Shown: one piece after another, positions 1 to 64,000 of the stretch | Layout: each line of letters begins with the position of its first letter | How positions within the stretch are numbered: the first letter of the stretch is position 1 | Assembly (NCBI GenBank): GCA_022822525.1 | Contig: JAJEBN010000113.1 | Span: 1 to 64,000 of the forward strand | DNA length: 64,000 nucleotides | Source: Acidimicrobiia bacterium | GTDB taxonomy: Bacteria; Actinomycetota; Acidimicrobiia; Acidimicrobiales; Poriferisodalaceae | Direction of reading: 5' to 3' | Program-made: the position numbers and the translations under genes | The notes under the pieces: generated by a model | Told to the model about the DNA's origin: nothing | The model's database searches: none | What the model saw: the letters and a program-made list of their open reading frames with translations, nothing else

Positions 1-113
1 GAAGAAACACCGACCGCGAGCCCCGCCATCGCCTCGCCCAGCTCGCACTCGCCGTCGCCCTGATCATCACCATCAAGCTCATCGACCACCGAGACCGCTG
101 GCAACCCCGCTGA
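1..113 (+). CDS. C-terminal fragment of an unidentified protein, possibly a transposase
   Basis: The frame is open from the window edge to a TGA at 111-113. It encodes about 36 residues that are rich in Arg and His and contain an aliphatic stretch (LALAVALIITIKLI) before a short basic tail. That composition resembles the C-terminal helix of some IS5/IS4-type transposases. No catalytic residue is visible because the rest of the gene lies outside the window. The truncated gene that follows directly supports an insertion-element boundary here, but no terminal inverted repeat was identified. An ordinary protein tail is equally possible. Confidence 0.3.
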   Translation, partial: RNTDREPRHRLAQLALAVALIITIKLIDHRDRWQPR

Positions 114-163
114 CCCGCCTATCGGCGCATCCTCTAAGCAGTCCCGCGCTCTCACAGATCAGC

Positions 164-433
164 GTGTATCTCTTGCGCTCTCTCGCAAGACGGGACGGGA
201 AGCTGCCTGCGAATTCTCTGAACCTATGCGAGCGCGTCGTCGAGGTCAGTGGTGCTGAGATAGGCGACATCAGCACTTCGAGCGCCCTGATGGGAGGCGA
301 CCTGACTGCGCTCGTGCTGCGCCTCTACCGTGGGGGAACCGAGTGCGTCAGAACGCGGTGCCTCGACATCGTTGACCGCCTCGTCGAGTTCGATGTCTAC
401 GACACAATGGAAGCCATCGACGCAGAACGCTGA
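164..433 (+). pseudogene. 3' remnant of a truncated gene of unknown function
   Basis: This open frame can start at a GTG (164), and it stays open further upstream without a convincing start or ribosome binding site. The last 60 residues look protein-like: they form alternating amphipathic helices (ALVLRLYRGG, CLDIVDRLVEFDVYDTM) like the end of a HEAT/ARM-type helical repeat or of a large NTPase. The likely reading is the 3' end of a longer gene whose 5' part was lost at a junction around 110-160, next to the possible transposase tail. It converges with the nuclease-like gene at 498-1442. The family was not recognised. Confidence 0.35.
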
Positions 434-497
434 CCGGCCCTACAGCACATCGTGGCTCGGGGCTTCGCTGAGGCTCGCGAATCCGACGATGTCGAGC

Positions 498-1442
498 TCA
501 TGAACTCGGTCGTAAGCGTTCCAGCGGTTGCCAGTCGCGAGTCCAGCAGCGCCACCCAGAATCCGCGAGTTGCCAGATCGGGGATGAGAAACCGTGCACT
601 TCGGGGAAGATGTCTGGAACTCCGAACTTTGCTACCCAGACTGAGTCCAGACCGCCAAGTTCCGTATCTGGCGGCAGCCACTTGTCGCCTGGAACGATGG
701 CCGCTGTTGCCATTCCGGCCTGATCACTGCGAGTAACGCCGAGCGGAATCCACAGGAACAGGTGGGTTTCGTCGGCACCGTGTTCTTTGGCGCGTGCGAG
801 GTTCGCATAGCTGCGAGAAACGTAGCCCTTGACGACGTTGGCGATGCTGCTCGGCGCGAACGACGAGATCGCCTCGGCCCGGCACAGCCGGATGGTCCCG
901 TCTGACTCCCACGGAGCGGGGTAAGCGCGTCTGATGCGGAGTTCCCGCAGCTCGCTACACACCGGGTGTTCTTGCGAGGTCACTTTGCGGCTCACGCGCC
1001 GCACGTCGTCCTGCAAACCCTCGCGTTCGATTCGGGCGAGAATCAGCTCAAGCTTGCGGGTGACGTCCTTGAGCAACACGTCGGAAACGGCGGCATCTCC
1101 GGCCTCATCATCTGGCACATCGAAGTCAACAGCCCATCCGTGTCGCAAGGATGGCGCATCCAACGGGTTTCTCTTGGCGCGTTCTGCGTCGAAGGCGGCG
1201 CGCCGAGGCGATGTGTGAGTCTTGACTTCGACCGCGATGCGACGACCGTCGTGAAACTCCACGTCGAGGTCATGCATGCTCGGTGAACCACCGGGCACGT
1301 CTCGTGCCTTCCATGCCTGGGCACCGAGCAACGCCCGGAGCAATTCGCCGGCCCATCGCTCTTCATCGGCCATCGCTGCGCGGTCCTCGACTTCGCGCCA
1401 GCTTCGTTCGATTGTCTGTCTGAGCGAGTCTTCGTTGGCCAT
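498..1442 (-). CDS. PD-(D/E)XK nuclease-like hypothetical protein
   Basis: The protein has 314 residues. The only recognisable signature is in the N-terminal third: a helix-rich segment, then D58-L-D60, a beta-hairpin, and E72-V-K74. This matches the D-x(n)-E-x-K core of the PD-(D/E)XK nuclease fold, and the helix before it fits the usual alpha-beta-beta-beta layout. The remainder matches nothing I recognise. The role could be a restriction enzyme, a DNA repair nuclease or a degenerate relative. It lies 28 nt downstream of the coiled-coil gene at 1471-1794 on the same strand, so the two are probably co-transcribed. No methyltransferase lies beside it, although the island's left side is outside the window. 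Confidence 0.5.
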   Translation of the reverse strand: MANEDSLRQTIERSWREVEDRAAMADEERWAGELLRALLGAQAWKARDVPGGSPSMHDLDVEFHDGRRIAVEVKTHTSPRRAAFDAERAKRNPLDAPSLRHGWAVDFDVPDDEAGDAAVSDVLLKDVTRKLELILARIEREGLQDDVRRVSRKVTSQEHPVCSELRELRIRRAYPAPWESDGTIRLCRAEAISSFAPSSIANVVKGYVSRSYANLARAKEHGADETHLFLWIPLGVTRSDQAGMATAAIVPGDKWLPPDTELGGLDSVWVAKFGVPDIFPEVHGFSSPIWQLADSGWRCWTRDWQPLERLRPSS

Positions 1443-1470
1443 GTGTCGAATGTCTCAGGTGCCGTCGGCG

Positions 1471-1794
1471 CTAGGTGCCTTCCAGTCGGCCGTAGAGGTC
1501 CGCAACGGCATCCACGGCGATTTGGGTCTCGATTCGCGTTTCGCCGATGACTCTCTTGACTTGGCTCACATCGTCCTTGATTTCGGCTACGTCGGTCTTG
1601 ACCTGGGCGAGGTCGGCGTTGGCCTGGGCCACGTCGGTCTTGACCTGTGCGACGTCAGACTTGATGTCCGACACGTCGGCCGTGGCCTCGGCCAAGCTGT
1701 CGTCGACGCTGTCGAGCCGTGCGGTAAGTCGGTCCTCCATGCCCCGCATGTAGGACATGACGTCATCTGAGGAACCGTCCGATGGCTGCGTCAT
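1471..1794 (-). CDS. Small coiled-coil protein with heptad repeats
   Basis: The protein has 107 residues. The middle is a run of near-identical 7-residue units (VAQVKTD, VAQANAD, LAQVKTD, VAEIKDD), a textbook heptad pattern with aliphatic a/d positions, so a long parallel coiled coil is predicted. There is no signal peptide or transmembrane segment, and the ATG start is clean. The DNA shows the matching 21-nt imperfect tandem repeat. It lies 28 nt upstream of the nuclease-like gene on the same strand, so a partner or oligomerisation role for that protein is a reasonable guess, with no direct evidence. Confidence 0.55.
   Translation of the reverse strand: MTQPSDGSSDDVMSYMRGMEDRLTARLDSVDDSLAEATADVSDIKSDVAQVKTDVAQANADLAQVKTDVAEIKDDVSQVKRVIGETRIETQIAVDAVADLYGRLEGT
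1590..1685. repeat. 21-nt imperfect tandem repeat within the coiled-coil gene
   Basis: Units of the type acgtcggtcttgacctgggc recur about every 21 nt across this stretch and encode the heptads of the coiled-coil protein. They are coding microrepeats that could expand or contract in whole heptads without breaking the frame. Confidence 0.6.
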
Positions 1795-1952
1795 AGGGCA
1801 AGCCTAACTTCGCGCGGGTCGACGATTGAAGCGGTTTTTCGGTGATGAGCGAAAGAGGGTGCCTTACCGTTGGCGAGCCATGACGGGCGGAAGCTGTGTC
1901 GAACAGCCGGTGCGACGCCGAACTGTCGAGTGCGGGATTCGGCAGTTACTGC

Positions 1953-3167
1953 CTACAGGTCGAAGACGGCGCGGGCGTTGTCTCCGATGAAGGCCCGCCG
2001 CCACTCAGCCGGGAACATGTCGACGAGCTCGTCGAGGTCGAGCACGTAATCCGGTGTGTGGTCGGCGTGGGGGAAGTCGCTGGCCCAGATGAAACGGTCG
2101 TAGCCGTAGCGCTGCGCCAGCGCGGGGATCGAGCGCTCGTCGGGATCGCAGGAGATCCACACCTGCCGCATGAAGTACTCGCTGGGCTTCATCTGCAGCG
2201 GCACGCGGGTGCCGGTGTAGGTATGGCCGAACACGGCATCGATGCGGTCGAGGCAGTAGCCGAGCCAGCCGCCGCCCGACTCGAGGACGAGCACCTTCAG
2301 TTCCGGGAACCGCTCGAACACGCCGTAGTCGAACAGCGACACGAATTGATGTCGCACACCGTCCGACGCGGTCATCGAGGCCGTCAGGCGCAGGTCGCGC
2401 ACGTGCTCCCAGGTGCCCATGCGGGTGCCCTTGGTCCACTGCGGCTCGAAGGTGGGGTGGATCGCGAACGGTACGCCGAGATCCTGCGCCGCTTCGAACA
2501 CGGGGTCGTGGTCGTCATGGCCGAGCGGACGCGTCGAGTGGGTGAACGGCGCCACGAAGCAACCGCGGGCTCCGTCAGCCACCGAGCGACGCAGCTCGGC
2601 CGCCGCCGCGACCGGATCGGTGAGCGAGATATGCGCGATGGGAACGAGCCGGTCGGAATGATCCCGGCAGAACTCGCAGATCCACCGGTTGTAGGCACGC
2701 GTGTAGGCCTGGCTCAGCTCGGCGTCTTCGAGCTCGGCCTCCCACAGCAGCCCCATCGTCGGCAGCAGCACCGCGATGTCGAGGCCTTCGGCATCGAGCA
2801 ATTCGATGCGCTGGTGAGGGTCCATGGCCCCGAAGGGGATCTCGCCCACGTAGGTGCGATCGGGGTTGAACATGATGTCGGGCAGGTCGGGTGCGCCCAT
2901 CGCGCCGAGCGTGGAGACCATGCCGGGACGGGCCAGCTTGCTCCGCTGGTTGTCGATCATGAGCACTTCGAGGCCCCGCTCGGGCTCGATCTCGATGCGC
3001 AGCGCCCGGTCCTTGTAACGGTCCTCGAGGTACTCCTCCCACAGGTCGGGCGGCTCGAGGATGTGGCCGTCGGCGTCCACTGCGCCGGGGTGTGCGATCT
3101 TGTGCACCTCGTGCATGTGGCGCTGCCCGCCGTCGGCAGTGAGCTGTCGCTGAACGGTCGTCGTCAT
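1953..3167 (-). CDS. Amidohydrolase-2 family metal-dependent hydrolase/decarboxylase
   Basis: This is a TIM-barrel amidohydrolase of the ACMSD-like branch (Amidohydro_2). It carries the N-terminal DADGHILEP metal-site motif, a mid-protein FAIHPTF strand with the ligand His, and a C-terminal WASDFPHAD motif whose Asp is typically catalytic. Family members hydrolyse or non-oxidatively decarboxylate cyclic or aromatic carboxylates; the substrate is not evident. The ATG at 3167 was chosen because GGGGAAAG sits a few bases upstream; an in-frame start 20 codons earlier lacks such a site. It is divergent from the SDR at 3288 across a 120-nt gap, so a shared control region is plausible. Confidence 0.8.
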   Translation of the reverse strand: MTTTVQRQLTADGGQRHMHEVHKIAHPGAVDADGHILEPPDLWEEYLEDRYKDRALRIEIEPERGLEVLMIDNQRSKLARPGMVSTLGAMGAPDLPDIMFNPDRTYVGEIPFGAMDPHQRIELLDAEGLDIAVLLPTMGLLWEAELEDAELSQAYTRAYNRWICEFCRDHSDRLVPIAHISLTDPVAAAAELRRSVADGARGCFVAPFTHSTRPLGHDDHDPVFEAAQDLGVPFAIHPTFEPQWTKGTRMGTWEHVRDLRLTASMTASDGVRHQFVSLFDYGVFERFPELKVLVLESGGGWLGYCLDRIDAVFGHTYTGTRVPLQMKPSEYFMRQVWISCDPDERSIPALAQRYGYDRFIWASDFPHADHTPDYVLDLDELVDMFPAEWRRAFIGDNARAVFDL

Positions 3168-3287
3168 GTCTTTCCCCGATGTCCGCGGGTTCCCCCGGAT
3201 CCCGGCTCGTATTCTCGCACGGGGCACGGCTTCGCGTCATAGGCGACAATCGCGGCGTCATGTTCGACAGCAGGGGAGGACAGCACG

Positions 3288-4175
3288 ATGAATGAGAGCA
3301 GCGGCAGCCCGCAGGGGCGACTGGCCGGCAAGGTGGCCGTGGTCACGGGCGGGGCCAGCGGCATGGGACGGTCGACGGTGGAGCGATTCCTGGCCGAGGG
3401 CGCCTCGGTGGTGATCGGCGACCTCAACGCCGACGCCGGGCGTGCATTCGTGGAGGAGCTGACCGGCGTCGGCCTCGGCGATCACGCTCGCTTCACCCGC
3501 ACCGACGTGGCGGTGGAGGACGACGTGGCCGCGATGACCGATCTGGCGGTCGAGGCGTTCGGCCGGTTGGACGTCGTGTTCAACAACGCCGGCATCGGAG
3601 GGGCGTTCGGACCCATCACCGAACTGGAAGTCGACGCCTGGGACGAGACGTTCGCGATCTTGGTGCGCTCGGTGATGTTGGGCACCAAGCACGCCGCCCG
3701 GGTCATGATCCCCCAAGGCACCGGCGGGTCGATCATCAACACCGCCTCGATCGCCGGGATGGGCGGCGGCGCCGGCCCGCAGGCGTACTCCGCTGCCAAG
3801 GCCGCAGTCATCAGCCTCGCCAAGACGACGGCGCTGGAATTGGCACCGCACCGGATCCGGGTGAATGCCATCTGCCCAGGGCTCATCTTCACGCCGTTGA
3901 TGCACAGCGGAAACGAGGAGCAGGCCGAGGAGATCATGTCCGAGCTGCAGCCGTGGCCCGACCGTGGCCAAGGAGAGGACATCGCCGGGATGGCGCTCTT
4001 CCTGGCAAGCGATGACAGCAAGTTCGTCAGCGGCCAAGAACTGGTCGTGGACGGCGCGATCTTGGCCGCAGGCCCCCGCGTCCATGGCCGGATGCACAAC
4101 AGCCGCAATCTGCACCGGATGTCGGGGATGGCCTACGGCACGACCGGCAAGGCCGCCACAGTCCGCCGCCTGTAG
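3288..4175 (+). CDS. Short-chain dehydrogenase/reductase (SDR)
   Basis: This is a classical SDR of 295 residues. It has the Rossmann glycine motif TGGASGMG (about residues 20-27), NNAG (99-102), catalytic Ser about 154 and Y167-S-A-A-K171. The acidic residue after strand 2 (GDLN) favours NAD over NADP. The C-terminus extends about 35 residues past the usual VDGG-type end, with a basic tail. The start is set by GGGGAGG about 12 nt upstream of the ATG. It is an alcohol or ketone oxidoreductase of unknown substrate. Its divergent arrangement with the amidohydrolase suggests a joint catabolic role. Confidence 0.85.
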   Translation: MNESSGSPQGRLAGKVAVVTGGASGMGRSTVERFLAEGASVVIGDLNADAGRAFVEELTGVGLGDHARFTRTDVAVEDDVAAMTDLAVEAFGRLDVVFNNAGIGGAFGPITELEVDAWDETFAILVRSVMLGTKHAARVMIPQGTGGSIINTASIAGMGGGAGPQAYSAAKAAVISLAKTTALELAPHRIRVNAICPGLIFTPLMHSGNEEQAEEIMSELQPWPDRGQGEDIAGMALFLASDDSKFVSGQELVVDGAILAAGPRVHGRMHNSRNLHRMSGMAYGTTGKAATVRRL

Positions 4176-4229
4176 CCGCGCCGGCACGTCCTGTGGCCAT
4201 CGCAGCAGGCGCGCACGCGTGCACGGCTG

Positions 4230-5534
4230 CTAGCGGAGGTCGTTGTCGTTCAGCTCGTCGCGGAAATCGGGGTGAGCGATCGAGATGAGCAGTTCGGCGC
4301 GCTCGGCGAGCGAGCGGCCTCGCAGTTCCACAGCGCCGAACTCGGTCGCCACGATGTCTGCGGTGTAGGCCGGCAGCGTCGTCGGCGCGCCCGGGTCGAG
4401 TCGAGCCACGATGCGCGAGATGCGCCCGCGGGCGGCGGTCGACGGCATCGCCACGATGGCCCGTCCGCCGGTCGCGACGCAGGCGCCGAAGGCGAAGTCG
4501 GGTGCGCCGCCGGGTCCGGAGATGTAACGGCCGCCGATCATCTCGGAGTTGGCTGAACCGTCGAGCGCCATCTGCACGGTCGACTGCAGCGCGACGAAGT
4601 TGCGAATCTGCGCGATGCCCTCGATGCCGTGGCTCAGCGAGCCGTTCACGAGCTGCACGGCCGGATTGCGGTCGGCCCAGTCGTACAGGCGACGTGTGCC
4701 CATCACCTCCGCGGCGACGCTCACTCCGTCGCCCAGCGGTCCCTTGTGACGGTTGTCCACCGCGCCGCTGTCGATGAGGTCGATGCAAGCGTCATTGATC
4801 ATGCCGCCGTGCAGGCCGAGGTGTCGGCGGTCGTCGAGGCTCGAGAGCACCGCGTCGGGAATCGATCCGATCCCGAACTGCAGCGTCGTGCCGTCGCCGA
4901 TGAACTGGCCGACGTGCGCCGCGATTGCCCGTGCGGTGTCGTCCACGACAGCCGGCGCCAGCTCAGCGAGCGGTTCGTCGATCTCGACCAGCCCATCAAA
5001 ATCGGTGCGGTGGCACTCGCCTTGGCCGTGCACGTAGGGCATCTGCGGGTTCACCTGCGCGATGACCAGCGGGGTGGATCGCAGGAGCTCGACGTGACCT
5101 CCGACGCCTGTGCCGAGGCTCATGCGGCCCTCGGCGTCGGGCGGGCTGGCCTGGCACAGCAGGACATCGGCCTCCAGCCCGCCTCCGGGACTGACGAGGC
5201 CGGTGATGTCGGAGTAGCGGGCCGGGACCACGCCGAAATGCGGGCTGTCGAGGGCGTCGCGCAGAGCGCCGCTCGGCTGCAGCGAGGTCCAGCCGAACGG
5301 GCTTCCGAGGTGATCGAGCGGCTTGGGCCGATCCAGCAGGAATGCGCTGACGAATTCGAGGTGGTCGTAGCGGTCGTGCGCGGCGTCGATGGCGGCGAGC
5401 ATGCCGTACGGCGTGGCCGAGCCCTGCGCGACATAGATGCGTGCCCTGCGCCCGATGCGCCCGATCGCCTCGTCGACACCGAGCTGGACGCCGGCACGGT
5501 TGCCGTGGCGTGCGGACGGGCGGTCTGGACTCAT
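4230..5534 (-). CDS. Acetyl-CoA hydrolase/4-hydroxybutyrate CoA-transferase family protein
   Basis: The protein has 434 residues from the ATG at 5534 and shows the two-domain CoA-transferase family I layout. The C-terminal domain carries GIGSIPDAVL, then LGLHGGMINDA, then GGAPDFAFGA, a variant of the G-G-x-x-D-F segment. Typical members use a catalytic Glu in an H-T-E-M context to form a glutamyl-CoA intermediate; here that site reads H-G-G-M, so the Glu is missing. It may belong to a divergent subgroup or use another residue. It is divergent from the acyl-CoA dehydrogenase at 5689 with 154 nt between, which suggests a shared acyl-CoA pathway. A longer in-frame N-terminal extension was rejected as low-complexity, non-conserved sequence. 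Confidence 0.75.
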   Translation of the reverse strand: MSPDRPSARHGNRAGVQLGVDEAIGRIGRRARIYVAQGSATPYGMLAAIDAAHDRYDHLEFVSAFLLDRPKPLDHLGSPFGWTSLQPSGALRDALDSPHFGVVPARYSDITGLVSPGGGLEADVLLCQASPPDAEGRMSLGTGVGGHVELLRSTPLVIAQVNPQMPYVHGQGECHRTDFDGLVEIDEPLAELAPAVVDDTARAIAAHVGQFIGDGTTLQFGIGSIPDAVLSSLDDRRHLGLHGGMINDACIDLIDSGAVDNRHKGPLGDGVSVAAEVMGTRRLYDWADRNPAVQLVNGSLSHGIEGIAQIRNFVALQSTVQMALDGSANSEMIGGRYISGPGGAPDFAFGACVATGGRAIVAMPSTAARGRISRIVARLDPGAPTTLPAYTADIVATEFGAVELRGRSLAERAELLISIAHPDFRDELNDNDLR

Positions 5535-5688
5535 CGCGACGGCCTTTCTCGGCACCCGGCGGCCCTGCAGCCGACCGGTTGGCGAACTGTACGACGGCGT
5601 GGCCTGGCACCGCGGGCCATCGGCCTCATCTCGGGAATCCGCACTCCGCTCCCAGATGTGCGGGGCGTGCGGATGGCAAGATTCGGCC

Positions 5689-6897
5689 ATGAGCACTGCT
5701 GCGATCGATCTCGACGTCATGCCTTCATCGGCGTTGGCACACGAACTCATGCCGGAGGTGGCAGACGCTGCGGTCGGCGCGGCAGATCAGGCGGTGGTGG
5801 AACGGGCGGCGTCGTGGGCCAGCTCGACGGTCGCGCCGCACGCCGAGTCCTGGGAGCGCGAACGTCGCTTCGCCGCCGAGGCGTTTGCGAGCGCTGGCGA
5901 CGAGCAGTTGTGCGGGCTGCTCGTGCCGGTTGCCGACGGCGGTTCGGGGCTGAGTCAGGTCGGGCTGGCGCGGGTGCTCGAAGAGGTGGCCGCGGCCGAC
6001 TTCGCCATCGCCTTCGTGCTCGTCTGTCATAACAACCTGGCGGGTGCGGTGAGCAGGCGCGCCCCTGCCGAGATGCGAGAGCGGGCGCTGGGGCCGCTGG
6101 TCTCCGGCGAGAAGCTCGGAGCCTTCCTGCTGACGGAGCCGGGCGTCGGCAGCGATGCCGCCAAGATCACCACGGCGGCACGTCGAGACGGCGACGAGTG
6201 GGTCATCGACGGCCGCAAGGCATGGGTCAGCAACGGCACGGCGGCCGACGTGATGTCGGTGTATGCGCAGGCCGATCCCGCGGCCGGACACCGGGGCATC
6301 CTCACCTTTCTCATCGACGCCAGCACCGACGGCGTCGAACGCACCGACGGCTACGAGCTCATCGGCGCCCACGGCATCGGGACCAACGAGGTCCGCTTCA
6401 ACGAGTGCCGAGTGTCTGATGCGGACGTCATGGTGCCTCGCGGCGAGGGGTTCGTTGCCGCGATGGAAGGCATCGACATCGCCCGAGTGCTGGTAGCAGC
6501 GATGTGCTGCGGCATGATGCGCACCGGCCTCGCGACCGCCATTGACTACGTCCGCAAGCGGCAGGCGTTCGGCGGCCGCATCGCCGACCTGCAGGGCGTG
6601 CGCTTCAAGCTGGCCGATGTGGCGACCGACCTGGAGGCCGCCCGCCTGCTGGCCTACCGGGCGGCGCTGGCGGTAGCCGAAGGCCGCCCGGCTGCGGTCC
6701 ACGCAGCACATGCCAAGAAGTTCGCCACTCGCGTCGCCGAGCGAGGCCTAGCGGACTGCATGCAGGTGATGGGCGCAGCGGGCGGCCGGCGCGACCATCC
6801 TCTGCCCCGGCACCTTGCCGCCTCGCGCCTGACGCACTACGTCGACGGTGCCACCGAGATCCAGGACGTCGTCATCAGCAGGGCGCTGCTCGACTGA
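5689..6897 (+). CDS. Acyl-CoA dehydrogenase
   Basis: This 402-residue flavoprotein has the full ACAD architecture. An N-terminal helical domain is followed by a beta domain with FLLTEPGVGSDAAK (FAD/substrate signature) and WVSNGTAADV, then a C-terminal helical bundle with RKRQAFGGRIADLQGVRFKL. The segment aligning with the MCAD catalytic Glu (YEGT) reads YVDGATEIQ, so the base may be Asp or lie elsewhere, as in isovaleryl-type enzymes. It would alpha,beta-dehydrogenate an acyl-CoA and pass electrons to ETF. The ATG is preceded by a CAAGAT box six nt upstream and no Shine-Dalgarno, which suggests a leaderless mRNA. It is divergent from the CoA-transferase. Confidence 0.88.
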   Translation: MSTAAIDLDVMPSSALAHELMPEVADAAVGAADQAVVERAASWASSTVAPHAESWERERRFAAEAFASAGDEQLCGLLVPVADGGSGLSQVGLARVLEEVAAADFAIAFVLVCHNNLAGAVSRRAPAEMRERALGPLVSGEKLGAFLLTEPGVGSDAAKITTAARRDGDEWVIDGRKAWVSNGTAADVMSVYAQADPAAGHRGILTFLIDASTDGVERTDGYELIGAHGIGTNEVRFNECRVSDADVMVPRGEGFVAAMEGIDIARVLVAAMCCGMMRTGLATAIDYVRKRQAFGGRIADLQGVRFKLADVATDLEAARLLAYRAALAVAEGRPAAVHAAHAKKFATRVAERGLADCMQVMGAAGGRRDHPLPRHLAASRLTHYVDGATEIQDVVISRALLD

Positions 6898-6925
6898 GCC
6901 AGACGGTGCGAGGGACCGGCTGGAC

Positions 6926-7834
6926 TCAGCTCTTGCTCGAAGTCCCGAGCCAATCGACGATGGCTTCGGCAACTCGGCGTTCTGGAGCATCCCCGTTGGA
7001 CTCGGCTCTGGTGAGCGCCGCCCATTCCAGGTCGAGACCGGAGCGGCCGCAGCGCACCGAGGACAGCCGTCCCGAGTCCAGCCACGGCGACATCGCCCAC
7101 TTGCTGAGTATCGAGACGCCGAAGTCGGCAGCGACCATCTCGGCGATCGCGCCAGTCTGCTCGAGCACGGTGATCGTGCGGGGCGACACGCCGGCAGGCC
7201 GCAGGAACCGCTCGTATTCGAAGCCCGGCGTGGGCTGGCGGCTGTAGGTGAAGTAATTCTCGTCGGTCATCGATTCGGGGCCGATCCAGGTGCGACCTGC
7301 GAGTTGGTGCTCAGGGTGCGTGATCAGCACCAACTCGTCGGTGAACAGATGCTGGGCGTCGCAGGTTCCCTGTGCGGGCCCTGGGGCGAGCACGAGATCA
7401 GCGGTTCCGTCGGCGAGCCGCTGGACTGGGGCGTCGCCCACGACCACCAGTTCGAGCAGCAGTCCCTCCAGCCGATCGACCGAAGCCGCTGCGAACGGCG
7501 CCAGCCAGTGGTAGCAGTCATAGGAGCCGACGCCGATGCGCACCGTGGCCGTCGTCCCGCCCACGCTGCGCATGAAGTCGTTCTCGGCACGAGCCAGATC
7601 CGGCATCGCACGGTGCGCTGCTTGGCACAGCGCCAGCGCCGCCGGCGTGGGCTGCATGCCTCGGGACGGCCTGCGCTCGAACAGTCGACCGCCGAGCCGC
7701 CGTTCTGCTTCCGCCAGCCGGTGACTCACCGCGGATTGGCTGACATGGAGCCGGCCGGCCGCGGCCGTGACCGATCCCGTGTCCGAGACCGCCACGATGG
7801 TCTCGTAGTGGTGCATTTCCAGACGTGAGGTCAT
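6926..7834 (-). CDS. LysR-family transcriptional regulator
   Basis: This 302-residue protein has an N-terminal winged HTH (SVTAAAGRLHVSQSAVSHRL, about residues 20-39) and a LysR substrate-binding domain. The effector domain begins VRIGVGSYDCYHWL, resembling the MetR subgroup, whose effectors are amino acids such as homocysteine. The gene lies 82 nt downstream of the dimethylglycine dehydrogenase-like gene on the same strand, so it probably regulates the Rieske/dehydrogenase pair. It also has its own TAGGTT box seven nt before the ATG, which fits a separate leaderless transcript. A longer in-frame N-terminus was rejected because it would cross that box. Confidence 0.85.
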   Translation of the reverse strand: MTSRLEMHHYETIVAVSDTGSVTAAAGRLHVSQSAVSHRLAEAERRLGGRLFERRPSRGMQPTPAALALCQAAHRAMPDLARAENDFMRSVGGTTATVRIGVGSYDCYHWLAPFAAASVDRLEGLLLELVVVGDAPVQRLADGTADLVLAPGPAQGTCDAQHLFTDELVLITHPEHQLAGRTWIGPESMTDENYFTYSRQPTPGFEYERFLRPAGVSPRTITVLEQTGAIAEMVAADFGVSILSKWAMSPWLDSGRLSSVRCGRSGLDLEWAALTRAESNGDAPERRVAEAIVDWLGTSSKS

Positions 7835-7841
7835 TGCCGCG

Positions 7842-7847
7842 AACCTA
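7842..7847 (-). promoter_or_regulatory. Putative -10 box (TAGGTT) of the lysR-type gene, leaderless
   Basis: TAGGTT on the minus strand lies seven nt before the ATG at 7834. No Shine-Dalgarno lies between, so transcription would start at or next to the start codon. Confidence 0.5.
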
Positions 7848-7916
7848 TCTGCCCCAATGGGAGCATGAAACGCCATGCCCAATTGCATGAGCCGATAGCA
7901 GCGATAGGAGAGGGGC

Positions 7917-10541
7917 TCAGCGACGCATCGCCGTGCCCGCCGGGTCCCAGAGGCAGCCGTCGACGAGGTGGGCCCTGCGTCGCTCGCCCACGATCTCGAT
8001 CTCGAAATCGACGCCGTCGTGCGCGTCTTCGACTGGCACGTAGCCCAGGGCCACAGACACATCGCTGAAGTGGGCGAAGCCGCCCGAGGTCACCCAGCCG
8101 ACCGGGTTGCCGTCGCAGTAGATCGGTTCGTCAGCCAGCGCGTCGAAACCGCTTCGATCAGGCGCACCGGGCACTGTCCAGGTGCGCAATGTCATTGAAC
8201 CAGGCGGCAGCGGCTCCCCCTGATCAGGACCCTGAGGTCCGTACTTGCGGGCGAGAGCAGCGCGACCTACGAAGTCCGTCCCATCTTCGCTGGCCCTCGC
8301 CATTCGCACGAAACGGCCCAGACTTGCTTCGAAGGGGTCGTAGACGGGTCGGTACTCGCGCGCCCAGCTGCCGAAGCTCTTGTCCAGTCGCAGCGAGTTC
8401 AGAGCGTGCAGCCCGAACAGTCGCAGCCCGCGGGACGCGCCGTGCGCGACGAGGAGTTTGAACACATAGCGAAGCTGCCCCGCATCCATCCACAGCTCGT
8501 AGCCGAGATCGCCCGTGTAGCTGAGCCGGCCGCACCACGCTCGGGCCCAGCCGACGTCGATCGCTGTGAAACTGCCGAAGCCCATCGCTTCGTTGCTGAC
8601 GTCGGCGTCGGTGACCTCAGCCAGCAGCGCTCTTGATTCCGGCCCGGCAATGGCCACGCCGCACATCTGTGAGCCGAGCGTCCGGTACCACGCCGCTCGA
8701 TGCGGCGCTGTGTCGTTCCAGCGGGCGAGGTGCGCGTCGAACCAGCGCTCGTAGTAGCGCTCGGCGATGCCCGAACCGAACACGATGAATCGCTCGCCGG
8801 CAGCGGCATTGCCGGTGGCGCCGCCGGTCACGGCATGCACCGGCCCCTCGGGAGTGCCCGTCGGTGCCGGCAGGCAGGCAATGGTGAGGTCGCCGGCGAG
8901 GTTGCCTTGGTCGTTGCACATCGGCGCGAGCGCGATCCGACCCGGGCCCGGCAGCCTGCCCGCGGTGAGGTGTGTGAGCCAGGCCCGCGCCCCCGGCCCT
9001 TCCACCAGGAACTTGGCGAAGCCCGACGTCTCCATGAGCCCGACGTTGTTGCGGACGGCGAGAACTTCTTCGCGGACGTGGGGCCATGCGTTGGAGCGGC
9101 CGAACGTGACGTCCTCGGCGGTCCCGGGCTCGGGAGCGAACCACAGCGGCACCTCGAGGCCGTAGGCATCCCCGAACACGGCCCCTGCGGCACGCTGCGG
9201 TTCGTAGATGGATGTCGTGGCCAGCGGTCGGCCTTCGGGCAGGAACTCGTTGGGGAAGCTGATGCTGAAGCGTCGCCGGTAGTTCTCTCGCACCTTGGTG
9301 GCCGTGTAGGAGCGCGTCGCCCAGTCGCCGAATCTGGCGACGTCCATGGCCCACACGTCGAATCCGGGATCACCCGTCGTCATCCAGTTGGACAGCGCCA
9401 GCCCGACGCCGCCGCCCTGGGACAGCCCCGCCATCACGCCGCAGGCCGACCACAGGCCGGGCAGCCCGCGGATGGGGCCGACGAGGGGGTTGCCGTCGGG
9501 GGCGAACGTGAACGGCCCGTTGACCACCCGGGCGATGCCGGCATCGGCGAGCACCGGAAAGTGCCTGAACGCGGTGTCCAGAGACGGCGCGATCCGGTCG
9601 AGGTCGGGGGTCAGCAAGCGCTTGTCGAAGTCCCACGGTGTCTGCTGGCGCTGCCATGTCACGGCTGCCTGCTCGTAGGTGCCGACCAGCAGGCCTTGGC
9701 CCTCCTGGCGGGTATAGATCTCGCCGCCGAAGTCGATGGAACCCATCAGCTCGGCGCCGGAGCGCTCGTTGTGGGCGACGATCTCGTCGATGGGCTCGGT
9801 AATGACGTAGGTGTGCTCCATCGCCAGCACCGGCAGCTCGAGCCCGACCATGCGGCCCACCTCGCGTGCCCACAGCCCGCCGGCGTTGACGACGTGGGTT
9901 GCTTCCAGCCACTCGTCGATCTCGCCGGTGGTGTCCGATGTGCCGGCGAGATCGCCGCCGGAGGTGTCGTACAGCCCGATGCGCCACGCCTGGCCGTCAG
10001 GCGTCCGCTCGATGCGCCGTGCCCAGGTGTGGCGCCGCACCTGCGCGCCCGCGGCCATCGCCGCCCTGGCGTACGCGTAGGTCACGCCGGTGGGGTCAAC
10101 GTGGCCGTGCTCGTAGTCGTACATCGCTCCGGCGAATTGGCTGGGGTCGATGATCGGCATCAGCCGGGCGGCTTCGGTGGCCGAGATCATCTCGGAGGTG
10201 ATGCCGAGGTACTTGCCGCGGGCGTCGGTCATCCGCAGCCAGTCGAGGCGCTCAGCCGTGTCGGCCAGGAACACCGCGCCCGTGAGGTGGATGCCGCAGT
10301 CCTGGCCCGAGAGCTCCTCGATCTCGCGGTACAGCTCGATCGTGTACTTCTGCAGCTTGGCGACGGTGGGGTCGGCGTTGATGGGATGCATGCCGCCCGC
10401 GGCATGCCAGGTCGAGCCTGCGGTGAGCTCGGAGCGTTCGAGCAGCACCACATCGGTCCAGCCGGCTCGGGTCAGGTGATAGAGCACCGAGGCGCCCACG
10501 ACGCCGCCGCCGACAACGACGGCCTGCACCCGTTCAGTCAC
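7917..10541 (-). CDS. Dimethylglycine/sarcosine dehydrogenase-like FAD oxidoreductase fused to GcvT domain
   Basis: The protein has 874 residues. The N-terminal DAO-type FAD domain begins VVVGGGVVGAS and has TWHAAGG, whose His (H46) matches the His covalently bound to FAD in dimethylglycine and sarcosine dehydrogenases. The C-terminal half, from about residue 450, is a GcvT/aminomethyltransferase-type tetrahydrofolate domain (SYTGDLGYELW, PCLFGLHALNSLR-like segment). These enzymes oxidatively demethylate N-methyl amino acids and hand the C1 unit to THF. The GTG start lies 35 nt after the Rieske oxygenase stop, so the two are almost certainly co-transcribed. Dimethylglycine is the likeliest substrate given that neighbour, but sarcosine or another N-methyl amine cannot be excluded. 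Confidence 0.85.
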   Translation of the reverse strand: MTERVQAVVVGGGVVGASVLYHLTRAGWTDVVLLERSELTAGSTWHAAGGMHPINADPTVAKLQKYTIELYREIEELSGQDCGIHLTGAVFLADTAERLDWLRMTDARGKYLGITSEMISATEAARLMPIIDPSQFAGAMYDYEHGHVDPTGVTYAYARAAMAAGAQVRRHTWARRIERTPDGQAWRIGLYDTSGGDLAGTSDTTGEIDEWLEATHVVNAGGLWAREVGRMVGLELPVLAMEHTYVITEPIDEIVAHNERSGAELMGSIDFGGEIYTRQEGQGLLVGTYEQAAVTWQRQQTPWDFDKRLLTPDLDRIAPSLDTAFRHFPVLADAGIARVVNGPFTFAPDGNPLVGPIRGLPGLWSACGVMAGLSQGGGVGLALSNWMTTGDPGFDVWAMDVARFGDWATRSYTATKVRENYRRRFSISFPNEFLPEGRPLATTSIYEPQRAAGAVFGDAYGLEVPLWFAPEPGTAEDVTFGRSNAWPHVREEVLAVRNNVGLMETSGFAKFLVEGPGARAWLTHLTAGRLPGPGRIALAPMCNDQGNLAGDLTIACLPAPTGTPEGPVHAVTGGATGNAAAGERFIVFGSGIAERYYERWFDAHLARWNDTAPHRAAWYRTLGSQMCGVAIAGPESRALLAEVTDADVSNEAMGFGSFTAIDVGWARAWCGRLSYTGDLGYELWMDAGQLRYVFKLLVAHGASRGLRLFGLHALNSLRLDKSFGSWAREYRPVYDPFEASLGRFVRMARASEDGTDFVGRAALARKYGPQGPDQGEPLPPGSMTLRTWTVPGAPDRSGFDALADEPIYCDGNPVGWVTSGGFAHFSDVSVALGYVPVEDAHDGVDFEIEIVGERRRAHLVDGCLWDPAGTAMRR

Positions 10542-10576
10542 GGCTGTGCAGTCTCGCAGGATGTGGCTGCGGGCAT

Positions 10577-11899
10577 CTAGTGCGTCACGGCGCCGAGTTC
10601 GATGGCCGGCGGCAGGGGATTCGGCTCGCTGCCGTAGAGGTCGAGGCCTCCGGGACGGTCGCCTGTCGGCACCGACAGGTGGGCAACCGACGGGAGCGTC
10701 ATCAGGTCCGCGGTCATCTTGTGGAAGCGGTTGAGCGGCTCCTCGAAGCGGGGGGCCAGCGGGCCGGGAGGTGCCCCGCCCAGCGAGATGCCGCGCTGAG
10801 CCCGCTCGCAGATGTCGATGTCCTCGTCGTTCACCTCGATCCAGAACCGTCGCGTGATCTCGAACGCCTCCCGCAGCTCGGCCGACGGCTCGTCCGCGGT
10901 CATGGGGCCCGGCGGGAACAGGAACGTGCAGTGCTCGAGGGTGCGGCCTGCGGCGAGCGGCTGCAGCACCATCAGGAACATGTGGCTCGGCAGCACCGCG
11001 AGGGTCACGTTGGGGAACAGGGCCACGAACCTGCCGCTGGCGGCATCAGAGGCGTCGAGTCCGGCTGCGGGAGGCAGCGTCAGCCAGTCGTCACGCTCGT
11101 CGCCTGACACCGGTGTGGTGGTCTGGCCGCAGTACATCCCCGGGCCCTGGTAGCGGTAGTGGTCGGGCACTCGGGACACCTTGGCCAGCTCGGGGTGCAC
11201 CCAGGGAAGGTGGTAGTACTCCGCGAAGTTCTCCACGATGAGCTTCCAGTTGGCCGCCACGTCGAATGTGCGTGCTGCCCCGTCAAGCCGGGTCGAGCGC
11301 CACTGCGAGAATCCGTAGGCAGCCAGCCGGTCGCCCAGATCGCCGAGCCACACGTCGAGCGGCGGCGTGTCGTCGCTGAGACAGACGAACACGAGCGGGC
11401 CCCAAGCCTCGGTCCGCACCCGAATCAATCCGTAGTCGGCCAGGTCGAAGTCGTCTCGGGGCACTTCGTCGAACAGGGGTGCTGCGACGAGCTGTCCGTC
11501 GGCGCTGTAGTGCCAGCGGTGGTACGGGCAGCGGATCGTGTTGGCGATGTCGCAATCGCGTTCGGCCAGCTCGGTGCCGCGGTGGCGGCAGGAGTTCAGA
11601 AAGCCACCCAGCCCGGCGTCGGATCGGGTCAGCAGTACCGAACGTCCGCCCACCGAGCGCACCAGCAGGCGGCCCGGCCGCGCAACCTCTTCAGCGAGGG
11701 CCACTGCAACCCAGGCCCGGCCGAACAGTCGCTCCTGCTCGGCGGCGAAGTAGTCCTCGTCGGCGTACACCGCCGGCTGCATGGCGAAGGACGCGTCAAC
11801 GGCGTTGCGTTGGGGAGCCCAGAACTCAGCCTCCGGCTGCGTCCACCGAGTCTCCGCTTTCGTTAGATCAGCTGCCGGCCGTGCCCCATCTGCTGCCAT
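10577..11899 (-). CDS. Rieske non-heme iron oxygenase alpha subunit (betaine-demethylase-like)
   Basis: The protein has 440 residues. The Rieske [2Fe-2S] ligands are C104-x-H106 and C124-P-Y-H127. The mononuclear iron site is N-F-A-E227-Y-Y-H230-LPWV-H235, with Glu in the position before the first His. This layout, with only an alpha subunit, is that of the choline monooxygenase/GbcA/stachydrine demethylase group. It lies directly upstream of the dimethylglycine dehydrogenase-like gene, which suggests oxidative N-demethylation of glycine betaine or a related quaternary amine. The GbcB-type reductase that would supply electrons is not in the window. A TAGGAC box lies six nt before the ATG, with no clear Shine-Dalgarno. 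Confidence 0.82.
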   Translation of the reverse strand: MAADGARPAADLTKAETRWTQPEAEFWAPQRNAVDASFAMQPAVYADEDYFAAEQERLFGRAWVAVALAEEVARPGRLLVRSVGGRSVLLTRSDAGLGGFLNSCRHRGTELAERDCDIANTIRCPYHRWHYSADGQLVAAPLFDEVPRDDFDLADYGLIRVRTEAWGPLVFVCLSDDTPPLDVWLGDLGDRLAAYGFSQWRSTRLDGAARTFDVAANWKLIVENFAEYYHLPWVHPELAKVSRVPDHYRYQGPGMYCGQTTTPVSGDERDDWLTLPPAAGLDASDAASGRFVALFPNVTLAVLPSHMFLMVLQPLAAGRTLEHCTFLFPPGPMTADEPSAELREAFEITRRFWIEVNDEDIDICERAQRGISLGGAPPGPLAPRFEEPLNRFHKMTADLMTLPSVAHLSVPTGDRPGGLDLYGSEPNPLPPAIELGAVTH

Positions 11900-12009
11900 G
11901 TCGCAGTCCTACCCCGTATATGTGCCTGCTCCGAACAGTAGTGCGCGGACACCGAGCCGAATTCCTGAGCGAGGAGTGGCGTGAGGACCGTTGCCATGGT
12001 CTGCAGGGG

Positions 12010-15000
12010 CTAGCCGTCGTGTTCGCTCTCGGGGCTGCCTGATCTGCCTGCGGGGCGGATCTCCGCGATGAGGTCGCCGGGCTCGAGCAGCGACCCCGAG
12101 GCTGCGGCGACCGAGATGACCGTGCCGGTGACGGGCGCAGAGATCGACGACTCCATCTTCATGGCCTCGATGACCGCGACCGTGTCCCCCGCTTCCACCT
12201 GATCGCCCTCGGACACCGACACGTTCACCGAGCCCCGGAACGGCGCCGCCACATGACCCGGGACGCTGGGATCTGCCCGGGCGTGCTCGGGCCGATCGAC
12301 GGCCACCGTGCGATCGAGCGTGTCGATGTCGCGGGGCTGCCCGTTCACCCGGAAGCTCACCAGTCGGATGCCCTCGTCGTTCGGCTCGCCGATGGACCGC
12401 AGGCCCAGCAGCAGCCGCACGCCCGGGCCGAGCACCACGGCGGTGTCGTCGTCGTGAGGGTCCAGCCCGTACCAGAACAGCAGCGACGGCAGCACCGACA
12501 AGTCGCCGTAGCGGTCGGTGTTCTCGCTCTGCGCCGCCGACGGCGTGGGAAACAGCAGCCGGTTCAGCGTGGCGGCGCGATCGGCCGCCAAGCCCGCCAC
12601 GTCGTCGTCGGTGAGGTCCTTGGTCTTGGGTGCCCAGTCGCGGCCCTCGGTGGCGCGGGTGCGGAAGGGCTCGGGGAAGCCGCCGGGCGGGGTGCCGAGC
12701 TCACCGTGCAGGAAGCCGATGACGCTGTCGGGCAGGTCGGCCCCGGCCGGATTGCCGGCCAGCTCGTCGGGCGAGACGCCCGAGGCCACGAGGTGCAGGG
12801 CGAGATCGCCGACAACCTTCGACGACGGAGTGACCTTGATCGGGCGGCCGAGCAGGTCGCTGCACGCCGCATACAGGCGCTCGACCTCCTCGAAACGGTG
12901 CCCGAGGCCCAGCGCCCGTGCCTGCGACCGCAGGTTCGAGAGCTGCCCGCCGGGTATCTCGTGACGGTAAACGGTGCCCGTGGGCGACGGCAGGCCGGCT
13001 TCGAACGGCGCGTACACGTGCCGCACTGCTTCCCAGTAGGGCTCCATGTCGCCGATCGCGTCGAGGCTGAGCCCGGTGGCCCGTTCGGTGTCGTCGGTCA
13101 TCGCCACGATCGAGGCGATCGACGGCTGGGACGTCATCCCCGACAGGGGCGGGGCTGCGCCGTCGATGGCATCCACCCCGGCCTCGATCGCTGCAAGGTA
13201 GGTCGCGAGCTGCCCGCCCCCGGTGTCGTGGGTGTGCAGGTGCACAGGCTGGGCGAATCGATCCCGCAGCGCACTCACGAGCACCTCCGCGGCCGGCGGG
13301 CGCAGCAGCCCCGCCATGTCCTTGATGCACAGGATGTGCACCCCGGCGGCGTCGAGCTGCTCGGCGACGCTCAGGTAGTAGTCGAGGGTGTAGAGGTTCT
13401 CATCGGGGCTGGACAGGTTGCCCGAGTAGCAGATGGTGCCCTCGGCCACCGCGCCGGCCTCGATGACGGCTTCGATGGCGGGCCGCATCTGGTCGATGGA
13501 GTTGAACGCGTCGAACACGCGGAAGATGTCCATCCCGCACTCGGCGGCCTCGGCCACGAACTCGTGGGCGACCGTGTCGGGATAGGGCGAGTAGCCCACC
13601 GTGTTGCGCCCCCGCAGCAGCATCTGGGTGCAGATGTTGGGTGCTGCCGCACGTATGCGCCGCAGCCGTTCCCACGGGTCCTCGTGCAGGAACCGCAGCG
13701 CCACGTCGAAGGTGGCCCCTCCCCAGCACTCCATGCTGAGCAGTTGCGGCATGTAGTGGGCCATCTGGCGGGCGCCCGCTACCAGGTCGATGGTGCGCAG
13801 CCGGGTGGCCAGGATGGACTGGTGTGCGTCGCGCAGCGTGGTGTCGGTGACGGCCACCGTGCCGGCCGCCCGCAGGTCGGCTGCGAAGCCCGCAGGCCCG
13901 AGCTCGTCGAGTCGCTGGCGGGAGCCATCCGGCGGCGTGCGCGGCGTCGGTGCGAGTTTGGTGGCGGGATCGACATGGGTCGGAGCCGGGCCGTGAGGCT
14001 GGTGGACGGTCACGTCGGCCAGGTAGCGCAGCAGCCGTGTGGCCCGGTCGGCGCCCACTGACGCGGCCGTCAGCTCAGGCCGATCGTCGATGAAGGTGGT
14101 GGTGACAGGCTCGGACTGGAACTGGGCGTCGCCCAGGATCGCTTGGAGGTACGGCTGGTTGGTGGACACGCCGCGCACCCGGTACTCGGCCAGGGTGCGC
14201 TGCATGCGCCGGACCACGGTGTCGAAATCTGGGCCGCGGCAGGTGATCTTCTCGATCATCGAGTCGAAGTGCGGCGTGATCTCCACCCCTTGGTACACGC
14301 AACCGTCCAGCCGCACGCCGGCGCCGCTGGCGGGCCGGTAGGCAACGATGCGCCCGGTGTCGGGCCGGAAGTCGTTGGCGGGGTTCTCGGCGGTCACCCG
14401 GCACTGCATCGCGAAACCGCGCACGCTGATGCGATCCTGGGACAGCGCCAGATCGTCGAGCGTGGCACCGGCCGCGATGCGCAGCTGCGACTCGACGAGA
14501 TCGATGTCGGTGACTTCCTCGGTCACCGTGTGCTCCACCTGGATGCGCGGGTTCATCTCGATGAACACGTGCCGACCGCTGGGCTCCACCAAGAACTCCA
14601 CCGTGCCCGCGTTGACGTAGCCGATGGCCTCAGCGAATCGGACGGCATCGGCGAGCAGCTGCTGCCGTACCGCTGGGCCGAGGTCGCGCGCGGGCGCCAT
14701 CTCGACCACCTTCTGGAAGCGCCGCTGCACCGAGCAGTCCCGCTCGTAGAGGTGCACGACGTTGCCGCTGGCATCGGCCAGCACCTGCGCCTCGATGTGG
14801 CGCACGTCGGTCATGGCCTCCTCCAGGAACACCGTGCCGTCGCCGAAGGCGCTGTGGGCCTCACGGCGAGCGGCATCGACCGCCTCGGCCAGATTCTCGG
14901 GGCGCTCCACGCGCCGCATGCCGCGGCCGCCGCCGCCTGATGCGGCCTTCACGAACAGCGGGAAGCCGATTGCTGACGCAGCGTCGGTGATGTCGGTTTC

Positions 15001-15432
15001 GGCAGCGTCATCGTCGACAGGCGGCGACTGTCGCAGCACCGGCAAACCGGCGGCTTCGGCCGCCTCACGAGCCCGCATCTTGTTGCCGGTCAGCCGCAGC
15101 GCCCCGGCGCTGGGCCCTACGAAGGTGACGCCGGCTGCTGCGCACGCATCGGCGAGATCTGGGCTCTCGGACAGGAACCCGTAGCCGGGGTAGATGGCGT
15201 CGGCGCCGACCTCGACTGCCTTGGTCACGATGGCCTCATGATCGAGGTAGGCCCGCACGGGCCGTCCCTCGGTGCCGATGACGTACGCCTCATCGGCCTT
15301 GATCCGGTGCAACGCCCCGCTGCGTTCTTCCTCGACGGGAAGGATCGCAACAGTCCGGATGCCGAGTTGGGTCGCCGCCCGAAAGGCACGAATAGCGATC
15401 TCACCCCGGTTCGCTACGAGCAGCTTCTTCAT
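12010..15432 (-). CDS. pyc: Pyruvate carboxylase
   Basis: This is a full-length single-chain pyruvate carboxylase of 1,140 residues. It has a biotin carboxylase domain (starting KKLLVANRGEIAIRAFRA, ATP-grasp GGGGRGMR, then EMNPRIQVEHTVTE), a carboxyltransferase TIM barrel (DTTLRDAHQSILATR, with the metal-site LHTHDTGG), and a C-terminal biotinyl domain with EAMKMES (biotinyl-Lys near residue 1,090). It carboxylates pyruvate to oxaloacetate. Two in-frame ATGs, at 15444 and 15432, each follow a GGGAGA(C/T)GTC motif. I prefer 15432, which starts at the conserved KKLLVANRG. The gene appears monocistronic and is divergent from the small ORF at 15598. Confidence 0.95.
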   Translation of the reverse strand: MKKLLVANRGEIAIRAFRAATQLGIRTVAILPVEEERSGALHRIKADEAYVIGTEGRPVRAYLDHEAIVTKAVEVGADAIYPGYGFLSESPDLADACAAAGVTFVGPSAGALRLTGNKMRAREAAEAAGLPVLRQSPPVDDDAAETDITDAASAIGFPLFVKAASGGGGRGMRRVERPENLAEAVDAARREAHSAFGDGTVFLEEAMTDVRHIEAQVLADASGNVVHLYERDCSVQRRFQKVVEMAPARDLGPAVRQQLLADAVRFAEAIGYVNAGTVEFLVEPSGRHVFIEMNPRIQVEHTVTEEVTDIDLVESQLRIAAGATLDDLALSQDRISVRGFAMQCRVTAENPANDFRPDTGRIVAYRPASGAGVRLDGCVYQGVEITPHFDSMIEKITCRGPDFDTVVRRMQRTLAEYRVRGVSTNQPYLQAILGDAQFQSEPVTTTFIDDRPELTAASVGADRATRLLRYLADVTVHQPHGPAPTHVDPATKLAPTPRTPPDGSRQRLDELGPAGFAADLRAAGTVAVTDTTLRDAHQSILATRLRTIDLVAGARQMAHYMPQLLSMECWGGATFDVALRFLHEDPWERLRRIRAAAPNICTQMLLRGRNTVGYSPYPDTVAHEFVAEAAECGMDIFRVFDAFNSIDQMRPAIEAVIEAGAVAEGTICYSGNLSSPDENLYTLDYYLSVAEQLDAAGVHILCIKDMAGLLRPPAAEVLVSALRDRFAQPVHLHTHDTGGGQLATYLAAIEAGVDAIDGAAPPLSGMTSQPSIASIVAMTDDTERATGLSLDAIGDMEPYWEAVRHVYAPFEAGLPSPTGTVYRHEIPGGQLSNLRSQARALGLGHRFEEVERLYAACSDLLGRPIKVTPSSKVVGDLALHLVASGVSPDELAGNPAGADLPDSVIGFLHGELGTPPGGFPEPFRTRATEGRDWAPKTKDLTDDDVAGLAADRAATLNRLLFPTPSAAQSENTDRYGDLSVLPSLLFWYGLDPHDDDTAVVLGPGVRLLLGLRSIGEPNDEGIRLVSFRVNGQPRDIDTLDRTVAVDRPEHARADPSVPGHVAAPFRGSVNVSVSEGDQVEAGDTVAVIEAMKMESSISAPVTGTVISVAAASGSLLEPGDLIAEIRPAGRSGSPESEHDG

Positions 15433-15597
15433 GACATCTCCCATGGACGTCTCCCGCGTCCGGTCAACATGTTCGCGCCTGATACCTGTCCCAACTCACT
15501 TCGCTGCGGCGCGGCCTCAGGCACCCCGGCTTCCCGGAGGTGACGTGCGGTGATGTCACGACGGGAAAGGCCGGTCGCCCCCGCCGACGGAGGCATC

Positions 15598-15822
15598 ATG
15601 ACCACTGATTCCAGCGATCCGAGCGGGCCGAGATTCCCGCGCCGCGCGCCGCGCCATTTCACGATGCCGGCTTCGAAGTTCACGCCGACGCCTACGACGC
15701 CGCCCACTCGTGAAGAGTTCGATGCGCTCATGCAGGAGATCGAAGCGCGGGCCCAGCGGTACGAGCGCGACCGAGAACGCCTCCGCGAGTTCTGGGCGCA
15801 GGACGACCCCGAGTCGGCATAG
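15598..15822 (+). CDS. Small hypothetical protein with charged C-terminal helix
   Basis: The protein has 74 residues. A Pro/Thr/Arg-rich disordered first half is followed by a strongly charged amphipathic helix (EEFDALMQEIEARAQRYERD). There is no signal peptide or membrane span. GGAGG nine nt upstream of the ATG at 15598 sets the start and supports real translation; an in-frame ATG at 15550 has no such site. It is divergent from pyc across about 150 nt and convergent with the acyl-CoA synthetase. The family was not recognised. Confidence 0.55.
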   Translation: MTTDSSDPSGPRFPRRAPRHFTMPASKFTPTPTTPPTREEFDALMQEIEARAQRYERDRERLREFWAQDDPESA

Positions 15823-15869
15823 CCGTCCCACTGGAGGCCAGCCCGAAGCGCGTTTTGTGGCGGCGAGTG

Positions 15870-17489
15870 TCAGGTGCTGCTGGCCGACGTCTGGGCGTCC
15901 GGGCCGAATTGCTGGGCGAGAAGCGGCTTGAGCACCTTGCCCATGGCGTTGCGAGGCAGCTCGCTGACGATCATCAACTCCCTCGGGCACTTGTAGTGGG
16001 CGAGCCGGTCGCGCACGAAGGCAATCACCTCAGCCGGTTCGGGCCGGCTGCCCTCGTGAGGCACCACGGCCGCGACGACGCGCTCGCCCCAGCGTTCGTC
16101 GGGCAGTCCGACCACGGCCGCTTCGGCAATGTCCCGATGCTCGACGAGCACTCGCTCCACCTCGGCGCAGTACACGTTCTCGCCGCCGCTGATGATCATG
16201 TCCTTGACCCGGTCCACAATCGCCAGTCGGCCGTCGGCGGCCATGATGCCCATATCGCCCGAGCGGGCGAATCCATCGGGGGTGTGCGCCGCCTCAGTGG
16301 CCTCGGGCCGTCCCAGGTAGCCCTCGAAGGGCACCACCGACATGGCGACCACTTCCCCGGCAACGCCGTCAGCAACCTCCTCGCAGGTCTCGGGGTCAAC
16401 CACCTTGATCACTGAGCCCGGCGTCGGCCCTCCCACACAATGAGGCACGAGCGCCGAGCGGTCCTTGATGTCGTAGGTCACCCAGCCGGCTTCGGTCCAC
16501 CCATAGCCGTCGGTGATCTCCGCATTCGGGAAGATGTCGAACGCCTCATCGAGCAGGGACATCGGTCCGGGCGCACCTGCAGACAGCAGGTACCGCAGCG
16601 CTTCCAGCGGCGGTCGCCCAGCTCCCCGCCATACCTCGGCAATTGCGGCGGTCATCGAGGGCACGAGGAACACCCACGAGCTATGGCGGGCGTACTCGGC
16701 AAGTGCGGCCTGCGGCTCGAATGCAGTCATCACCCGGGCACGCCCACCGGCCACGAGCTGCGCCAATGTCAGTCCGCCGTAGGACAGATGGAACATCGGA
16801 CCCGGCGTCGACACGACCTCGCGGGCAGTCAACCCAAATGTCCAGCTCCAGTGCATCAGGCGTGTCAGGAACCCCGCGTTGGTGTTGATGCTTCCCTTGG
16901 GAAATCCGGTCGTGCCCGAGGTGTAGGCAATCATCGCTGCGCGTTGGTCGGTGGTGATCTCGGTGGGCGCAGTGCTCGGCACCAGCCGACCAGTGCGCTG
17001 ATCGCTGTCGGCGTACGGACCGATCGGCCGTGACCACCTCATCGGTGCTGACGCGGGAATCTCGGCAGCGTCGATCAGCTTGATGCCGAGGTCGGCGGTG
17101 ACCCGGCGAGCGATGTCGATGAACGGCTCGGCGGACAGCAGTATCGAGGCACCCGAGTCCTCCAGCACGTAGCGGATCTCCGGCTCGGCGAGCCGGCTGT
17201 TGACCGGCACTGCAGCAGCGCCGACGAGCTGGCAGGCGAGGTAGGCGGCAGCGTGGTCGGCGCCGTTCGGCAGCAGGAGCCCGGCCATCGGCCCGTGCGG
17301 GCCTGCGGACACGGAACCCAGCGCATCTGCCAAGGCCTTGGTGCGACCCCAGAGCGCGCCGTACGTCCACGTCTCGACCGGCTCTACGTCTCCAGTCGTG
17401 CGAGGGTCGAGCACCTCGATCGCACACCGGTCCGGAAAGGACCGGGCGTTGGTGGCGACGCAGTCGGCAACTGTGATCGGCTGCAGCAT
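15870..17489 (-). CDS. AMP-dependent acyl-CoA synthetase/ligase
   Basis: This 539-residue ANL-superfamily enzyme has P-loop motif IAYTSGTTGFPKGS, motif GYGWTEAG, hinge SGDMGIMAADGRL and IVDRVKDMIISGGENVYCAEVE. The C-terminal catalytic Lys lies in RNAMGKVLKP. It adenylates a carboxylate and forms the CoA thioester; the acyl substrate is not apparent. The ATG at 17489 is preferred over a TTG four codons upstream. A TAATTT box about 14 nt upstream suggests a very short leader. It is divergent from the class V aminotransferase, and the start codons are 74 nt apart. Confidence 0.9.
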   Translation of the reverse strand: MLQPITVADCVATNARSFPDRCAIEVLDPRTTGDVEPVETWTYGALWGRTKALADALGSVSAGPHGPMAGLLLPNGADHAAAYLACQLVGAAAVPVNSRLAEPEIRYVLEDSGASILLSAEPFIDIARRVTADLGIKLIDAAEIPASAPMRWSRPIGPYADSDQRTGRLVPSTAPTEITTDQRAAMIAYTSGTTGFPKGSINTNAGFLTRLMHWSWTFGLTAREVVSTPGPMFHLSYGGLTLAQLVAGGRARVMTAFEPQAALAEYARHSSWVFLVPSMTAAIAEVWRGAGRPPLEALRYLLSAGAPGPMSLLDEAFDIFPNAEITDGYGWTEAGWVTYDIKDRSALVPHCVGGPTPGSVIKVVDPETCEEVADGVAGEVVAMSVVPFEGYLGRPEATEAAHTPDGFARSGDMGIMAADGRLAIVDRVKDMIISGGENVYCAEVERVLVEHRDIAEAAVVGLPDERWGERVVAAVVPHEGSRPEPAEVIAFVRDRLAHYKCPRELMIVSELPRNAMGKVLKPLLAQQFGPDAQTSASST

Positions 17490-17550
17490 GTCGCAGCGCA
17501 AATTACCGGCACCGCCCGAACCATGCGTAAGTCAGTCCGGGGCGCAGCGT

Positions 17551-17556
17551 TAGCGT
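17551..17556 (+). promoter_or_regulatory. Putative -10 box (TAGCGT) for the class V aminotransferase
   Basis: TAGCGT ends seven nt before the GTG at 17564, and no Shine-Dalgarno follows. This is the same arrangement as at ten other genes in the window and implies a leaderless mRNA. Confidence 0.45.
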
Positions 17557-17563
17557 GCCCTGC

Positions 17564-18736
17564 GTGACTGCATGGCTGTTGGACCCCGATGTGCTGCATC
17601 TCAATCACGGCTCGTTCGGCGCGACACCTGCGAGCGTGCTCGACGCGCAGCAGGCCATCCGCATCCGCATGGAGGCCAACCCGACCCGGTTCTTCCTCGA
17701 GGGCGAGTACCAGGAGCGGCTGGACTGCACGCGGCAGTCGGTGGCGCAGTTCGTCGGTGCCGACCCCGCCGGTCTGGTGTTCGTCACGAATGCGACGACG
17801 GGCGTGAACGCCGTGCTCCGATCGCTGGAGCCGAGCCTTGCACCCGGCGATGAGATCCTGGTGACAGATCACGAGTACAACGCCTGCGCCAATGCAGCGG
17901 CCGTGTCGGCGTCGCGTGCCGGCGCCGTGGTCACCACCGCAGCAGTGCCGTTCCCGCTCGACGACCGCAGCGAGGTGGTCGACGCCGTGCTGCGTGCCGT
18001 CACTGACCGCACGCGCATCCTGCTCATCGACGCGGTCACCTCGGCGACGGGCCTCGTGATGCCGGTGGATGAGCTGGTGGCGCGGCTCGAGCCCGACGTG
18101 CGGGTGCTCGTGGACGCGGCCCATGCGCCCGGCATGATCGACTTCGACGTGACCGAGCTGGGCGCCTCGTACGTCACCGCCAACTGCCACAAGTGGATGT
18201 GCTCGGCCAAGGGCGCCGCGTTCCTGTGGGTGCGACCCGACCGGCGAGACGATGTGCACCACGCGGTCATCAGCCACGGCTACAACGGCGGCTGGCCCTC
18301 GCAAGGCGGGCATCTGCACGCCCAGTTCGACTGGACGGGCACGCACGACCCGGCGGCCTGGCTGACCGTCGCCGATGCTCTGGCCGCAGTCGAGGCCATG
18401 CATCCCGACGGCTGGCCGGGTGTGAAGGGTGCAATCCGCGAGCTGTGCCTGGCGGGTCGCGGCAAGCTCCTCGAGGCCTTCGGCATCGACGCTCCCGCGC
18501 CCGACGACATGATCGGCGCCATCGCCAGCGTGCCGGTGCCGCCGGCCGGCAACTCAGGCTCGGCGATCTTCGACCCGCTGATGGCGGCGCTGCGCGACCG
18601 CCATCGCATCGAAGTGCCAGTGTTCACCTGGCCGGCGCCGCCCGACCGCGTGCTGCGCATCTCGGCGCACCTCTACAACCGACCCGACGACTACGACCGG
18701 CTCGCCAAAGCGCTCACCACGGAACTGGCCGGCTAG
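17564..18736 (+). CDS. Class V aminotransferase, isopenicillin-N epimerase-like
   Basis: This is a 390-residue PLP fold-type I enzyme. Diagnostic segments are LNHGSFGATP near the N-terminus, VTNATTGVNAVL, the PLP-anchoring Asp/Ala-His pair in LVDAAHAPG, and the Schiff-base Lys in NCHKWMC. This branch (CefD/IPN epimerase-like) includes epimerases and cysteine desulfurase-like lyases as well as aminotransferases, so the reaction is uncertain. A penicillin pathway is not implied. The GTG at 17564 is chosen because TAGCGT sits seven nt upstream; a GTG three codons earlier would overlap that box. Confidence 0.85.
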   Translation: MTAWLLDPDVLHLNHGSFGATPASVLDAQQAIRIRMEANPTRFFLEGEYQERLDCTRQSVAQFVGADPAGLVFVTNATTGVNAVLRSLEPSLAPGDEILVTDHEYNACANAAAVSASRAGAVVTTAAVPFPLDDRSEVVDAVLRAVTDRTRILLIDAVTSATGLVMPVDELVARLEPDVRVLVDAAHAPGMIDFDVTELGASYVTANCHKWMCSAKGAAFLWVRPDRRDDVHHAVISHGYNGGWPSQGGHLHAQFDWTGTHDPAAWLTVADALAAVEAMHPDGWPGVKGAIRELCLAGRGKLLEAFGIDAPAPDDMIGAIASVPVPPAGNSGSAIFDPLMAALRDRHRIEVPVFTWPAPPDRVLRISAHLYNRPDDYDRLAKALTTELAG

Positions 18737-18858
18737 GACTGCCAGATCGGGCGCTGATGTCGTCGTGGCGGGGCAGCGCTGCGGCGGCTGGGGCTAGGTG
18801 GCAGGATCGCGGCACGCAGGGCGAGACCCGCCCGAGGTTCGCAGCCCAGGAGGCACCG

Positions 18859-19593
18859 ATGTCATCGGCCATCGCAGCAACACCCGGCGCAAAGATGATC
18901 TTCCTCATCAAGCGCCGGCCCGAAGCCACCCGTGACGAGCTGGTCGCGAACTGGTTCAAGAATCACATGCCCGACGTGATTGCCGGCCAGGCGCAAGCAG
19001 CCGCCGAGGGCAAGGTGCACGCCACGAAGTACATCGCGACGCTGTTCGATCAGCGGCCCGGCAAAGACGTGCCCTGGGACGGCATGGCGCAGCTCTGGTT
19101 CGACCGGGCAATCCCGAACCCGCCCGAGCCGCACGGCACGGTGCCCCGGGACACGTTCCAGCAGAAGGCCCAGCCGTACGTGGGGTGGGCGACCACCGAG
19201 TACGTGGTGATCGACGGCGAGTTGCCGCTCGTGCCGAACACGCTCAACGAGCCCTTCCCGGTGACGCGCTCGGGCTTCTTCAAAGTGTCATTCCTGGTGC
19301 CTGCCCGCGACGGCATCGACTACGACGCTGCCTTTCGGCACTGGCTGGAGGCGCATGCGCCCAACGTGCGAGGCGTCATGGGGCAGGTCGGCGGCCTGCG
19401 CTACGTGGTGAACCACAGCCAAGACCCCGCAAACGAGTCCTACCTGGGCATGGCCGAGCTGTACTTCCGCGATCCGCAGGGCTGGGACGACTATCGGGCC
19501 ACCATCACCGAGGACGGCTTCAGCGAATTCGTCGACTTCGACCGCCTGGTGAACATGCACGCCACGTCACAGATGGTCGGCATCGCGGGCTGA
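18859..19593 (+). CDS. EthD-domain dimeric alpha/beta-barrel protein
   Basis: The 244-residue protein contains two repeats of the EthD/ferredoxin-like type. The first begins MIFLIKRRPEATRDELVANW and contains KNHMPDV; the second begins FFKVSFLVPARDG and contains HWLEAHAPNV. EthD-domain proteins assist cytochrome P450 systems or act as small barrel enzymes, and this one has no assigned reaction. AGGAGG eight nt upstream of the ATG sets the start, so the longer open frame reaching back into the aminotransferase gene is not coding. It lies 122 nt downstream of the aminotransferase. Confidence 0.75.
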   Translation: MSSAIAATPGAKMIFLIKRRPEATRDELVANWFKNHMPDVIAGQAQAAAEGKVHATKYIATLFDQRPGKDVPWDGMAQLWFDRAIPNPPEPHGTVPRDTFQQKAQPYVGWATTEYVVIDGELPLVPNTLNEPFPVTRSGFFKVSFLVPARDGIDYDAAFRHWLEAHAPNVRGVMGQVGGLRYVVNHSQDPANESYLGMAELYFRDPQGWDDYRATITEDGFSEFVDFDRLVNMHATSQMVGIAG

Positions 19594-19612
19594 TTGCTCA
19601 GCCGCTGAGGCG

Positions 19613-20113
19613 CTAGGCCTCTGCGGCTGCTTTCATCGCAGCGAGCGTGGCGCGGATGCCGGCGCGGGCGTTGCCGGCCCGGTAGTCGAGTTCCTTCTGG
19701 CCGTTCTCGATCATGCGGGGGGACAGTTGGCGCAGCGTCCAGGTCTCGGTCAAGGTGGTGCCGGAGCCGTTGGGCGCCAGCTGGTAGCGCCACAGGACGA
19801 TGTTGTATTCGAGGCCGCCGGTCACGAAGGCGAAGTCCTCGTTCTCGACGCGGCGGATGATCTCGACCGGCGCCTTCCACTCCTCGCCGTCGAGCCGGTT
19901 GATGCCGACGAACATGTCGCCGACCTGCCCGGTGCCCGGCACCCCGTCGGGGCCCTTGCGCCAGTACCCGCCGGTGTTCTCGTTGCTCCACTCGCCGTAG
20001 CGATCCAGCGCCGTCACCATCTCCCACACCACCTTCGGCGGCGCGTCGATGTCGATCGATTCGCTATGGGACATCACCGGGTCGTCAACATGCCCGGGAA
20101 GCTGCTCACTCAT
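19613..20113 (-). CDS. SRPBCC-family (polyketide cyclase/START-like) protein
   Basis: This 166-residue protein has the helix-grip fold signature: IDIDAPPKVVWEMVTALDRY near the start, GEWS-NENTGG, then beta strands and a long C-terminal helix (MIENGQKELDYRAGNARAGI). The family binds hydrophobic ligands in a central cavity, and members act as cyclases, hydroxylase partners or ligand carriers. It is last in a three-gene - strand run after the globin and SCO6745-family genes, separated by 94 nt. The ligand is unknown. Confidence 0.75.
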   Translation of the reverse strand: MSEQLPGHVDDPVMSHSESIDIDAPPKVVWEMVTALDRYGEWSNENTGGYWRKGPDGVPGTGQVGDMFVGINRLDGEEWKAPVEIIRRVENEDFAFVTGGLEYNIVLWRYQLAPNGSGTTLTETWTLRQLSPRMIENGQKELDYRAGNARAGIRATLAAMKAAAEA

Positions 20114-20207
20114 GGCCCGCAGCCTTGCAGATGCCGTCACCCGCCCGCGGTGTCCAATTGGCGAGCGTCGCCGCGGCGCCGACGGCCACGACCTGGCTGT
20201 CACCTGA

Positions 20208-21059
20208 TCAGTCGTCGTTGGCGGGGTACAGCTCTCGCCAGTCGATCTGGTCGTCCTTTGGCAGCTTGGCATTGATCGGCGCCATGTCTGCCAGCAGGGC
20301 ATCGGCAGCGTCGTCGCCGATCGCCCCCCAGTGGACGCCATCGAGGCGGTCGGTCATGGCCTCGACCTCGTCGCGCCCGGCGGAGCCTGCAGCGGTGGCC
20401 CGCCCCGCGGCATCCACCCAGCCGCGGCTGCGAAGGCGCTCGTACGCGGCCTCGGCCTCGGTCTCGGTCCAGCCGGCCTCTTCTTGAATCCACTCGCGGG
20501 GCGCTTCATCGACGGCGACCTGGGAGACCACCGATTCGCAGCCGTCCAAACCGGCCGCTGCAAGGGCGATCAGGTGGCATCCGCTGCGGTATTCCCGCAG
20601 CAGCGTGCAGCCGTGCCAGAGCGCCAAGTGCGGCTCGTCGGGCCAGTCCAGCGACGCCCAGCCTGCGAACAGCACCCGGCCGACAGGGTCGGCGGCATCG
20701 CAGGCAGCCCGCACTGTCTCGGCGCTGCGGCGAATCGAATCGCTGCCGACCAACTCGCCCAGTTCGCGTCTCAAAGCGGAGTCCATGCCCTCGTAGCGCG
20801 CGGCGAGCACCTGTGCCGGCGTCGAGTACGTCCAGGCATCCGGGATCGCCCGCCGAACCCGTGCAGGTGCGTAGTAGAAGAACAGCGACTCCACGACGCT
20901 CGCTGGCACAGGCCCCAACGGCGCCGACCGGGTCGCGAAGTAGTTCATCCAGAAGCCGCGCAATCCAGCGGCTGCTCCCGCCTCGCGCACTTCAGGCGCC
21001 CAGTAGCAGAGCTGGTGATACCGCTCCGCGCACTCCCACATCCGCCGCGCTCGTCGCAT
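20208..21059 (-). CDS. SCO6745-family protein
   Basis: The 283-residue all-helical protein matches the actinobacterial SCO6745 family through its N-terminus (YHQLCYWAPEVREAG, GLRGFWMNYFATR-APLGPV, VVESLFFYYAP). Its C-terminal part resembles a winged-helix segment (REWIQEEAGWTETEAEAAYERL). The biochemical role of the family is not established. GGGGAGAC upstream of the ATG supports the start. It follows the truncated globin gene by 18 nt and is probably co-transcribed with it. Confidence 0.75.
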   Translation of the reverse strand: MRRARRMWECAERYHQLCYWAPEVREAGAAAGLRGFWMNYFATRSAPLGPVPASVVESLFFYYAPARVRRAIPDAWTYSTPAQVLAARYEGMDSALRRELGELVGSDSIRRSAETVRAACDAADPVGRVLFAGWASLDWPDEPHLALWHGCTLLREYRSGCHLIALAAAGLDGCESVVSQVAVDEAPREWIQEEAGWTETEAEAAYERLRSRGWVDAAGRATAAGSAGRDEVEAMTDRLDGVHWGAIGDDAADALLADMAPINAKLPKDDQIDWRELYPANDD

Positions 21060-21077
21060 GACTGTCTCCCCGTCCTG

Positions 21078-21581
21078 CTAGCTGGGTTGGTTGATGAGGT
21101 GGGTGGCGGCGTTGTCGAAGTGGGCGAACATGGCCTGAGCGATGTCGGAGTCGAGCGGCGAGTCGTCGGGCAGGCGTGCCGCTTCGAGCGCAGCAACCAT
21201 GTGGCGCATCCAGGCGTTGCGTTCGGCCGGCCCGATGGCGAAGGGCATGTGCCGCATGCGCAGGCGCGGGTGGCCGCGCTCTGCGCTGTAGTCGGCGGGC
21301 CCGCCCCAGTACTGGGCAAGAAAACCTGCCAGACGGTGCCGGGAGGGTCCCATGTCGGCGGGATACATCGGCCGCAGCAGTTCGTCCTGCTCGACTGCGT
21401 CGTAGAAGCGATTCACCAGATCGTCGAAGAACTGCTGCCCACCGACTGCAGCGAACACCGTCGGGGGCTGCTCGACAGCCTCGGCCAGGCTGCCGCCCAG
21501 CGTCAGGCCACCTGCGCCCCAAGCGGCTTCTTCGCGTGGGGCGGAAGGGTCGCTCGCGGGGGTGGCATCGTCCTCGGTCAC
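21078..21581 (-). CDS. glbO: Group II truncated hemoglobin (trHbO type)
   Basis: This 167-residue protein has a short disordered N-terminus and then a 2-on-2 globin. It has FFDDLVNRFYDAVEQDELLRP (helix A/B), QYWGGPADYS (CD-E region) and HPRLRMRHMPFAIG with the proximal His, followed by WMRHM with a group-II-type Trp on helix G. The family binds O2 and is linked to oxygen delivery and reactive nitrogen or peroxide chemistry. The GTG at 21581 is chosen because TAGCCT lies seven nt upstream. It is first in a three-gene run and divergent from the selenoprotein gene across 205 nt. Confidence 0.85.
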   Translation of the reverse strand: MTEDDATPASDPSAPREEAAWGAGGLTLGGSLAEAVEQPPTVFAAVGGQQFFDDLVNRFYDAVEQDELLRPMYPADMGPSRHRLAGFLAQYWGGPADYSAERGHPRLRMRHMPFAIGPAERNAWMRHMVAALEAARLPDDSPLDSDIAQAMFAHFDNAATHLINQPS

Positions 21582-21588
21582 GGCGCTC

Positions 21589-21594
21589 AGGCTA
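21589..21594 (-). promoter_or_regulatory. Putative -10 box (TAGCCT) of the truncated globin gene
   Basis: TAGCCT on the minus strand is seven nt before the GTG at 21581, with no ribosome binding site between. This suggests a leaderless transcript. Confidence 0.5.
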
Positions 21595-21786
21595 AGAGGC
21601 GAAGCCGTGACGGAAGCGGCCTGCGAGCGGCAGCGAACATGAGCGGGCAGCACGGGTGAAGCCGTGGGCCAAGTGGCACCGGGCATCCCGCAGGGTGAGG
21701 CGCCTACAGTCTTGGAAAGCTGGCGCGCTCAGTCGGCGCTCAGCGGTGGGCCTGATGCAGGCCCGGAGGCAGGTACGGGAGGCACG

Positions 21787-22737
21787 ATGGCGTTGACAGA
21801 ACGGCCCCAGCGGACGACCAACGGGCGCAAGCCGGACGGTCGGCGCGCACACCGGTCGTACCTGAGCTACATCGACAAGTCGCGCGAGTACTACGGGGCA
21901 CACGGCTACCCGCAGCCGTACCAGTGGGCGTACAACCAAGAGGTGGCGTTCGCGCCGTTGGCCACGCCGCTCTCGGAGAGCACCGTCGGCCTCGTCACCA
22001 CCTCGTTCTTCGAGAAGGGCCGCGAGCCTGCCGGAGTGCCGGTGGCCCGGCCCAAGCAGCCCTACGCCGCTCGCTGCGACGATGCCCTCGCAGGCCTCTA
22101 CAACAGCGATCTCTTCTGGGACAAGGACAACACCCACACCGACGACCTCGACACCTACCTGCCCATCAACCGGCTGCGCGAGTTCGAGGCCGAGGGGCGC
22201 ATCGGTGCACTCTCGGAGCGCTTCTACGGCATCCCCACCGACTACAGCCATCGCCGCACCCAGCGCAACGACTCGCCCCGTATCGAGGAGTGGATGCGTG
22301 AAGACGGCGTCGACGTTGCCTTCCTGGTACCGCTCTGACCGGTCTGCCACCAGACGATCGGTCTGATCGCTCGACACCTGGAAGAGGCCGGCATTCCCAC
22401 CGTGGTGGCCGGCAGCGCTCGTGACATCGTCGAGGAATGCGGCGTCGCACGGTTTGTGTTCACCGATTTCCCCCTGGGGAACCCGACCGGCAAGCCCGGC
22501 GATGCGGCCATGCAGCGCGCCATCGTGGCGACGGCGCTGGACCTGCTCGAGCATGCCTGGATGCCGCGCACCACGGTGCAGACGCCCTATGTGTGGGATG
22601 CCGACGACAACGACGGCTGGCGTGACCACTTCATGCGTGTCGACGACTCCAACCGGGCCGCGCTGGCCGCGGCCGGCGAGGCACGACGGCGCGATCAAGC
22701 CGCCGCCAAGGCCGACGGCCGCGCCCGCACCAGCTGA
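21787..22737 (+). CDS. Selenoprotein B (GrdB/PrdB-like) family protein with in-frame UGA = Sec184
   Basis: Two open segments in the same frame, 21787-22335 and 22339-22737, are separated only by TGA at 22336-22338. Read through, they give 316 residues with the redox motif U184-P-V-C-H-Q-T, the UxxCxxT arrangement of the glycine/sarcosine/betaine/D-proline reductase selenoprotein B family. Both sides are conserved-looking: DKDNTHTDDLDTYLPINRLR before, and GLIARHLEEAGIPTVVAGSA then FTDFPLGNPTGKPGD after. GGGAGG ten nt before the ATG fixes the start. It lacks the other glycine reductase subunits and sits in an aerobic-looking genome, so a thiol-redox or reductive-lyase role is more likely than Stickland metabolism. 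A candidate SECIS follows the UGA. A nonsense mutation is the alternative, but the intact downstream half argues against it. Confidence 0.85.
22339..22371 (+). promoter_or_regulatory. Candidate bacterial SECIS element for the GrdB-like selenoprotein
   Basis: Directly after the UGA, CAGAC (22351-22355) and GTCTG (22361-22365) form a five-pair stem with loop GATCG, and the weaker outer pairs extend it. The apical loop begins with G 18 nt after the UGA, within the range described for SelB-dependent bacterial SECIS elements. A competing helix (GTCTG 22342-22346 with CAGAC) could also form. No folding program was run. Confidence 0.5.
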
Positions 22738-22809
22738 GCAACCCGGGCATCGGTGGCAGGGCCAGCCGGCGATGCCGCGCGTGGCCCCAGAGCAAATGAA
22801 AGGCCGCAC

Positions 22810-23793
22810 ATGACTGATGACCAGCGCAAGCCGCTGTTCGACCCTGCCGACGCTGACGCGCCCGATTTCGTGCCGTCTGAGCCGGCCGGCGCCGATGTCT
22901 ATTCGCATCCCTCCGAGCACGGCGAGCGCATCACCGACACGCTCGTCCCCGATCTCATGATCGAAGCGTCTGGAGGCGTGACGGTCGCCGCCGACGTCTA
23001 CGGCGACGACGGCCCGCTTGTGCTGCTGCAGCACGGCGGCGGCCAGACTCGCCACGCCTGGAAGGGAGCGGGCCAAGCCCTCGCCGACGGCGGCTACCGG
23101 GCCGTGTGCCTCGACGCCCGGGGCCACGGCGACTCGGACTGGGCGCCCGACGGCGACTACACGACTGAGGCATCGGTGGCCGACCTCGTGGCGGTAGTGG
23201 AGCACTTCGGGGAACGGCCGGTGCTGGTCGGCGCCTCGATGGGCGGGGGCACCTCGCTGACCGCGGTCGGCGAGGGTGCGGTAGACGCCCTGGCGCTCGT
23301 GCTCGTCGACACGGCCCCGCAGATCGAAGCAGCCGGCGTGCGCAAGATCCGGGACTTCATGGCTCAGGGCGCCGACGGGTTTGCATCGCTCGAAGAGGTC
23401 GCCGAGGCGATTGCCAACTACCAGCCGCATCGCAAGCGGCCGCGCAACCTGGACGGTCTCGCCAAGAATGTCCGCCTCTGGCCCGACGGCCGCTACCGCT
23501 GGCATTGGGATCCCGCCTTCATGCACCGCCCGCGCAGCTTCGCCGAGCGCATCCCGCGCCAGCAGGCCGCCGCCGAGAACCTGACGCTGCCGACGCTGCT
23601 GGTGCGGGGCGGTCTCAGCGATGTGCTGTCAGAGGAAGGCGCTCAGTCGTTCCTCGACACCGTGCCGCATGCGCACTATGCGAATGTCGGCGGCGCGGCC
23701 CACATGGTTGCGGGCGACCGCAACGACATCTTCGTCGAGGCGACGCTCAGGTTCCTGGCCGAATTCGTGCCTGGCGCGCACGCGCGAGCCTGA
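22810..23793 (+). CDS. Alpha/beta-hydrolase fold protein
   Basis: This 327-residue hydrolase has the oxyanion segment [13 protein letters not shown], the nucleophile elbow [10 protein letters not shown] (Ser in G-x-S-x-G-type context), a late acidic residue in [13 protein letters not shown], and the catalytic His in [10 protein letters not shown]. The first 50 residues are an acidic extension without a signal peptide. It could be an esterase, a dehalogenase-like enzyme or a peroxidase-like enzyme. It lies 72 nt downstream of the selenoprotein gene on the same strand, so co-expression is likely. GAAAGG about nine nt upstream supports the ATG. Confidence 0.85.
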
Positions 23794-23810
23794 TCGCGGC
23801 CTTCTTGCCG

Positions 23811-23842
23811 TACCCTTGCGGCCCTTGGCCGGACAGGCCGAG
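23811..23842 (+). promoter_or_regulatory. Putative -10 box and 5'-UTR hairpin of the cold-shock gene
   Basis: TACCCT at 23811-23816 could act as a -10 box. CTTGGCC (23824-23830) and GGCCGAG (23836-23842) then form a seven-pair hairpin with loop GGACA just upstream of the ribosome binding region of the csp gene. This would be a short structured leader. Confidence 0.35.
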
Positions 23843-23858
23843 CTTCGAGAGGCACAAC

Positions 23859-24056
23859 ATGCGCGGAACAGTCAAGTTCTTCAACAACGAGAAGGGCTTC
23901 GGCTTTATCTCCCGTGAAGGCGCCGATGACGTCTTTGCCCACATCTCCAATGTGGTCGGTGAAGGCGACCGGACGTTGGAGGCAGGCCAGGAGGTCGAGT
24001 TCGACATCGGCCCGGGCCGCAAGGGCGACGAAGCTCGCAACGTCAAGCCCGTTTGA
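23859..24056 (+). CDS. cspA: Cold-shock domain protein
   Basis: This 65-residue single cold-shock domain has RNP1 KGFGFI and RNP2 VFAHI, and starts [16 protein letters not shown]. It binds single-stranded nucleic acid and melts RNA secondary structure. GAGAGG upstream of the ATG is the likely ribosome binding site. A DEAD-box RNA helicase follows 108 nt later on the same strand, a pairing that fits RNA unfolding at low temperature. A stable hairpin lies between the two. Confidence 0.93.
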
Positions 24057-24064
24057 ACTCAATC

Positions 24065-24086
24065 GCCGCTGAGCACTGCCAGCGGC
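24065..24086 (+). terminator. Stem-loop after the cold-shock gene
   Basis: GCCGCTG (24065-24071) and CAGCGGC (24080-24086) make a perfect seven-pair stem with an eight-nt loop nine nt after the csp stop. There is no U-tract, so it may be a weak or factor-assisted terminator, or an attenuator or stability element before the helicase. Confidence 0.4.
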
Positions 24087-24164
24087 ACTGACCGGCCGCA
24101 TCAACCCTTGAACGGGCCGGCGGTGCGGCCGTCGATTGCCGACCCGATGTCGGCGAGGAGTCAC

Positions 24165-25346
24165 ATGCCCCCCACCTTCGCCCAGCTGGGCGCCCCCGAC
24201 TTCATCGTCAGCGCGCTCGCGCAGCGAGGCATCAGTGAGCCGTTCGCCATCCAAGCGGCCACTGTGGCTGACGCCTTGGCCGGACTCGATGTCTGCGGAC
24301 GCGCGCCCACCGGCTCGGGCAAGACGCTGGCTTTCGGCATTCCGCTCGTCGCCAGCGTCGGCAAGGCCCAGCCGCGCAAGCCCCGAGCGCTGGTGCTCGC
24401 GCCGACCCGCGAACTCGCCGACCAGATCATGACCGAGCTGCGCACTTTCGCAGGCAAGCGGCGCATCGGCGTCGCCTATGGCGGTGTGGGTTACGGCGCT
24501 CAGATCGGGTCGCTGCGCCGCGGGGTCGACATCCTCGTGGCGTGTCCGGGTCGCCTCGAGGACTTGATCTCCCAGGGCCAGGCTGACCTGTCCGCGGTCG
24601 ACAAGGTCGTCATTGACGAAGCCGATCGCATGGCCGATATGGGATTCATCCCCGCCGTGCGGCGGCTGCTCGACCAAACTGCGGCACGGCGCCAGACCAT
24701 GCTGTTCTCCGCCACGCTCGACGGAGATGTGGCAACACTCACCCGTGACTACCAGCGCGATCCCGTGCGTCACGAAGTCGACGACGAGACGCCCGATGTC
24801 AGGGCTGCCGAGCACGTGTTCTGGAGCGTCGCCAAGACTGACCGCACCGACATCTGCGCCGAGGCGATCGACGCCGCTGGGTTGACAGTCGTGTTCTGCC
24901 GGACCCGGCATGGCTGTGACCGCGTTGCCAAGCAGTTGGATCGCCGAGGGATCCGCGCGGCGGCGCTGCATGGCGGACGCAGCCAGCCCCAGCGCACCAA
25001 GGCACTCGCCGCGTTCGCAGCCGGCAGAGTTCAAGCGCTGGTCGCGACAGACGTTGCTGCGCGCGGCATCCATGTCGAAGGTGTGAGTGCCGTCGTCCAC
25101 TATGACCTCGCGGCGGACCACAAGACCTACCTTCACCGGTCGGGCCGCACGGCGCGGGCGGGTGAGGGCGGGGTAGTGGTCTCGCTCATCCAGCCCGAGC
25201 AGGCGAGAGAGCTCAAATCCATGCAGTGCAAGATGGGACTGGTGCAGCCCATTACCGACGTGGATGTGGACGTGATCCGGGAAGCCCCACGATCACGGAC
25301 GCGGTATCGCACGCTCAAGCGTCTGGATCGTCCTGGGGCTCACTGA
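24165..25346 (+). CDS. DEAD-box ATP-dependent RNA helicase
   Basis: This 393-residue protein has the full set of motifs: Q-motif (FAIQAATV), I APTGSGKT, Ia APTRELADQ, Ib CPGRLEDL, II DEAD, III SAT, IV VVFCRTRHG, V ATDVAARGIHVEG and VI HRSGRTARAG. There is almost no C-terminal extension, so it resembles compact RhlE-like helicases. GGAG nine nt upstream of the ATG at 24165 sets the start; an ATG 19 codons earlier has no such site. Its last 32 nt overlap the convergent DUF3467 gene. Confidence 0.9.
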   Translation: MPPTFAQLGAPDFIVSALAQRGISEPFAIQAATVADALAGLDVCGRAPTGSGKTLAFGIPLVASVGKAQPRKPRALVLAPTRELADQIMTELRTFAGKRRIGVAYGGVGYGAQIGSLRRGVDILVACPGRLEDLISQGQADLSAVDKVVIDEADRMADMGFIPAVRRLLDQTAARRQTMLFSATLDGDVATLTRDYQRDPVRHEVDDETPDVRAAEHVFWSVAKTDRTDICAEAIDAAGLTVVFCRTRHGCDRVAKQLDRRGIRAAALHGGRSQPQRTKALAAFAAGRVQALVATDVAARGIHVEGVSAVVHYDLAADHKTYLHRSGRTARAGEGGVVVSLIQPEQARELKSMQCKMGLVQPITDVDVDVIREAPRSRTRYRTLKRLDRPGAH

Positions 25347-25641
25347 GCGTCTCGAGGCTCGAGGGCGCAAGGTTCGAGGCGAACTTCGACATGTTGTCGC
25401 TGAGTGCGCTGATGAGCTGCTCCACGAACTGCGGTGACATGTTCACCCGCTGGACCACCACCCCGCGCCGGGGCGACTGCTTGCCGCTGAAGTCCAAGCG
25501 GATGAAATCGAGCGTGAACTCGTACGGCGAGTGACGCACCACTGCGAAGTTGGACCACACGCCGGCTTCGAGCTCAGGCGGGAGCCGGATCTGCAGCTTC
25601 GTTCCGTCGGGCAGCGATTCCGGTGGTGTTCCCTCAGTCAC
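25315..25641 (-). CDS. DUF3467 family protein
   Basis: This 108-residue protein has the DUF3467 pattern: YSNFAVV-like GVWSNFAVVRHSPYEFTLDFIRLDF, then a Q-R-V-N-M-S-P-Q-F segment, then a helix. The fold is small and mostly beta, and the function is unknown. The GTG at 25641 is preceded by TAGCGT seven nt upstream. Its 3' end overlaps the convergent helicase gene by 32 nt. It lies downstream of the ABC permease on the opposite side and is probably not part of that operon. Confidence 0.75.
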   Translation of the reverse strand: MTEGTPPESLPDGTKLQIRLPPELEAGVWSNFAVVRHSPYEFTLDFIRLDFSGKQSPRRGVVVQRVNMSPQFVEQLISALSDNMSKFASNLAPSSLETLSEPQDDPDA

Positions 25642-25648
25642 GTGCCGA

Positions 25649-25654
25649 ACGCTA
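25649..25654 (-). promoter_or_regulatory. Putative -10 box (TAGCGT) of the DUF3467 gene
   Basis: TAGCGT on the minus strand lies seven nt before the GTG at 25641 with no Shine-Dalgarno between. It sits within the 29-nt gap after the ABC permease gene. Confidence 0.5.
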
Positions 25655-25670
25655 CGGGGAGCGCGGCAGC

Positions 25671-26627
25671 TCAGCGCTCCTCGCGCCGATACGGCAGTGT
25701 CAGCGCAGCCGGAGCGGGGCTCGGACGGTGGCGAGCGCGGAAGCTGATTGCGATCAGCACCACCACGGTCAGCAGGAACGGCAGGATGCCCAGCAGTGCC
25801 GGCGAGATCGTGTTGACCTCGAGCCCGAGGATCGTGAGGTCGAACGTCTGGACGCGTGGCTGCAAGGCCAGCGTGAAGCCGAACAGCAGCGAGCCGGCCG
25901 CCAGCCGTCCAGGGCGCCACGCGCCGAAGATCACCAGCGCCACAGCGATCCAGCCCCGGCCGGCAATCAGACCCTCCGTCCAGCCCGCAGCCATGTACAG
26001 CGAGAGGAACGAGCCGGCGGCACCGGCGAACGCCCCTCCGACCAGCACAGCGCTGGTGCGCAACAGGATGACCGAATGGCCGACCGAGTCAGTGGTCGAA
26101 GCAGACTCGCCGACTGCCCGCAGCGCCAGGCCGAGCCGGGTGCGGCTCAGCACGAACCACGCAGCAACCCCCAGAACGACAGCCAGATACACCACCGGGG
26201 GTTGATCGAACAGGATCGGACCGACCCACGGAATGTCGGCCAAGCCGACGATGCTGAGATCGGTGAACACCGAATCGGCGCGCTCGCGCACGGCGTCCTG
26301 GCCGATGAATGCCGCAAAGCCGAGTCCTCCGATGGTGATCGCGAGGCCCGACACGACCTGGCCGGCACCCATGATCACGCTGACCAGCGCATGCACTCCT
26401 GCAGTGGCCATGCCGACGAGGGCCGCGACGGCGAAGCCGACCCAGGGACGGTCGGTGGCGATCGCTGCCATGAAGCCCGTCACGGCGCCCATGGCCATCA
26501 TCCCCTCAACGCCGAGGTTGAGCACGCCGGCCCGCTCGGCGATGAGCTCGCCCAGGCCGGCCAGGTAGACCAGCGTGGCGAACTGCACGGTCGCCACGAG
26601 CAGGCCGATGATCGCGTCTTCAGACAC
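25671..26627 (-). CDS. BMP-type ABC transporter permease (second)
   Basis: This 318-residue BPD_transp_2 permease has about eight to ten hydrophobic segments and the family signature GVLNLGVEGMMAMGA, matching the second permease (NupQ/YufQ type) of nucleoside importers. The GTG at 26627 is preferred because AGGAG precedes it and it overlaps the upstream permease stop by eight nt, which indicates translational coupling. It forms the membrane pore with the permease at 26620-27804. Confidence 0.88.
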   Translation of the reverse strand: MSEDAIIGLLVATVQFATLVYLAGLGELIAERAGVLNLGVEGMMAMGAVTGFMAAIATDRPWVGFAVAALVGMATAGVHALVSVIMGAGQVVSGLAITIGGLGFAAFIGQDAVRERADSVFTDLSIVGLADIPWVGPILFDQPPVVYLAVVLGVAAWFVLSRTRLGLALRAVGESASTTDSVGHSVILLRTSAVLVGGAFAGAAGSFLSLYMAAGWTEGLIAGRGWIAVALVIFGAWRPGRLAAGSLLFGFTLALQPRVQTFDLTILGLEVNTISPALLGILPFLLTVVVLIAISFRARHRPSPAPAALTLPYRREER

Positions 26628-27804
26628 CGGACGCTCCTGCGCTCGCTGGATTCTCGGCGGCGTCGCCATCGGCCCCGCTGCCGACCGGCCGCACCCAGCG
26701 CACCCGGTAGTTCAGCAGCACCGCCGCGACCAGAGCGCCGATGAGGATCATGGCTTGCAGGATCGTGGCGATCGAACTCGTCACGCCGAGCGTCTGGATG
26801 GACTGGCCGCCCCGCAGCACTGCTCCGAACACGACCGCGACGACGGCGACGCCGGACGGTCGCATGAGCGCGAGCGCTGCAACGATGATCCCGGCGAAGC
26901 CGTAGCCGCTCGACAGGCCCGGCTCGAGCCGGGTGGCGGTGCCGCTCAACTCGATCGCTCCCGCCAGGCCCGCGAGCCCGCCCGACAGCAGCAGCGCTGT
27001 CAGCACCTTGCGCTGCAGCGAGATGCCCGCATAGCGAGCCGTCGCCGGTGACGAACCCGCCATGCGCAGCTCGTAGCCCCATGCGGTGCGCGAGACGGCC
27101 AGCCAGAACGCCAGCAGCAGCGCCACCGCGAACAGCACGCCGATGTGGACCTGGCCGAACAGCCCCGGCAGCGACGCCTTATCTGGCAACGGTGAGATCT
27201 GGGCGAAGCCGAACGACTCGGGGTCCTTCCACGGACCCACCTTGAGCCATTCCACGATGCGTATCGCCACTTCGACGAGCATCAGCGTGGTGATGATCTC
27301 GCTCACGCCGAGGTAGGCGCGAGCCAGCGCGGGTCCCAACACGAGCACCACGCCGCCCACAGCGCCGGCAACCAGCATCAGCACGATCAGCACCGGGCCC
27401 GGCAGGTCGCCGGCCACCATGGCGAAGCCGGCCGCAGCGGTCGCACCCGCCATCATCTGGCCCTCCGCACCGATATTCCACAGGCCCATCGAGCCGGCCA
27501 CCGCCACCGCCAGCCCGGCGATTGCCAGCGGCGTAGCGCGCAGCAGCGTCCGAGACAGCGCATCGAACCCACCGAGCGATGACTCGGCCATGCGTTGATA
27601 GACCGTCACCGGATCGTTGCCCGAGCCCCACAGCAGCAGCGCCCCGGCGATCAGCGCCAGCACGATGCCGATCACGAAGGCGATGGCCTGTGCCGCTGGC
27701 GCGACCCGGGCGCGTCGCTGCAGCACCGGTCGCACGAGGACGCGATGCCAGCGGGCCCGGCCGCGGGCAACGGTGTGCAGCGGGGCGTGCGTCGGCTCGG
27801 TCAC
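26620..27804 (-). CDS. BMP-type ABC transporter permease (first)
   Basis: This 394-residue BPD_transp_2 permease has a basic cytoplasmic N-terminus and multiple membrane spans. It carries GLWNIGAEGQMMAGA, the signature of the first permease (NupP/YufP type), and YLGVSEIITTLMLVEV. It starts with GTG in a GTGA overlap with the ATPase gene stop (27801-27804). The transported substrate is likely a nucleoside or a similar small polar compound. Confidence 0.9.
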   Translation of the reverse strand: MTEPTHAPLHTVARGRARWHRVLVRPVLQRRARVAPAAQAIAFVIGIVLALIAGALLLWGSGNDPVTVYQRMAESSLGGFDALSRTLLRATPLAIAGLAVAVAGSMGLWNIGAEGQMMAGATAAAGFAMVAGDLPGPVLIVLMLVAGAVGGVVLVLGPALARAYLGVSEIITTLMLVEVAIRIVEWLKVGPWKDPESFGFAQISPLPDKASLPGLFGQVHIGVLFAVALLLAFWLAVSRTAWGYELRMAGSSPATARYAGISLQRKVLTALLLSGGLAGLAGAIELSGTATRLEPGLSSGYGFAGIIVAALALMRPSGVAVVAVVFGAVLRGGQSIQTLGVTSSIATILQAMILIGALVAAVLLNYRVRWVRPVGSGADGDAAENPASAGASGV

Positions 27805-29345
27805 GCCGACGCCGTTCCGGCCATGGCGGCCCCGACATCGGCCCGGGAGACCTGTGTCGGATCCATGCGTGCCGCCACCTGACCCTCGTACATCACGATG
27901 AGCCGGTCTGACAGCGCGAGGAGCTCGTCGAGATCCTCCGAGATCAGCAGCACCCCGACGCCGGCGGCCCGCTGCGCAACGATCTGCGACTGGATGGCAG
28001 CGATGCCTGCCACGTCGAGGCCGCGGGTCGGCTGCGCCGCCACGAGCACCTTGGGTTCGCCGGTCAGCTCGCGCCCGAGCAGCAGGCGCTGGAGATTGCC
28101 GCCCGACAGGGCACTGATGGGTTCGTGCAGGCGTCCCACCTGCACGCCGAAGCGTTCGACGAGGCGCTTGCAGAAGTCCTCGCAGCGACGCAGATCCAGC
28201 ATCATCCTGCGCCTCATCGACCGGTAGGACCGCACGACGGCGTTGTCGACGACAGACATCGTGGGTGCCAGCCCCACGCCGAGCCGGTCCTCGGGCACGT
28301 AGGCCAGCCCGGCCCGTGAACGAGCCCGCGGCGATGTCCCGGTGATGTCGACCTCAGCGAGCTGCATCGTGCCTGCGGTGGTCGGGCGCAGCCCCGCGAT
28401 GGCCTCGGCCAGCTCGCGCTGCCCGTTGCCCGAAACCCCGGCGACCCCGACAATCTCGCCGGCACGCACATCGATGTCGACCGAATGCAGCGCCGGCAGC
28501 CCGCGGTCGCTGAGCGCCGAGATGCCCTCCAGATCGAGCACGACATCACCGCTGGGCTGATCGGTGGGCCGCTGGATCTCCGTTGCCGTCTCGCCCACCA
28601 TCATCTCGGCGAGATCGGAGCGGTCGATGCCAGCGAGGCTGCGCGGCTGCGCCACGGTCACGCCGTTGCGCAGCACGGTCGCCTCGTCGCACACCGACAG
28701 CACCTCGTCCAGCTTGTGGCTGATGTAGATGACCGAGCGGCCCCGATCGGCCATCGAGCGCAGCGTCAGGCCCAGGTCGGCTGCTTCGGCAGGCGTCAGG
28801 ACCGCTGTGGGCTCGTCCAGCACCAGCACATCGGCGTCGCGCCACAGCGCCTTGAGGATCTCGACGCGCTGTCGCTCGCCGACCGAGAGCTGCCATACGG
28901 GCCGGGCCGGGTCGGTCTGCAGCGAGTAGGTGGCCGCCAGGTGGGCGACCCGCTCGATGATCTGGCCCATGTCCAGGTAGCGGGGCGCCGAGCCCAGCAC
29001 CACGTTCTCGAAGACGGTGAGCGTCGGCACCAGCCGGAATTCCTGGTGGACCATGCCGATGCCCGCGGCGATCGCGTCGGCAGGGGAGTGAAACTGCCGT
29101 TGCCGGCCGTGCACCCAGATCTCGCCGTCGTCGGGCAGGTACACGCCGCTCAGCACGTTGACCAGCGAGGTCTTGCCGGCGCCGTTCTCGCCGAGCAGCG
29201 CATGGATGGTGCCGGCTCGCACGGTGAGGTTCGCGCCGTCGCAGGCGACGACGCCGGGAAACTCCTTGCGGATGCCTCGCAGGTCGACGACGACGCGGCC
29301 GTCGCCAGAGCCGGAGGACACCGCGGCGTCCCCCGGCTCCGACAT
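27801..29345 (-). CDS. ABC transporter ATPase, two nucleotide-binding domains (BMP type)
   Basis: This 514-residue protein contains two tandem ABC domains. The first has Walker A GENGAGKTS, signature LSVGERQRVEILKAL and Walker B VLVLDEPTAVLTPAE. The second is degenerate, as usual in this family (VSGNGQRELAEAIAG in place of Walker A, then ALSGGNLQRLLLGREL). The layout is that of the NupO/YufO/RbsA-type importer. The ATG at 29345 begins before the conserved VVVDLRGIRKEFPGV. It couples to the first permease by a GTGA overlap. Confidence 0.93.
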   Translation of the reverse strand: MSEPGDAAVSSGSGDGRVVVDLRGIRKEFPGVVACDGANLTVRAGTIHALLGENGAGKTSLVNVLSGVYLPDDGEIWVHGRQRQFHSPADAIAAGIGMVHQEFRLVPTLTVFENVVLGSAPRYLDMGQIIERVAHLAATYSLQTDPARPVWQLSVGERQRVEILKALWRDADVLVLDEPTAVLTPAEAADLGLTLRSMADRGRSVIYISHKLDEVLSVCDEATVLRNGVTVAQPRSLAGIDRSDLAEMMVGETATEIQRPTDQPSGDVVLDLEGISALSDRGLPALHSVDIDVRAGEIVGVAGVSGNGQRELAEAIAGLRPTTAGTMQLAEVDITGTSPRARSRAGLAYVPEDRLGVGLAPTMSVVDNAVVRSYRSMRRRMMLDLRRCEDFCKRLVERFGVQVGRLHEPISALSGGNLQRLLLGRELTGEPKVLVAAQPTRGLDVAGIAAIQSQIVAQRAAGVGVLLISEDLDELLALSDRLIVMYEGQVAARMDPTQVSRADVGAAMAGTASA

Positions 29346-29373
29346 CGGTTTCAGTGCTGTTGGGCCAGTGGGA

Positions 29374-30564
29374 TCAGGGGCTGGCGTCACCCACCACGCC
29401 CTCGACGAACCAGTCCATGCCCAGCATCGGCCCGTCTTCCATGGTCTCGCCTGCTGCGACACGCTCGGCACCGTCCTGATCGTTGATCGGGCCGGTGAAG
29501 ACGTCCCAGGCGCCGGTGCGGATCAGCTCGGCGGCTTCGGAAATGCGGTCGGCGACCTCGCCGGGCACATCGGCGGACAGCTCGGCGAGCTGGACGATGC
29601 CGTCGTCCATGCCGCCCCAGTACGCACCCGGTGCGTAGGTGCCGGCTGCCACTGCCTCGATGGTGCGGGCGTAGCGCGGTCCCCAGTGCCAGACCGGCGC
29701 TGTGATGAACGCCTCAGGCGCGAAGTTGCGCATGTCGGAGTTGTAGGCCACCCAACGCGCGCCGGCATCCTGGGCTGCGACGCCTGCGGCGGTCGAGTCC
29801 TGATGCATCGCGATGACGTCGGCACCGGCTTCGAGCAGCGCCGAAGCGGTGTCGCCCTCGACGGCGGGGTCGAACCAGGTGAAGGTCCAGTTGACGTGCA
29901 CTTCCGCGCCGGGGTTGGTCTCGCGCGCGCCCAAGGTGAAGGCGTTGATGCCGCGGATCACCTCAGGAATGGGGAACGCCGCGACGTAGCCGATCTGCCC
30001 GCTCTGCGTCATGGCACCGGCTGCCATGCCCGACAGGTAACGCGGCTGGTAAATCCTGCCGAAGAAGTTGCCGAAGTTGGAGTCGTTCATCTTGAAGCCC
30101 GACGCGTGCTCGAACACGACATCGGGATACTCCGCGGCCAGTTCCTCCATCGGGTCCATGTAGCCGAACGACGTGCCGAAGATGATGTCCGCACCCTCGT
30201 TCTCGATGAAGTCGATGGCGACTTCCTTGAACGCCTCAGCATTCTCGGGGATGCTCTCGACGACGAGCGTTGTTGCGCCGGTCTCTTGCTCGGCAAAGAG
30301 GCGGCCCTGATCGTGGGCCCAGTTCCAGCCGGCGTCGCCGACCGGTCCCACGAGGATGAACGCTGCGGTGATGTCCTCCGCCGACATTCCCTCGGGCTCA
30401 GGTTCGGGCTCGTCGGCTGGAGGGGCCGTCGTTGCGGGCGCTGCGGTCGTCGCCGGGGCAGCACTCGTATCGGCTGCTTCGTCATCGTCGGTGCCGCATG
30501 CGGCGCTCACGAGCGCAATTGAGGCGAGCGCGATGGCCAGCCGTATCAGAGTCCTCGAACGCAT
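29374..30564 (-). CDS. BMP-family substrate-binding lipoprotein
   Basis: This 396-residue protein has a lipoprotein signal peptide (LVSAAC, lipidated C23), a 35-residue Ala/Thr/Pro/Glu-rich linker and a periplasmic-binding fold of the BMP/Med family (AFILVGPVGDAGWNWAHDQG, GTSFGYMDP). Known members bind purine nucleosides, ribose-like sugars or related compounds. It is the first gene of the four-gene importer, with GAGAGGGAGA upstream of the ATG, and it captures the substrate outside the membrane. The ligand cannot be read from sequence. Confidence 0.92.
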   Translation of the reverse strand: MRSRTLIRLAIALASIALVSAACGTDDDEAADTSAAPATTAAPATTAPPADEPEPEPEGMSAEDITAAFILVGPVGDAGWNWAHDQGRLFAEQETGATTLVVESIPENAEAFKEVAIDFIENEGADIIFGTSFGYMDPMEELAAEYPDVVFEHASGFKMNDSNFGNFFGRIYQPRYLSGMAAGAMTQSGQIGYVAAFPIPEVIRGINAFTLGARETNPGAEVHVNWTFTWFDPAVEGDTASALLEAGADVIAMHQDSTAAGVAAQDAGARWVAYNSDMRNFAPEAFITAPVWHWGPRYARTIEAVAAGTYAPGAYWGGMDDGIVQLAELSADVPGEVADRISEAAELIRTGAWDVFTGPINDQDGAERVAAGETMEDGPMLGMDWFVEGVVGDASP

Positions 30565-30725
30565 GATCTCCCTCTCCGTTCGCGCCCGCGAGGCAACCTC
30601 GGGGCGATCAGGATCGAGCCTAATCTCGCTGGCCAGAGTGCACGGCCAGCGCTGCGAGCGCCGCCGATCAGCGCCGGGACGGGCTGCGCCCGTTCGAGTC
30701 GCTCGCGACGCCGCTCGCCGGCAGT

Positions 30726-32039
30726 TCAGAACGGGTTGAGTTCGAGGCCCAGGAGGTGCCGGCCGAGCTGGTGGGTGACCCGGTCTTGATGCACGTTGAT
30801 GTGCACCGGCATCGCGCGGAAGTCGCGGTAGCGGCGGTCGAACGCGCCGCCTTCGCGCAGCGCCGTGCCGCCCTGGGTGCGGTGCAGCAAGGACATCGCC
30901 TCGTCGAGCTGCTCCACGGCCATGGTCGTCACCGCCATCTGGCGCAGGTAGTCGGCCTCGTCGGGGACGACACCGGCGGCGATGCGACGGTCGACGTCAT
31001 TGCACGCAGCCTCTGTCGCCGCAGCGGCGGCAGCCAGCAGCGATGCCGCCCGACCGAAGTTGACCTGCACGGTGGGCCGATCGACCATCTTGCCGCCGAT
31101 GATCACCCGCCGGCCGCCGGCCGCGTCAGCAGCCTCGGCCAGCGCCCGGCGCACGAGGCCCACCGCCATGAACGAGAGCCACAGGTCTGAGATTCCCACC
31201 CAGTCCTCGCGGTAGCGGTGATGCACCACCGGCACGGTGCGCAGCGACTCTGCGCGGTTGGCGCCGAACCAGGCCACGCAGTCGCTGAGGTTCACCGGCA
31301 CGTCGGTGTAGTGGACGTCGTCGGTGGCCGAGGCCCGCAGCCCGGCTCCGTCCCACGACGGGTCGATCTTCACGCCCTCCGCCTTGGTGGGCAGGATGGT
31401 GAAGCGGATGTCGAGGCTGGATTTCGCCGCTCCATGCGGCGCAGGATGCCGGATCGGCTTGCCGTCGTCTCCGCTGATGGCGAAGGCCACCCCGCAGTAG
31501 TCGGCGTAGCGGGCGCCGGTGCCCCAGCGGCCGGTGCCGTTGAGGATGGCCTGATCGCCTTCGATGCGTCCGTAGACCGAACTGCGCGCGCCACCGGGGA
31601 ACGACACCCATTGGCCGTTGGTCACGAGGTGGGTGAGGAAGTCTTGCTGGTCGGGTCCCACCGAGCCGACGAACAGGTGGAACACGCACAGGTGATTCCA
31701 CAGGCACCACGCCAGGCTCGGGCAGCGGGCCGCCACCGCTTCGAGCTCGCGGCCCATTCCCAGCATCGTCTCCTCGACGCCGCCGATGTTGCGCGTGGCC
31801 GACATGCGCATGAAGTCGGTGCCGCGGATGGCCTCGATGACCTCGGACGAGACCGACCGGGTCCGGTCTGCTGTTTCTGCCTGCGCCTCGATCGCGTCCA
31901 AGAACGGCGCGATCCGCAGGCCCTCGGTCGGCGCCGGGGAGAAGTGCTCGACCAACTCTTCGCCGGACAGACCGCCGACGTCGGGTTCAGCCCCTGAGGA
32001 CGTCTGGCCTGGCTCGTCGGCTTCAGGTGCTCCCGCCAT
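30726..32039 (-). CDS. Flavin-dependent monooxygenase of the acyl-CoA dehydrogenase fold (HpaH/HsaA-like)
   Basis: The 437-residue protein has the acyl-CoA dehydrogenase fold with group D flavin monooxygenase features. These are SLAWCLWNHLCVFHLFVG early on, WVSFPGGARSS, GTGRWGTGARYADYCGVA, and a C-terminal RDFRAMPVHINVHQDRV with the conserved His-rich end. It lacks the ACAD catalytic Glu motif. Such enzymes use reduced FMN/FAD to hydroxylate phenols or oxidise N-hydroxy or amine groups. The copper amine oxidase lies 57 nt upstream on the same strand, so a role in aromatic amine degradation is possible. TACTGT lies six nt before the ATG. Confidence 0.75.
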   Translation of the reverse strand: MAGAPEADEPGQTSSGAEPDVGGLSGEELVEHFSPAPTEGLRIAPFLDAIEAQAETADRTRSVSSEVIEAIRGTDFMRMSATRNIGGVEETMLGMGRELEAVAARCPSLAWCLWNHLCVFHLFVGSVGPDQQDFLTHLVTNGQWVSFPGGARSSVYGRIEGDQAILNGTGRWGTGARYADYCGVAFAISGDDGKPIRHPAPHGAAKSSLDIRFTILPTKAEGVKIDPSWDGAGLRASATDDVHYTDVPVNLSDCVAWFGANRAESLRTVPVVHHRYREDWVGISDLWLSFMAVGLVRRALAEAADAAGGRRVIIGGKMVDRPTVQVNFGRAASLLAAAAAATEAACNDVDRRIAAGVVPDEADYLRQMAVTTMAVEQLDEAMSLLHRTQGGTALREGGAFDRRYRDFRAMPVHINVHQDRVTHQLGRHLLGLELNPF

Positions 32040-32045
32040 GCGGCC

Positions 32046-32051
32046 ACAGTA
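32046..32051 (-). promoter_or_regulatory. Putative -10 box (TACTGT) of the flavin monooxygenase-like gene
   Basis: TACTGT on the minus strand ends six nt before the ATG at 32039; no Shine-Dalgarno is present. Confidence 0.45.
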
Positions 32052-32096
32052 GGCCGCGGCGGACTCAACCGCGGGTGGAACTGGCTGCTGGTGAGT

Positions 32097-34040
32097 TCAG
32101 GCGCAGTGGCCGTTGGATGACGGCGGCACGTCCAGCATTGGGTTGCGGTCGAAGAAGCCGTCGGGCACCAGCCCGAAGCCGACGTACTCGGTGGGCATCA
32201 CCGGGAAGTCCTCGGGCCTCGCATCGTGGGTGATCCCGAACGTGTGCCACACCGTGATGTCGGTGTCGACCACCGACCGGTCGCCTGCCGTGTAGCGCTC
32301 CAGGCCGTCGCCGGCGTTGCGCTGGGTGGGGAACCGTCCGGCGCCATAGCGCTCGTCGGGACGGGTCGGCGATACCCACAGGTTGTGCCGGGCAAACGTG
32401 GCACGCTGCGAATGCGGGCTGTCGTTTGCGGCAAACATGGTGGCCGTGGGCGGCGGCAGCAGCCGGAAGGCGGTCGGATGCCCGAGCCGGTTGATGTGAT
32501 CCGAGCTCTGGATGCGCCAGTACCGGCTCGACGCCGAGTTGGCGTTGCGGCGGGCTGCCAGCTCGCTCTCGAGGGTCGTCTCATGGGCGGCGAACGCGGT
32601 GCCATAGGGATTGTCCGGACCAGGCGGCAGCGCCTCGGTGTTGACCTCGACGACGCTGTTGTTGTTGCCGTCGATGGCCATGTCCAGCCGCACGCAGAAG
32701 ATGTGCTGGTGGATCGGGGCTGACACGTGCGGCGCCACCTGGCGGGCGAAGGTCATGTCGTCGCCTTCACGGTGCGACCGCGTGGTGAGAATGCCGGTCA
32801 GCTTCACCTCGTAGCGGATCGTGCCGTCGAGGTAGAAGTACCAGAAGAACCCGTACTCGTAGTTGCCGACGGTGTGGATGGCGCTCACCACCAGCCGGCG
32901 CGAGCGGCGCACCTCGGTGGTGTCGGCGTGCCAGTCGAAGTGCTTCCAGCCGATGCCGAAGTCCTCCTCGTGGATGCAGATGGCGTTCGGCGTGGTCACC
33001 ACCGAGCCGTCGTCGAACACCTGGGTCGAGTCGAGGTAGACGATCTCGCCCAGGCAGTCGCAGCCGAGCTGCAGCGAGTTGTTCATGAGGCCGAGGCCGA
33101 ACTCGCCGGAGTCGAGTGCGTGCTTGAACGTCTGCGACGGCCGGGTGTCGCCGTAGGGCACCACCATCTCGGCCAGCGAGGCCCGGTCGATGATGGGCCG
33201 CACCCGGTTCCCGTCGTTGTAGGCGATCCGGTGCAGCACCAGACCCTCGGTGTCGTCCATGACGACGCGCATCGACCACTTCTGCCAGCACAGCTCGTTG
33301 TCGTCGAGCGTGAAGCTGGTGCCCTCGGGCTGGGTGATCTCGATCGGGCGCAGATCGGTGCGCATCGGCCCGAAGTCCTCGGTGACGGCGTCGACGTCGT
33401 AGTTGCCCCGTTCAGAGGCCACCGGCCACTGGTCGAAATCGGTGACGTGCAGCACTTCCAGGGTGTCGACGTCGATATGCACCATCAAGCCGTCGAGCGG
33501 GTACGCGTAGCCGTTGTCGGCGGGATCGGGGCGCCAGAAGGCGATGCAGCGCTGCACGCGCCGGCCGACCTCGAAGTCGAAGTCGTAGTCGCCGGTGGGC
33601 CAGGGGTCGATCTGCACCTGCGAGGTGTCCGTGATGCCGCGCTTGGCCAGCGCAGCGGCGAAGCCCGGGTCCTTCCGGCAGGCGTCCATCACCGCGAACA
33701 GCTCCGCCATGCCCACCCGGGGCACCACGCCGGGATGGTGCGTCCACGAGTCGACCTCGCCGCGGGTCACCGACACCACGGCGACGTGCACCTGGCCGTT
33801 CTCGTGCACCACTACCTCGAACCGCCGGTCCGTGGCGGTGCCTGGCGTCCACGCTGCCACTTCGGCCTTGGGCGGCTCCCAGATGCAGAAGCCGTGAAAG
33901 CGCGCGTCCGCGCCGATGCGCCCGCTGCGACGCAGCACCTCGATGGCGGCGTGAGCCTCCGCCTCGGTCATCATCGACAGGGGGTGAACCGAGGGTGTGT
34001 CCGCGCCCTCGACCGGTGTTTCCAGCAGCGTGTCAGCCAT
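32097..34040 (-). CDS. Copper amine oxidase (primary-amine oxidase)
   Basis: This 647-residue enzyme carries the topaquinone motif N-Y394-E-Y, whose Tyr394 self-processes to TPQ. It has the copper ligands H444-Q-H446 and a later His, plus the N2/N3 domains. It oxidatively deaminates primary amines to aldehydes, releasing NH3 and H2O2. There is no signal peptide, so it is probably cytoplasmic, like the tyramine/phenethylamine oxidases of actinobacteria. TAGCGT lies six nt before the ATG, implying a leaderless mRNA. The flavin monooxygenase-like gene follows on the same strand. Confidence 0.93.
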   Translation of the reverse strand: MADTLLETPVEGADTPSVHPLSMMTEAEAHAAIEVLRRSGRIGADARFHGFCIWEPPKAEVAAWTPGTATDRRFEVVVHENGQVHVAVVSVTRGEVDSWTHHPGVVPRVGMAELFAVMDACRKDPGFAAALAKRGITDTSQVQIDPWPTGDYDFDFEVGRRVQRCIAFWRPDPADNGYAYPLDGLMVHIDVDTLEVLHVTDFDQWPVASERGNYDVDAVTEDFGPMRTDLRPIEITQPEGTSFTLDDNELCWQKWSMRVVMDDTEGLVLHRIAYNDGNRVRPIIDRASLAEMVVPYGDTRPSQTFKHALDSGEFGLGLMNNSLQLGCDCLGEIVYLDSTQVFDDGSVVTTPNAICIHEEDFGIGWKHFDWHADTTEVRRSRRLVVSAIHTVGNYEYGFFWYFYLDGTIRYEVKLTGILTTRSHREGDDMTFARQVAPHVSAPIHQHIFCVRLDMAIDGNNNSVVEVNTEALPPGPDNPYGTAFAAHETTLESELAARRNANSASSRYWRIQSSDHINRLGHPTAFRLLPPPTATMFAANDSPHSQRATFARHNLWVSPTRPDERYGAGRFPTQRNAGDGLERYTAGDRSVVDTDITVWHTFGITHDARPEDFPVMPTEYVGFGLVPDGFFDRNPMLDVPPSSNGHCA

Positions 34041-34046
34041 GGCTTC

Positions 34047-34052
34047 ACGCTA
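34047..34052 (-). promoter_or_regulatory. Putative -10 box (TAGCGT) of the copper amine oxidase gene
   Basis: TAGCGT on the minus strand ends six nt before the ATG at 34040, giving a predicted leaderless transcript. Confidence 0.5.
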
Positions 34053-34124
34053 CGCGGTGTGCCGCGCATACGCGGTCGGCGCGATGAACGTCACTAATCT
34101 CGCTCAGTACGGTTCCGCACCTGA

Positions 34125-35987
34125 TTGGCCCAGAGCTGGCCCGATGACTGGGGTCCGTACGTCGTGACCGAGGGGGATCTTCGCAGCCGCGTCCGGCGCC
34201 ACCTTGATTTCATCTATCCGGCGATGCATACCGATCGTCTCGTCGACGACGTGCTCTCCACGCTCGGGCTCGACGGCACTGAGGGCGCTGCCGCGGGCGG
34301 CCCGCGGTGGGATCAGCACGACGTGGCGGTGATCACCTACGCCGACTCGATCACCGAGGCGGGCAAGGTGCCGATGCAGACGATGCACGAGCTGCTCGAC
34401 GACCTGACGGGCGACGTCGTGTCGGTCGTGCATGTGCTGCCCTTCTACCCGGCAAGCTCGGACGGGGGTTTCGCGATCACTGACCACCGTGCTGTGGACC
34501 CGCGGCTAGGTGCCTGGGAAGACATCAGTGACTTGAGCGAGACCTACACAGTCATGGCCGATCTGGTCGTGAACCATGTCAGCGCCGATCACCCGTGGAT
34601 GTCCCAGTTCTGCAGCGGGGAGGAGCCTGGCAGCCGCTACCTGCTCACCGCCGAGCCCTCCGACGACTTGTCGAGCGTGGTGCGTCCCCGCACGACACCG
34701 CTGCTGCGCGAAGTCGAGACCCCTGACGGCCCCCGGCTGCTGTGGTGCACGTTCAGCTTCGACCAGATCGACCTGGACTTCGCCGAGCCCGAGGTTCTGG
34801 TCGATCTGCTGCGCACCGTGGCCCGCCTGGTCGACGCGGGCGTTCGGTGGTTCAGGCTCGACGCCATCGCCTATCTGTGGAAGGAGCTCGGAACCTCCTG
34901 TGTGAATCTGCCCCAGACCCACGAGTTCGTGAAGCTGCTGCGGACGCTGTTGGACGCACGCTGTCCCGACTCGGTCATCATCACCGAGACCAACGTGCCG
35001 CACGACCAGAACGTGGCGTATTGGGGCGACGGCGACGAAGCCCACCTCGTCTACAACTTCAGCCTGCCGCCGCTGGTAGCTCACACGATGCTGTCGGGCT
35101 CGTCGACAGCGATGCAGCAGTGGCTGGACAAGCTGGAGACGCCGCCGGCGGGAACGTCGTTCTTCAATTTCATCGCCAGCCACGACGGCATCGGGCTGCG
35201 CCCGGTGGAGGGGCTGCTGAGCGTCGCCGAGATCAACCGGCTCATTGCCGCGGCGCACAGCGCGGGCGGCACCCACTCAGAGTTCGACACCCCCGAGGGA
35301 CCCAAGGCCTACGAGCTGAATGTCTCGCTGTGGGACCTCTTCGCCGGCGACGGCGATCCGCTGGGCGTGGCGCAGTTCCTTGCCGCGCACACGATCATGC
35401 TGAGCCTCGCCGGCGTCCCTGCCCTGTACGTGCATGCACTGCTGGGCACCCCGAGCTACTGGACGCCGATCAGCGAGCCGCCGCGCATCGTCACCGAGCA
35501 TGGCCTGCCGCCGGTGGAGCAGAACAATCGCACCATCAACCGGCGCAAGGTCACCCTGGACGAGGCGGTGGACTTGCTCGGCGCGCAGGATGGGATCCGG
35601 CGCAGGACCCTGGTCGAGCTCGTGCACCGCATGCTCATCCGTCGCGCGCAGCCCGCGTTCCATCCCGACAGCCCGCAGGTGTCGCTGGACCTGGGGCCGC
35701 AGGCACTGGGTGTGATGCGCGGCGACGCACAGCGCGGCCAGACGGTGGTATCGGTGACCAACGTCGGCCACATCCATCTCACGGTGGACCTCGAGGTGCT
35801 GTCGTCGCTCTGCCCGGCGGGCACTGCAGCCAGGCAGTTCGGCGAGGCCGGCTGCGTGGACCTGCTGAACGGTGCGCTGCACGGTCCGTCGGACCGCGTG
35901 GAGCTGGCGTCGGGACAGACGATGTGGCTGTGCCTGGAGTCCGAGCGGCGAGAGCCCGCGCACGCGCACCGCCCGACGAACTCCTAG
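34125..35987 (+). CDS. GH13_18 sugar phosphorylase, glucosylglycerate or sucrose phosphorylase-like
   Basis: This 620-residue GH13 enzyme has VITYADSI near the start, as in sucrose phosphorylases. It has HVLPFYPASSDGGF, MADLVVNHVS, catalytic nucleophile D246 in FRLDAIAYLWKE, acid/base E288 in ITETNVPH and a transition-state Asp in NFIASHDGIG. Subfamily 18 phosphorolyses sucrose, glucosylglycerol or glucosylglycerate. The GpgS gene just beyond the neighbouring gene makes glucosylglycerate the attractive substrate. The start is uncertain: TTG at 34125 is in frame right after an upstream stop, with TACGGT at 34108-34113; a GTG at 34164 is the alternative. Its stop overlaps the convergent macroglobulin stop by four nt. 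Confidence 0.85.
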   Translation: MAQSWPDDWGPYVVTEGDLRSRVRRHLDFIYPAMHTDRLVDDVLSTLGLDGTEGAAAGGPRWDQHDVAVITYADSITEAGKVPMQTMHELLDDLTGDVVSVVHVLPFYPASSDGGFAITDHRAVDPRLGAWEDISDLSETYTVMADLVVNHVSADHPWMSQFCSGEEPGSRYLLTAEPSDDLSSVVRPRTTPLLREVETPDGPRLLWCTFSFDQIDLDFAEPEVLVDLLRTVARLVDAGVRWFRLDAIAYLWKELGTSCVNLPQTHEFVKLLRTLLDARCPDSVIITETNVPHDQNVAYWGDGDEAHLVYNFSLPPLVAHTMLSGSSTAMQQWLDKLETPPAGTSFFNFIASHDGIGLRPVEGLLSVAEINRLIAAAHSAGGTHSEFDTPEGPKAYELNVSLWDLFAGDGDPLGVAQFLAAHTIMLSLAGVPALYVHALLGTPSYWTPISEPPRIVTEHGLPPVEQNNRTINRRKVTLDEAVDLLGAQDGIRRRTLVELVHRMLIRRAQPAFHPDSPQVSLDLGPQALGVMRGDAQRGQTVVSVTNVGHIHLTVDLEVLSSLCPAGTAARQFGEAGCVDLLNGALHGPSDRVELASGQTMWLCLESERREPAHAHRPTNS

Positions 35988-38900
35988 CTGCTGGGGCTCG
36001 ACCGCTGGTCCTGCACGATGACGGTGTCGGTGCGGGATCGGCCGAATGTCTCGGGCGCGTAGATTTCCTCGGCCTTGGCCGGGGGAACGACGAAAGTGCC
36101 TGGGGTAGTAGCCCGGGCGATGTAGCTGTACTGGTGGGTGCCCGCCCGCAGGTACGACGAATAGGCCTCGGCGCGATCGTCGCGCAAGTTCTGGTGTTCG
36201 TACCAGGTCGACCACCACCATGAATCCGGGGCCCTGTCTCGGCCGGTGTCGACCTCGCCGGTCACCGCTAATGCCGGGTTGAGCGACTCGAAGCCGGCGG
36301 GCATGGGATCGACCAGCGCCATGTTGGTGCGTCGGCTGTCGTTGACCATGGTCACCTTGACCCGCACTTGGGCCCCCGCCAGCACGTGCCAGACGCCGTC
36401 GTCGTCGAGCCACACATCGCCCGGATCGTCGACAGCCTCGTAGCTTCGCTGAACCACAAAGCCTCGATCCACGGGATCCAGGTTGAGGTCGTCGGGGGCG
36501 TAACGAAGACCGAGGCGGTAGTAAAGGCGGCCGTCTCCGGTCTTTTGGATGATGAGATCGGAGTCGTCCAGCGCAAGCAGCTCCGCCATCGGCACCAGCG
36601 TCAGAGCGCGATCGGTGCTGCGTCCCGAGAACTGGTGTTGCGCGGCGTAGAGATCGCCGAGCCACACCCGGGCAACGAAGTCGGGATCGGTCGCCTCGAA
36701 CGCGGCGAAGTAGTGGCCCAGTGCCAGCAGAATGAACGAGTTCTCCTGGACGTTGTGCCAGCGGCCCTTGATCCGGTTGGCCAGCAGTCCGGCTACCACC
36801 TTGGCAACCAGATCCGACTCGGGCGCCATGGTGATCAGAGCATCGAGCACGATGGCGTCAGTGCGGCGGCTGGAGTGCAGCAGCAGGTAGGCGTCTTCGC
36901 CGTAGTCCGTGACGAACGCGGCTGATCCGGCGGATTCGACGACTCGATTGTTGAGGACCCGTTCGATGTCGGCCTCGACGGCGTCATCGCTCACGAGCGG
37001 CCAGATCCAAGCGAGTGCGTCCGGCTCCAGCTCGGGGCCACGACGGTCCCACAGCTCGCGGGCGGCGCCGGCGTCTCGATCGCCGCCGAGCGATCGAACG
37101 TGGAGCGCGTAGGCCGCCAGCGTGTCCTTGCTTCGCTGGCTGTAGGTGTTCGGGATGCGGTCCTCGATGCTCTGCAGATACCAGTGTCCGCGGGACATGA
37201 CGCCGTCGGTCACGGTGAAGCCCTCGTTGCGGGCAACGGTCAGCGCATGCATCGCCTGGATCGATTGGTAGGGGCTCGAAGGACGATTGCGCGACCACCA
37301 TCCGAAGCCGCCGTCGCTGTTCTGCAAGGCCGACAGTTCGGAGATGTCGCGGCGCACAGCGGCATCGAGTTCGCCGGGGCTGGCGAGGCCTTCGGCTTCG
37401 AATGCCCCGAGCACGTCGCGCAGTGCGGAGATGGCCAAGATGCGGCTGGCGAAGGCGTCGGAGCTGGCGTACCGGTATTCGGAGAGGTACAGCACCGCGT
37501 CGGTCAGGGCCTGGACTGCGGTCGATGAGGTGTTGATCTCGAGCCCGCCGAATTGAGGAATCACCTCGAGCGGAGCGGCTATCGGCTGGACAATTGCGCC
37601 CTCGTCGACCGCCCCGTACACCGCGAATGCCTCGCTGGTGGCCGGCGTGTACACGGGAAGCGCGACGATCTGAGCGTCTGCGTGGTCGCGAGACACCGCC
37701 ACTGCGCGCAAGCGGGCTGTGCCCGGCGACCTCGTTCGCGCCGGGAACCGAACTTCGATCCGATCATTGGCGGGCACCGTCAATCGCCGTCCCGGCGACC
37801 CGTCGAGCTCGAGGTTGGAGGTCTGCACGACCAGGTCCACTTCCATGGCGATGTCGGTTTGGTTCTGGACGATGATCGGCAGCTCGAACTCGTCGCCGTA
37901 GTTCAAGAAGCGAGGGGCCGAAGGCCGGACTTGGAGGGGCAGCTGCGCCGTGATGGCAGATTCGGCTGTGCCGAAGCGCTCGGCGCCGTCGACCGCCACC
38001 GCCATCACCCGGTAGCGGGTGAGGTTGTCGGGCAGATCAAACTCGACGGTCAACCGGCCGGCGGCATCGGTTACGGCTGTGGGATCGAACAGCGCCAGAG
38101 CGTCGAGGTTCTCGCGGACGTCAATCTGGATTCCTGCCGAGCCGGACCTGCTCCCGAAGGAACCAGCGTCATCGGACATGTCGCCGTCCGCCATTTCCTC
38201 CGCCGCGGCCAGCTCGACTTCTGCGTACTCCTCCTCGAGGACGCGAAGGAGCTCTTGGGGGCTCTCGAGCACGATGGTGCCTCGGCCTCGCTCGGTATGC
38301 ACAAACGCCGTCTCCCGGCGGTAGAAGACCTCGATGGGGTCGATCAGCTCGTAGCCCGACACCGCGAGCACCGCTTCGTCCACAACGATCAGCAGCACGT
38401 TGGCCCCCGCAACCGGGGCAGCTTCGGCATCTTTGACTTCCACCGCGATGCTGGTGGCTGCGCCAGGCTTGACCACCGACGACGCGGGCTCGGCTGTGAC
38501 GTCGAGCTTCCGCAGCAACGGTGGCACTCGCAGCCGGGCGCGCCCGGACGCATAAGCGGGACGGTGCGGCGCACCGGTCAGGCTGGTTCCGTCGTCGGCG
38601 ATCCGCTCGGTCGTAGAGACGATCTCCACCTGCACCGCGAGCTCGGGAACGTGATCGTCGGTGATCGGCACGTGCACAACTGCGGCATGGTCGACGACGT
38701 CGAACGTGCGGAGCTCGATGATCTGGTTGTGGGTGACAGTCAGCAGGCCAGTCGCCGAGGCGAAGGGCGCCTCGACGAGAATCTCTGCTGTGTCGCCTGC
38801 GGCGTAGCTCTCGGCGTCGGGAATCAGGTTGGCTGCTTCGAGATTGACGCTCCGGCTCGGCGCGCCGCTTCGTGCGCCGGCCACCCAGCGGGTCAATTCG

Positions 38901-41900
38901 CTGCGGCTGGTCCGCCCGGCGTCGTCGATGACACTGGCAGAGACCCGGTAGCGGCCCCCGATGCTTGCCGTGAACTCGCAGCCGACGGGCGCCTGCCCCG
39001 AGATGGTCTCGCAGGTCTCTGCGTCTGTGGGCACCTCGGTCCACTGGCCGTCGATGTACTGGTGGACGATGCGTGCGGCGGTGATCTCGAAGGCTCGGCC
39101 CTCAATCGCGTTGCCGTCGATGTCGGTGACCACCGCGTCGATGTCGAGTCCGTCCCCGGCCCTCACGAAGGTGCGGGCGGAGCGAATACCGACATAGAGG
39201 CTGGCGGGATGGACGAGGACGTCTGTTGCCGACGCCCATTGCTGGCGGTTCACGTCCAGCACCCGAGCCTCGGCGGTCACCGTGGTGGGGAGAGCGTCGC
39301 CATCGCCTTCGAAGTCCATGCGCAGGTAATGGCTGCCGGCCGAGTCGGTCCTGCCCGAGAAGGTCTTGACCTGCGGCTCGGTCCACAGCTCGTCGAAGTA
39401 GCCGAAGTGCCACCAAGGACGCCATACACCGAACGTGAACCCGCTCCAGTTGGGCGGGGAGTACATGCCCTGCCGGGTGGTGACCGTCCAGGCGACTTCG
39501 GCGTCGACGAGGGGGCCGCCGGAGAAGTACGAAGCGTCGACTGCTGCCACCGCCGGTTCGTCAACCAGATGAGGGCCGGCCGACCCGAGGCGCGTTCCCA
39601 CTTCGAACTCTGGGCGGCGGAACTCCTGCACCCCGAACGAGTGGTAGTGCCGCCCGTCACCGGGGCTGCCCGGGCGTCGAAAGGTGATGCTGCCCCAGCC
39701 GAGGTTCGCGCCATCGGGCAGTTCGACCGCGAGATCGAACCCGCCGTGGGCGTCCAAGCGGATCTCGCCGCTGCCGAGTTCGTTGCCGAACGGGCCGGTG
39801 ACGCTGTAGGCGATGATCTCACCGCGGGGAAGGAACTCGAGGTCGCCGTCGCCGCTCAGATCGAGATTCCGGGCCCAGCCCTTCAGGTGCAACGTCTCGC
39901 CGGGGCGGTAGATGCCGCGATCGTCCGCGGTGTACCAGATGGTCTGATCGGCCAGCGGCCTCGCCACGGCGCCTGCTGGCAAAATGGCTCGGTCGGTGCC
40001 GAGTGACGCGACGATCCACCCGCGCGTGTCGCGGCTGAGCGAGGCGCGGGCGAGGCCACTGTCATCGGTGGCCAGCGTCGCGTCCCGACCCTCCAACTCG
40101 ATTTCCACACCTGCCAGCGGATCGCCCGAGCGCAGGTCCGTTGTCCACACCGCCACTTCGCGAGAGTCGGCGATCATGTCGACGCCGATGTCGGTGTCCT
40201 GCACCCAGGCGATCACCGACTGATCCCTCGAAGCTGCCGCGAGCTGGCCGGCCCCGCTGACCATCATGACCACGTGACCGTGTTCGCCTTTGAGGACACT
40301 TGCGAGATCTATGGGAACCTCGGTGAGGGCGTCATGATCGATACCGGTGTCGACGATCTCGTCGACTGCGAGGGGCCACGGCACCTCAGTCGCATTCCTG
40401 TCCCGGTTCTGCCGCCAACGAGACACAACACTCAAGAACGACCCGTAGTCGCTCGGCTGCACGGCGTAGAGGCGCACACGTAGCTGTTGCCACTGGCGCA
40501 CCATGACAGGAATCGTCTGACGAGCGCCGAGCGGATCCACGGTGGCCAGCCGCCCGCCCCTGAAGCTGAGGTGCGGGAGGGCTTCGTTGACGCTGAATTC
40601 GACGGTTTCGGGTGCCCCCAGAGTCTGACCGAACACGTCGCCCAGCCCTGCGGGGAGCTCGACTTCGTAGGTGGTGCCACCGACTGTCGGCCCGGCAATG
40701 GTCACTGCGTGGCCGTGTACCGACACGGTGGCGCCGGGGAGCGCGGGACGAATCAGCAGGTCCGCAGCATTGAGCGTTGCGGCATCCAGCATGTTGTTGA
40801 ACCAGGCCGTGAGCGCACGCCCCGGTGGACACCCTTGAGATGAGCAGTTTGTGCCCTCCAGCCGAAGCGGCGAGTACGTCCGGGCTTCCACAACCGACGA
40901 GTTGGCGCTCGTGTTGGGGCCTTCGGCCGACGGCACATGGGGGCCGACCTCGATCCTGATCGAGGAGTCGGGCTCGAGCGGTGCCACCGGGCGGAAAGCG
41001 AGCCAGGTGTCTTCGAGCAGATTCCCGAGCAGGGAACTGATGTACTCATCGCCTTCGACCTCGGCATCACTGGCAAGACGGATCTGATGCGGGTTTCCCC
41101 CGACAGAAAACGTGATCGCATCGAGTGTTGCCGCCGGTTCGATCCGCTGATCGAAGTGGACCCCGAAGAGCGGATGGAGATCGAGCGAGTCGTGCTGGGG
41201 AACGAGCCACACCGTGTTGGGCGCGGGGGTCTCGAACTCAAAGCGAACGGCATCGGCCAGTTCGCCGCCGGACTGAGATGTCGTACCCGCGTGGATGTCG
41301 ACCACGTAGGAAGTCGCCATCGGCAAACGGTCGAAAACGTCGGGGTCGTGTTCGAAGCGAAGCGTGCGAGTGCCGATCCACTGCCAGCGTCCCGGCAACG
41401 ACGGGGTGATCGTGACGGGGACGTCGAGTTCGTCGAGCTGGCCGATGGTGGTGAGCGGAACCATCGGTTGGCTGAAGGTGATGCTGATGAAGGGAGCGAT
41501 TCCCACATCACCCTCGGGCTGCACCCGCAGAACCGCCAGGGGTCCGGGGTCAACAGCGGGCGCGTCGATTCCCGGCTCGGCCGGGAACGGCTGATCAACG
41601 GTCTCGCCGGTGCGGGGCGGAGGCAGCGACTCGGACGGGCGGTGGAAGTCGACCGTGTCGCTCTCGTCGTCGCTCCACGTCGGCAGCCGTGAGATCACCG
41701 AGCGGACCTCCGCCGCGCTGAGTGGGGTGCCGTCGACCCGGTTGGCTGCAGGTGACTTGAGAGCGCCGAGCGCATCGCCCGCGCTCAGGCGAACGGTCAA
41801 CGGTGTCCCCGACCACGAACCGCTCAGGCCGCGGCCCGAAGCGGCCCTATCAGGCGTGGGAGCGTTGCCAAACCGGTCGCGGCCGTCGCCGGGAACAGGA

Positions 41901-42046
41901 GCGGAACTGGTGACAGTCCGCTCAGTCGTTTGCGCTTCGCGATCACCACCGTCCGAGCAAGCGCTGGCCAGCAGTGCAACAACGATTCCTGCAATGAGGC
42001 AACGCCTCAGCGGTGCCGGCCTGGATCGGCAGGCGAGGATGCTCAT
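35984..42046 (-). CDS. Giant alpha-2-macroglobulin family lipoprotein lacking the thioester motif
   Basis: This 2,020-residue protein has a lipoprotein signal (ALLASAC, C30). Repeated beta-sandwich macroglobulin domains follow, including a bait-type region (QIDVRENLDALALFDPTAV after an acidic stretch), then a helical TED-like region (LQNSDGGFGWWSRNRPSSPY) and a C-terminal receptor-type domain. In bacterial A2Ms the thioester sits in Y-P-Y-G-C-x-E-Q; here the aligned segment is YRYASSDA with Ser1528 in place of Cys, so the covalent trap is lost. It would be a surface-anchored protease trap or a structural relative. GAGGGG precedes the ATG. It lies between the two glucosylglycerate genes, and no penicillin-binding protein partner is nearby. 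Confidence 0.85.
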   Translation of the reverse strand: MSILACRSRPAPLRRCLIAGIVVALLASACSDGGDREAQTTERTVTSSAPVPGDGRDRFGNAPTPDRAASGRGLSGSWSGTPLTVRLSAGDALGALKSPAANRVDGTPLSAAEVRSVISRLPTWSDDESDTVDFHRPSESLPPPRTGETVDQPFPAEPGIDAPAVDPGPLAVLRVQPEGDVGIAPFISITFSQPMVPLTTIGQLDELDVPVTITPSLPGRWQWIGTRTLRFEHDPDVFDRLPMATSYVVDIHAGTTSQSGGELADAVRFEFETPAPNTVWLVPQHDSLDLHPLFGVHFDQRIEPAATLDAITFSVGGNPHQIRLASDAEVEGDEYISSLLGNLLEDTWLAFRPVAPLEPDSSIRIEVGPHVPSAEGPNTSANSSVVEARTYSPLRLEGTNCSSQGCPPGRALTAWFNNMLDAATLNAADLLIRPALPGATVSVHGHAVTIAGPTVGGTTYEVELPAGLGDVFGQTLGAPETVEFSVNEALPHLSFRGGRLATVDPLGARQTIPVMVRQWQQLRVRLYAVQPSDYGSFLSVVSRWRQNRDRNATEVPWPLAVDEIVDTGIDHDALTEVPIDLASVLKGEHGHVVMMVSGAGQLAAASRDQSVIAWVQDTDIGVDMIADSREVAVWTTDLRSGDPLAGVEIELEGRDATLATDDSGLARASLSRDTRGWIVASLGTDRAILPAGAVARPLADQTIWYTADDRGIYRPGETLHLKGWARNLDLSGDGDLEFLPRGEIIAYSVTGPFGNELGSGEIRLDAHGGFDLAVELPDGANLGWGSITFRRPGSPGDGRHYHSFGVQEFRRPEFEVGTRLGSAGPHLVDEPAVAAVDASYFSGGPLVDAEVAWTVTTRQGMYSPPNWSGFTFGVWRPWWHFGYFDELWTEPQVKTFSGRTDSAGSHYLRMDFEGDGDALPTTVTAEARVLDVNRQQWASATDVLVHPASLYVGIRSARTFVRAGDGLDIDAVVTDIDGNAIEGRAFEITAARIVHQYIDGQWTEVPTDAETCETISGQAPVGCEFTASIGGRYRVSASVIDDAGRTSRSELTRWVAGARSGAPSRSVNLEAANLIPDAESYAAGDTAEILVEAPFASATGLLTVTHNQIIELRTFDVVDHAAVVHVPITDDHVPELAVQVEIVSTTERIADDGTSLTGAPHRPAYASGRARLRVPPLLRKLDVTAEPASSVVKPGAATSIAVEVKDAEAAPVAGANVLLIVVDEAVLAVSGYELIDPIEVFYRRETAFVHTERGRGTIVLESPQELLRVLEEEYAEVELAAAEEMADGDMSDDAGSFGSRSGSAGIQIDVRENLDALALFDPTAVTDAAGRLTVEFDLPDNLTRYRVMAVAVDGAERFGTAESAITAQLPLQVRPSAPRFLNYGDEFELPIIVQNQTDIAMEVDLVVQTSNLELDGSPGRRLTVPANDRIEVRFPARTRSPGTARLRAVAVSRDHADAQIVALPVYTPATSEAFAVYGAVDEGAIVQPIAAPLEVIPQFGGLEINTSSTAVQALTDAVLYLSEYRYASSDAFASRILAISALRDVLGAFEAEGLASPGELDAAVRRDISELSALQNSDGGFGWWSRNRPSSPYQSIQAMHALTVARNEGFTVTDGVMSRGHWYLQSIEDRIPNTYSQRSKDTLAAYALHVRSLGGDRDAGAARELWDRRGPELEPDALAWIWPLVSDDAVEADIERVLNNRVVESAGSAAFVTDYGEDAYLLLHSSRRTDAIVLDALITMAPESDLVAKVVAGLLANRIKGRWHNVQENSFILLALGHYFAAFEATDPDFVARVWLGDLYAAQHQFSGRSTDRALTLVPMAELLALDDSDLIIQKTGDGRLYYRLGLRYAPDDLNLDPVDRGFVVQRSYEAVDDPGDVWLDDDGVWHVLAGAQVRVKVTMVNDSRRTNMALVDPMPAGFESLNPALAVTGEVDTGRDRAPDSWWWSTWYEHQNLRDDRAEAYSSYLRAGTHQYSYIARATTPGTFVVPPAKAEEIYAPETFGRSRTDTVIVQDQRSSPSS

Positions 42047-42231
42047 GTGGCCCCTCGATCAAGCTGAACGCCAGCACAGGACGCCGGCCCGTTGGCGATG
42101 CAGGTCAGAGTAATTCACGCAAATGTAAGAGGTCAGTCCGACGGGGACCCGATTGGCGGTCGAGCTGGTCTGGTCTGATGTCTGGGACTCCAGTCAGTCT
42201 GCTTGCTGCGACGTTCTCGTTCCGGCTGACC

Positions 42232-43452
42232 TCAGGCGTTGTCGAGCTCGACGGCGTCGTAGAGCTGGCCGAGCACGTCGGGCACCGCGCTCTGCACGCG
42301 GGACCAGTTCGGGATGAACGGCGTGCCCATCGGGTCGTTCAGGAACTCGTCGCCGGCTTCCATGATCGCTGAGGCGAACAGCTCCACGGCAGTTTCCTCG
42401 GCGTGCAGGTCGAAGTCGAAGCCGTTGAACGTGGCGTCGTTGCGGAAGTGGCTGACCAGGTCGAGCGCATTGCGGTAGTAGACGGCCTTGACGGTGCGGA
42501 AGGTCTCCGAGCCCAGCACGGTGCCGTCGATGGCCAGCTTGCGGTAGATGGCCTTGGCGATGTCGCGGCTCATCTTGTGCAGGCCCGCGTTGGCGTCATC
42601 GAGCGACAGGTCCTGGTGCTTGTGGTCGTAACGGCCGCACAGGTCGACTTGGCAGATCCGCCGCCCCTGGTAGATGCGGTACACCTCGGACAGCACGCCG
42701 ATCTCGAGCCCCCAGTCGCTGGGGATGCGGATGCTGCGGGTCATGTCGAGCTTCATCGCAAACTCGCCGGCGAGCGGGTAGCGGAAGGCGCTGAGGTAAC
42801 GCAGGTAGTCGTGCTCGCCGATCGTGGCCTGCAGCGCGCGCAGCAGCGGCGTCACCAGCAGGCGCACGACGCGCCCGTTCAGCCGCGCCGAGGCGCCTTC
42901 GCCGGCCCGGTAGTAGTAGCCCTTCGAGAACGAGTACCCGAAGGTGGGATGCAGGATCGGGTACAGCAAGCGGGCCAGCAGACCGCGGTCATAGGTGAGG
43001 ATGTCGGCGTCGTGCAAGGCGACGTTCTCGCAGCGTCCCGAGGCCAGGAAATAGCCGAGGCAGTACCACACGTTGCGGCCCTTGCCCGGCTCGGTCGGTG
43101 CCAGCACGCGGTCGGCGAGAACCTCGTCGATCTTGCGCAGCCGCGGGCCGTCGTTCCACAGCAGGCGGGTGCGCTGCGGCAGCCGGGCGAAGAAGCGTCT
43201 GGCGTCTGCGAACTGGGCCTCGTCGGCCCGGTCGATGCCCACGATGATCTCGTCGATGTAGGCGACCTTGGCGATCTCGTCGACGATGTTCCCGAGCGCG
43301 GGCCCCTGCAGCTCGCTGTACAGGGCCGGGATGATGAGCGCGATCGGCCTGCGGCGCGAGTAGTCGAACAGCTCGCTCTCGAAGCTCTCGACGGATCGGT
43401 CGGCAAGGCGATGAAGCGTCGCAATCGACTCGTGCTGCTGGAAATCGGCCAC
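42232..43452 (-). CDS. gpgS: Glucosyl-3-phosphoglycerate synthase (GT81)
   Basis: The 406-residue protein has the GpgS signature ALIIPALYSELQGPALGNIVDEI, a metal-binding D-x-D in LHDADILTYD, and acceptor-loop segments (SFSKGYYYR, RYPLAGEFAMKL, DWGLEIGVL). It transfers glucose from NDP-glucose to 3-phosphoglycerate. This is the first step to glucosylglycerate, a compatible solute and a precursor of methylglucose lipopolysaccharide in actinobacteria. The matching phosphatase is not adjacent. It starts with GTG and is divergent from guaB across 86 nt. Confidence 0.93.
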   Translation of the reverse strand: MADFQQHESIATLHRLADRSVESFESELFDYSRRRPIALIIPALYSELQGPALGNIVDEIAKVAYIDEIIVGIDRADEAQFADARRFFARLPQRTRLLWNDGPRLRKIDEVLADRVLAPTEPGKGRNVWYCLGYFLASGRCENVALHDADILTYDRGLLARLLYPILHPTFGYSFSKGYYYRAGEGASARLNGRVVRLLVTPLLRALQATIGEHDYLRYLSAFRYPLAGEFAMKLDMTRSIRIPSDWGLEIGVLSEVYRIYQGRRICQVDLCGRYDHKHQDLSLDDANAGLHKMSRDIAKAIYRKLAIDGTVLGSETFRTVKAVYYRNALDLVSHFRNDATFNGFDFDLHAEETAVELFASAIMEAGDEFLNDPMGTPFIPNWSRVQSAVPDVLGQLYDAVELDNA

Positions 43453-43484
43453 GACGACTCGCTCGGCTCGCTTGCTGACGGTGA

Positions 43485-45050
<1,566 letters not shown>

Positions 45051-47198
45051 TCAAGCTCCCTCTTCGTTGCTGAGCTGTTCCAGCCGTTCCCATTCGTCGA
45101 TGAGGCTGCTGTCGGTGCTGCGCACGAGGTCGCCGAGCCAGCGGGTCAACTCCACGATGTCGTCGGTGCGACGATCCTCGGGCACGTTGCGCACGAGGGC
45201 CTTGTACGCGTCGCTGAGGTAGCGCAGCAGCACTCCCTCGGAGCCTTTGATGCCGTAGTGGTTGACGTACTCGCGGAACGTCATGGCCCGCTCTCGCAGG
45301 TCGCGTGCAACCGACTTGGGGCGGATGTTGTCGTTGCGCAGCCAGGGGTGATGGGTCGACCATGCGTTGAAGCTGTCGTACAGCCAGTCGCGCAGCGGCT
45401 TGGGCCACTCGACTTCTTCGAGGCGCTCCATGCGTTCCTCGTAGTCGACGCCCTCGGCCTTCATCTCAGCCAGCAGGTCGGTGCGGGCCAGGTCTCGCTG
45501 CCGTTCCAGCACCACGGTCGGGTTCTCCAGCGTGGCTTCGAGCACGCTGAGCATGTCGAGCGGGAAGGTCGGCTCGTCGGCGTCGAGAAACTCGATGGCG
45601 TCGAGTGCGAACGGCGAGAGCGGCTGGGTCAGGTCGAACTCGGCTTGGAGGTCCACGTTGACCCGCACCAGGCGGTCGAGCTCATCGGGTTCGGCGAGCC
45701 GTTCGACCACCTGAGTCTCGGTCAGCGAGCGGTAGATGGCGATGGCCCGGCGGATGTGGGTGCGGTTGGCGGCGCGGGTCTCGTGGTTGTCGGTGAGCAG
45801 CCGGCGCATCGCCGCGCAGCCGTCGCCGGGGCGGTCCAGCACATTCATCAGCATCGAATGCGACACGTCGAACTGCGAGCGCAGCAGCTCGGGCTCGCCT
45901 GACGCCAGCCGTCCGAAAGTGTCGGCATTCCAGGGCGCGTAGCCCCGCTTGGGCGGCGACGGGCGGCGCACCTTGCGCAGCTTGGCCGGGTCGTCGCCGA
46001 ACTTCTCGCGGGCTTTCTCGAGCGCCATCGCGTACTCCACTTCGTGCTCGGGTGCCTGGCACCACACGAAGCCCTCGTGGTCGAAGCCCCGGCGCCCGGC
46101 CCGGCCGGCGATCTGCTGGAAGTCGCGCACCGACAGCACCCGCGTGTCGCGGCCGTCGTACTTGCAGAGCTGGGTGAACACCACCGTGCGGATCGGCACG
46201 TTGACGCCGACGCCGAGCGTGTCGGTGCCGCAGATGAGCTTGAGCAGGCCCGCCCCGGCCAGCCGCTCCACCAGCAGCCGGTACTTGGGCAGCATCCCGG
46301 CGTGGTGCACGCCGATACCGGCCTTGACGAAGCGCGAGATGTCGCGGCCGAACGGTGAGTCGAACCGGAAGTCGACGATCTCGGCAGCCACCTGCGCCTT
46401 CTCGTCCTTGGAGAGCACGTTGAGGCTGGTGAGTGCCTGCGCCCGCTCGGTGGCAGCACGCTGCGTGAAGTGGACGATGTAGGCGGGCACTCGCCGCAGC
46501 TCCAGCAGCTCTTCGAGCGACTGGTGCAGCGTCGTCTCGCGGTAGGTGAAGGTGAGCGGCACCGGCCGTTCCGCTCCGGTCACCGTGGCGACCTCGCGGC
46601 CCGAGCGCCGCTGCAGGTCCTCGGCGAAGCGCCGGGTAGGGCCGAGCGTGGCGCTCATGAGGATCATCTGGGTGCGGGTCAGCTCGAGCAGCGGCACCTG
46701 CCACGCCCAGCCCCGGTCGCGGTCGGCATAGAAGTGGAACTCGTCCATGACGACGCTGTCGACCGGCGCACCGGCACCGGAGCGCAATGCCAGGTTGGCC
46801 AGGATCTCCTGCGTGCAGCACACCACCGGCGCATCGGGGTTGACCGCGCCGTCGCCGGTCACCATGCCGACGTTGGCAGCACCCAGCTCGTCACACAGCG
46901 CGAAGAACTTCTCCGACACGAGCGCCTTGACCGGCGCGGTGTAGTAGCTGCGCTGGCCACGGGCCACCGCCTCGAAATGCGCCGCGAGGCCCACCAGCGA
47001 CTTGCCCGAGCCGGTCGGCGTGGTGATGATGACGTGGTTGCCCCCGAAGATCTCCAAGATCGCGTCCTCTTGGGCTTCGTAGAGCTCCAGGCCGATCTCG
47101 GCTGAGTAGTCCAGGAAGCCTTCGAGCAGCGAGTCGGCGTCGGGCTCGCGGGGCACGAACGCCGCCAGCCGCCCCGCCGCCAAATTCGTCGTGATCAC
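45051..47198 (-). CDS. Ski2-like DEAD/DEAH-box helicase (DUF3516 family), shortened C-terminus
   Basis: This 715-residue SF2 helicase has motif I TTPTGSGKS, Ia YYTAPVKALVSEK, II MDEFHFY, III ILMSATLG, IV VHFTQRAAT, V GTDTLGVGVNVPIRTVVF and VI QIAGRAGRRG. These match the Mtr4/Ski2-like helicases common in actinobacteria, which unwind structured RNA. As I recall the family, it ends with a DUF3516 region of over 100 further residues; this one stops after a charged helix (EWERLEQLSNEEGA). The GTG start overlaps the restriction gene stop (GTGA), indicating translational coupling. It could be a housekeeping helicase captured downstream of the restriction genes or a working part of the defence locus. 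Confidence 0.85.
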   Translation of the reverse strand: MITTNLAAGRLAAFVPREPDADSLLEGFLDYSAEIGLELYEAQEDAILEIFGGNHVIITTPTGSGKSLVGLAAHFEAVARGQRSYYTAPVKALVSEKFFALCDELGAANVGMVTGDGAVNPDAPVVCCTQEILANLALRSGAGAPVDSVVMDEFHFYADRDRGWAWQVPLLELTRTQMILMSATLGPTRRFAEDLQRRSGREVATVTGAERPVPLTFTYRETTLHQSLEELLELRRVPAYIVHFTQRAATERAQALTSLNVLSKDEKAQVAAEIVDFRFDSPFGRDISRFVKAGIGVHHAGMLPKYRLLVERLAGAGLLKLICGTDTLGVGVNVPIRTVVFTQLCKYDGRDTRVLSVRDFQQIAGRAGRRGFDHEGFVWCQAPEHEVEYAMALEKAREKFGDDPAKLRKVRRPSPPKRGYAPWNADTFGRLASGEPELLRSQFDVSHSMLMNVLDRPGDGCAAMRRLLTDNHETRAANRTHIRRAIAIYRSLTETQVVERLAEPDELDRLVRVNVDLQAEFDLTQPLSPFALDAIEFLDADEPTFPLDMLSVLEATLENPTVVLERQRDLARTDLLAEMKAEGVDYEERMERLEEVEWPKPLRDWLYDSFNAWSTHHPWLRNDNIRPKSVARDLRERAMTFREYVNHYGIKGSEGVLLRYLSDAYKALVRNVPEDRRTDDIVELTRWLGDLVRSTDSSLIDEWERLEQLSNEEGA

Positions 47199-48388
47199 TG
47201 GGTCGGAGTCCGAGTTGCGAGGAGGTCGTCAAGCGAGTCGGCCCATGTGTCGTCGATGCGTTGGATCGCTGCGATGCGTTTGCGATCTTTGCTCCACGGC
47301 GTGAGTTGACGAGTCCACTTGAACTTGAAATGCCAACGGCCGGTCACTGAGAACATGCACGCCGCGACCATGTCGAATGCGTCGAAGCGGTACTTCCGCC
47401 CAGCGCCTGAGTCGCGGGTCTTCTGCACCTCGACCTTGGCATCACCGTCCTTGTACGTCTCGCGCAGGGCGTTCTTGCATTCGATCGTGAGGTCGCGACC
47501 GTCCTGCAGCACGACGCGAAAGTCTGGTTCTCCATCCAGATCGATGGGCTCTACCTCGTCGACTGACGCCTCTGCCCGCAGCAGTCGACCCAAGTGGTGT
47601 TCAGCCACTCCGCCTCGAACTGCGACGCCAAGCCTGAAGTTGGATTCGATGATGCCGAGGATCGTGCCCGCTTCGAGACCGAAGAGTTCTTCCAACTCGT
47701 GGCGCTCGGGCCGGCCCGAGGTGAAGCTGTCGGCTAGATCGAGGCGCAGGGCTGTCTCAAGTCCAAGGCTGGTGGCGAGCGCTTCGAAGCGCGCATAGTC
47801 GAGCAACCGCTTGGGCCGGAAGCCGACCATGGCCTCGAGGCCTTCCCAGCTCTGGCCCTGGGGTGTGCGGGGCCGCGCTTTCTCTCGGGCCCACACGGCC
47901 CAACTCGCTTCTCTCACAGCAGCGGCATTCGACTGTCGGTAGTAGCCAGAAATGCCCATCGGCAGTTCCGCGTAGACGAGAGGGTCGAGTCCGACGATGA
48001 TCCCGTTCTCCGGGTCAACGGCCAGCACCAGCGTCACATCGACGCCTGCCGGATCGTGACTCAGCGGGTTCGACTCGGTGCGTGTCCGGGTCGGATCCCC
48101 AAACCGGATCTGGAAGCGGTGTTCCGTTGAAGGGCGATTGCGTGTCGGCCGTCTGGTGGTGGTGAAGGGGTAGGTGAGCAGTCCGTAGCGGTGGCCCTCG
48201 CCGTCCTCCGCGCTTAGGAAAATCGGCGCCACCTGATGATCCGGATACGAGCACGACACCACCCGGCCGCCGCTGGCTTCGACGCCATGTCGGAGGAGGT
48301 CGACAACAGGCTGGCGCGACCGGGAAATCCGGTACACCTTCGAGACATACGAACGCCCGGCGACTTCGGGGATTTCTTCAGTGGTCAC
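47195..48388 (-). CDS. Putative restriction endonuclease, PD-(D/E)XK type
   Basis: This 397-residue protein has a PD-(D/E)XK core in the C-terminal third: E-P-D about residue 289, then VVLQDGRDLTIECKN with E303-C-K305. The N-terminal 250 residues have no recognised domain and could hold target recognition. It lies 13 nt downstream of a cytosine-5 methyltransferase gene on the same strand, so a type II restriction-modification pair is the natural reading. It starts with GTG. Its stop overlaps the helicase start by four nt. Codon use is less GC-extreme than its neighbours, in keeping with acquired DNA. Confidence 0.72.
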   Translation of the reverse strand: MTTEEIPEVAGRSYVSKVYRISRSRQPVVDLLRHGVEASGGRVVSCSYPDHQVAPIFLSAEDGEGHRYGLLTYPFTTTRRPTRNRPSTEHRFQIRFGDPTRTRTESNPLSHDPAGVDVTLVLAVDPENGIIVGLDPLVYAELPMGISGYYRQSNAAAVREASWAVWAREKARPRTPQGQSWEGLEAMVGFRPKRLLDYARFEALATSLGLETALRLDLADSFTSGRPERHELEELFGLEAGTILGIIESNFRLGVAVRGGVAEHHLGRLLRAEASVDEVEPIDLDGEPDFRVVLQDGRDLTIECKNALRETYKDGDAKVEVQKTRDSGAGRKYRFDAFDMVAACMFSVTGRWHFKFKWTRQLTPWSKDRKRIAAIQRIDDTWADSLDDLLATRTPTQ

Positions 48389-48401
48389 GGCGCCGACGGC
48401 G

Positions 48402-49553
48402 CTACGCGCCAGCTACAGCACGCGCGACGCACTCTGCGAGCCGCGGCGGCACCGAGTTGCCGAGCTGTGACTGCACAGACGCCCGTGTGCCGACGAGCGC
48501 GTAGTCGTCAGGAAAGGTGAACAGCCGTCGAAGCTCCGGTACGCGGAGCCTGCGGTTGTCCCAATGGAACGGGCCGACGTTTGGACCGGGCCTCGCCTGA
48601 ATCGTTGGTGACGGCCGGTCGGGATCGAGCTTCAACAGGAACGACCAGTAGCGGGACCGCCACTCGAACACCGGCTCAGGGTGACCTCGCTTGGCGGTGA
48701 AATGCAAATAGTTGTCGCCTGGTGGAATGTCCTCAACAAGGTGGCTCCACTTCCCACGCAGGGCTTCTTCGGGCTCTGGCTCGGTGATCAGCCCGGCCAG
48801 TGCAGCTCCTGACGTTACGTGCGGATGCGGCCCGCCCGATGTCCGGCGCCGCTCCCATTGGCCATGATGCGTGGGGGTCGGGAACCCAGGGAGGCGCTCG
48901 CCTCTGCGGCACCCGATGACGAAGAGTCGAGGCCGAGCTTGGGGGACGCCAAAGTCCGCGGCGTTCAGTACACGCCAGTGGCTGCGATAGCCGGCGCACT
49001 CAATCTCGTTCAGGAGCCGGTTGAACGCTGGTCGACTGGCTCGATTGTTGAACGTCAGCGCATAGACGTTCTCGAAGATGAAGTATCTGGGGCGAGCCTC
49101 TGCGAGAACTCTCGTGAACGCCTGGAGCAGGCTTGCCGCGGGATCCGCACCGTTGCGCTTCCAATCGAGCCAGAAACCCGATTTCGAGAACGCGACACAA
49201 GGCGGCCCGCCAACGAGTAGATCCGGCCGTTCGCGCCCGTGCAGCCCTCCAGCGCGCAGGATGTCGCATGTCGTGATGCCCTCGGTGGTGCCCTGAGCCA
49301 GCGGCGAGAGGTCGGCACGCACTACCTCGCGCAAACCAGGGAAGCGGGCGGGGGCGTTCTTCTCCATGGTGTTGCAGGCATCGTCATCCCACTCGACCGC
49401 CGAGATGACGGAGAACCCTGCTCCCTCGATGCCCAAGTCGAGGCCGCCTGCACCCGAGAAGAGGGAGATCGCGTTGCCTACGCCCACCCCGTCAGTCTGA
49501 CCGCCGAGGTGCCCCTGAACGCGGATCATGTCGTCGAATTGACCCTGTCGCAT
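48402..49553 (-). CDS. dcm: DNA cytosine-5 methyltransferase
   Basis: This 383-residue C5-MTase has all key motifs in order: I ISLFSGAGGLDLGIEGAGF (AdoMet), IV GGPPCVAFSKSGF with the catalytic Cys, VI FENVYAL, VIII RPRLFVIG, IX RPSPTIQARPGP and X LGNSVPPRL. The target recognition domain lies between VIII and IX. It modifies cytosine in a recognition site that cannot be read from sequence. The ATG at 49553 leaves a 34-residue extension before motif I, with no HTH. A perfect 17-bp palindrome lies ten nt upstream of the start. The restriction gene follows after 13 nt. Confidence 0.93.
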   Translation of the reverse strand: MRQGQFDDMIRVQGHLGGQTDGVGVGNAISLFSGAGGLDLGIEGAGFSVISAVEWDDDACNTMEKNAPARFPGLREVVRADLSPLAQGTTEGITTCDILRAGGLHGRERPDLLVGGPPCVAFSKSGFWLDWKRNGADPAASLLQAFTRVLAEARPRYFIFENVYALTFNNRASRPAFNRLLNEIECAGYRSHWRVLNAADFGVPQARPRLFVIGCRRGERLPGFPTPTHHGQWERRRTSGGPHPHVTSGAALAGLITEPEPEEALRGKWSHLVEDIPPGDNYLHFTAKRGHPEPVFEWRSRYWSFLLKLDPDRPSPTIQARPGPNVGPFHWDNRRLRVPELRRLFTFPDDYALVGTRASVQSQLGNSVPPRLAECVARAVAGA

Positions 49554-49562
49554 GGTGTCATT

Positions 49563-49579
49563 TCACACGGACCGTGTGA
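49563..49579. promoter_or_regulatory. Perfect 17-bp palindrome upstream of the methyltransferase gene
   Basis: TCACACGG-A-CCGTGTGA is an exact inverted repeat with a one-base centre. It ends ten nt before the methyltransferase ATG, where a leaderless promoter's -10 region would lie. It has the form of a dimeric repressor operator. Confidence 0.55.
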
Positions 49580-49687
49580 CATTCCGAGTCGCTTCGCCTC
49601 AAGCCGGATGAGCGCAGGTTGGAAGCTATCGAGTAGCGGAATGTGGTCCCCTCGGCATCACAGTGTGGTGTGCCTTCAGGCGGAGCC

Positions 49688-50689
49688 TCAGGCGTTGTGG
49701 CCGGGCCAAGCTTGGGGGTTGAGCATGTTGGGTGGCTGGTTGCCGTCGAGTGCGGTCATGACCTCCGACACTGCATGGGTGAAGATGCGGCGGCGGCCGG
49801 CGACTGTGGCGGAGGCCACGTGCGGGGTCACCACCACGTCTGGGCGGCCCAGCAACGGGTGGCCTGGCGGCAGCGGCTCCGGCTCGGTCACGTCCAAACC
49901 GGCGCCGCGCACCTTGCCTGCGTCGAGCGCCGCCAGCAGGGCGTCTTGGTCGACAAGTCCGCCGCGAGAGGTGTTGACCAGGTACACGCCGTCGCGCATC
50001 GCAGCCAGCAGTTCGGCGTTCACGAGATGGTGCGTGGATTCGCTGAGCGGCGCGTGCACCGACACGACGTGCGCGTCAGCCACTGCTTCATTGGGCGTCG
50101 CCGCCCGTTGCGCACCTAGTTCCGCAAATCGCTCGTCGCCCGCATAGGGGTCATACGCCACGATCTCCATGCCGACGGCCGACATCACCCGGGCCACGTA
50201 GCCGCCGATGCGTCCGAGCCCTACTAATGCGAGCGTCGAGCCGGCCAGTTCGAGATGCCCGTGGCGTGCCCAGTAGTCGCCTTCGGCAGCTTCGAGCCGG
50301 AGGGCCGATTCCTTCAGTCCTTTGGTGATGGCGAAAATGAGCGCGACGGCTTGCTCGGCGGTGGAGATCGTCGGGCCGTCGGGCGTGTTGCAGGCGGCGA
50401 TGCCGAACTCGGTGGCGTCGTCGAGGTCGAGATTGTCGAATCCGATGCCGGCGCGGGCGATCACCTTCAGCAGCGGCGCACGCTCGTAGACAGCGCGGTC
50501 GTAGCGAATGGCGGCACCCACGATGGCGCCGTGAGCCCGGTCGATGCCTTCGAGCGGGTCGTCGCCACGCACGTCGAGGATCTGCGCCCGGCCCTCCAGC
50601 AGCTCGCGTTGCAGCCGGCCGGCAGGCCGATCGAACCAGACAACCGGCAGGCCGCCGGGACTATCCGCGGCGTCAGAACCTGTGCTCAT
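49688..50689 (-). CDS. D-isomer-specific 2-hydroxyacid dehydrogenase
   Basis: This 333-residue protein has the NAD-binding motif LVGLGRIGGYVARV and the catalytic triad typical of the family: Arg in NTSRGGLVD, Glu in DVTEPEPLP and His in VVTPHVAS. The substrate domain (ARAGIGFDNLDLDDAT) resembles phosphoglycerate dehydrogenase or hydroxypyruvate reductase, without an ACT domain. It reduces a 2-keto acid to the D-hydroxy acid or the reverse. AGGAG lies eight nt upstream of the ATG. It is divergent from the P450 gene across 226 nt. Confidence 0.88.
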   Translation of the reverse strand: MSTGSDAADSPGGLPVVWFDRPAGRLQRELLEGRAQILDVRGDDPLEGIDRAHGAIVGAAIRYDRAVYERAPLLKVIARAGIGFDNLDLDDATEFGIAACNTPDGPTISTAEQAVALIFAITKGLKESALRLEAAEGDYWARHGHLELAGSTLALVGLGRIGGYVARVMSAVGMEIVAYDPYAGDERFAELGAQRAATPNEAVADAHVVSVHAPLSESTHHLVNAELLAAMRDGVYLVNTSRGGLVDQDALLAALDAGKVRGAGLDVTEPEPLPPGHPLLGRPDVVVTPHVASATVAGRRRIFTHAVSEVMTALDGNQPPNMLNPQAWPGHNA

Positions 50690-50915
50690 GTGGTGCTCCT
50701 GCCTGTCGTCGCTGTGTCTGCTGTGCCGTCAGTATTGCGCCGGGCCTGCACCGGTCGTGGATGTGGACTCCGCAGTGTCCCGGCATCGGTATCACCACGG
50801 TGCGCGGCCGCATGTCGGTGAGGCTGATCATCGTCGCAGCCCGGCACTCATACCCGGCGCATGGCTACCGTTGACGCCAGTTTCAGCAGGTACCGGCGGG
50901 AAGAGGCACAGATTC

Positions 50916-52208
50916 ATGCAGGTCGACGAGGCGGTCATCCACGACACCGAGAGGTACGCCGCCGAGGGCTACCCGTGGGCCGAATGGGATCTGCTGCGCG
51001 AGGAGGCGCCCGTCTACTGGTACGTGCGCGACAACATCGTGCCGTTCTGGGCCATCACGCGCTACGAGGACGTGAAGTGGGTGTCGGGCCAGAACAAGAC
51101 GTTCATCAACGGGGGCGGCCGCCTGCGCCTGGCTGACGCTGACCGGGATGCCCGCTTCTGGACCAAGTACCGCCAGCGCGCCATCGAGATCGGTTGGGAT
51201 CCCGACGAGCCGCCTGACTTCATCTTCAAAGACCGCCCCGACCACTGGGACCTGCGTCGGCTGGTGGTGCCGGAGTTCACACCGAAAGCGATGCGTGCCC
51301 GGTCCGAGTCGCTCGAGCTGCACGCTCGGCGTTTCGCGGACGAGTTCATCACCAAGGTCGCCGACGAGGGCACCGCCGATGTCGTGGAAGACCTGGCGGT
51401 GAAGCTGCCGCTGGCGGCGATCTGCGAGATGGTGGGCGTGTCGGCGGACGACTGGGAACAGGTGCACGCCTGGACGTCGGTGCTGTTCGACGACCCCGAT
51501 CTGGAGCGGTTCTGCCGGCCCGGTGAGCCCCGCGACGAGATGCGGTCGCGCATGATCCGCGAGTTCGACGCGTGGATCAGCGAGCTGATCTCCGAGCGCC
51601 GCGGCGAGGGCACCGACGGCAGGGACTTGGTGAGCATCCTGCTGCGGTCGGAGATCGAGTCAGGGCCGCTGACGCCGCAGCAGCTCGTGGGTTACCTGCG
51701 CCTGATGATCGCCGCGGGCAACGAGACCACTCGCAACGCGGCGAGCGGCGGGGTGATCGCCCTGCTGGAGCACCGCGACCAGCTCGACGTGCTCAACGAG
51801 CGCATCGACGACCAAGACACCGTCGAGTCCGCGGTGGAGGAGATCCTGCGCTGGACCTCGCCGGTCATCCAGTTCGCCCGCACCTGCACCAAGGACACCG
51901 AGCTGCGAGGCCAGACGATCAAAGCCGGCGAGCACGTGGGGGTGTGGTACCCCTCGGCCAACCGGGACGCGCGCCAGTTCCCCGAGCCGTACCGGTTCGA
52001 CATCGGTCGCACGCCCAACGACCACCTCGCCTTCGGCCACGGCGCCCACTTCTGCTTGGGCGTGCACTTGGCCCGCTGGGAACTGCGCGCGTTCTTCCGC
52101 GTCGTTGCACCCCTGCTCGACGGCCTCCAGCTCGACGGCGAGCAGTCGCGCATCGGCCACCTGCACGTCGGCCCCATCAAACACCAGATGGTGGTCCCGC
52201 GGTCCTGA
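50916..52208 (+). CDS. Cytochrome P450
   Basis: This 430-residue class I bacterial P450 has the I-helix oxygen-activation motif AAGNETTR, the K-helix E-x-x-R in EEILRW and the heme-binding loop FGHGAHFCLG with Cys380 as thiolate ligand. Its relatives include CYP125/142/124-type sterol and fatty acid hydroxylases of actinobacteria; the substrate here is unknown. GGGAAGAGG precedes the ATG, so a longer upstream open frame is rejected. No ferredoxin gene is adjacent. SMP-30 follows on the same strand after a strong hairpin. Confidence 0.92.
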   Translation: MQVDEAVIHDTERYAAEGYPWAEWDLLREEAPVYWYVRDNIVPFWAITRYEDVKWVSGQNKTFINGGGRLRLADADRDARFWTKYRQRAIEIGWDPDEPPDFIFKDRPDHWDLRRLVVPEFTPKAMRARSESLELHARRFADEFITKVADEGTADVVEDLAVKLPLAAICEMVGVSADDWEQVHAWTSVLFDDPDLERFCRPGEPRDEMRSRMIREFDAWISELISERRGEGTDGRDLVSILLRSEIESGPLTPQQLVGYLRLMIAAGNETTRNAASGGVIALLEHRDQLDVLNERIDDQDTVESAVEEILRWTSPVIQFARTCTKDTELRGQTIKAGEHVGVWYPSANRDARQFPEPYRFDIGRTPNDHLAFGHGAHFCLGVHLARWELRAFFRVVAPLLDGLQLDGEQSRIGHLHVGPIKHQMVVPRS

Positions 52209-52244
52209 TCCGGCCGCGGCGCCGGGTATCGGGGCACGACCGAT

Positions 52245-52267
52245 GCCCTCAGATGCGATCTGAGGGC
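52245..52267. promoter_or_regulatory. Perfect 10-bp inverted repeat between the P450 and SMP-30 genes
   Basis: GCCCTCAGAT (52245-52254) and ATCTGAGGGC (52258-52267) pair exactly around a three-base spacer. The repeat ends five bases before the TAGCGT -10 box of the SMP-30 gene, so it covers the -35 region. It may be an operator, or a terminator for the P450 gene without a U-tract. Confidence 0.5.
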
Positions 52268-52272
52268 AGGAC

Positions 52273-52278
52273 TAGCGT
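52273..52278 (+). promoter_or_regulatory. Putative -10 box (TAGCGT) of the SMP-30 gene
   Basis: TAGCGT lies eight nt before the ATG at 52287, with no ribosome binding site, and directly after the 10-bp inverted repeat. Confidence 0.5.
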
Positions 52279-52286
52279 CGGCGGCC

Positions 52287-53129
52287 ATGACAACGACAGA
52301 TGTGGTGGTGACCGGGCTGCGATTCGGGGAAGGTCCGCGCTGGCGCGGCGACCGGCTCTGGTACTCCGACTTCTACCGCCACGGCATCTTCACAGTCACG
52401 CCTGACGGTCACGAAGAGCTGATCCACACGGTTCCGACGCAGCCGTCGGGGCTGGGCTGGCTGCCGAACGGCGACCTGCTGTTCGTCTCGATGCTCGACC
52501 GGCAGCTGCGCCGGCTCGACGCTGGCGGCGACGAGTCGCTGCACGCTGACCTGTCCGTCATCGCGGGTGGCCCGTGCAACGACATGGTGGTGGCAGCTGA
52601 CGGCACGGCCTATGTCGGCAATTTCGGGTTCGACGACCGTGCCGGGGAGACGTTTGCCCAGGCGACCCTCGCGATCGTGAGCCCTGACGGAACGGCGCGG
52701 CCCGGGCCCGACGGGTTCGACTTCCCCAACGGCACCGTGATCGATCCCAGCGGGCGCCACATGGTCGTCGCGGAGAGCTACGGCCGCCGCATGACCGCGT
52801 TCGACATCGAACCTGACGGCTCGTTGAGCGGCCGGCGGACCTTTGCCGATCTGGGCGAGCGAGTGCCCGACGGCATTTGCCTGGACGAAGCCGGCGGCAT
52901 CTGGGTGGCCGACCCGCTCAACGCGAGCTGTTTCCGGGTGGTCGACGGCGGCGAGGTCACCGATGTGATCGATCTGGAGCTGAACTGCTTCGCCTGCATG
53001 CTCGGCGACGACGATCGCCGCACGCTCTACATGGTCACTGCACCGACATCGCGCCCGCCTGACGACGCCCCAGCCCTCGGCCGCATCGAGACCGTCCGGG
53101 TCGACATTCCCGGCGCCGGCCTGCCCTAG
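52287..53129 (+). CDS. SMP-30/gluconolactonase family protein
   Basis: This 280-residue six-bladed beta-propeller has GLRFGEGPRWRGDRLWYSD at the start (metal-site Glu), NDMVVAADGTAYVGNFG (metal-site Asn) and a late VPDGICLDEAGGIWVADPL (metal-site Asp). Family members hydrolyse lactones such as gluconolactone in a metal-dependent way. It may act on a lactone derived from the upstream P450 pathway. The mRNA appears leaderless. The stop is three nt from that of the convergent acyl-CoA dehydrogenase-like gene. Confidence 0.88.
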   Translation: MTTTDVVVTGLRFGEGPRWRGDRLWYSDFYRHGIFTVTPDGHEELIHTVPTQPSGLGWLPNGDLLFVSMLDRQLRRLDAGGDESLHADLSVIAGGPCNDMVVAADGTAYVGNFGFDDRAGETFAQATLAIVSPDGTARPGPDGFDFPNGTVIDPSGRHMVVAESYGRRMTAFDIEPDGSLSGRRTFADLGERVPDGICLDEAGGIWVADPLNASCFRVVDGGEVTDVIDLELNCFACMLGDDDRRTLYMVTAPTSRPPDDAPALGRIETVRVDIPGAGLP

Positions 53130-53132
53130 CGC

Positions 53133-54158
53133 TCAGCCGCCCGGGTCGGTGGCGCCGAGGCGGCGCAGGTGGCCTGCACGGATGTCGGCGGTCTGGCCCT
53201 GGACCAGCAGGAACAGCGCTTCGCGGGCGAGGCGCTGCCCGTGATGGGCGAGCGTGATCGCTCTGCCTCCGACCGATGAGACGAGCGCGCTGGTGGCCCG
53301 GATGCCCACATATCCGACCTGTGCACGGCGTTCGGGCATCTCGTCGACCTCGGCTGCGTACAGCGCGCTTCGTGCCGCGTCCAGCTCGGCATCCAGCGGC
53401 GACGGTCCGAGCAGCCCGAGTGCGCGGGATGCGACACCCAGCATGAGGGCACCGTTGGTGCGCAAGCCCTGGCGGTAGAACGACAGCCAGTCTTGGTAGT
53501 CGATCACTTCCACCACCTCGTCGTCGCCGACGGCGTGCCCGTCGAAGTGCAGCTCGACTGTCACCGACGAGTCCACCGCGGCCAGCCGCAGCCGGCGAGA
53601 CCTCAACGTGCGCGCCTCGGCGGCCGATATGAGCATCCACACCAGCCGATCGGCCTCGTGAGCGGCGACCAGCACCGCGTCGATGTGACCCCACCCGGTC
53701 ACGAACGGCGCGACGCCGCGCAGCACCCAGCCGCCGCCGGAACGCTCGGCGAACAGGCATGGCTCGGGACGCAGCACATGGGCGAAAGCCACACCGCTGC
53801 GACGCTCGCCGGTGGCAAGCGCTCGGGCCCAGCGCTCACGCAGCGGCGATCCGGCTGGCATCCGCGCGGCGTTCGCCGAACCACCGCCGTGCTGCGCCCA
53901 CACGAACGCCGTCGTCAGGCAGCCACCGGCCAGTGCTTCGAGAATCGGGAGCCGCTCAAGCTCGTCGAAGCCGCAGCCGCCCACATCCGTCGGCGTCCAC
54001 AACCCGTAGAGGCCGGCGTCACGGAACAGGTCCAGGTTGTGCTCGGGAACCTCGCCCGCTTCGTCCACGTTCAGGGCACGCTCGAACAGCACCCCATCCG
54101 CGAGCTGCTGCGCGTCGCGCTGCAGTGCGATCGGATCGGGCGGGGGACCGGGGCTCAC
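53133..54158 (-). CDS. Acyl-CoA dehydrogenase-like protein
   Basis: This 341-residue protein has the acyl-CoA dehydrogenase fold but is short and divergent. It has an N-terminal helical domain (NVDEAGEVPEHNLDLFRDAGL), ALAGGCLTTAFVWAQHGG, a beta domain around GVAFAHVLRPEP and a C-terminal bundle (GVASRALGLLG). The usual FAD-binding TEP-GSD motif is not evident, and the C-terminal catalytic Glu motif is absent. Function is therefore open: a flavoprotein of altered chemistry or a flavin-poor relative. It is last in the nitrile hydratase/UGSC run, 47 nt after the MaoC gene. The start is uncertain; GTG at 54158 is chosen and a TTG four codons earlier is possible. Confidence 0.65.
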   Translation of the reverse strand: MSPGPPPDPIALQRDAQQLADGVLFERALNVDEAGEVPEHNLDLFRDAGLYGLWTPTDVGGCGFDELERLPILEALAGGCLTTAFVWAQHGGGSANAARMPAGSPLRERWARALATGERRSGVAFAHVLRPEPCLFAERSGGGWVLRGVAPFVTGWGHIDAVLVAAHEADRLVWMLISAAEARTLRSRRLRLAAVDSSVTVELHFDGHAVGDDEVVEVIDYQDWLSFYRQGLRTNGALMLGVASRALGLLGPSPLDAELDAARSALYAAEVDEMPERRAQVGYVGIRATSALVSSVGGRAITLAHHGQRLAREALFLLVQGQTADIRAGHLRRLGATDPGG

Positions 54159-54205
54159 GGCGGTCAAGGATGCACGCGCAGTGACGTCGCCGCGCCACAG
54201 TGCGT

Positions 54206-54700
54206 TCAGGCGCCGGTGTCGGACTCCGCTGGTCGGCGCCACATGAGGGCGTTGCGGCGCATGATGGCGACCATCGTGTCGTCCTGGTTGTGGGCGCGGT
54301 GCTCGAACAGGATGATGCCCTGATCGGGCTTGCTCTTCGAGGGGCGTGCCGAGATCACCTCGCTCTCGACTCGCAGCGTGTCGCCGTGGAAGACGGGCGC
54401 AGGGAAGTCCATCCGTTCGAAGCCGAGGTTCGCCACGGTGGTGCCGTGGGTGGTCTCGTGGACCGAGATGCCGACCACGACAGCGGCCGTGAACATCGAG
54501 TTGACGAGCGGCTTGCCGAACTGGGTCTCGGTGCGGGCGTACTCGAAGTCGAGATGCAGGGCCGCGGGGTTCATCGTCATGGTGGTGAACATGACGTTGT
54601 CGGCCTCGGTGATCGTGCGGCGCAGCCGGTGGTGGATCACCAGACCCGGCGTCAGCTCCTCGAACCACCGTCCGCCGTGCGGTCGGGGTGCATCGCTCAT
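54206..54700 (-). CDS. MaoC-like dehydratase (hotdog fold)
   Basis: This 164-residue hotdog-fold protein has the MaoC hydratase pattern: [20 protein letters not shown] (catalytic Asp, with the His position replaced in this subgroup), [19 protein letters not shown], and [21 protein letters not shown]. It hydrates or dehydrates an enoyl-CoA, similar to mesaconyl-CoA hydratase-type proteins. AGGAGG lies about 11 nt before the ATG, which overlaps the upstream stop (TGATG-type), so it is translationally coupled to the 374-residue protein gene. Confidence 0.82.
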
Positions 54701-55824
54701 CAGGCAGCTCCTCCTGCTACTTCGGCTGTGTCTGATTGGCCGATGCCGAGAGCCTCGGCCCAAGGCACCTCGCACGCTTGGTCGAGATCGATCTTGGCGT
54801 GAACGACCGAGTTCCGGTGGGGGCCGGCGCACCACGACGGCATCACCATCGTGTAGAGACCCGAGCCGCCCGCCTGGAACACCAAGATCCTGCTGGGGTC
54901 CTTCAGGATCGGGACCAGCTCATCGGGCGGGCCGTCCCGGTCGAGATAGAAGGCCGACCCGACATGGGCGAGCGTGGCTGCCGTGTTGGTGGCACGCGCA
55001 GCCAGCTCGGCCTGGATGTCCTCGCGGGTCAGCCCCGCACGAGCCAGCACCGTCGTGTGATCGGGGTTCATGATCACGGTGACAGCACCGTGCCGCAGGT
55101 GCGCGTTGTTGCTGCCCGGATTGGCCATGACCGCAGCGATCACGTTCAGCAGGCGGCTGGCCGACTCGGGGTCATCCGCATCGCCGGTGAAGATCGTCGA
55201 GTGCGGCGCCTCGGCGCCGACGACGACCACAGCACTGTCTTCTTCGCCGTAGCCGTAGCTGGTGTGCAGCGGCGCGAGCGGGCTGTTCTCGGTGTCCTCG
55301 GCGATGCAGTAGGTGAACTTGCCGGGATGGCCGTGAAGCGCCATGTCCGACACCCCGGGGCGGGCACCGCCGATGTTCATCATCGCCAGCCGCAACGCCC
55401 GTCCGATGGTGGCATTGGCCCGATGGCCGGGCCCGAGCGCCCCGAATCCCGACGCCACTTCGCCGCACTGGTGCCGTGCCGGCCCGCACACCACGATGAG
55501 CGGCGCGGTGCAATGGGTGGTGCTCTGCATCTCGGTGAGGTCGAACTCGGGCTGGCACACCGCCCGCACGGCGGCCACGACGACGGGAATGTGGTCGGGC
55601 AGGCAGCCGGCCATCACTGCGGCCGTCGCGACCTTCTCCACGCTCGCCACGCCGTGCGCGGGTCCCATGACGCCGAGTTCGAGATCAGGGTCGAGTCCGG
55701 TGGCGAGCGCCATCATGGCCACCCGCTCCGGCGTGGGGATGACGACCGGCAGGCCGTCGGTGAGCCCGAGCGCGTGGAGCTGCTCGAGAGCGTCGGCCTC
55801 GCTGCGGGCCTCCAGCAGTGTCAC
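54700..55824 (-). CDS. Conserved 374-residue protein of unknown function, neighbour of the UGSC selenoprotein
   Basis: The family could not be named. The sequence looks enzyme-like and soluble. It begins with [17 protein letters not shown] and has a Gly/Ala-rich core with conserved-looking Cys residues ([21 protein letters not shown]), then [22 protein letters not shown], then a Gly-rich end ([17 protein letters not shown]). Its paired cysteines and position 22 nt downstream of the UGSC gene suggest that it works with the selenoprotein, perhaps as its substrate or catalytic partner. This is inference from position. GTG start, with GAAAAGG upstream; the stop overlaps the MaoC ATG. Confidence 0.7.
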
Positions 55825-55846
55825 GGCCTTTTCGAATTCGACACAG

Positions 55847-56386
55847 TCAGTTGGAGGCGGCGCCGGTCAGGATCGAGATGATCTGCGGCGCGATGTCGGC
55901 GGCCACCTTGGCCATGTTGTCCTCGCCGCTGCCGGCGACAGGGTGCGGCAGGCGGATGCGGGGGACCGTCGGCATGCCAGTGGCGTTGGCCACGAAGTCG
56001 CCCTGGGGCCAGAACGCATCGGTGACGAGTGCGATGGACGGGATGCCCGCTCGGGCGGTGGTGATGCTGTCACGCACGGTGCCAGATGTGCAGCTGCCTC
56101 AATGGCCGTACGCGGCGATCACCGCGCCGCATTCGGAGCTGATGTCGTCGAGCATGCCCTTGCCGACAACCGACGACGCGTCGCCCTTGTCGTAGCGGTT
56201 GAACGACGCAGACGGCAGCCGTTCGGCCAGCGCCTTCTCGACATGGTCGAGGAAGCGGACGCTGTCGGGGAAGCCATTGGCGACCAGGCCGATCGTGATC
56301 GGCTGATCGAGCGGTGTGCTGAGCGTGTACGGCTCAGGCGCAGTCTTGGCCTCGCCACGCGGATCGTGGAAGGTGAGGGTGCTCAT
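55847..56386 (-). CDS. UGSC-family selenoprotein with in-frame UGA = Sec96
   Basis: Two open segments in one frame (56386-56102 and 56098-55847) are split by TGA at 56101-56099. Read through, the 179-residue product contains A-Y-G-H-U96-G-S-C-T-S-G-T-V, the exact U-G-S-C motif that names this (seleno)protein family. The flanks are continuous: GLVANGFPDSVRFLDHVEKAL before, and GIPSIALVTDAFWPQGDF plus TVPRIRLPHP after. The fold looks like a small alpha/beta Rossmann-type domain. Biochemistry is undescribed as far as I know; a redox or thiol-transfer role is inferred. The ATG at 56386 is preferred over a GTG two codons earlier. It lies between the nitrile hydratase genes and the 374-residue protein. 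Confidence 0.87.
56066..56097 (-). promoter_or_regulatory. Candidate bacterial SECIS element for the UGSC selenoprotein
   Basis: On the minus strand the bases after the UGA fold into a long imperfect stem. GCAC pairs with GTGC around the ten-base loop ATCTGGCACC, and outer pairs (GC-G-C with G-C-AGC) extend it with small bulges to 56066. The loop holds GG at 16-17 nt after the UGA. This was judged by eye only. Confidence 0.45.
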
Positions 56387-56446
56387 GGACACAGTCTGAC
56401 ACCCGTGCGATGCAGGCGCGTGCTGGCAGGTGCCGGCCGCCCCGGC

Positions 56447-56788
56447 TCAGTGGTCGTGGCCGGCGGGGCGCGCGGCGTACGCGGCGGCCCGATCAGCAAC
56501 AGCGTCGCCGTTGATGAGGTCGCGCTCGGCCACGGCGCGCTCGAGCGCCGCGAGCCAGCATCGGTAGTAGTCCCAAGGCTCAATCGCACCGCCGCTGCCG
56601 GACGCCGTCTCCCAGCCAGCAATGGCCTCGATGAGGTGCTCGCGGAACTCGTCCCACGTGAAGTGGCCCCCGTCGACGAGGTCGGCCGCGAGACCGAACG
56701 CCCGCGCTTGCCACGGCTCGGAGAAGACCAGCTCGCCGTTGTCCCGTGGCGGGGCGGCGCCGGAGCCCTCGAGCAGGTCAATGCTCAC
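56447..56788 (-). CDS. Nitrile hydratase accessory protein
   Basis: This 113-residue protein resembles the accessory/activator proteins (P14K, NhlE-type) and the N-terminal part of nitrile hydratase beta: FSEPWQARAFGLAADLVDGGHFTWDEF, then EPWDYYRCWLAALERAVAER. Such proteins load cobalt into the alpha subunit by a self-subunit swapping process. It starts with GTG ten nt after the alpha subunit stop, the usual beta-alpha-accessory order of Co-type operons. It ends with a short His-containing tail. Confidence 0.82.
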   Translation of the reverse strand: MSIDLLEGSGAAPPRDNGELVFSEPWQARAFGLAADLVDGGHFTWDEFREHLIEAIAGWETASGSGGAIEPWDYYRCWLAALERAVAERDLINGDAVADRAAAYAARPAGHDH

Positions 56789-56798
56789 TGGCGGAGCC

Positions 56799-57449
56799 TC
56801 ACTGGCCGCCGGGATCGGTCACACGTGCCACGCCGATCATCGAATCCCTGGTCACCAGTTCGGCCAAGCGTTCGGTGGGCCAGCCCTCGGTGCCCGCAGG
56901 CCGCTCAGGCAGCACCAGAAACCTGGTCTCTGAACTGGAATCCCAGACACGCACCTCGGTCTCGGCATCGAGTTCCAAGCCCATCTCGGCGAGCACCCTG
57001 CGGGGCTCGCGCACCACGCGGGCCCGGTACTCGGGGCTCTTGTACCAGTTCGGCGGCAGCCCCAGCAGCGCCCACGGATAGCACGAGCACAGCGTGCAGA
57101 CGACCACGTTGTGGACGCCAGGCTCATTGGCCTTCACTTCGATGTGCTCGATCTCCGCACCCCGGATGTCCATGTCGGCGACTACGGCATCTGCGTCGGT
57201 CAGCAGCCGCCGTCGCAGGCCAGCATCGGCCCACGCCTCGGCCACGAGCCGGGCTCCGATCATCGGGCCGATGTCGTGCTCGAACCGCTGGGTCGTCGCG
57301 TCGATCCGCTCGCGATCGGCCAGACCCCGCTCCACCAGCAGGTCCTCCAGCGCCTCCACACGGACTTCCGGCGACGACGCGTCGTGGTGGTCGTGGTGAT
57401 GGCCGTGTCCGTGCCCGTGATCGTCGTGCATCCCTTGCTCCGTGGTCAT
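56799..57449 (-). CDS. nthA: Nitrile hydratase alpha subunit, cobalt type
   Basis: This 216-residue protein has the metal-binding claw C118-T-L-C121-S-C123-Y-P-W. Thr in this motif marks Co-type enzymes, and the second and third Cys are expected to be oxidised. It has NWYKSPEYRARVVREPRRVL and SSSETRFLVLPERPAGTEGW downstream. An N-terminal His/Asp/Gly-rich tract (HGHGHGHHHDHHD, residues 11-23) may bind metal. It hydrates nitriles to amides. Thiocyanate hydrolase gamma shares the motif and is the main alternative. It follows the beta gene by 15 nt. Confidence 0.92.
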   Translation of the reverse strand: MTTEQGMHDDHGHGHGHHHDHHDASSPEVRVEALEDLLVERGLADRERIDATTQRFEHDIGPMIGARLVAEAWADAGLRRRLLTDADAVVADMDIRGAEIEHIEVKANEPGVHNVVVCTLCSCYPWALLGLPPNWYKSPEYRARVVREPRRVLAEMGLELDAETEVRVWDSSSETRFLVLPERPAGTEGWPTERLAELVTRDSMIGVARVTDPGGQ

Positions 57450-57464
57450 CCTGTTGCTCTCGCG

Positions 57465-58220
57465 TCAGTCGCTCTCGGCCGCAGTCAAGTAGCACTCGTA
57501 CAGGTCGACGTAGACAGTCGCATTGGGCTCGGCGTCGTCGCCCCACAGCGTTCGGGCGTCGTAGCCCACGCAGTACACGTGCTGGGGCCGTTCGCCCCTG
57601 TTGTGCGCGGTGCTGTCGGGCAGCACCTCGGCCGGATGCAGCTTGGCGACCGTGCCCGGCTTGTCCATCACGTAGCCCGGCAGCCGTGTGTGACCGGGTT
57701 GCGTCGGCGTCGGGGCAACCACGCGGTCGCCGGTGCCGAACCGGGGCGGCTCAGCGAGATCCCGCCGCACCGTCCGGCGTTGGGGCACCGGCACCGGGCG
57801 ATCAGGGGGCAGCATCGAAGGGACGCGGTCGGCGACCGGGGCAACCCGCAGCTCGGGTGACATGCGCCTGACCTCGCTGGGAATCGGACCAGTGCGCGCC
57901 TCCAGTCGTGCGCTGTAGTCGACGGGGCCAAAGACCTCGTATTCCGCAAGCAGCACTTCGAAGCCCGCCAGCCAGCGCCCGAAGTAGCCGTTGTCGAAGT
58001 AGTCGTCGGGGTGCAGGCGCTCCAGCGCGTAGCGGAATTCGCCTGGCCGCCGGGTCGTCGCCGAGGTGACCGGGCCGAGCAGGCCGAAGACCCGCCGTTC
58101 CCAGTCGGCGTGGAATGGCGGCTCGTCCGCTTCGTAGGGAATTCGGCCCCAGCCGCTCGCGCCGCCGAGATCGTGGACGCCGCGCGTCGCGGGCGTGGGC
58201 TCCTCAGCATCAGGCGGCAT
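57465..58220 (-). CDS. nthB: Nitrile hydratase beta subunit
   Basis: This 251-residue protein begins with the beta signature GVHDLGGASGWGRIPYEADEPPFHADWERRVFGL-type segment (residues about 12-45). It then has the helical YFDNGYFGRWLAGFEVLL and a C-terminal SH3-like barrel (FGTGDRVVA, HTRLPGYVMDKPGTVAKLH, YCVGYDARTLWGDDA). It forms the heterodimeric active site with alpha. It is the first gene of the run. No strong ribosome binding site precedes the ATG at 58220, and a far longer upstream open frame is antisense to the HAD gene and rejected. No amidase gene is adjacent. Confidence 0.92.
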   Translation of the reverse strand: MPPDAEEPTPATRGVHDLGGASGWGRIPYEADEPPFHADWERRVFGLLGPVTSATTRRPGEFRYALERLHPDDYFDNGYFGRWLAGFEVLLAEYEVFGPVDYSARLEARTGPIPSEVRRMSPELRVAPVADRVPSMLPPDRPVPVPQRRTVRRDLAEPPRFGTGDRVVAPTPTQPGHTRLPGYVMDKPGTVAKLHPAEVLPDSTAHNRGERPQHVYCVGYDARTLWGDDAEPNATVYVDLYECYLTAAESD

Positions 58221-58334
58221 CGCCGAACAGCATTGCACTTCGAGGCTGAGCCCGGGCCTCAGCGGCCCGTGAGCGAAGCGAACAAGAGCGGAAGGCAACA
58301 GGTGACGCAACGGGGCCGATCGGGCGCCGGTTGT

Positions 58335-58340
58335 TAGGTT
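58335..58340 (+). promoter_or_regulatory. Putative -10 box (TAGGTT) of the HAD nucleotidase gene
   Basis: TAGGTT ends six nt before the GTG at 58347, again without a Shine-Dalgarno. Confidence 0.5.
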
Positions 58341-58346
58341 GCTGCG

Positions 58347-58997
58347 GTGCCTGCGTTTGTGCTTGCAGTGGACCTCGACGGCGTGTGCGGGATGCACACC
58401 GAAGCCTTCCGTCGCGTGGTGGCGGCCGAGCGCGGCGTTCCGGAGGACTCGTTGCCGCTGGTGCGTGGCTGGAACTTCACCGAGTGGGGCCTCGCCGACG
58501 GCGAGTTCGAAGAGCTCCATCGCATCGCCGTCGTCGACTACCGCATGTTCCGTGAGATGGAGCCGATGGCGGGGTGCTCTGAGGCGCTGTGGCGGCTGTC
58601 GGACGCGGGTGTGTGGATACGGATCGTCACCCACCGCCTGTACGTGAGCTGGGGCCACCGTGTCACCGTGAGCGACACGGTCGAGTGGCTCGACCGCGAG
58701 CGCATCCCCTATCGCGACATCTGCTTCGTGGCCGACAAAGCGATGGTGAACGCTGACGCCTATATCGAAGACGCGCCGCACAACGTGATCGACATCCGTG
58801 CCGCGGGCGGGTACGCGATCACCTTCGACCAGCCCTACAACGCGCAGGTGGAAGGACCACGTGCCCACGACTGGGCCGAAGCCGAGGAAATGGTGGTGGA
58901 GCTGCTGGCCAAGCACAGCGGCTACGTCTCGCGCCCGCTGCCCGGCATGGACGCCGGCTCCGATCGCCTCGATCTGCGAACCCGGGATACCGCGTAA
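58347..58997 (+). CDS. HAD-family 5'(3')-deoxyribonucleotidase-like protein
   Basis: This 216-residue HAD-fold protein has motif I D9-L-D11-G-V, motif II Thr in IVTHRL, a Lys in CFVADKAMVNA, and motif IV Asp in AYIEDAPHNV. The pattern and size match the NT5C group of deoxyribonucleotidases, which dephosphorylate deoxynucleotides. The GTG at 58347 is supported by a -10 box six nt upstream. The Nudix gene follows after nine nt, so the pair may act together in nucleotide sanitation. Confidence 0.82.
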   Translation: MPAFVLAVDLDGVCGMHTEAFRRVVAAERGVPEDSLPLVRGWNFTEWGLADGEFEELHRIAVVDYRMFREMEPMAGCSEALWRLSDAGVWIRIVTHRLYVSWGHRVTVSDTVEWLDRERIPYRDICFVADKAMVNADAYIEDAPHNVIDIRAAGGYAITFDQPYNAQVEGPRAHDWAEAEEMVVELLAKHSGYVSRPLPGMDAGSDRLDLRTRDTA

Positions 58998-59006
58998 GCC
59001 GGCCCT

Positions 59007-59822
59007 ATGAACGATTCCCCCACACCACCGCCCGCGCCGATCGACGCGGCAACCGTCGTCGTGCTGCGAGACGGCACGCCTGCGGCTGTGCCAGGTCACG
59101 GTTTCGACGCCGCCGAAAGCGACGCAGGAGCTCACATCGAGGTGCTCATGCTCCGGCGCAACTCACGGGGGTTCTTCGGCGGCATGTGGGTATTCCCCGG
59201 CGGTCGGGTGGACCCGCCGGACCGTGACACGCCCGGCGACGTGGTGGCCGAGTGCGATCCCGGCACCGCTGGCGCCAATGGTCTGCACGACGGCGATCGG
59301 CGCGGCTTTCGCACAGCGGCAGTTCGGGAGGCGCACGAAGAGGCCGGCATCGACCTCTCAAGCACCGAATTGACGCACTTCGCCCACTGGCTGCCGCCGC
59401 CGATCCGGCCAAAGCGGTTCTCGACGCATTTCTTCGTCTGTGCGGCACCCGCTGATCTGGATGCGGTGCGTGTCGACGGCAGCGAGATCCTCGACCATGC
59501 CTGGGTATCGCCCGCGGCGGCGTTGGAGCGGCGAGCAGCGGGCGAAATCGAGTTCGTCACGCCTACGTTCGTGACGCTCACTTGGCTGTCAGGCTTCACA
59601 CGCACTGCCGATGTGCTGTCCTCGATCGATGGCCGCACGTGCTTCCACACCCAGATCATCCCCTCGCCGGAGTCCGATCCTGGCCACGTTGCCGTCTATG
59701 TCGGTGATGCGGCCTTTCCCGACGGCGATCTCGATGCCCCCGGCCCGCGCCGACGCTGCGTCATGGTCCGCTCCGGCTGGCGCTGGGAGGAGCACGACGG
59801 CACCACGGCCGCGGCGACCTAG
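59007..59822 (+). CDS. Nudix hydrolase, NUDT19-like
   Basis: This 271-residue protein has GMWVFPGGRVDPPD, then an insertion of about 40 residues before AAVREAHEEAGID, the REUxEE half of the Nudix box. This split box is typical of NUDT19/RP2p-type enzymes, some of which are CoA diphosphatases. Residues HWLPPPIRPKRFSTHFFV are a further family hallmark. It probably hydrolyses a CoA ester or another nucleoside diphosphate derivative. It is co-transcribed with the HAD gene. Its stop shares CTAG with the convergent phosphatase stop. Confidence 0.88.
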   Translation: MNDSPTPPPAPIDAATVVVLRDGTPAAVPGHGFDAAESDAGAHIEVLMLRRNSRGFFGGMWVFPGGRVDPPDRDTPGDVVAECDPGTAGANGLHDGDRRGFRTAAVREAHEEAGIDLSSTELTHFAHWLPPPIRPKRFSTHFFVCAAPADLDAVRVDGSEILDHAWVSPAAALERRAAGEIEFVTPTFVTLTWLSGFTRTADVLSSIDGRTCFHTQIIPSPESDPGHVAVYVGDAAFPDGDLDAPGPRRRCVMVRSGWRWEEHDGTTAAAT

Positions 59823-60337
59823 TTCGGGCGCAGCTCGCGCACACGCGGCACCAAGCGCTCGATCTGATGCTGCTGGGGCGGACCGTCGGGGCCGCCGCCG
59901 GGTCGGGCAGCGCGGAAGTCGATCGCCGCCTGGCGGGGCTCCGCGCCGAACGCCACCATCGTGAGAATGCCGATCACCGACGTGCGCGCCATGCCCGCCC
60001 CGCAGTGCACGAGCACGCCGTCGCCGCCGTCGAGGGCGCCCACGACCTCGGCGACCAGGTCGAGCACGGGTTGGTCAGACGTCACGCCGCCGTCAGGCGT
60101 GGGCAGCCACAGGGCGCGCGGGCCGTCAGTCTCGGCCCCATGGGCGTCGAGCCAATCGGCGTAGTCGGGATAGCGCAGTTCGATCTCGCGACCGGTCAGC
60201 ATGCATGCCAACGTCGATGCCCCCACCCGGTCGAGCGCGGCTTGGGGATCGGGTCCGACAGCGGAGAAGTTCGTGACGTACAAGCGGCCGCGGGCCGGCG
60301 GCGACGGCAGCGGGACGAGGTCGATGCGGTGCTGCAC
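59819..60337 (-). CDS. Dual-specificity/tyrosine phosphatase-like protein
   Basis: This 172-residue protein has the P-loop H-C112-G-A-G-M-A-R118 (CX5R), and a general-acid Asp is likely in the preceding WLPTPDGG loop. It resembles small cysteine phosphatases that act on phosphotyrosine, phosphoinositide or RNA 5' ends. GTG start; CATAGT on the minus strand (60350-60345) lies seven nt upstream and overlaps the preceding gene's stop, a possible internal promoter. It lies eight nt downstream of the ChaN/EreA-like gene. Confidence 0.78.
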   Translation of the reverse strand: MQHRIDLVPLPSPPARGRLYVTNFSAVGPDPQAALDRVGASTLACMLTGREIELRYPDYADWLDAHGAETDGPRALWLPTPDGGVTSDQPVLDLVAEVVGALDGGDGVLVHCGAGMARTSVIGILTMVAFGAEPRQAAIDFRAARPGGGPDGPPQQHQIERLVPRVRELRPN

Positions 60338-60345
60338 GGCGAGAA

Positions 60346-61497
60346 CTATGAGTCGGCCCTGCGGAACCTCGCGAAGCGGCGCTTGGGTTCCTCGGGCGGC
60401 TCAGGCAATGGCGGCCACGCCTCGGCGAGCTCCTGCTGGCCGGCGCGGCGTACGTCCTCGAGCTCGTCACGGCTGTAGGGCTCCGGTCGGGGGTCCAGCG
60501 CCCGGTAGCGGGCCTCGGCGCTGGCGAAGTTCTCCTCAGTGATCAATCCGTCGATCAGCGTGGCGGGTTCCCAGGATTCACGAGGACCCAGGTAGATGTA
60601 GCCGTCGGCCACGTCGCGCAACCGCAGCGAGCTCTCCACACCGTCGACCGAGCCCGTCACCTCGGTCATGGCGACGCTGCCGAGCGTGGATGCGGCCAGA
60701 TCCAGTCCGAAGCGCACCTCGGTGCCGCCCCGGCCCTCGGGCGATCGCGCCACGAGCTCCTCGACCCGCTCGGTTGCCGCAGTGTCGGCAACGGCCCCGT
60801 GGAACACCACCCGCCGGCACCCGTCGCCCATCCAGCGCCACAGGAGGTTCCCCACAGAGGCGGTCGGCATTCCGTCGGCCCATTCGACGAGCCCCGTGGT
60901 GGTGGCCGTGACGTTCATGTACACCAGCGCCCGCTGGCCCGGTCGCAGCACCTCGGCGGTGAGCACGCTCGCCGCGTGGAATGCCGACATGTCGCGGTAG
61001 TGCCCGCCGAGCCACCAGTTCCGCAGGCCCCCCTCGGCGGCAGAGCGGCCGTCGAGCAGGTCGGGGTCCTCCACGTAGGTGGGCAATCCCAGCGCGACCA
61101 TGCGGATCGGCCTGCGGTCGTCGTCACGGCGCTGCTCTGCCTGGTTGTGCTCCCAGACGGCACGCAGCACATCGGCGTACTCCTGGTAGCCGAAGCCGGC
61201 GCCGAGCAGGTCGACGAACAGGTCGGCGCAGGCCCGGCCATCCCACTCCGGAGCGTTGACCAGCGCATCGAGCTCGGCTTGGCGGCGAGAGTTGGTGTAC
61301 TCCCAGGCCACGTTGGCGATGCCCTGGTCTGCCAGCTCGCTCAGTGCCTCCGCCAGGAACCCGAGGTGCTGGCGTACCCCGATCTGGTCGCCGAGCATCA
61401 CAATCTGGTGGCGACCGCAGATGTCGCCGAGGTACTCGGCGGGAGTCTGGAGCGCGGACGTCGGCCGCTCGTCGTCGGTGGGGGCTTCGGGCGGCAC
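60346..61497 (-). CDS. ChaN/EreA-like (Tiki superfamily) protein, paralogue 1
   Basis: This 383-residue protein is homologous along most of its length to the next gene upstream (61555-62736). The shared pattern is H-Q-x-V-x-x-G near residue 30, a helix, then an A-W-E-Y-T-N strand end followed by R-R-Q-A-E-L-D-A-L-V, and GYQEYADVLRAVWE. The core (G-x-x-x-x-x-x-H followed by mE-x-x-x-x-x-Q-x-x-L-D) resembles haem-binding ChaN and erythromycin esterase. Here GDQIGVRQH lacks the canonical G-E-x-H Glu. Function is uncertain. GTG start. Confidence 0.6.
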   Translation of the reverse strand: MPPEAPTDDERPTSALQTPAEYLGDICGRHQIVMLGDQIGVRQHLGFLAEALSELADQGIANVAWEYTNSRRQAELDALVNAPEWDGRACADLFVDLLGAGFGYQEYADVLRAVWEHNQAEQRRDDDRRPIRMVALGLPTYVEDPDLLDGRSAAEGGLRNWWLGGHYRDMSAFHAASVLTAEVLRPGQRALVYMNVTATTTGLVEWADGMPTASVGNLLWRWMGDGCRRVVFHGAVADTAATERVEELVARSPEGRGGTEVRFGLDLAASTLGSVAMTEVTGSVDGVESSLRLRDVADGYIYLGPRESWEPATLIDGLITEENFASAEARYRALDPRPEPYSRDELEDVRRAGQQELAEAWPPLPEPPEEPKRRFARFRRADS

Positions 61498-61554
61498 CGC
61501 CCATGAGTCTGCCCGGTTTGGGGCCCGAAGCTGACAGCAGGCCAGCCCGAGGCT

Positions 61555-62736
61555 CTAGAGCACCTGCGTCCAAGCCAGCTCTGCGGCTGCGGCTGTCTCG
61601 GTGACGGCGGCCTCAAAATCGCCTGCGGTGGATCGGATGTCCCGCAGGCCCGGGTCGAGCGCGTAGCGCCTCGCGTGCTCCACGTGCACCGCCGGCACCG
61701 GCTCGGGAAGTGGGGTGGGCGCCCGCCGCTCGTAGTCGCGTTCGAGATAAACCCAGCCGGTGGCGAGCCCGCCGAGCGGCTCGCGGTCGAGGCTGGTGGT
61801 GCACCCCAGCCGGGCGGGCGGACCCCGGTCGACGTCGAACGCGAGCGGCACCTCGAGGTCGTCGTTCATGGCGAACACCGTGTCGAGCACGCCGTCGGCC
61901 GCCAGCGCGTAGTCGCACAGCTCGCCGTCGGCGGGCAGCGCCTCGTGGATCAGCACGGTGACCGCGCGGTCCGCGATTGCTTCGTACACACGGTTGGCAG
62001 CACCCACCACGCGACCGTCGACGACGTCGGCGTCGATGGCGTCCCACACCTGGTGCGGTCGCCGTCGCACGCGCGTAAGGGCATGGGGGGTGCGGGTCAG
62101 CACGAGCGCGCGATGACCGGGATCGACCACCTCGCTCAGCAGCACCTCGCACATGTGCTGGGAAGCCGAGCCGCGGTTTCGCAGGTGCGGCCACGCATAG
62201 GAGCAACGGAGGTCTGCTGTGTCGGTGACTGCGTCGAGGTCCAGGTCGTAGTCCAGCCCCAGCACGCGCATGGGAGCGGCGCCGGCGCCGGCGAAGCGAC
62301 GGTTCACCTCCCACACGGCACCGAGCACGTCGAGGTACTCGCGGTAGACGAAGTTGTGGCGGATGCCCCAGCGAAGGAGCGCCTCGCGCGCGAGCACCTC
62401 GTCAAAACTGGCGCCGCAGACCACTGCGTCGAGCCGTGCCTGATCGTCGACGCAGGCGTATTCCATCGCCACGATGCCGGCACCGGCGCGGTACGCCGCC
62501 GCGACGAGGTCTTGCAGAAACAGACCGGCGCGGCGGGTCGGGGTGTGGTGACCCACGAAGACCACCTGGTGGCGCTCGAACAGATCGCTGACGTAGGTGA
62601 GCGGGTCGCTGCCGTGGCTTCTCAGCCAGTCGGCCAGCTCGTCGAGCAGCACCGGCTGGATCGGCGGCAGTTCCCGGCGGTGCCGGTACAACGCAATCCG
62701 TTCGAGCAGTGCAGGATCGCCTCGACGGTTCTCCAC
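61555..62736 (-). CDS. ChaN/EreA-like (Tiki superfamily) protein, paralogue 2
   Basis: This 393-residue protein is a tandem relative of the 60346-61497 product. It has VFVGHHTPTRRAGLFLQDL, then IVAMEYACVDDQARLDAVV, FVYREYLDVLGAVWEVNRR and PMRVLGLDYDLDLDAV. The GHHTPTRR and ME-x(5)-Q-x-x-LD elements fit the ChaN/EreA metal-dependent fold; the first Glu of the usual GE-x-H is replaced. It may be a hydrolase or a ligand-binding protein. The GTG at 62736 sits eight nt downstream of a TACTGT box that overlaps the mshC promoter on the other strand. Confidence 0.6.
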   Translation of the reverse strand: MENRRGDPALLERIALYRHRRELPPIQPVLLDELADWLRSHGSDPLTYVSDLFERHQVVFVGHHTPTRRAGLFLQDLVAAAYRAGAGIVAMEYACVDDQARLDAVVCGASFDEVLAREALLRWGIRHNFVYREYLDVLGAVWEVNRRFAGAGAAPMRVLGLDYDLDLDAVTDTADLRCSYAWPHLRNRGSASQHMCEVLLSEVVDPGHRALVLTRTPHALTRVRRRPHQVWDAIDADVVDGRVVGAANRVYEAIADRAVTVLIHEALPADGELCDYALAADGVLDTVFAMNDDLEVPLAFDVDRGPPARLGCTTSLDREPLGGLATGWVYLERDYERRAPTPLPEPVPAVHVEHARRYALDPGLRDIRSTAGDFEAAVTETAAAAELAWTQVL

Positions 62737-62744
62737 CTGCTCCG

Positions 62745-62754
62745 ACAGTACCGT
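62745..62754. promoter_or_regulatory. Overlapping divergent -10 boxes (bidirectional promoter) between the ChaN-like gene and mshC
   Basis: ACAGTACCGT reads TACCGT on the plus strand (62749-62754) and TACTGT on the minus strand (62750-62745), sharing the central TA. Each box lies eight nt from a GTG start codon (62763 plus, 62736 minus) with no ribosome binding site. Confidence 0.5.
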
Positions 62755-62762
62755 GTCGGGCC

Positions 62763-63971
62763 GTGGGAATGCGCTTGTACGACACCGCGCAGAAATCGGT
62801 CGTCGAGCTGGAGCTCGGCGACGACGTCGGCATGTACGTATGCGGCATCACGCCCTACGACGCCACCCACCTGGGCCACGCTGCCACCTACCTCGCGTAT
62901 GACCTGCTGATCCGCCGGCTGGAAGACCTGGGCCACACGGTCACGATGGTGCGCAACTACACCGACGTGGACGACAGCATCCTGCCCAAGGCGGCCGAGC
63001 TCGGCGAGCACTACCTGGCGCTGGCCGAGCGGGAGATCGATCGTTTCGAAGCCGACATGGCGGCCCTGGGGACACGGCCGGCGGCACACGAGCCGCGGGC
63101 TACCCGATCCATCGACGACATGATCGCCATGATCACCGAGTTGGTCGACGCCGGGCATGGGTATGTCTCTGGCGATCGTGTCTTCTTCGACGTGAGCACG
63201 TTTCCCGAGTTCGGAAGGCTGTCGGGCTACAGCACCGAGGAGATGACGGCGCTCGCGGCCGAGCGCGGCGGCACGCCCGATGATTCTCGCCAGCGCAACC
63301 CGCTCGACTTCGTGCTGTGGCAGGCCAGTGCGGCCGGGGAGCCCTCGTGGCCGTCTCCGTTCGGACCGGGGCGACCGGGCTGGCACATCGAGTGCTCCGC
63401 CATGGGTTACGCGGCGCTGGGCGAGACCTTCGACATTCACGGGGGAGGCGGCGACCTGATCTTTCCGCACCACGAATGCGAGATCGCCCAGAGCGAGGCT
63501 GTGCATGGTGTCCCGCTGGCCCGCTACTGGATTCACGCAGGCCTGGTCTCCTACCAGGGTCACAAGATGTCGAAGTCGCTCGGCAACCTCGTGTTCATCT
63601 CCGAGCTGCGGGCTCTCATCGACCCGCGGGCGATACGGCTGGCGCTGATGGCGCACCACTACCGCGGCGAATGGGAATGGTTCGACTCTGAGGGGCTTGC
63701 CGGCCAGCGCGATCTGGACACGCTGGTGAGCGCCGCCAGCGGGGCTCCCCGAGGCGATGATGCTGTCCGAGGGTCATCGGGACTGCTCGCGGAGGTGCAG
63801 GCTGTGCTCGATGACGATCTCAACGCACCGGCGGCGCGCGCAGCCCTGCTCGACGCCGCGGCGACGATCGAGCGTGGCGCCGCCGGCACCGCGCTGCGCT
63901 CGGAGCTGGCCGCTTCGGCTGCGCTGTGCGGGATCGACCTGCACAGCCCGCCTGTTGCGGGCGCCCCGTGA
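62763..63971 (+). CDS. mshC: Mycothiol cysteine ligase (MshC)
   Basis: This 402-residue class I aminoacyl-tRNA synthetase relative has the HIGH-type motif in CGITPYDATHLGHAATYLAYD, a zinc site (GWHIECSAMG, then PHHECEIAQSE) and KMSKSLGN. The T-P-Y-D-A-T wording and the length near 400, without a tRNA anticodon-binding domain, favour MshC over CysS. It joins cysteine to GlcN-Ins using ATP, the third step in mycothiol synthesis. The GTG at 62763 is chosen for its eight-nt spacing to TACCGT; the ATG at 62769 is the alternative. Mycothiol is actinobacterial, which supports the proposed host. Confidence 0.88.
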   Translation: MGMRLYDTAQKSVVELELGDDVGMYVCGITPYDATHLGHAATYLAYDLLIRRLEDLGHTVTMVRNYTDVDDSILPKAAELGEHYLALAEREIDRFEADMAALGTRPAAHEPRATRSIDDMIAMITELVDAGHGYVSGDRVFFDVSTFPEFGRLSGYSTEEMTALAAERGGTPDDSRQRNPLDFVLWQASAAGEPSWPSPFGPGRPGWHIECSAMGYAALGETFDIHGGGGDLIFPHHECEIAQSEAVHGVPLARYWIHAGLVSYQGHKMSKSLGNLVFISELRALIDPRAIRLALMAHHYRGEWEWFDSEGLAGQRDLDTLVSAASGAPRGDDAVRGSSGLLAEVQAVLDDDLNAPAARAALLDAAATIERGAAGTALRSELAASAALCGIDLHSPPVAGAP

Positions 63972-64000
63972 GGCTGGGCTCGGAACGGCCTGGGTGAGGT

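Follow-up and report, generated by a model that had tools for sequence, protein, structure and literature searches.

The window analyzed here is a 64,000-nucleotide stretch of a contig from an Acidimicrobiia bacterium. A reading frame on its forward strand, 21787–22737, contains a single in-frame TGA (22336–22338), which falls within the peptide LVPL-U-PVCHQT and is followed by 132 sense codons and a TGA stop at 22735–22737. A sequence-only reading of the window had located this TGA and its motif correctly and proposed that the gene encodes a selenoprotein followed by an alpha/beta hydrolase, which is indeed encoded downstream. The features of the locus are as follows.

21777–21782, forward strand: probable ribosome-binding site GGGAGG, recognized by eye
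21787–22737, forward strand: PrdB-like selenoprotein gene, 316 amino acids, Sec at position 184
22336–22338, forward strand: UGA codon read as Sec, the first residue of UxxCxxT
22350–22366, forward strand: SECIS-like hairpin (stem 22350–22355 with 22361–22366, loop 22356–22360 GATCG), from covariation in 42 distinct sequences
22810–23793, forward strand: alpha/beta hydrolase partner, 327 amino acids, predicted triad S143, D271, H298

The selenoprotein gene starts with the ATG at 21787, with GGGAGG upstream, and this start codon is aligned in all 10 window-clade orthologues. Sec184 and Cys187 form the UxxC pair of the protein. Homologues were detected in 53 of the 198 sampled genomes of the class, counting the window's own genome (G000); the orthologue set consists of 24 sequences with 69–96% identity from named Acidimicrobiia assemblies. 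TGA occupies the Sec position in 54 of the 55 loci read (L001–L055; the window has the handle L002, and L001 is a second paralogue from the same genome), the sole exception, L025, having Ala in this position. Across the 198 class genomes, 58 of the 60 matches contain at least one in-frame TGA; among the 30 class matches without a locus of their own, base-by-base reading covered five, L001, L084, L085, L091, and L092; the others include a stop-free match in G194.

Comparison with Cys-containing homologues, which the sequence-only reading had suggested, yielded two proteins encoded on alphaproteobacterial plasmids (43–44% identity) that have Cys in the Sec position and read straight through in an uninterrupted frame. 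The residues immediately after the TGA (PVCHQT) are conserved among the homologues. This conservation, together with the continuity of the Cys homologues, runs counter to homologues stopping at the same site without downstream homology and rules out a broken gene or a separate downstream gene. The pN/pS ratio after the TGA is 0.075–0.087 against four window-clade orthologues and 0.17–0.21 against two marine ones, the respective values before the TGA being 0–0.07 and 0.20–0.23; selection at the protein level persists beyond the TGA. Several homologues depart from the common pattern. In L025 (genome G158, where SelB is not over the cut-off), the motif reads APVAPMC, with Ala for Sec, an open frame, and the second Cys retained; L087 reads UPIU, with TGA at the Sec and second-Cys positions alike; and one of the Cys homologues, from Roseomonas (L064:9965–12350), is encoded on a large plasmid next to SelO.

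The putative SECIS-like hairpin lies approximately 14–30 nt past the first base of the UGA, and 5 of its 6 stem pairs are formed in the window. When 9 pairs were scored over the 42 distinct sequences, 91.5% of the pair cells were paired, compared to 20–48% for slid versions of the hairpin; two-sided changes were counted in 50 cells, whereas the shuffles averaged 15.2 and none of the 500 reached 50, and the covariation score was 0.449 versus 0.148 for the shuffled alignments. Folding energy gives a weak signal (relative to synonymous-codon shuffles, the mean z of 53 sequences is −0.95, one Sec locus containing N bases having been left out), so the argument for the hairpin is carried by the covariation count instead. 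The window's 45-mer attains its lowest energy in a different fold, and an Rfam scan of window positions 20000–24500 produced no SECIS match, only a chance hit to neisseria_FSE below the cut-off. The loop is GATCG in the window clade (10 loci) and xGTxx in the other 44 of the 54 loci, the window clade lacking that loop G. As is characteristic of bacterial selenoproteins, a SECIS-like hairpin is located just downstream of the UGA.

The sequence-only reading had named absence of the Sec machinery in the host as grounds for rejecting its claim. The machinery is present: in G000, which is 98% complete, SelA, SelB, SelD, and tRNA-Sec are all over the cut-offs, with SelA and SelB encoded side by side and the tRNA anticodon being TCA (tRNA-Sec(UCA)); the SelB match spans only model positions 2–339 of 581. 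SelB is over the cut-off in 47 of the 53 class genomes with a homologue versus 49 of the 145 without one, a comparison in which kinship and completeness act as confounders; the six homologue-carrying genomes without SelB over the cut-off are G058, G060, G158, G174, G188, and G194. The SelD gene of G000 (L062, G000:C73:37177–38130) itself contains an in-frame TGA, and SelD is probably a selenoprotein as well. Genome-wide recoding of TGA was ruled out because TGA serves as an ordinary stop, ending the window frame itself, and the Sec machinery is complete. That the UGA is a real stop in a truncated or broken gene, as in the mechanical list of open reading frames, where the frame ends at 22338, is extremely improbable given the retention of TGA in nearly all loci, the downstream selection, the covarying hairpin, the Cys homologues, and the full machinery. 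The selenoprotein claim is therefore upheld, and we consider it almost certain, from comparison of sequences, that the gene encodes a selenoprotein.

With regard to family, the protein is best described as PrdB-like rather than as a proven PrdB. The TIGR04483 (PrdB) profile matches residues 54–270 with 90.2 bits and is the best family match, far below the equivalog cut-off of 300. The Sec and Cys of UxxC are in the same place in PrdB, as in the Terrisporobacter protein (AGUGTCHRS, compared to PLUPVCHQT in the window), whereas the window protein has a longer N-terminus. The earlier assignment to a GrdB/PrdB-like family holds for its PrdB half but not for GrdB: the GrdB-type models score approximately 38–42 bits, all below the cut-offs (TIGR01918, 42.3 versus 65.45), and PF07355, the profile that had been proposed for the check, scores 18.5 bits, short of its gathering threshold of 22. 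Only in the C-terminal third, where the Sec motif lies, does the protein align with GrdB, GrdF, and GrdH of the glycine, sarcosine, and betaine reductases (model positions 280–422 of 431), most of the first 280 positions being missing, so that this is not a full-length selenoprotein B (~430 aa). A tree of 71 rows places the window sequence and its orthologues together with the sister L003 and both Cys proteins in a single group (100/99), clostridial PrdB being distant, on a long branch. No solved homologue was found by sequence (the best hit, a designed protein, had an E of 0.0019, and none of its stretches passed by itself), and a model of the selenoprotein of modest quality (pLDDT 61) had no Foldseek match to a solved structure at E of 0.001. 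The matches to this model were Rossmann-like or periplasmic-binding-like only (best Z of 9.3), and its fold was set aside. G000 also encodes a second, longer Sec-containing paralogue (L101, G000:C63:20727–21317) with a C-terminal extension, an MFS-like gene downstream, and a PF07355 score just over the cut-off (23.2 bits versus 22).

The hydrolase gene starts at 22810, 72 nt past the selenoprotein stop, and its product matches Pfam Abhydrolase_1 and Abhydrolase_6 with 70.9 and 63.7 bits (cut-offs 25.8 and 26.3). S143, D271, and H298, assigned as the triad by their positions in motifs, are invariant in 25 of 25 hydrolases. As for the recurrent partner that the sequence-only reading had suggested looking for, the hydrolase gene directly follows the selenoprotein gene in all 24 close orthologous loci, at a distance of 1–6 nt in the 14 marine loci and 57–118 nt in the 10 window-clade loci. 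Of the 19 open reading frames in the marine locus L047, two of which are pieces of the selenoprotein gene, only the selenoprotein and the hydrolase recur throughout the 10 window-clade loci, and another two, ~7.5 kb away, are found in 3 of the 10. The hydrolase is the only adjacent gene common to both orthologue clades and is inherited together with the selenoprotein gene, and the two are probably functionally paired.

This pairing does not extend to the entire family. The sister L003 (57% identity) has no adjacent hydrolase, its gene overlapping the end of a ligA-like gene (named by eye); neither do the two Cys homologues, and in other actinobacterial homologues the neighbours, also named by eye, are unrelated. 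A family-wide rule was rejected, given that hydrolases adjoin the gene in 7 of the 30 loci of the class that lie beyond the focal clade (L001, L003–L031), in about 3 lineages. These hydrolases are of the Abhydrolase_3 type in L005, L011, and L024 and FrsA-like in L006, L012, L013, and L014, as determined by Pfam for L005, L006, L012, and L024 and by blastp cluster for the other three; counted by lineage, the class-wide trend is weak (P of 0.01–0.09, assuming 3400 genes and 27–60 hydrolases). The structural model of the window hydrolase (pLDDT 65) is an alpha/beta hydrolase with the esterases Rv0045c (3p2m, 6wym, 6wyn), among the best matches by both sequence and fold, and PP2A methylesterase PME-1 (3c5v), the best Foldseek match, among the nearest. 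The Ser-Asp-His residues are conserved in these comparisons, but identity is only about 20–25%, and many other esterases score about equally, so the match does not reveal the substrate. Upstream, on the reverse strand (20208–21686), are two open reading frames that, judged by eye, resemble a member of the SCO6745 family and a truncated haemoglobin and which are conserved in most window-clade loci and were not found in the marine clade.

The sequence-only reading had noted the lack of a reductase partner nearby and an aerobic context, and both observations hold beyond the window. No glycine or proline reductase partner is located near the window gene, and PF09338, the pyruvoyl subunit of the PrdA/GrdE family, was detected in none of the 26 gene-carrying genomes, mostly drafts in which a highly diverged partner might escape detection, the positive-control plasmid being detected. 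Haem-copper oxidase (COX1) genes, that is, genes for oxygen respiration, are present in all 26. The protein therefore very likely belongs to a PrdB-like type that lacks the pyruvoyl subunit PrdA/GrdE and, in further distinction from PrdB, occurs in aerobic-type hosts next to a hydrolase. The description of the enzyme as stand-alone is accurate with respect to the pyruvoyl partner but not with respect to the hydrolase, which seems to be a partner in its own right, even if the 57% sister lacks it.

Glycine and D-proline reductases break C–N bonds via Se–C intermediates; in the superfamily, as described in the part of the source available, the substrate is tied to a carbonyl group and the selenolate breaks the C–N bond, after which the Se–C bond is cleaved and a selenenylsulfide forms (PMC10298544). 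Given that PrdA is missing and UxxC is intact, the window protein would target a carbon whose activation is built into the substrate. We give roughly even chances to the possibility that it is a PrdA-less selenol/thiol reductase that cleaves a carbon–heteroatom bond and that the hydrolase makes or uses the same compound; for reductive carbon–heteroatom cleavage by the window protein, drawn from analogy, our expectation is somewhat short of even. In such a reaction, the selenolate of Sec184 would attack an electrophilic carbon of a substrate that itself supplies the activating group; a carbon adjacent to a carbonyl and bearing N, O, S, or a halide would be an example. Sec184 would displace the leaving group, Cys187 would then free the reduced product, and the resulting selenenylsulfide would be recycled by a cell thiol. 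The hydrolase could convert an ester, thioester, or lactone into the substrate or else consume the product.

The closest parallel is FarB, a GrdB-family selenoprotein of the fluoroacetate reductase of Cloacibacillus porcorum, for which, in the portion of the report accessible, C–F cleavage is proposed, that is, carbon–halogen attack without pyruvoyl activation, its partner FarE lacking the pyruvoyl-forming cysteines (PMC10838667). FarB differs in coming from an anaerobe and in having the GrdE-like FarE, a transporter, and a radical SAM gene alongside (PMC10838667); it is likened to the window protein here by description rather than by sequence comparison. We found no precedent for a PrdB-like protein acting wholly alone, FarB retaining its GrdE-like partner. 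An enzyme of the proposed kind could be the first for Se-dependent reductive carbon–heteroatom cleavage in aerobic metabolism, with no pyruvoyl partner and a pathway made up of just the enzyme and its hydrolase, a claim that we advance only tentatively.

The main rival to this explanation is a general thiol-redox role, whereby Sec and Cys together would serve in detoxification by reducing disulfides, peroxides, or electrophiles generally, the hydrolase being no more than a housekeeping gene nearby. UxxC resembles thioredoxin-type redox pairs, COX1 is found throughout the gene-carrying genomes, and many marine selenoproteins are of such a kind, according to the part of the survey available (PMC2398784); however, the sequence is PrdB-like, not thioredoxin-like, and the strict pairing with one hydrolase fits poorly with a chance neighbour, so we consider this role a serious but less likely option. 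Appreciably less probable is that both genes function in acyl-CoA or quinone-related metabolism, with the selenoprotein reducing an intermediate there. This is suggested by one homologue subclade in which the gene adjoins MenB (573 bits, cut-off 378) or is separated by one gene from isochorismate synthase (275 versus 224.75), and by genes near the marine-clade loci that match the AcetylCoA_hyd_C, Zn-dependent ADH, and APH models, but the MenB cases are confined to a single genus (g73) and those with isochorismate synthase to a single family (f13), and no men gene was identified beside the window gene, where the flanks had no profile scan for men genes. Least likely among the functional alternatives is that the protein is a genuine subunit of D-proline (or glycine) reductase whose activating counterpart is diverged or distant: no family matches better than TIGR04483, but the score is under a third of the equivalog cut-off, and PF09338 is missing from all 26 aerobic-type genomes despite the positive control.

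The cleavage reading bears on a family that is already familiar. Catalogues of selenoproteins in marine metagenomes have included ones named 'PrdB' from 2005 onward, with 42 Sec-containing representatives in the Sargasso Sea (PMC1088965) and 235 in GOS (PMC2398784), and 'proline reductase' made up 6.4% of the selenoprotein genes in a later marine survey, so that the find is less unexpected than it first looked. These proteins share with ours the marine origin, the UxxC, the Sec, and the name, and the marine orthologues identified here, for example, that of MedAcidi-G3, may belong to this set; the likening is by description, not sequence by sequence, and the accessible portions of the two papers do not discuss a missing PrdA or a hydrolase. 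In the open-access literature searched by title and start of abstract, with subscription journals outside the scope, we found no description of a PrdB-like/hydrolase pair or of a missing PrdA in aerobic actinobacteria. New, then, is the PrdA-less, aerobic, hydrolase-paired subfamily, not the family as such. In the surveys, as far as their available parts go, 'proline reductase PrdB' ranks with the commonest marine selenoproteins; the name would be wrong for any others that resemble the window gene in lacking PrdA and in having an aerobic host. If the cleavage reading is true and the abundant marine 'PrdB' are alike, a new reaction other than D-proline reduction would be widespread in the sea. 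The tight pair of selenoprotein and hydrolase offers a small, concrete handle toward the substrate.

Two further neighbourhoods are worth recording. In genus g73 (L103:7652–9501, also L102 and L104), the PrdB-like selenoprotein gene abuts or overlaps the MenB gene, the profile having been run on L103, and in the sister family f13 (L105 and L106), a MerR-type regulator is encoded divergently from the homologue, and isochorismate synthase lies just beyond the regulator (profile on L105 only). A link of these neighbourhoods to menaquinone metabolism is possible.

Follow-up and report, generated by a model that had tools for sequence, protein, structure and literature searches.

The UGSC-containing protein was described by 2008: with 255 sequences, its family ranked fifth in size among the selenoproteins of the Global Ocean Sampling survey (PMC2398784), and the pages of a 2026 review that list the family still have it as functionally uncharacterised (PMC13188914). 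An initial annotation of the DNA studied here had likewise called the biochemistry of the family essentially undescribed, in agreement with those pages. The passages of both papers that classify UGSC group it with Trx-like proteins (PMC2398784, PMC13188914). The chemistry of GrdB and PrdB, selenoproteins of glycine and D-proline reductase, is treated in PMC10298544 and PMC13188914. In it a selenium-carbon bond is formed and then cleaved by a thiolate, and the electrons for glycine reductase come from thioredoxin (PMC10298544). Here we analyze a UGSC gene of an Acidimicrobiia bacterium in its window, by which we mean the whole stretch of 64,000 nucleotides that was analyzed. The gene belongs to this already catalogued selenoprotein family and does not found a new one. 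As the best overall explanation, to which we give a probability of about 0.6, we propose that the protein, read with selenocysteine (Sec), is the redox subunit of a two-component, thioredoxin-fed reductase that cleaves a carbon-heteroatom bond. The features on which we draw are collected in Table 1.

Table 1. Features around the UGSC gene (positions in the window) and genes of the selenocysteine machinery (positions on contigs of the host genome).
Feature	Position	Strand	Basis or remark
MaoC-like hydratase, directly downstream of partner gene	54206..54699	(-)	PF01575, E 3.6e-21; kept in near-orthologues only
Partner gene, 374 aa, very probable second component of UGSC module	54700..55824	(-)	GTG start 22 nt after UGSC stop
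UGSC-family selenoprotein gene, 179 aa with Sec96, then terminal TGA stop	55847..56386	(-)	Read-through translation, PF24696, NF041046, orthologues
18-codon stretch of lowest synonymous variability, candidate SECIS region	56045..56098	(-)	Synonymous differences
Candidate SECIS hairpin	56067..56085	(-)	6 pairs with a single G-A mismatch; apical loop CGTGC (5 nt), about 20 nt downstream of UGA
UGA codon, Sec96, U of UGSC	56099..56101	(-)	TGA in window and in 9/9 near-orthologues
Nitrile hydratase accessory protein	56447..56788	(-)	TIGR03889, 79.9 bits, cut-off 46
Nitrile hydratase alpha subunit	56799..57449	(-)	TIGR01323, 272 bits, cut-off 249.85
Nitrile hydratase beta subunit, start approximate	57465..58184	(-)	TIGR03888, 168 bits, cut-off 152.2
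selA	C37:28813-29958		Host genome
selB	C37:27422-28483		Host genome
tRNA-Sec (selC)	C37:42663-42754		67 bits, anticodon tca
selD	C73:37177-38130 (L119)		One in-frame TGA

The initial annotation had read the gene as two halves in one frame, split only by a TGA at 56101-56099 that falls on the U of a U-G-S-C motif. Our read-through translation yields just this: 179 codons whose sole internal TGA is codon 96, in the context AAYGH-U-GSCTSG, with Cys99 as the partner residue of the UxxC pair. Under genetic table 11 the frame is cut into ORFs of 97 aa (56392-56099) and 76 aa (56077-55847), and the prediction that automated annotation would make two small hypothetical genes of it is borne out elsewhere: in the Paracoccus ferrooxidans record CP038202.1 (L085:7390-7959), a UGSC selenoprotein gene near selB appears as a pair of hypothetical proteins separated at the TGA. 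Gene callers thus still divide such selenoprotein genes in two.

Across the TGA, residues 7-174 of the read-through protein match the Pfam UGSC profile PF24696 with 151.4 bits (E 3.5e-44; curated cut-off 25 bits), covering profile positions 3-171 of 172. The match to NF041046, 'UGSC family (seleno)protein', reaches 109.8 bits (E 1.1e-31) and stays under the equivalog cut-off of 125, which delimits the core set only and is not required for the Pfam family. Judged by these profile scores, the protein is a Pfam UGSC family member outside the NCBIfam core equivalog set. It resembles other members in whole length, in the position of Sec or Cys, in its high Pfam score and in the U/C-G-S-C motif, present as YGH-U-GSC; it differs from them as part of a divergent AYGH-U-GSC sub-branch, the commoner form being GD or AD-U-GSC, and is 20-59% identical to members outside its own clade. 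Sec/Cys96 and Cys99 are invariant in all 28 aligned UGSC members.

Several lines of evidence bear on whether the UGA is read through. The initial annotation had pointed to selA, selB, selD and tRNA-Sec as genes to look for, and all four are present in the host genome (3.55 Mb in 114 contigs, 98% complete); selD contains an in-frame TGA, which makes the selenophosphate synthetase a probable selenoprotein too. Four more UGSC genes are found in this genome, each with exactly one in-frame TGA, and the TGA is kept in all nine full-length near-orthologues, which come from independent Acidimicrobiia-type MAGs and are 91-98% identical. Homologues with Cys or Sec at residue 96, which the initial annotation had also proposed to align, were recovered: among the collected loci, the residue is encoded by TGA in 40 Sec-type sequences and by a Cys codon in seven (TGC in L057, L065 and L066, TGC or TGT in L020, L034, L037 and L038). 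Downstream of the TGA, V104, R105, D106, F125, G137, P147 and P149 are invariant in our alignment down to 32% identity, and the dN/dS of ten orthologues is 0.085 before the codon and 0.173 after it. These values indicate purifying selection on the downstream half, and the earlier statement that this half looks conserved holds. A TGA produced by pseudogene decay, a frameshift or a sequencing error would fit the two short ORFs that annotation would give, its sole support. We reject this origin as wholly improbable, given the same TGA in nine independent MAGs and all five own-genome paralogues, the selection acting downstream and the full Sec machinery.

The RNA just after the UGA carries a further signal. 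In codons 97-114 the fraction of synonymous differences is 0.044, versus 0.170 in the rest, the lowest of 162 stretches of 18 codons. This suggests that the RNA is constrained at the very place a bacterial SECIS has to occupy. Here the 15-nt stretch GGCACCGTGCGTGAC is invariant in 10 Sec genes of the AYGH branch, gammaproteobacterial ones included, and is identical between actinobacterial and gammaproteobacterial genes although only about half of the amino acids are common to both. In the hairpin of this branch 96.7% of cells are paired and lineages differ by a compensatory exchange of U-A for C-G, and the GD-U-GSC branch has a clear 8-bp hairpin with a two-sided change in three cells. By the criteria of the 2026 review, the loop of a bacterial SECIS lies 16-37 nt from the UGA, measures 3-9 nt and has a G at position 1 or 2 (PMC13188914); a hairpin fitting this description exists in the window gene, but it is short and has a mismatch. 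Folded alone, it is no more stable than synonymous shuffles, so the candidate SECIS is supported by comparison and not by energy, and a search of the region with the Rfam SECIS families gave no match. The synonymous constraint and the paired hairpins directly after the UGA, together with the tRNA-Sec gene and the Cys rather than Trp codons at residue 96 of homologues, also speak against a UGA decoded as another amino acid such as Trp, or used as a regulated stop that leaves a short product, which we regard as very improbable. That the window gene is a bacterial selenoprotein gene with its UGA read as selenocysteine is, in our judgment, close to certain.

The 374-aa partner encoded directly after the UGSC gene has no convincing match in Pfam, NCBIfam or the PDB. 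A homologue of it lies on the same strand beside UGSC in 54 of 55 loci (some of these overlap and contain the same gene), and the sole locus that lacks it runs off its contig. Gaps between the two genes are at most 128 nt, except for 936 nt at one own-genome paralogue, and at the own-genome paralogue C48:60305 both are fused in one 604-codon frame. Among 296 actinobacterial genomes, the partner is found in 22/22 that have UGSC above cut-off versus 2/274 others (Fisher p 3e-31). We conclude with high confidence that UGSC and its partner form a two-component module. The fused frame and the adjacent partner are probably the same arrangement as the UGSC/Unknown_1 fusion mentioned in the survey's passage on the family (PMC2398784); beyond what that passage reports, adjacency, obligatory co-occurrence and a fused thioredoxin domain are documented here. 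A sixth partner copy (L118:933-2537, contig C98) has an N-terminal thioredoxin-like domain with CPTC; it stands without an adjacent UGSC gene and is followed by a secG-like gene.

What the partner resembles was also examined by structure. Its model, moderately confident at pLDDT 77.5, finds only weak PDB matches, and the best Foldseek matches are class I fumarases (E about 2.5e-4, TM < 0.35, rmsd 13-17). Class I fumarases bind an FeS cluster by three Cys; the partner alignment has one nearly invariant Cys, C74, and with these poor superpositions we did not accept the partner as a class I fumarase. Homology to GrdE or GrdB was likewise not adopted, as profile comparisons with these two showed no similarity (E 0.18 against GrdE), and the pyruvoyl activation of GrdB/PrdB therefore cannot simply be transferred to this module. 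Fused UGSC-partner proteins with Met in place of Sec/Cys (GDMGTS; ALGDMGTSSATTI, ALADMGTSVMTTI) occur at L040:1447-3195, L084:5317-7038 and L086:7359-9041, two of them near aconitase X/DUF126 genes. This replacement implies that the UGSC fold can persist without a chalcogen, and this clade warns that not all UGSC relatives need be redox enzymes. One could accordingly picture a non-redox two-subunit lyase or hydratase, like class I fumarase or aconitase X, whose chalcogen serves as nucleophile or metal ligand with no net reduction; those relatives without Sec and Cys and the fumarase matches of the partner would suit it. For the module itself we consider this unlikely, because Sec/Cys96 and Cys99 are invariant in 28/28 aligned members, the partner has one nearly invariant Cys where class I fumarases have three, the fumarase matches remain at TM < 0.35, and the module is linked to thioredoxin.

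This link takes two forms. Partners of the AD-U-GSC branch, that of the own-genome paralogue on contig C9 among them, have at their N-terminus a domain marked by C[PEA]TC and a cis-Pro-like VPT. Pfam left the identity of this domain undecided, and a profile search of the PDB settled it by matching thioredoxins at 5.4e-7. Thioredoxin reductase genes, moreover, adjoin the module or lie near it in three lineages, Roseovarius, Variovorax and Haloterrigena. We consider it probable that the UGSC module is a thioredoxin-fed redox enzyme.

The fold of the UGSC protein was predicted with AlphaFold2 from 15 aligned sequences. The model (pLDDT 90, pTM 0.85) has five beta-alpha units and places Sec96 between strand 3 (88-91) and helix 97-112, with Cys99 one turn further on. 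Its structure matches are flavodoxin-like and related alpha/beta proteins at TM about 0.5 and Z about 9-12, values that imply a common fold and no specific relative. The fold is thus predicted to be flavodoxin-like and not thioredoxin-like as in the literature; a thioredoxin fold, whose beta-alpha-beta core carries the redox motif at its first helix, is disfavored since both the model, with Sec after the third strand, and the sequence profiles disagree with it, while the lack of thioredoxins from the list of fold matches by itself proves nothing. The same evidence weighs on the idea that UGSC is a general thiol-disulfide or peroxide-handling selenoprotein of thioredoxin-like type, with UxxC as its redox motif and the partner as client or adaptor. 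The UxxC pair, the grouping with Trx-like proteins in the relevant passages of the 2008 and 2026 papers (PMC2398784, PMC13188914) and the thioredoxin domains and thioredoxin reductase linked to the module all favor it. We nevertheless think it improbable, as the predicted fold of five beta-alpha units, in which Sec follows strand 3, finds flavodoxin-like matches, the sequence profiles match GrdB and not thioredoxin, and many modules own a fused thioredoxin domain that would make a second one redundant.

Sequence profiles instead connect UGSC to GrdB and PrdB. TIGR01917 (glycine reductase selenoprotein B) matches 14/28 UGSC proteins with a best E of 1e-6, and further NCBIfam matches of members are TIGR01918 (1.1e-6), NF040795 (2.5e-6) and NF040794 (1.1e-5); other UGSC proteins match the sarcosine, betaine and PrdB models. 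These matches are weak and belong to other members, the window protein itself giving none to TIGR01917, TIGR01918 or TIGR04483. In profile-profile comparison (hhalign), the UGSC profile reaches E 9.1e-6 against PrdB-like selenoproteins and 1.9e-4 against GrdB, with Sec aligned to Sec, and masking UxxC leaves an E of 1.3e-5. Controls with 40 shuffled profiles gave 0.074 at best, and reversed profiles were likewise no better than 0.07. When 364 ORFs were scanned, the best unrelated one reached 0.0067 and three true UGSC proteins alone scored better. Taken together, the profiles make it highly likely that UGSC is homologous to the Sec domain of GrdB/PrdB, a relation of which we found no statement in the consulted passages of papers mentioning UGSC. 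With 179 aa, UGSC lacks the full-length architecture of GrdB/PrdB and falls below their curated cut-offs, and is therefore a relative and not a member. Common to UGSC, GrdB (TIGR01917/TIGR01918) and PrdB (TIGR04483) would be this Sec domain, in which Sec, as UxxC in most, stands at the start of the same helix and is followed by an (A)GIPxV strand. Unlike GrdB, UGSC is without the N-terminal ~280 residues; its partner is not recognisably GrdE, and most of the hosts seen here are environmental MAGs, not clostridia that ferment amino acids. GrdB/PrdB are further marked by a pyruvoyl-forming partner (GrdE or PrdA) and by reductive cleavage of an alpha C-N bond. A Pfam scan of UGSC members for GRDB (PF07355) found nothing, because matches of that model end just before the Sec site, which the NCBIfam models span; in L076 and L077 the PF07355 matches end near profile position 347, and the model seems to be without the Sec domain, so that relatives sharing this domain alone would escape it.

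The window holds a second selenoprotein gene, PrdB-like, at 21664-22737 (+), with its Sec codon at 22336-22338 in the context VAFLVPL-U-PVCHQTIGLIARHLEEAGIPTV. Residues 95-311 of its product match TIGR04483 across the TGA at 2.1e-25. Another PrdB-like gene with an in-frame TGA lies on contig C63 (L076/L078).

The genes around the UGSC module differ with phylogenetic distance. The nitrile hydratase and MaoC genes and those that follow are kept with near-orthologues (>90% identity) only and were not found around orthologues of 32-58% identity, so we treat them as local context; the accessory gene, for one, is kept in most near-orthologue loci and was not found in distant ones. Since the arrangement is kept in near-orthologues alone, we rejected nitrile hydratase, whose beta-subunit match covers residues 318-552 of the ORF 57465-59135, as a functional partner of UGSC. 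Neighbors in distant relatives are CoA transferases, members of the isocitrate lyase/PEP mutase family, HMG-CoA lyase and TRAP or tripartite carboxylate transporters, which suggest small organic acids as UGSC substrates. Elsewhere in the window, a cytosine-5 DNA methyltransferase gene (TIGR00675, 153 bits) stands beside a 397-aa ORF, maybe its restriction partner, at 47195-49553 (-). Two adjoining ORFs of 383 and 393 aa (60346-61497 and 61555-62736, (-)) look by eye like tandem paralogues, and the first has no NCBIfam match.

From what was computed here, namely the kept UGA, the conserved read-through, the Sec machinery, the GrdB/PrdB homology, the partner module and the linkage to thioredoxin and thioredoxin reductase, we infer a reductive bond cleavage and the roles of both subunits. 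The host Sec machinery would translate the UGSC gene through its UGA to give a small redox-active subunit, related to the Sec-bearing C-terminal domain of GrdB/PrdB but standing alone. The adjacent partner would be the large subunit, responsible for substrate binding and activation; the neighbor genes of distant relatives hint that this substrate may be a small carboxylic acid or CoA ester. The Sec96 selenolate would attack an electrophilic carbon of the substrate and displace the leaving group, after which Cys99 would resolve the Se-C adduct to a Sec-Cys selenenylsulfide and the reduced product, and a thioredoxin-type dithiol would re-reduce the selenenylsulfide. That the bond cleaved is one between carbon and a heteroatom we put forward tentatively.

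Beyond the initial annotation, these results add that the family is a catalogued one, that the gene has an obligatory partner, that UGSC is very likely kin to GrdB/PrdB and that the window contains a second selenoprotein gene. With a place beside GrdB/PrdB, a named partner and a thioredoxin supply, what was a 'redox protein of unknown function' becomes an enzyme of two subunits that can be tested. Possibly, though we would not yet favor it, UGSC and its partner form an undescribed class of Sec/Cys reductases, kin to glycine and D-proline reductase but outside the amino-acid-fermenting clostridia, in which a new substrate-binding subunit replaces the pyruvoyl protein, thioredoxin is often built in, and a carbon-heteroatom bond in small acids is reductively cleaved. 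If true, the unusual selenium-carbon chemistry of the glycine and proline reductases would reach into environmental bacteria and, in a Cys form, haloarchaea.
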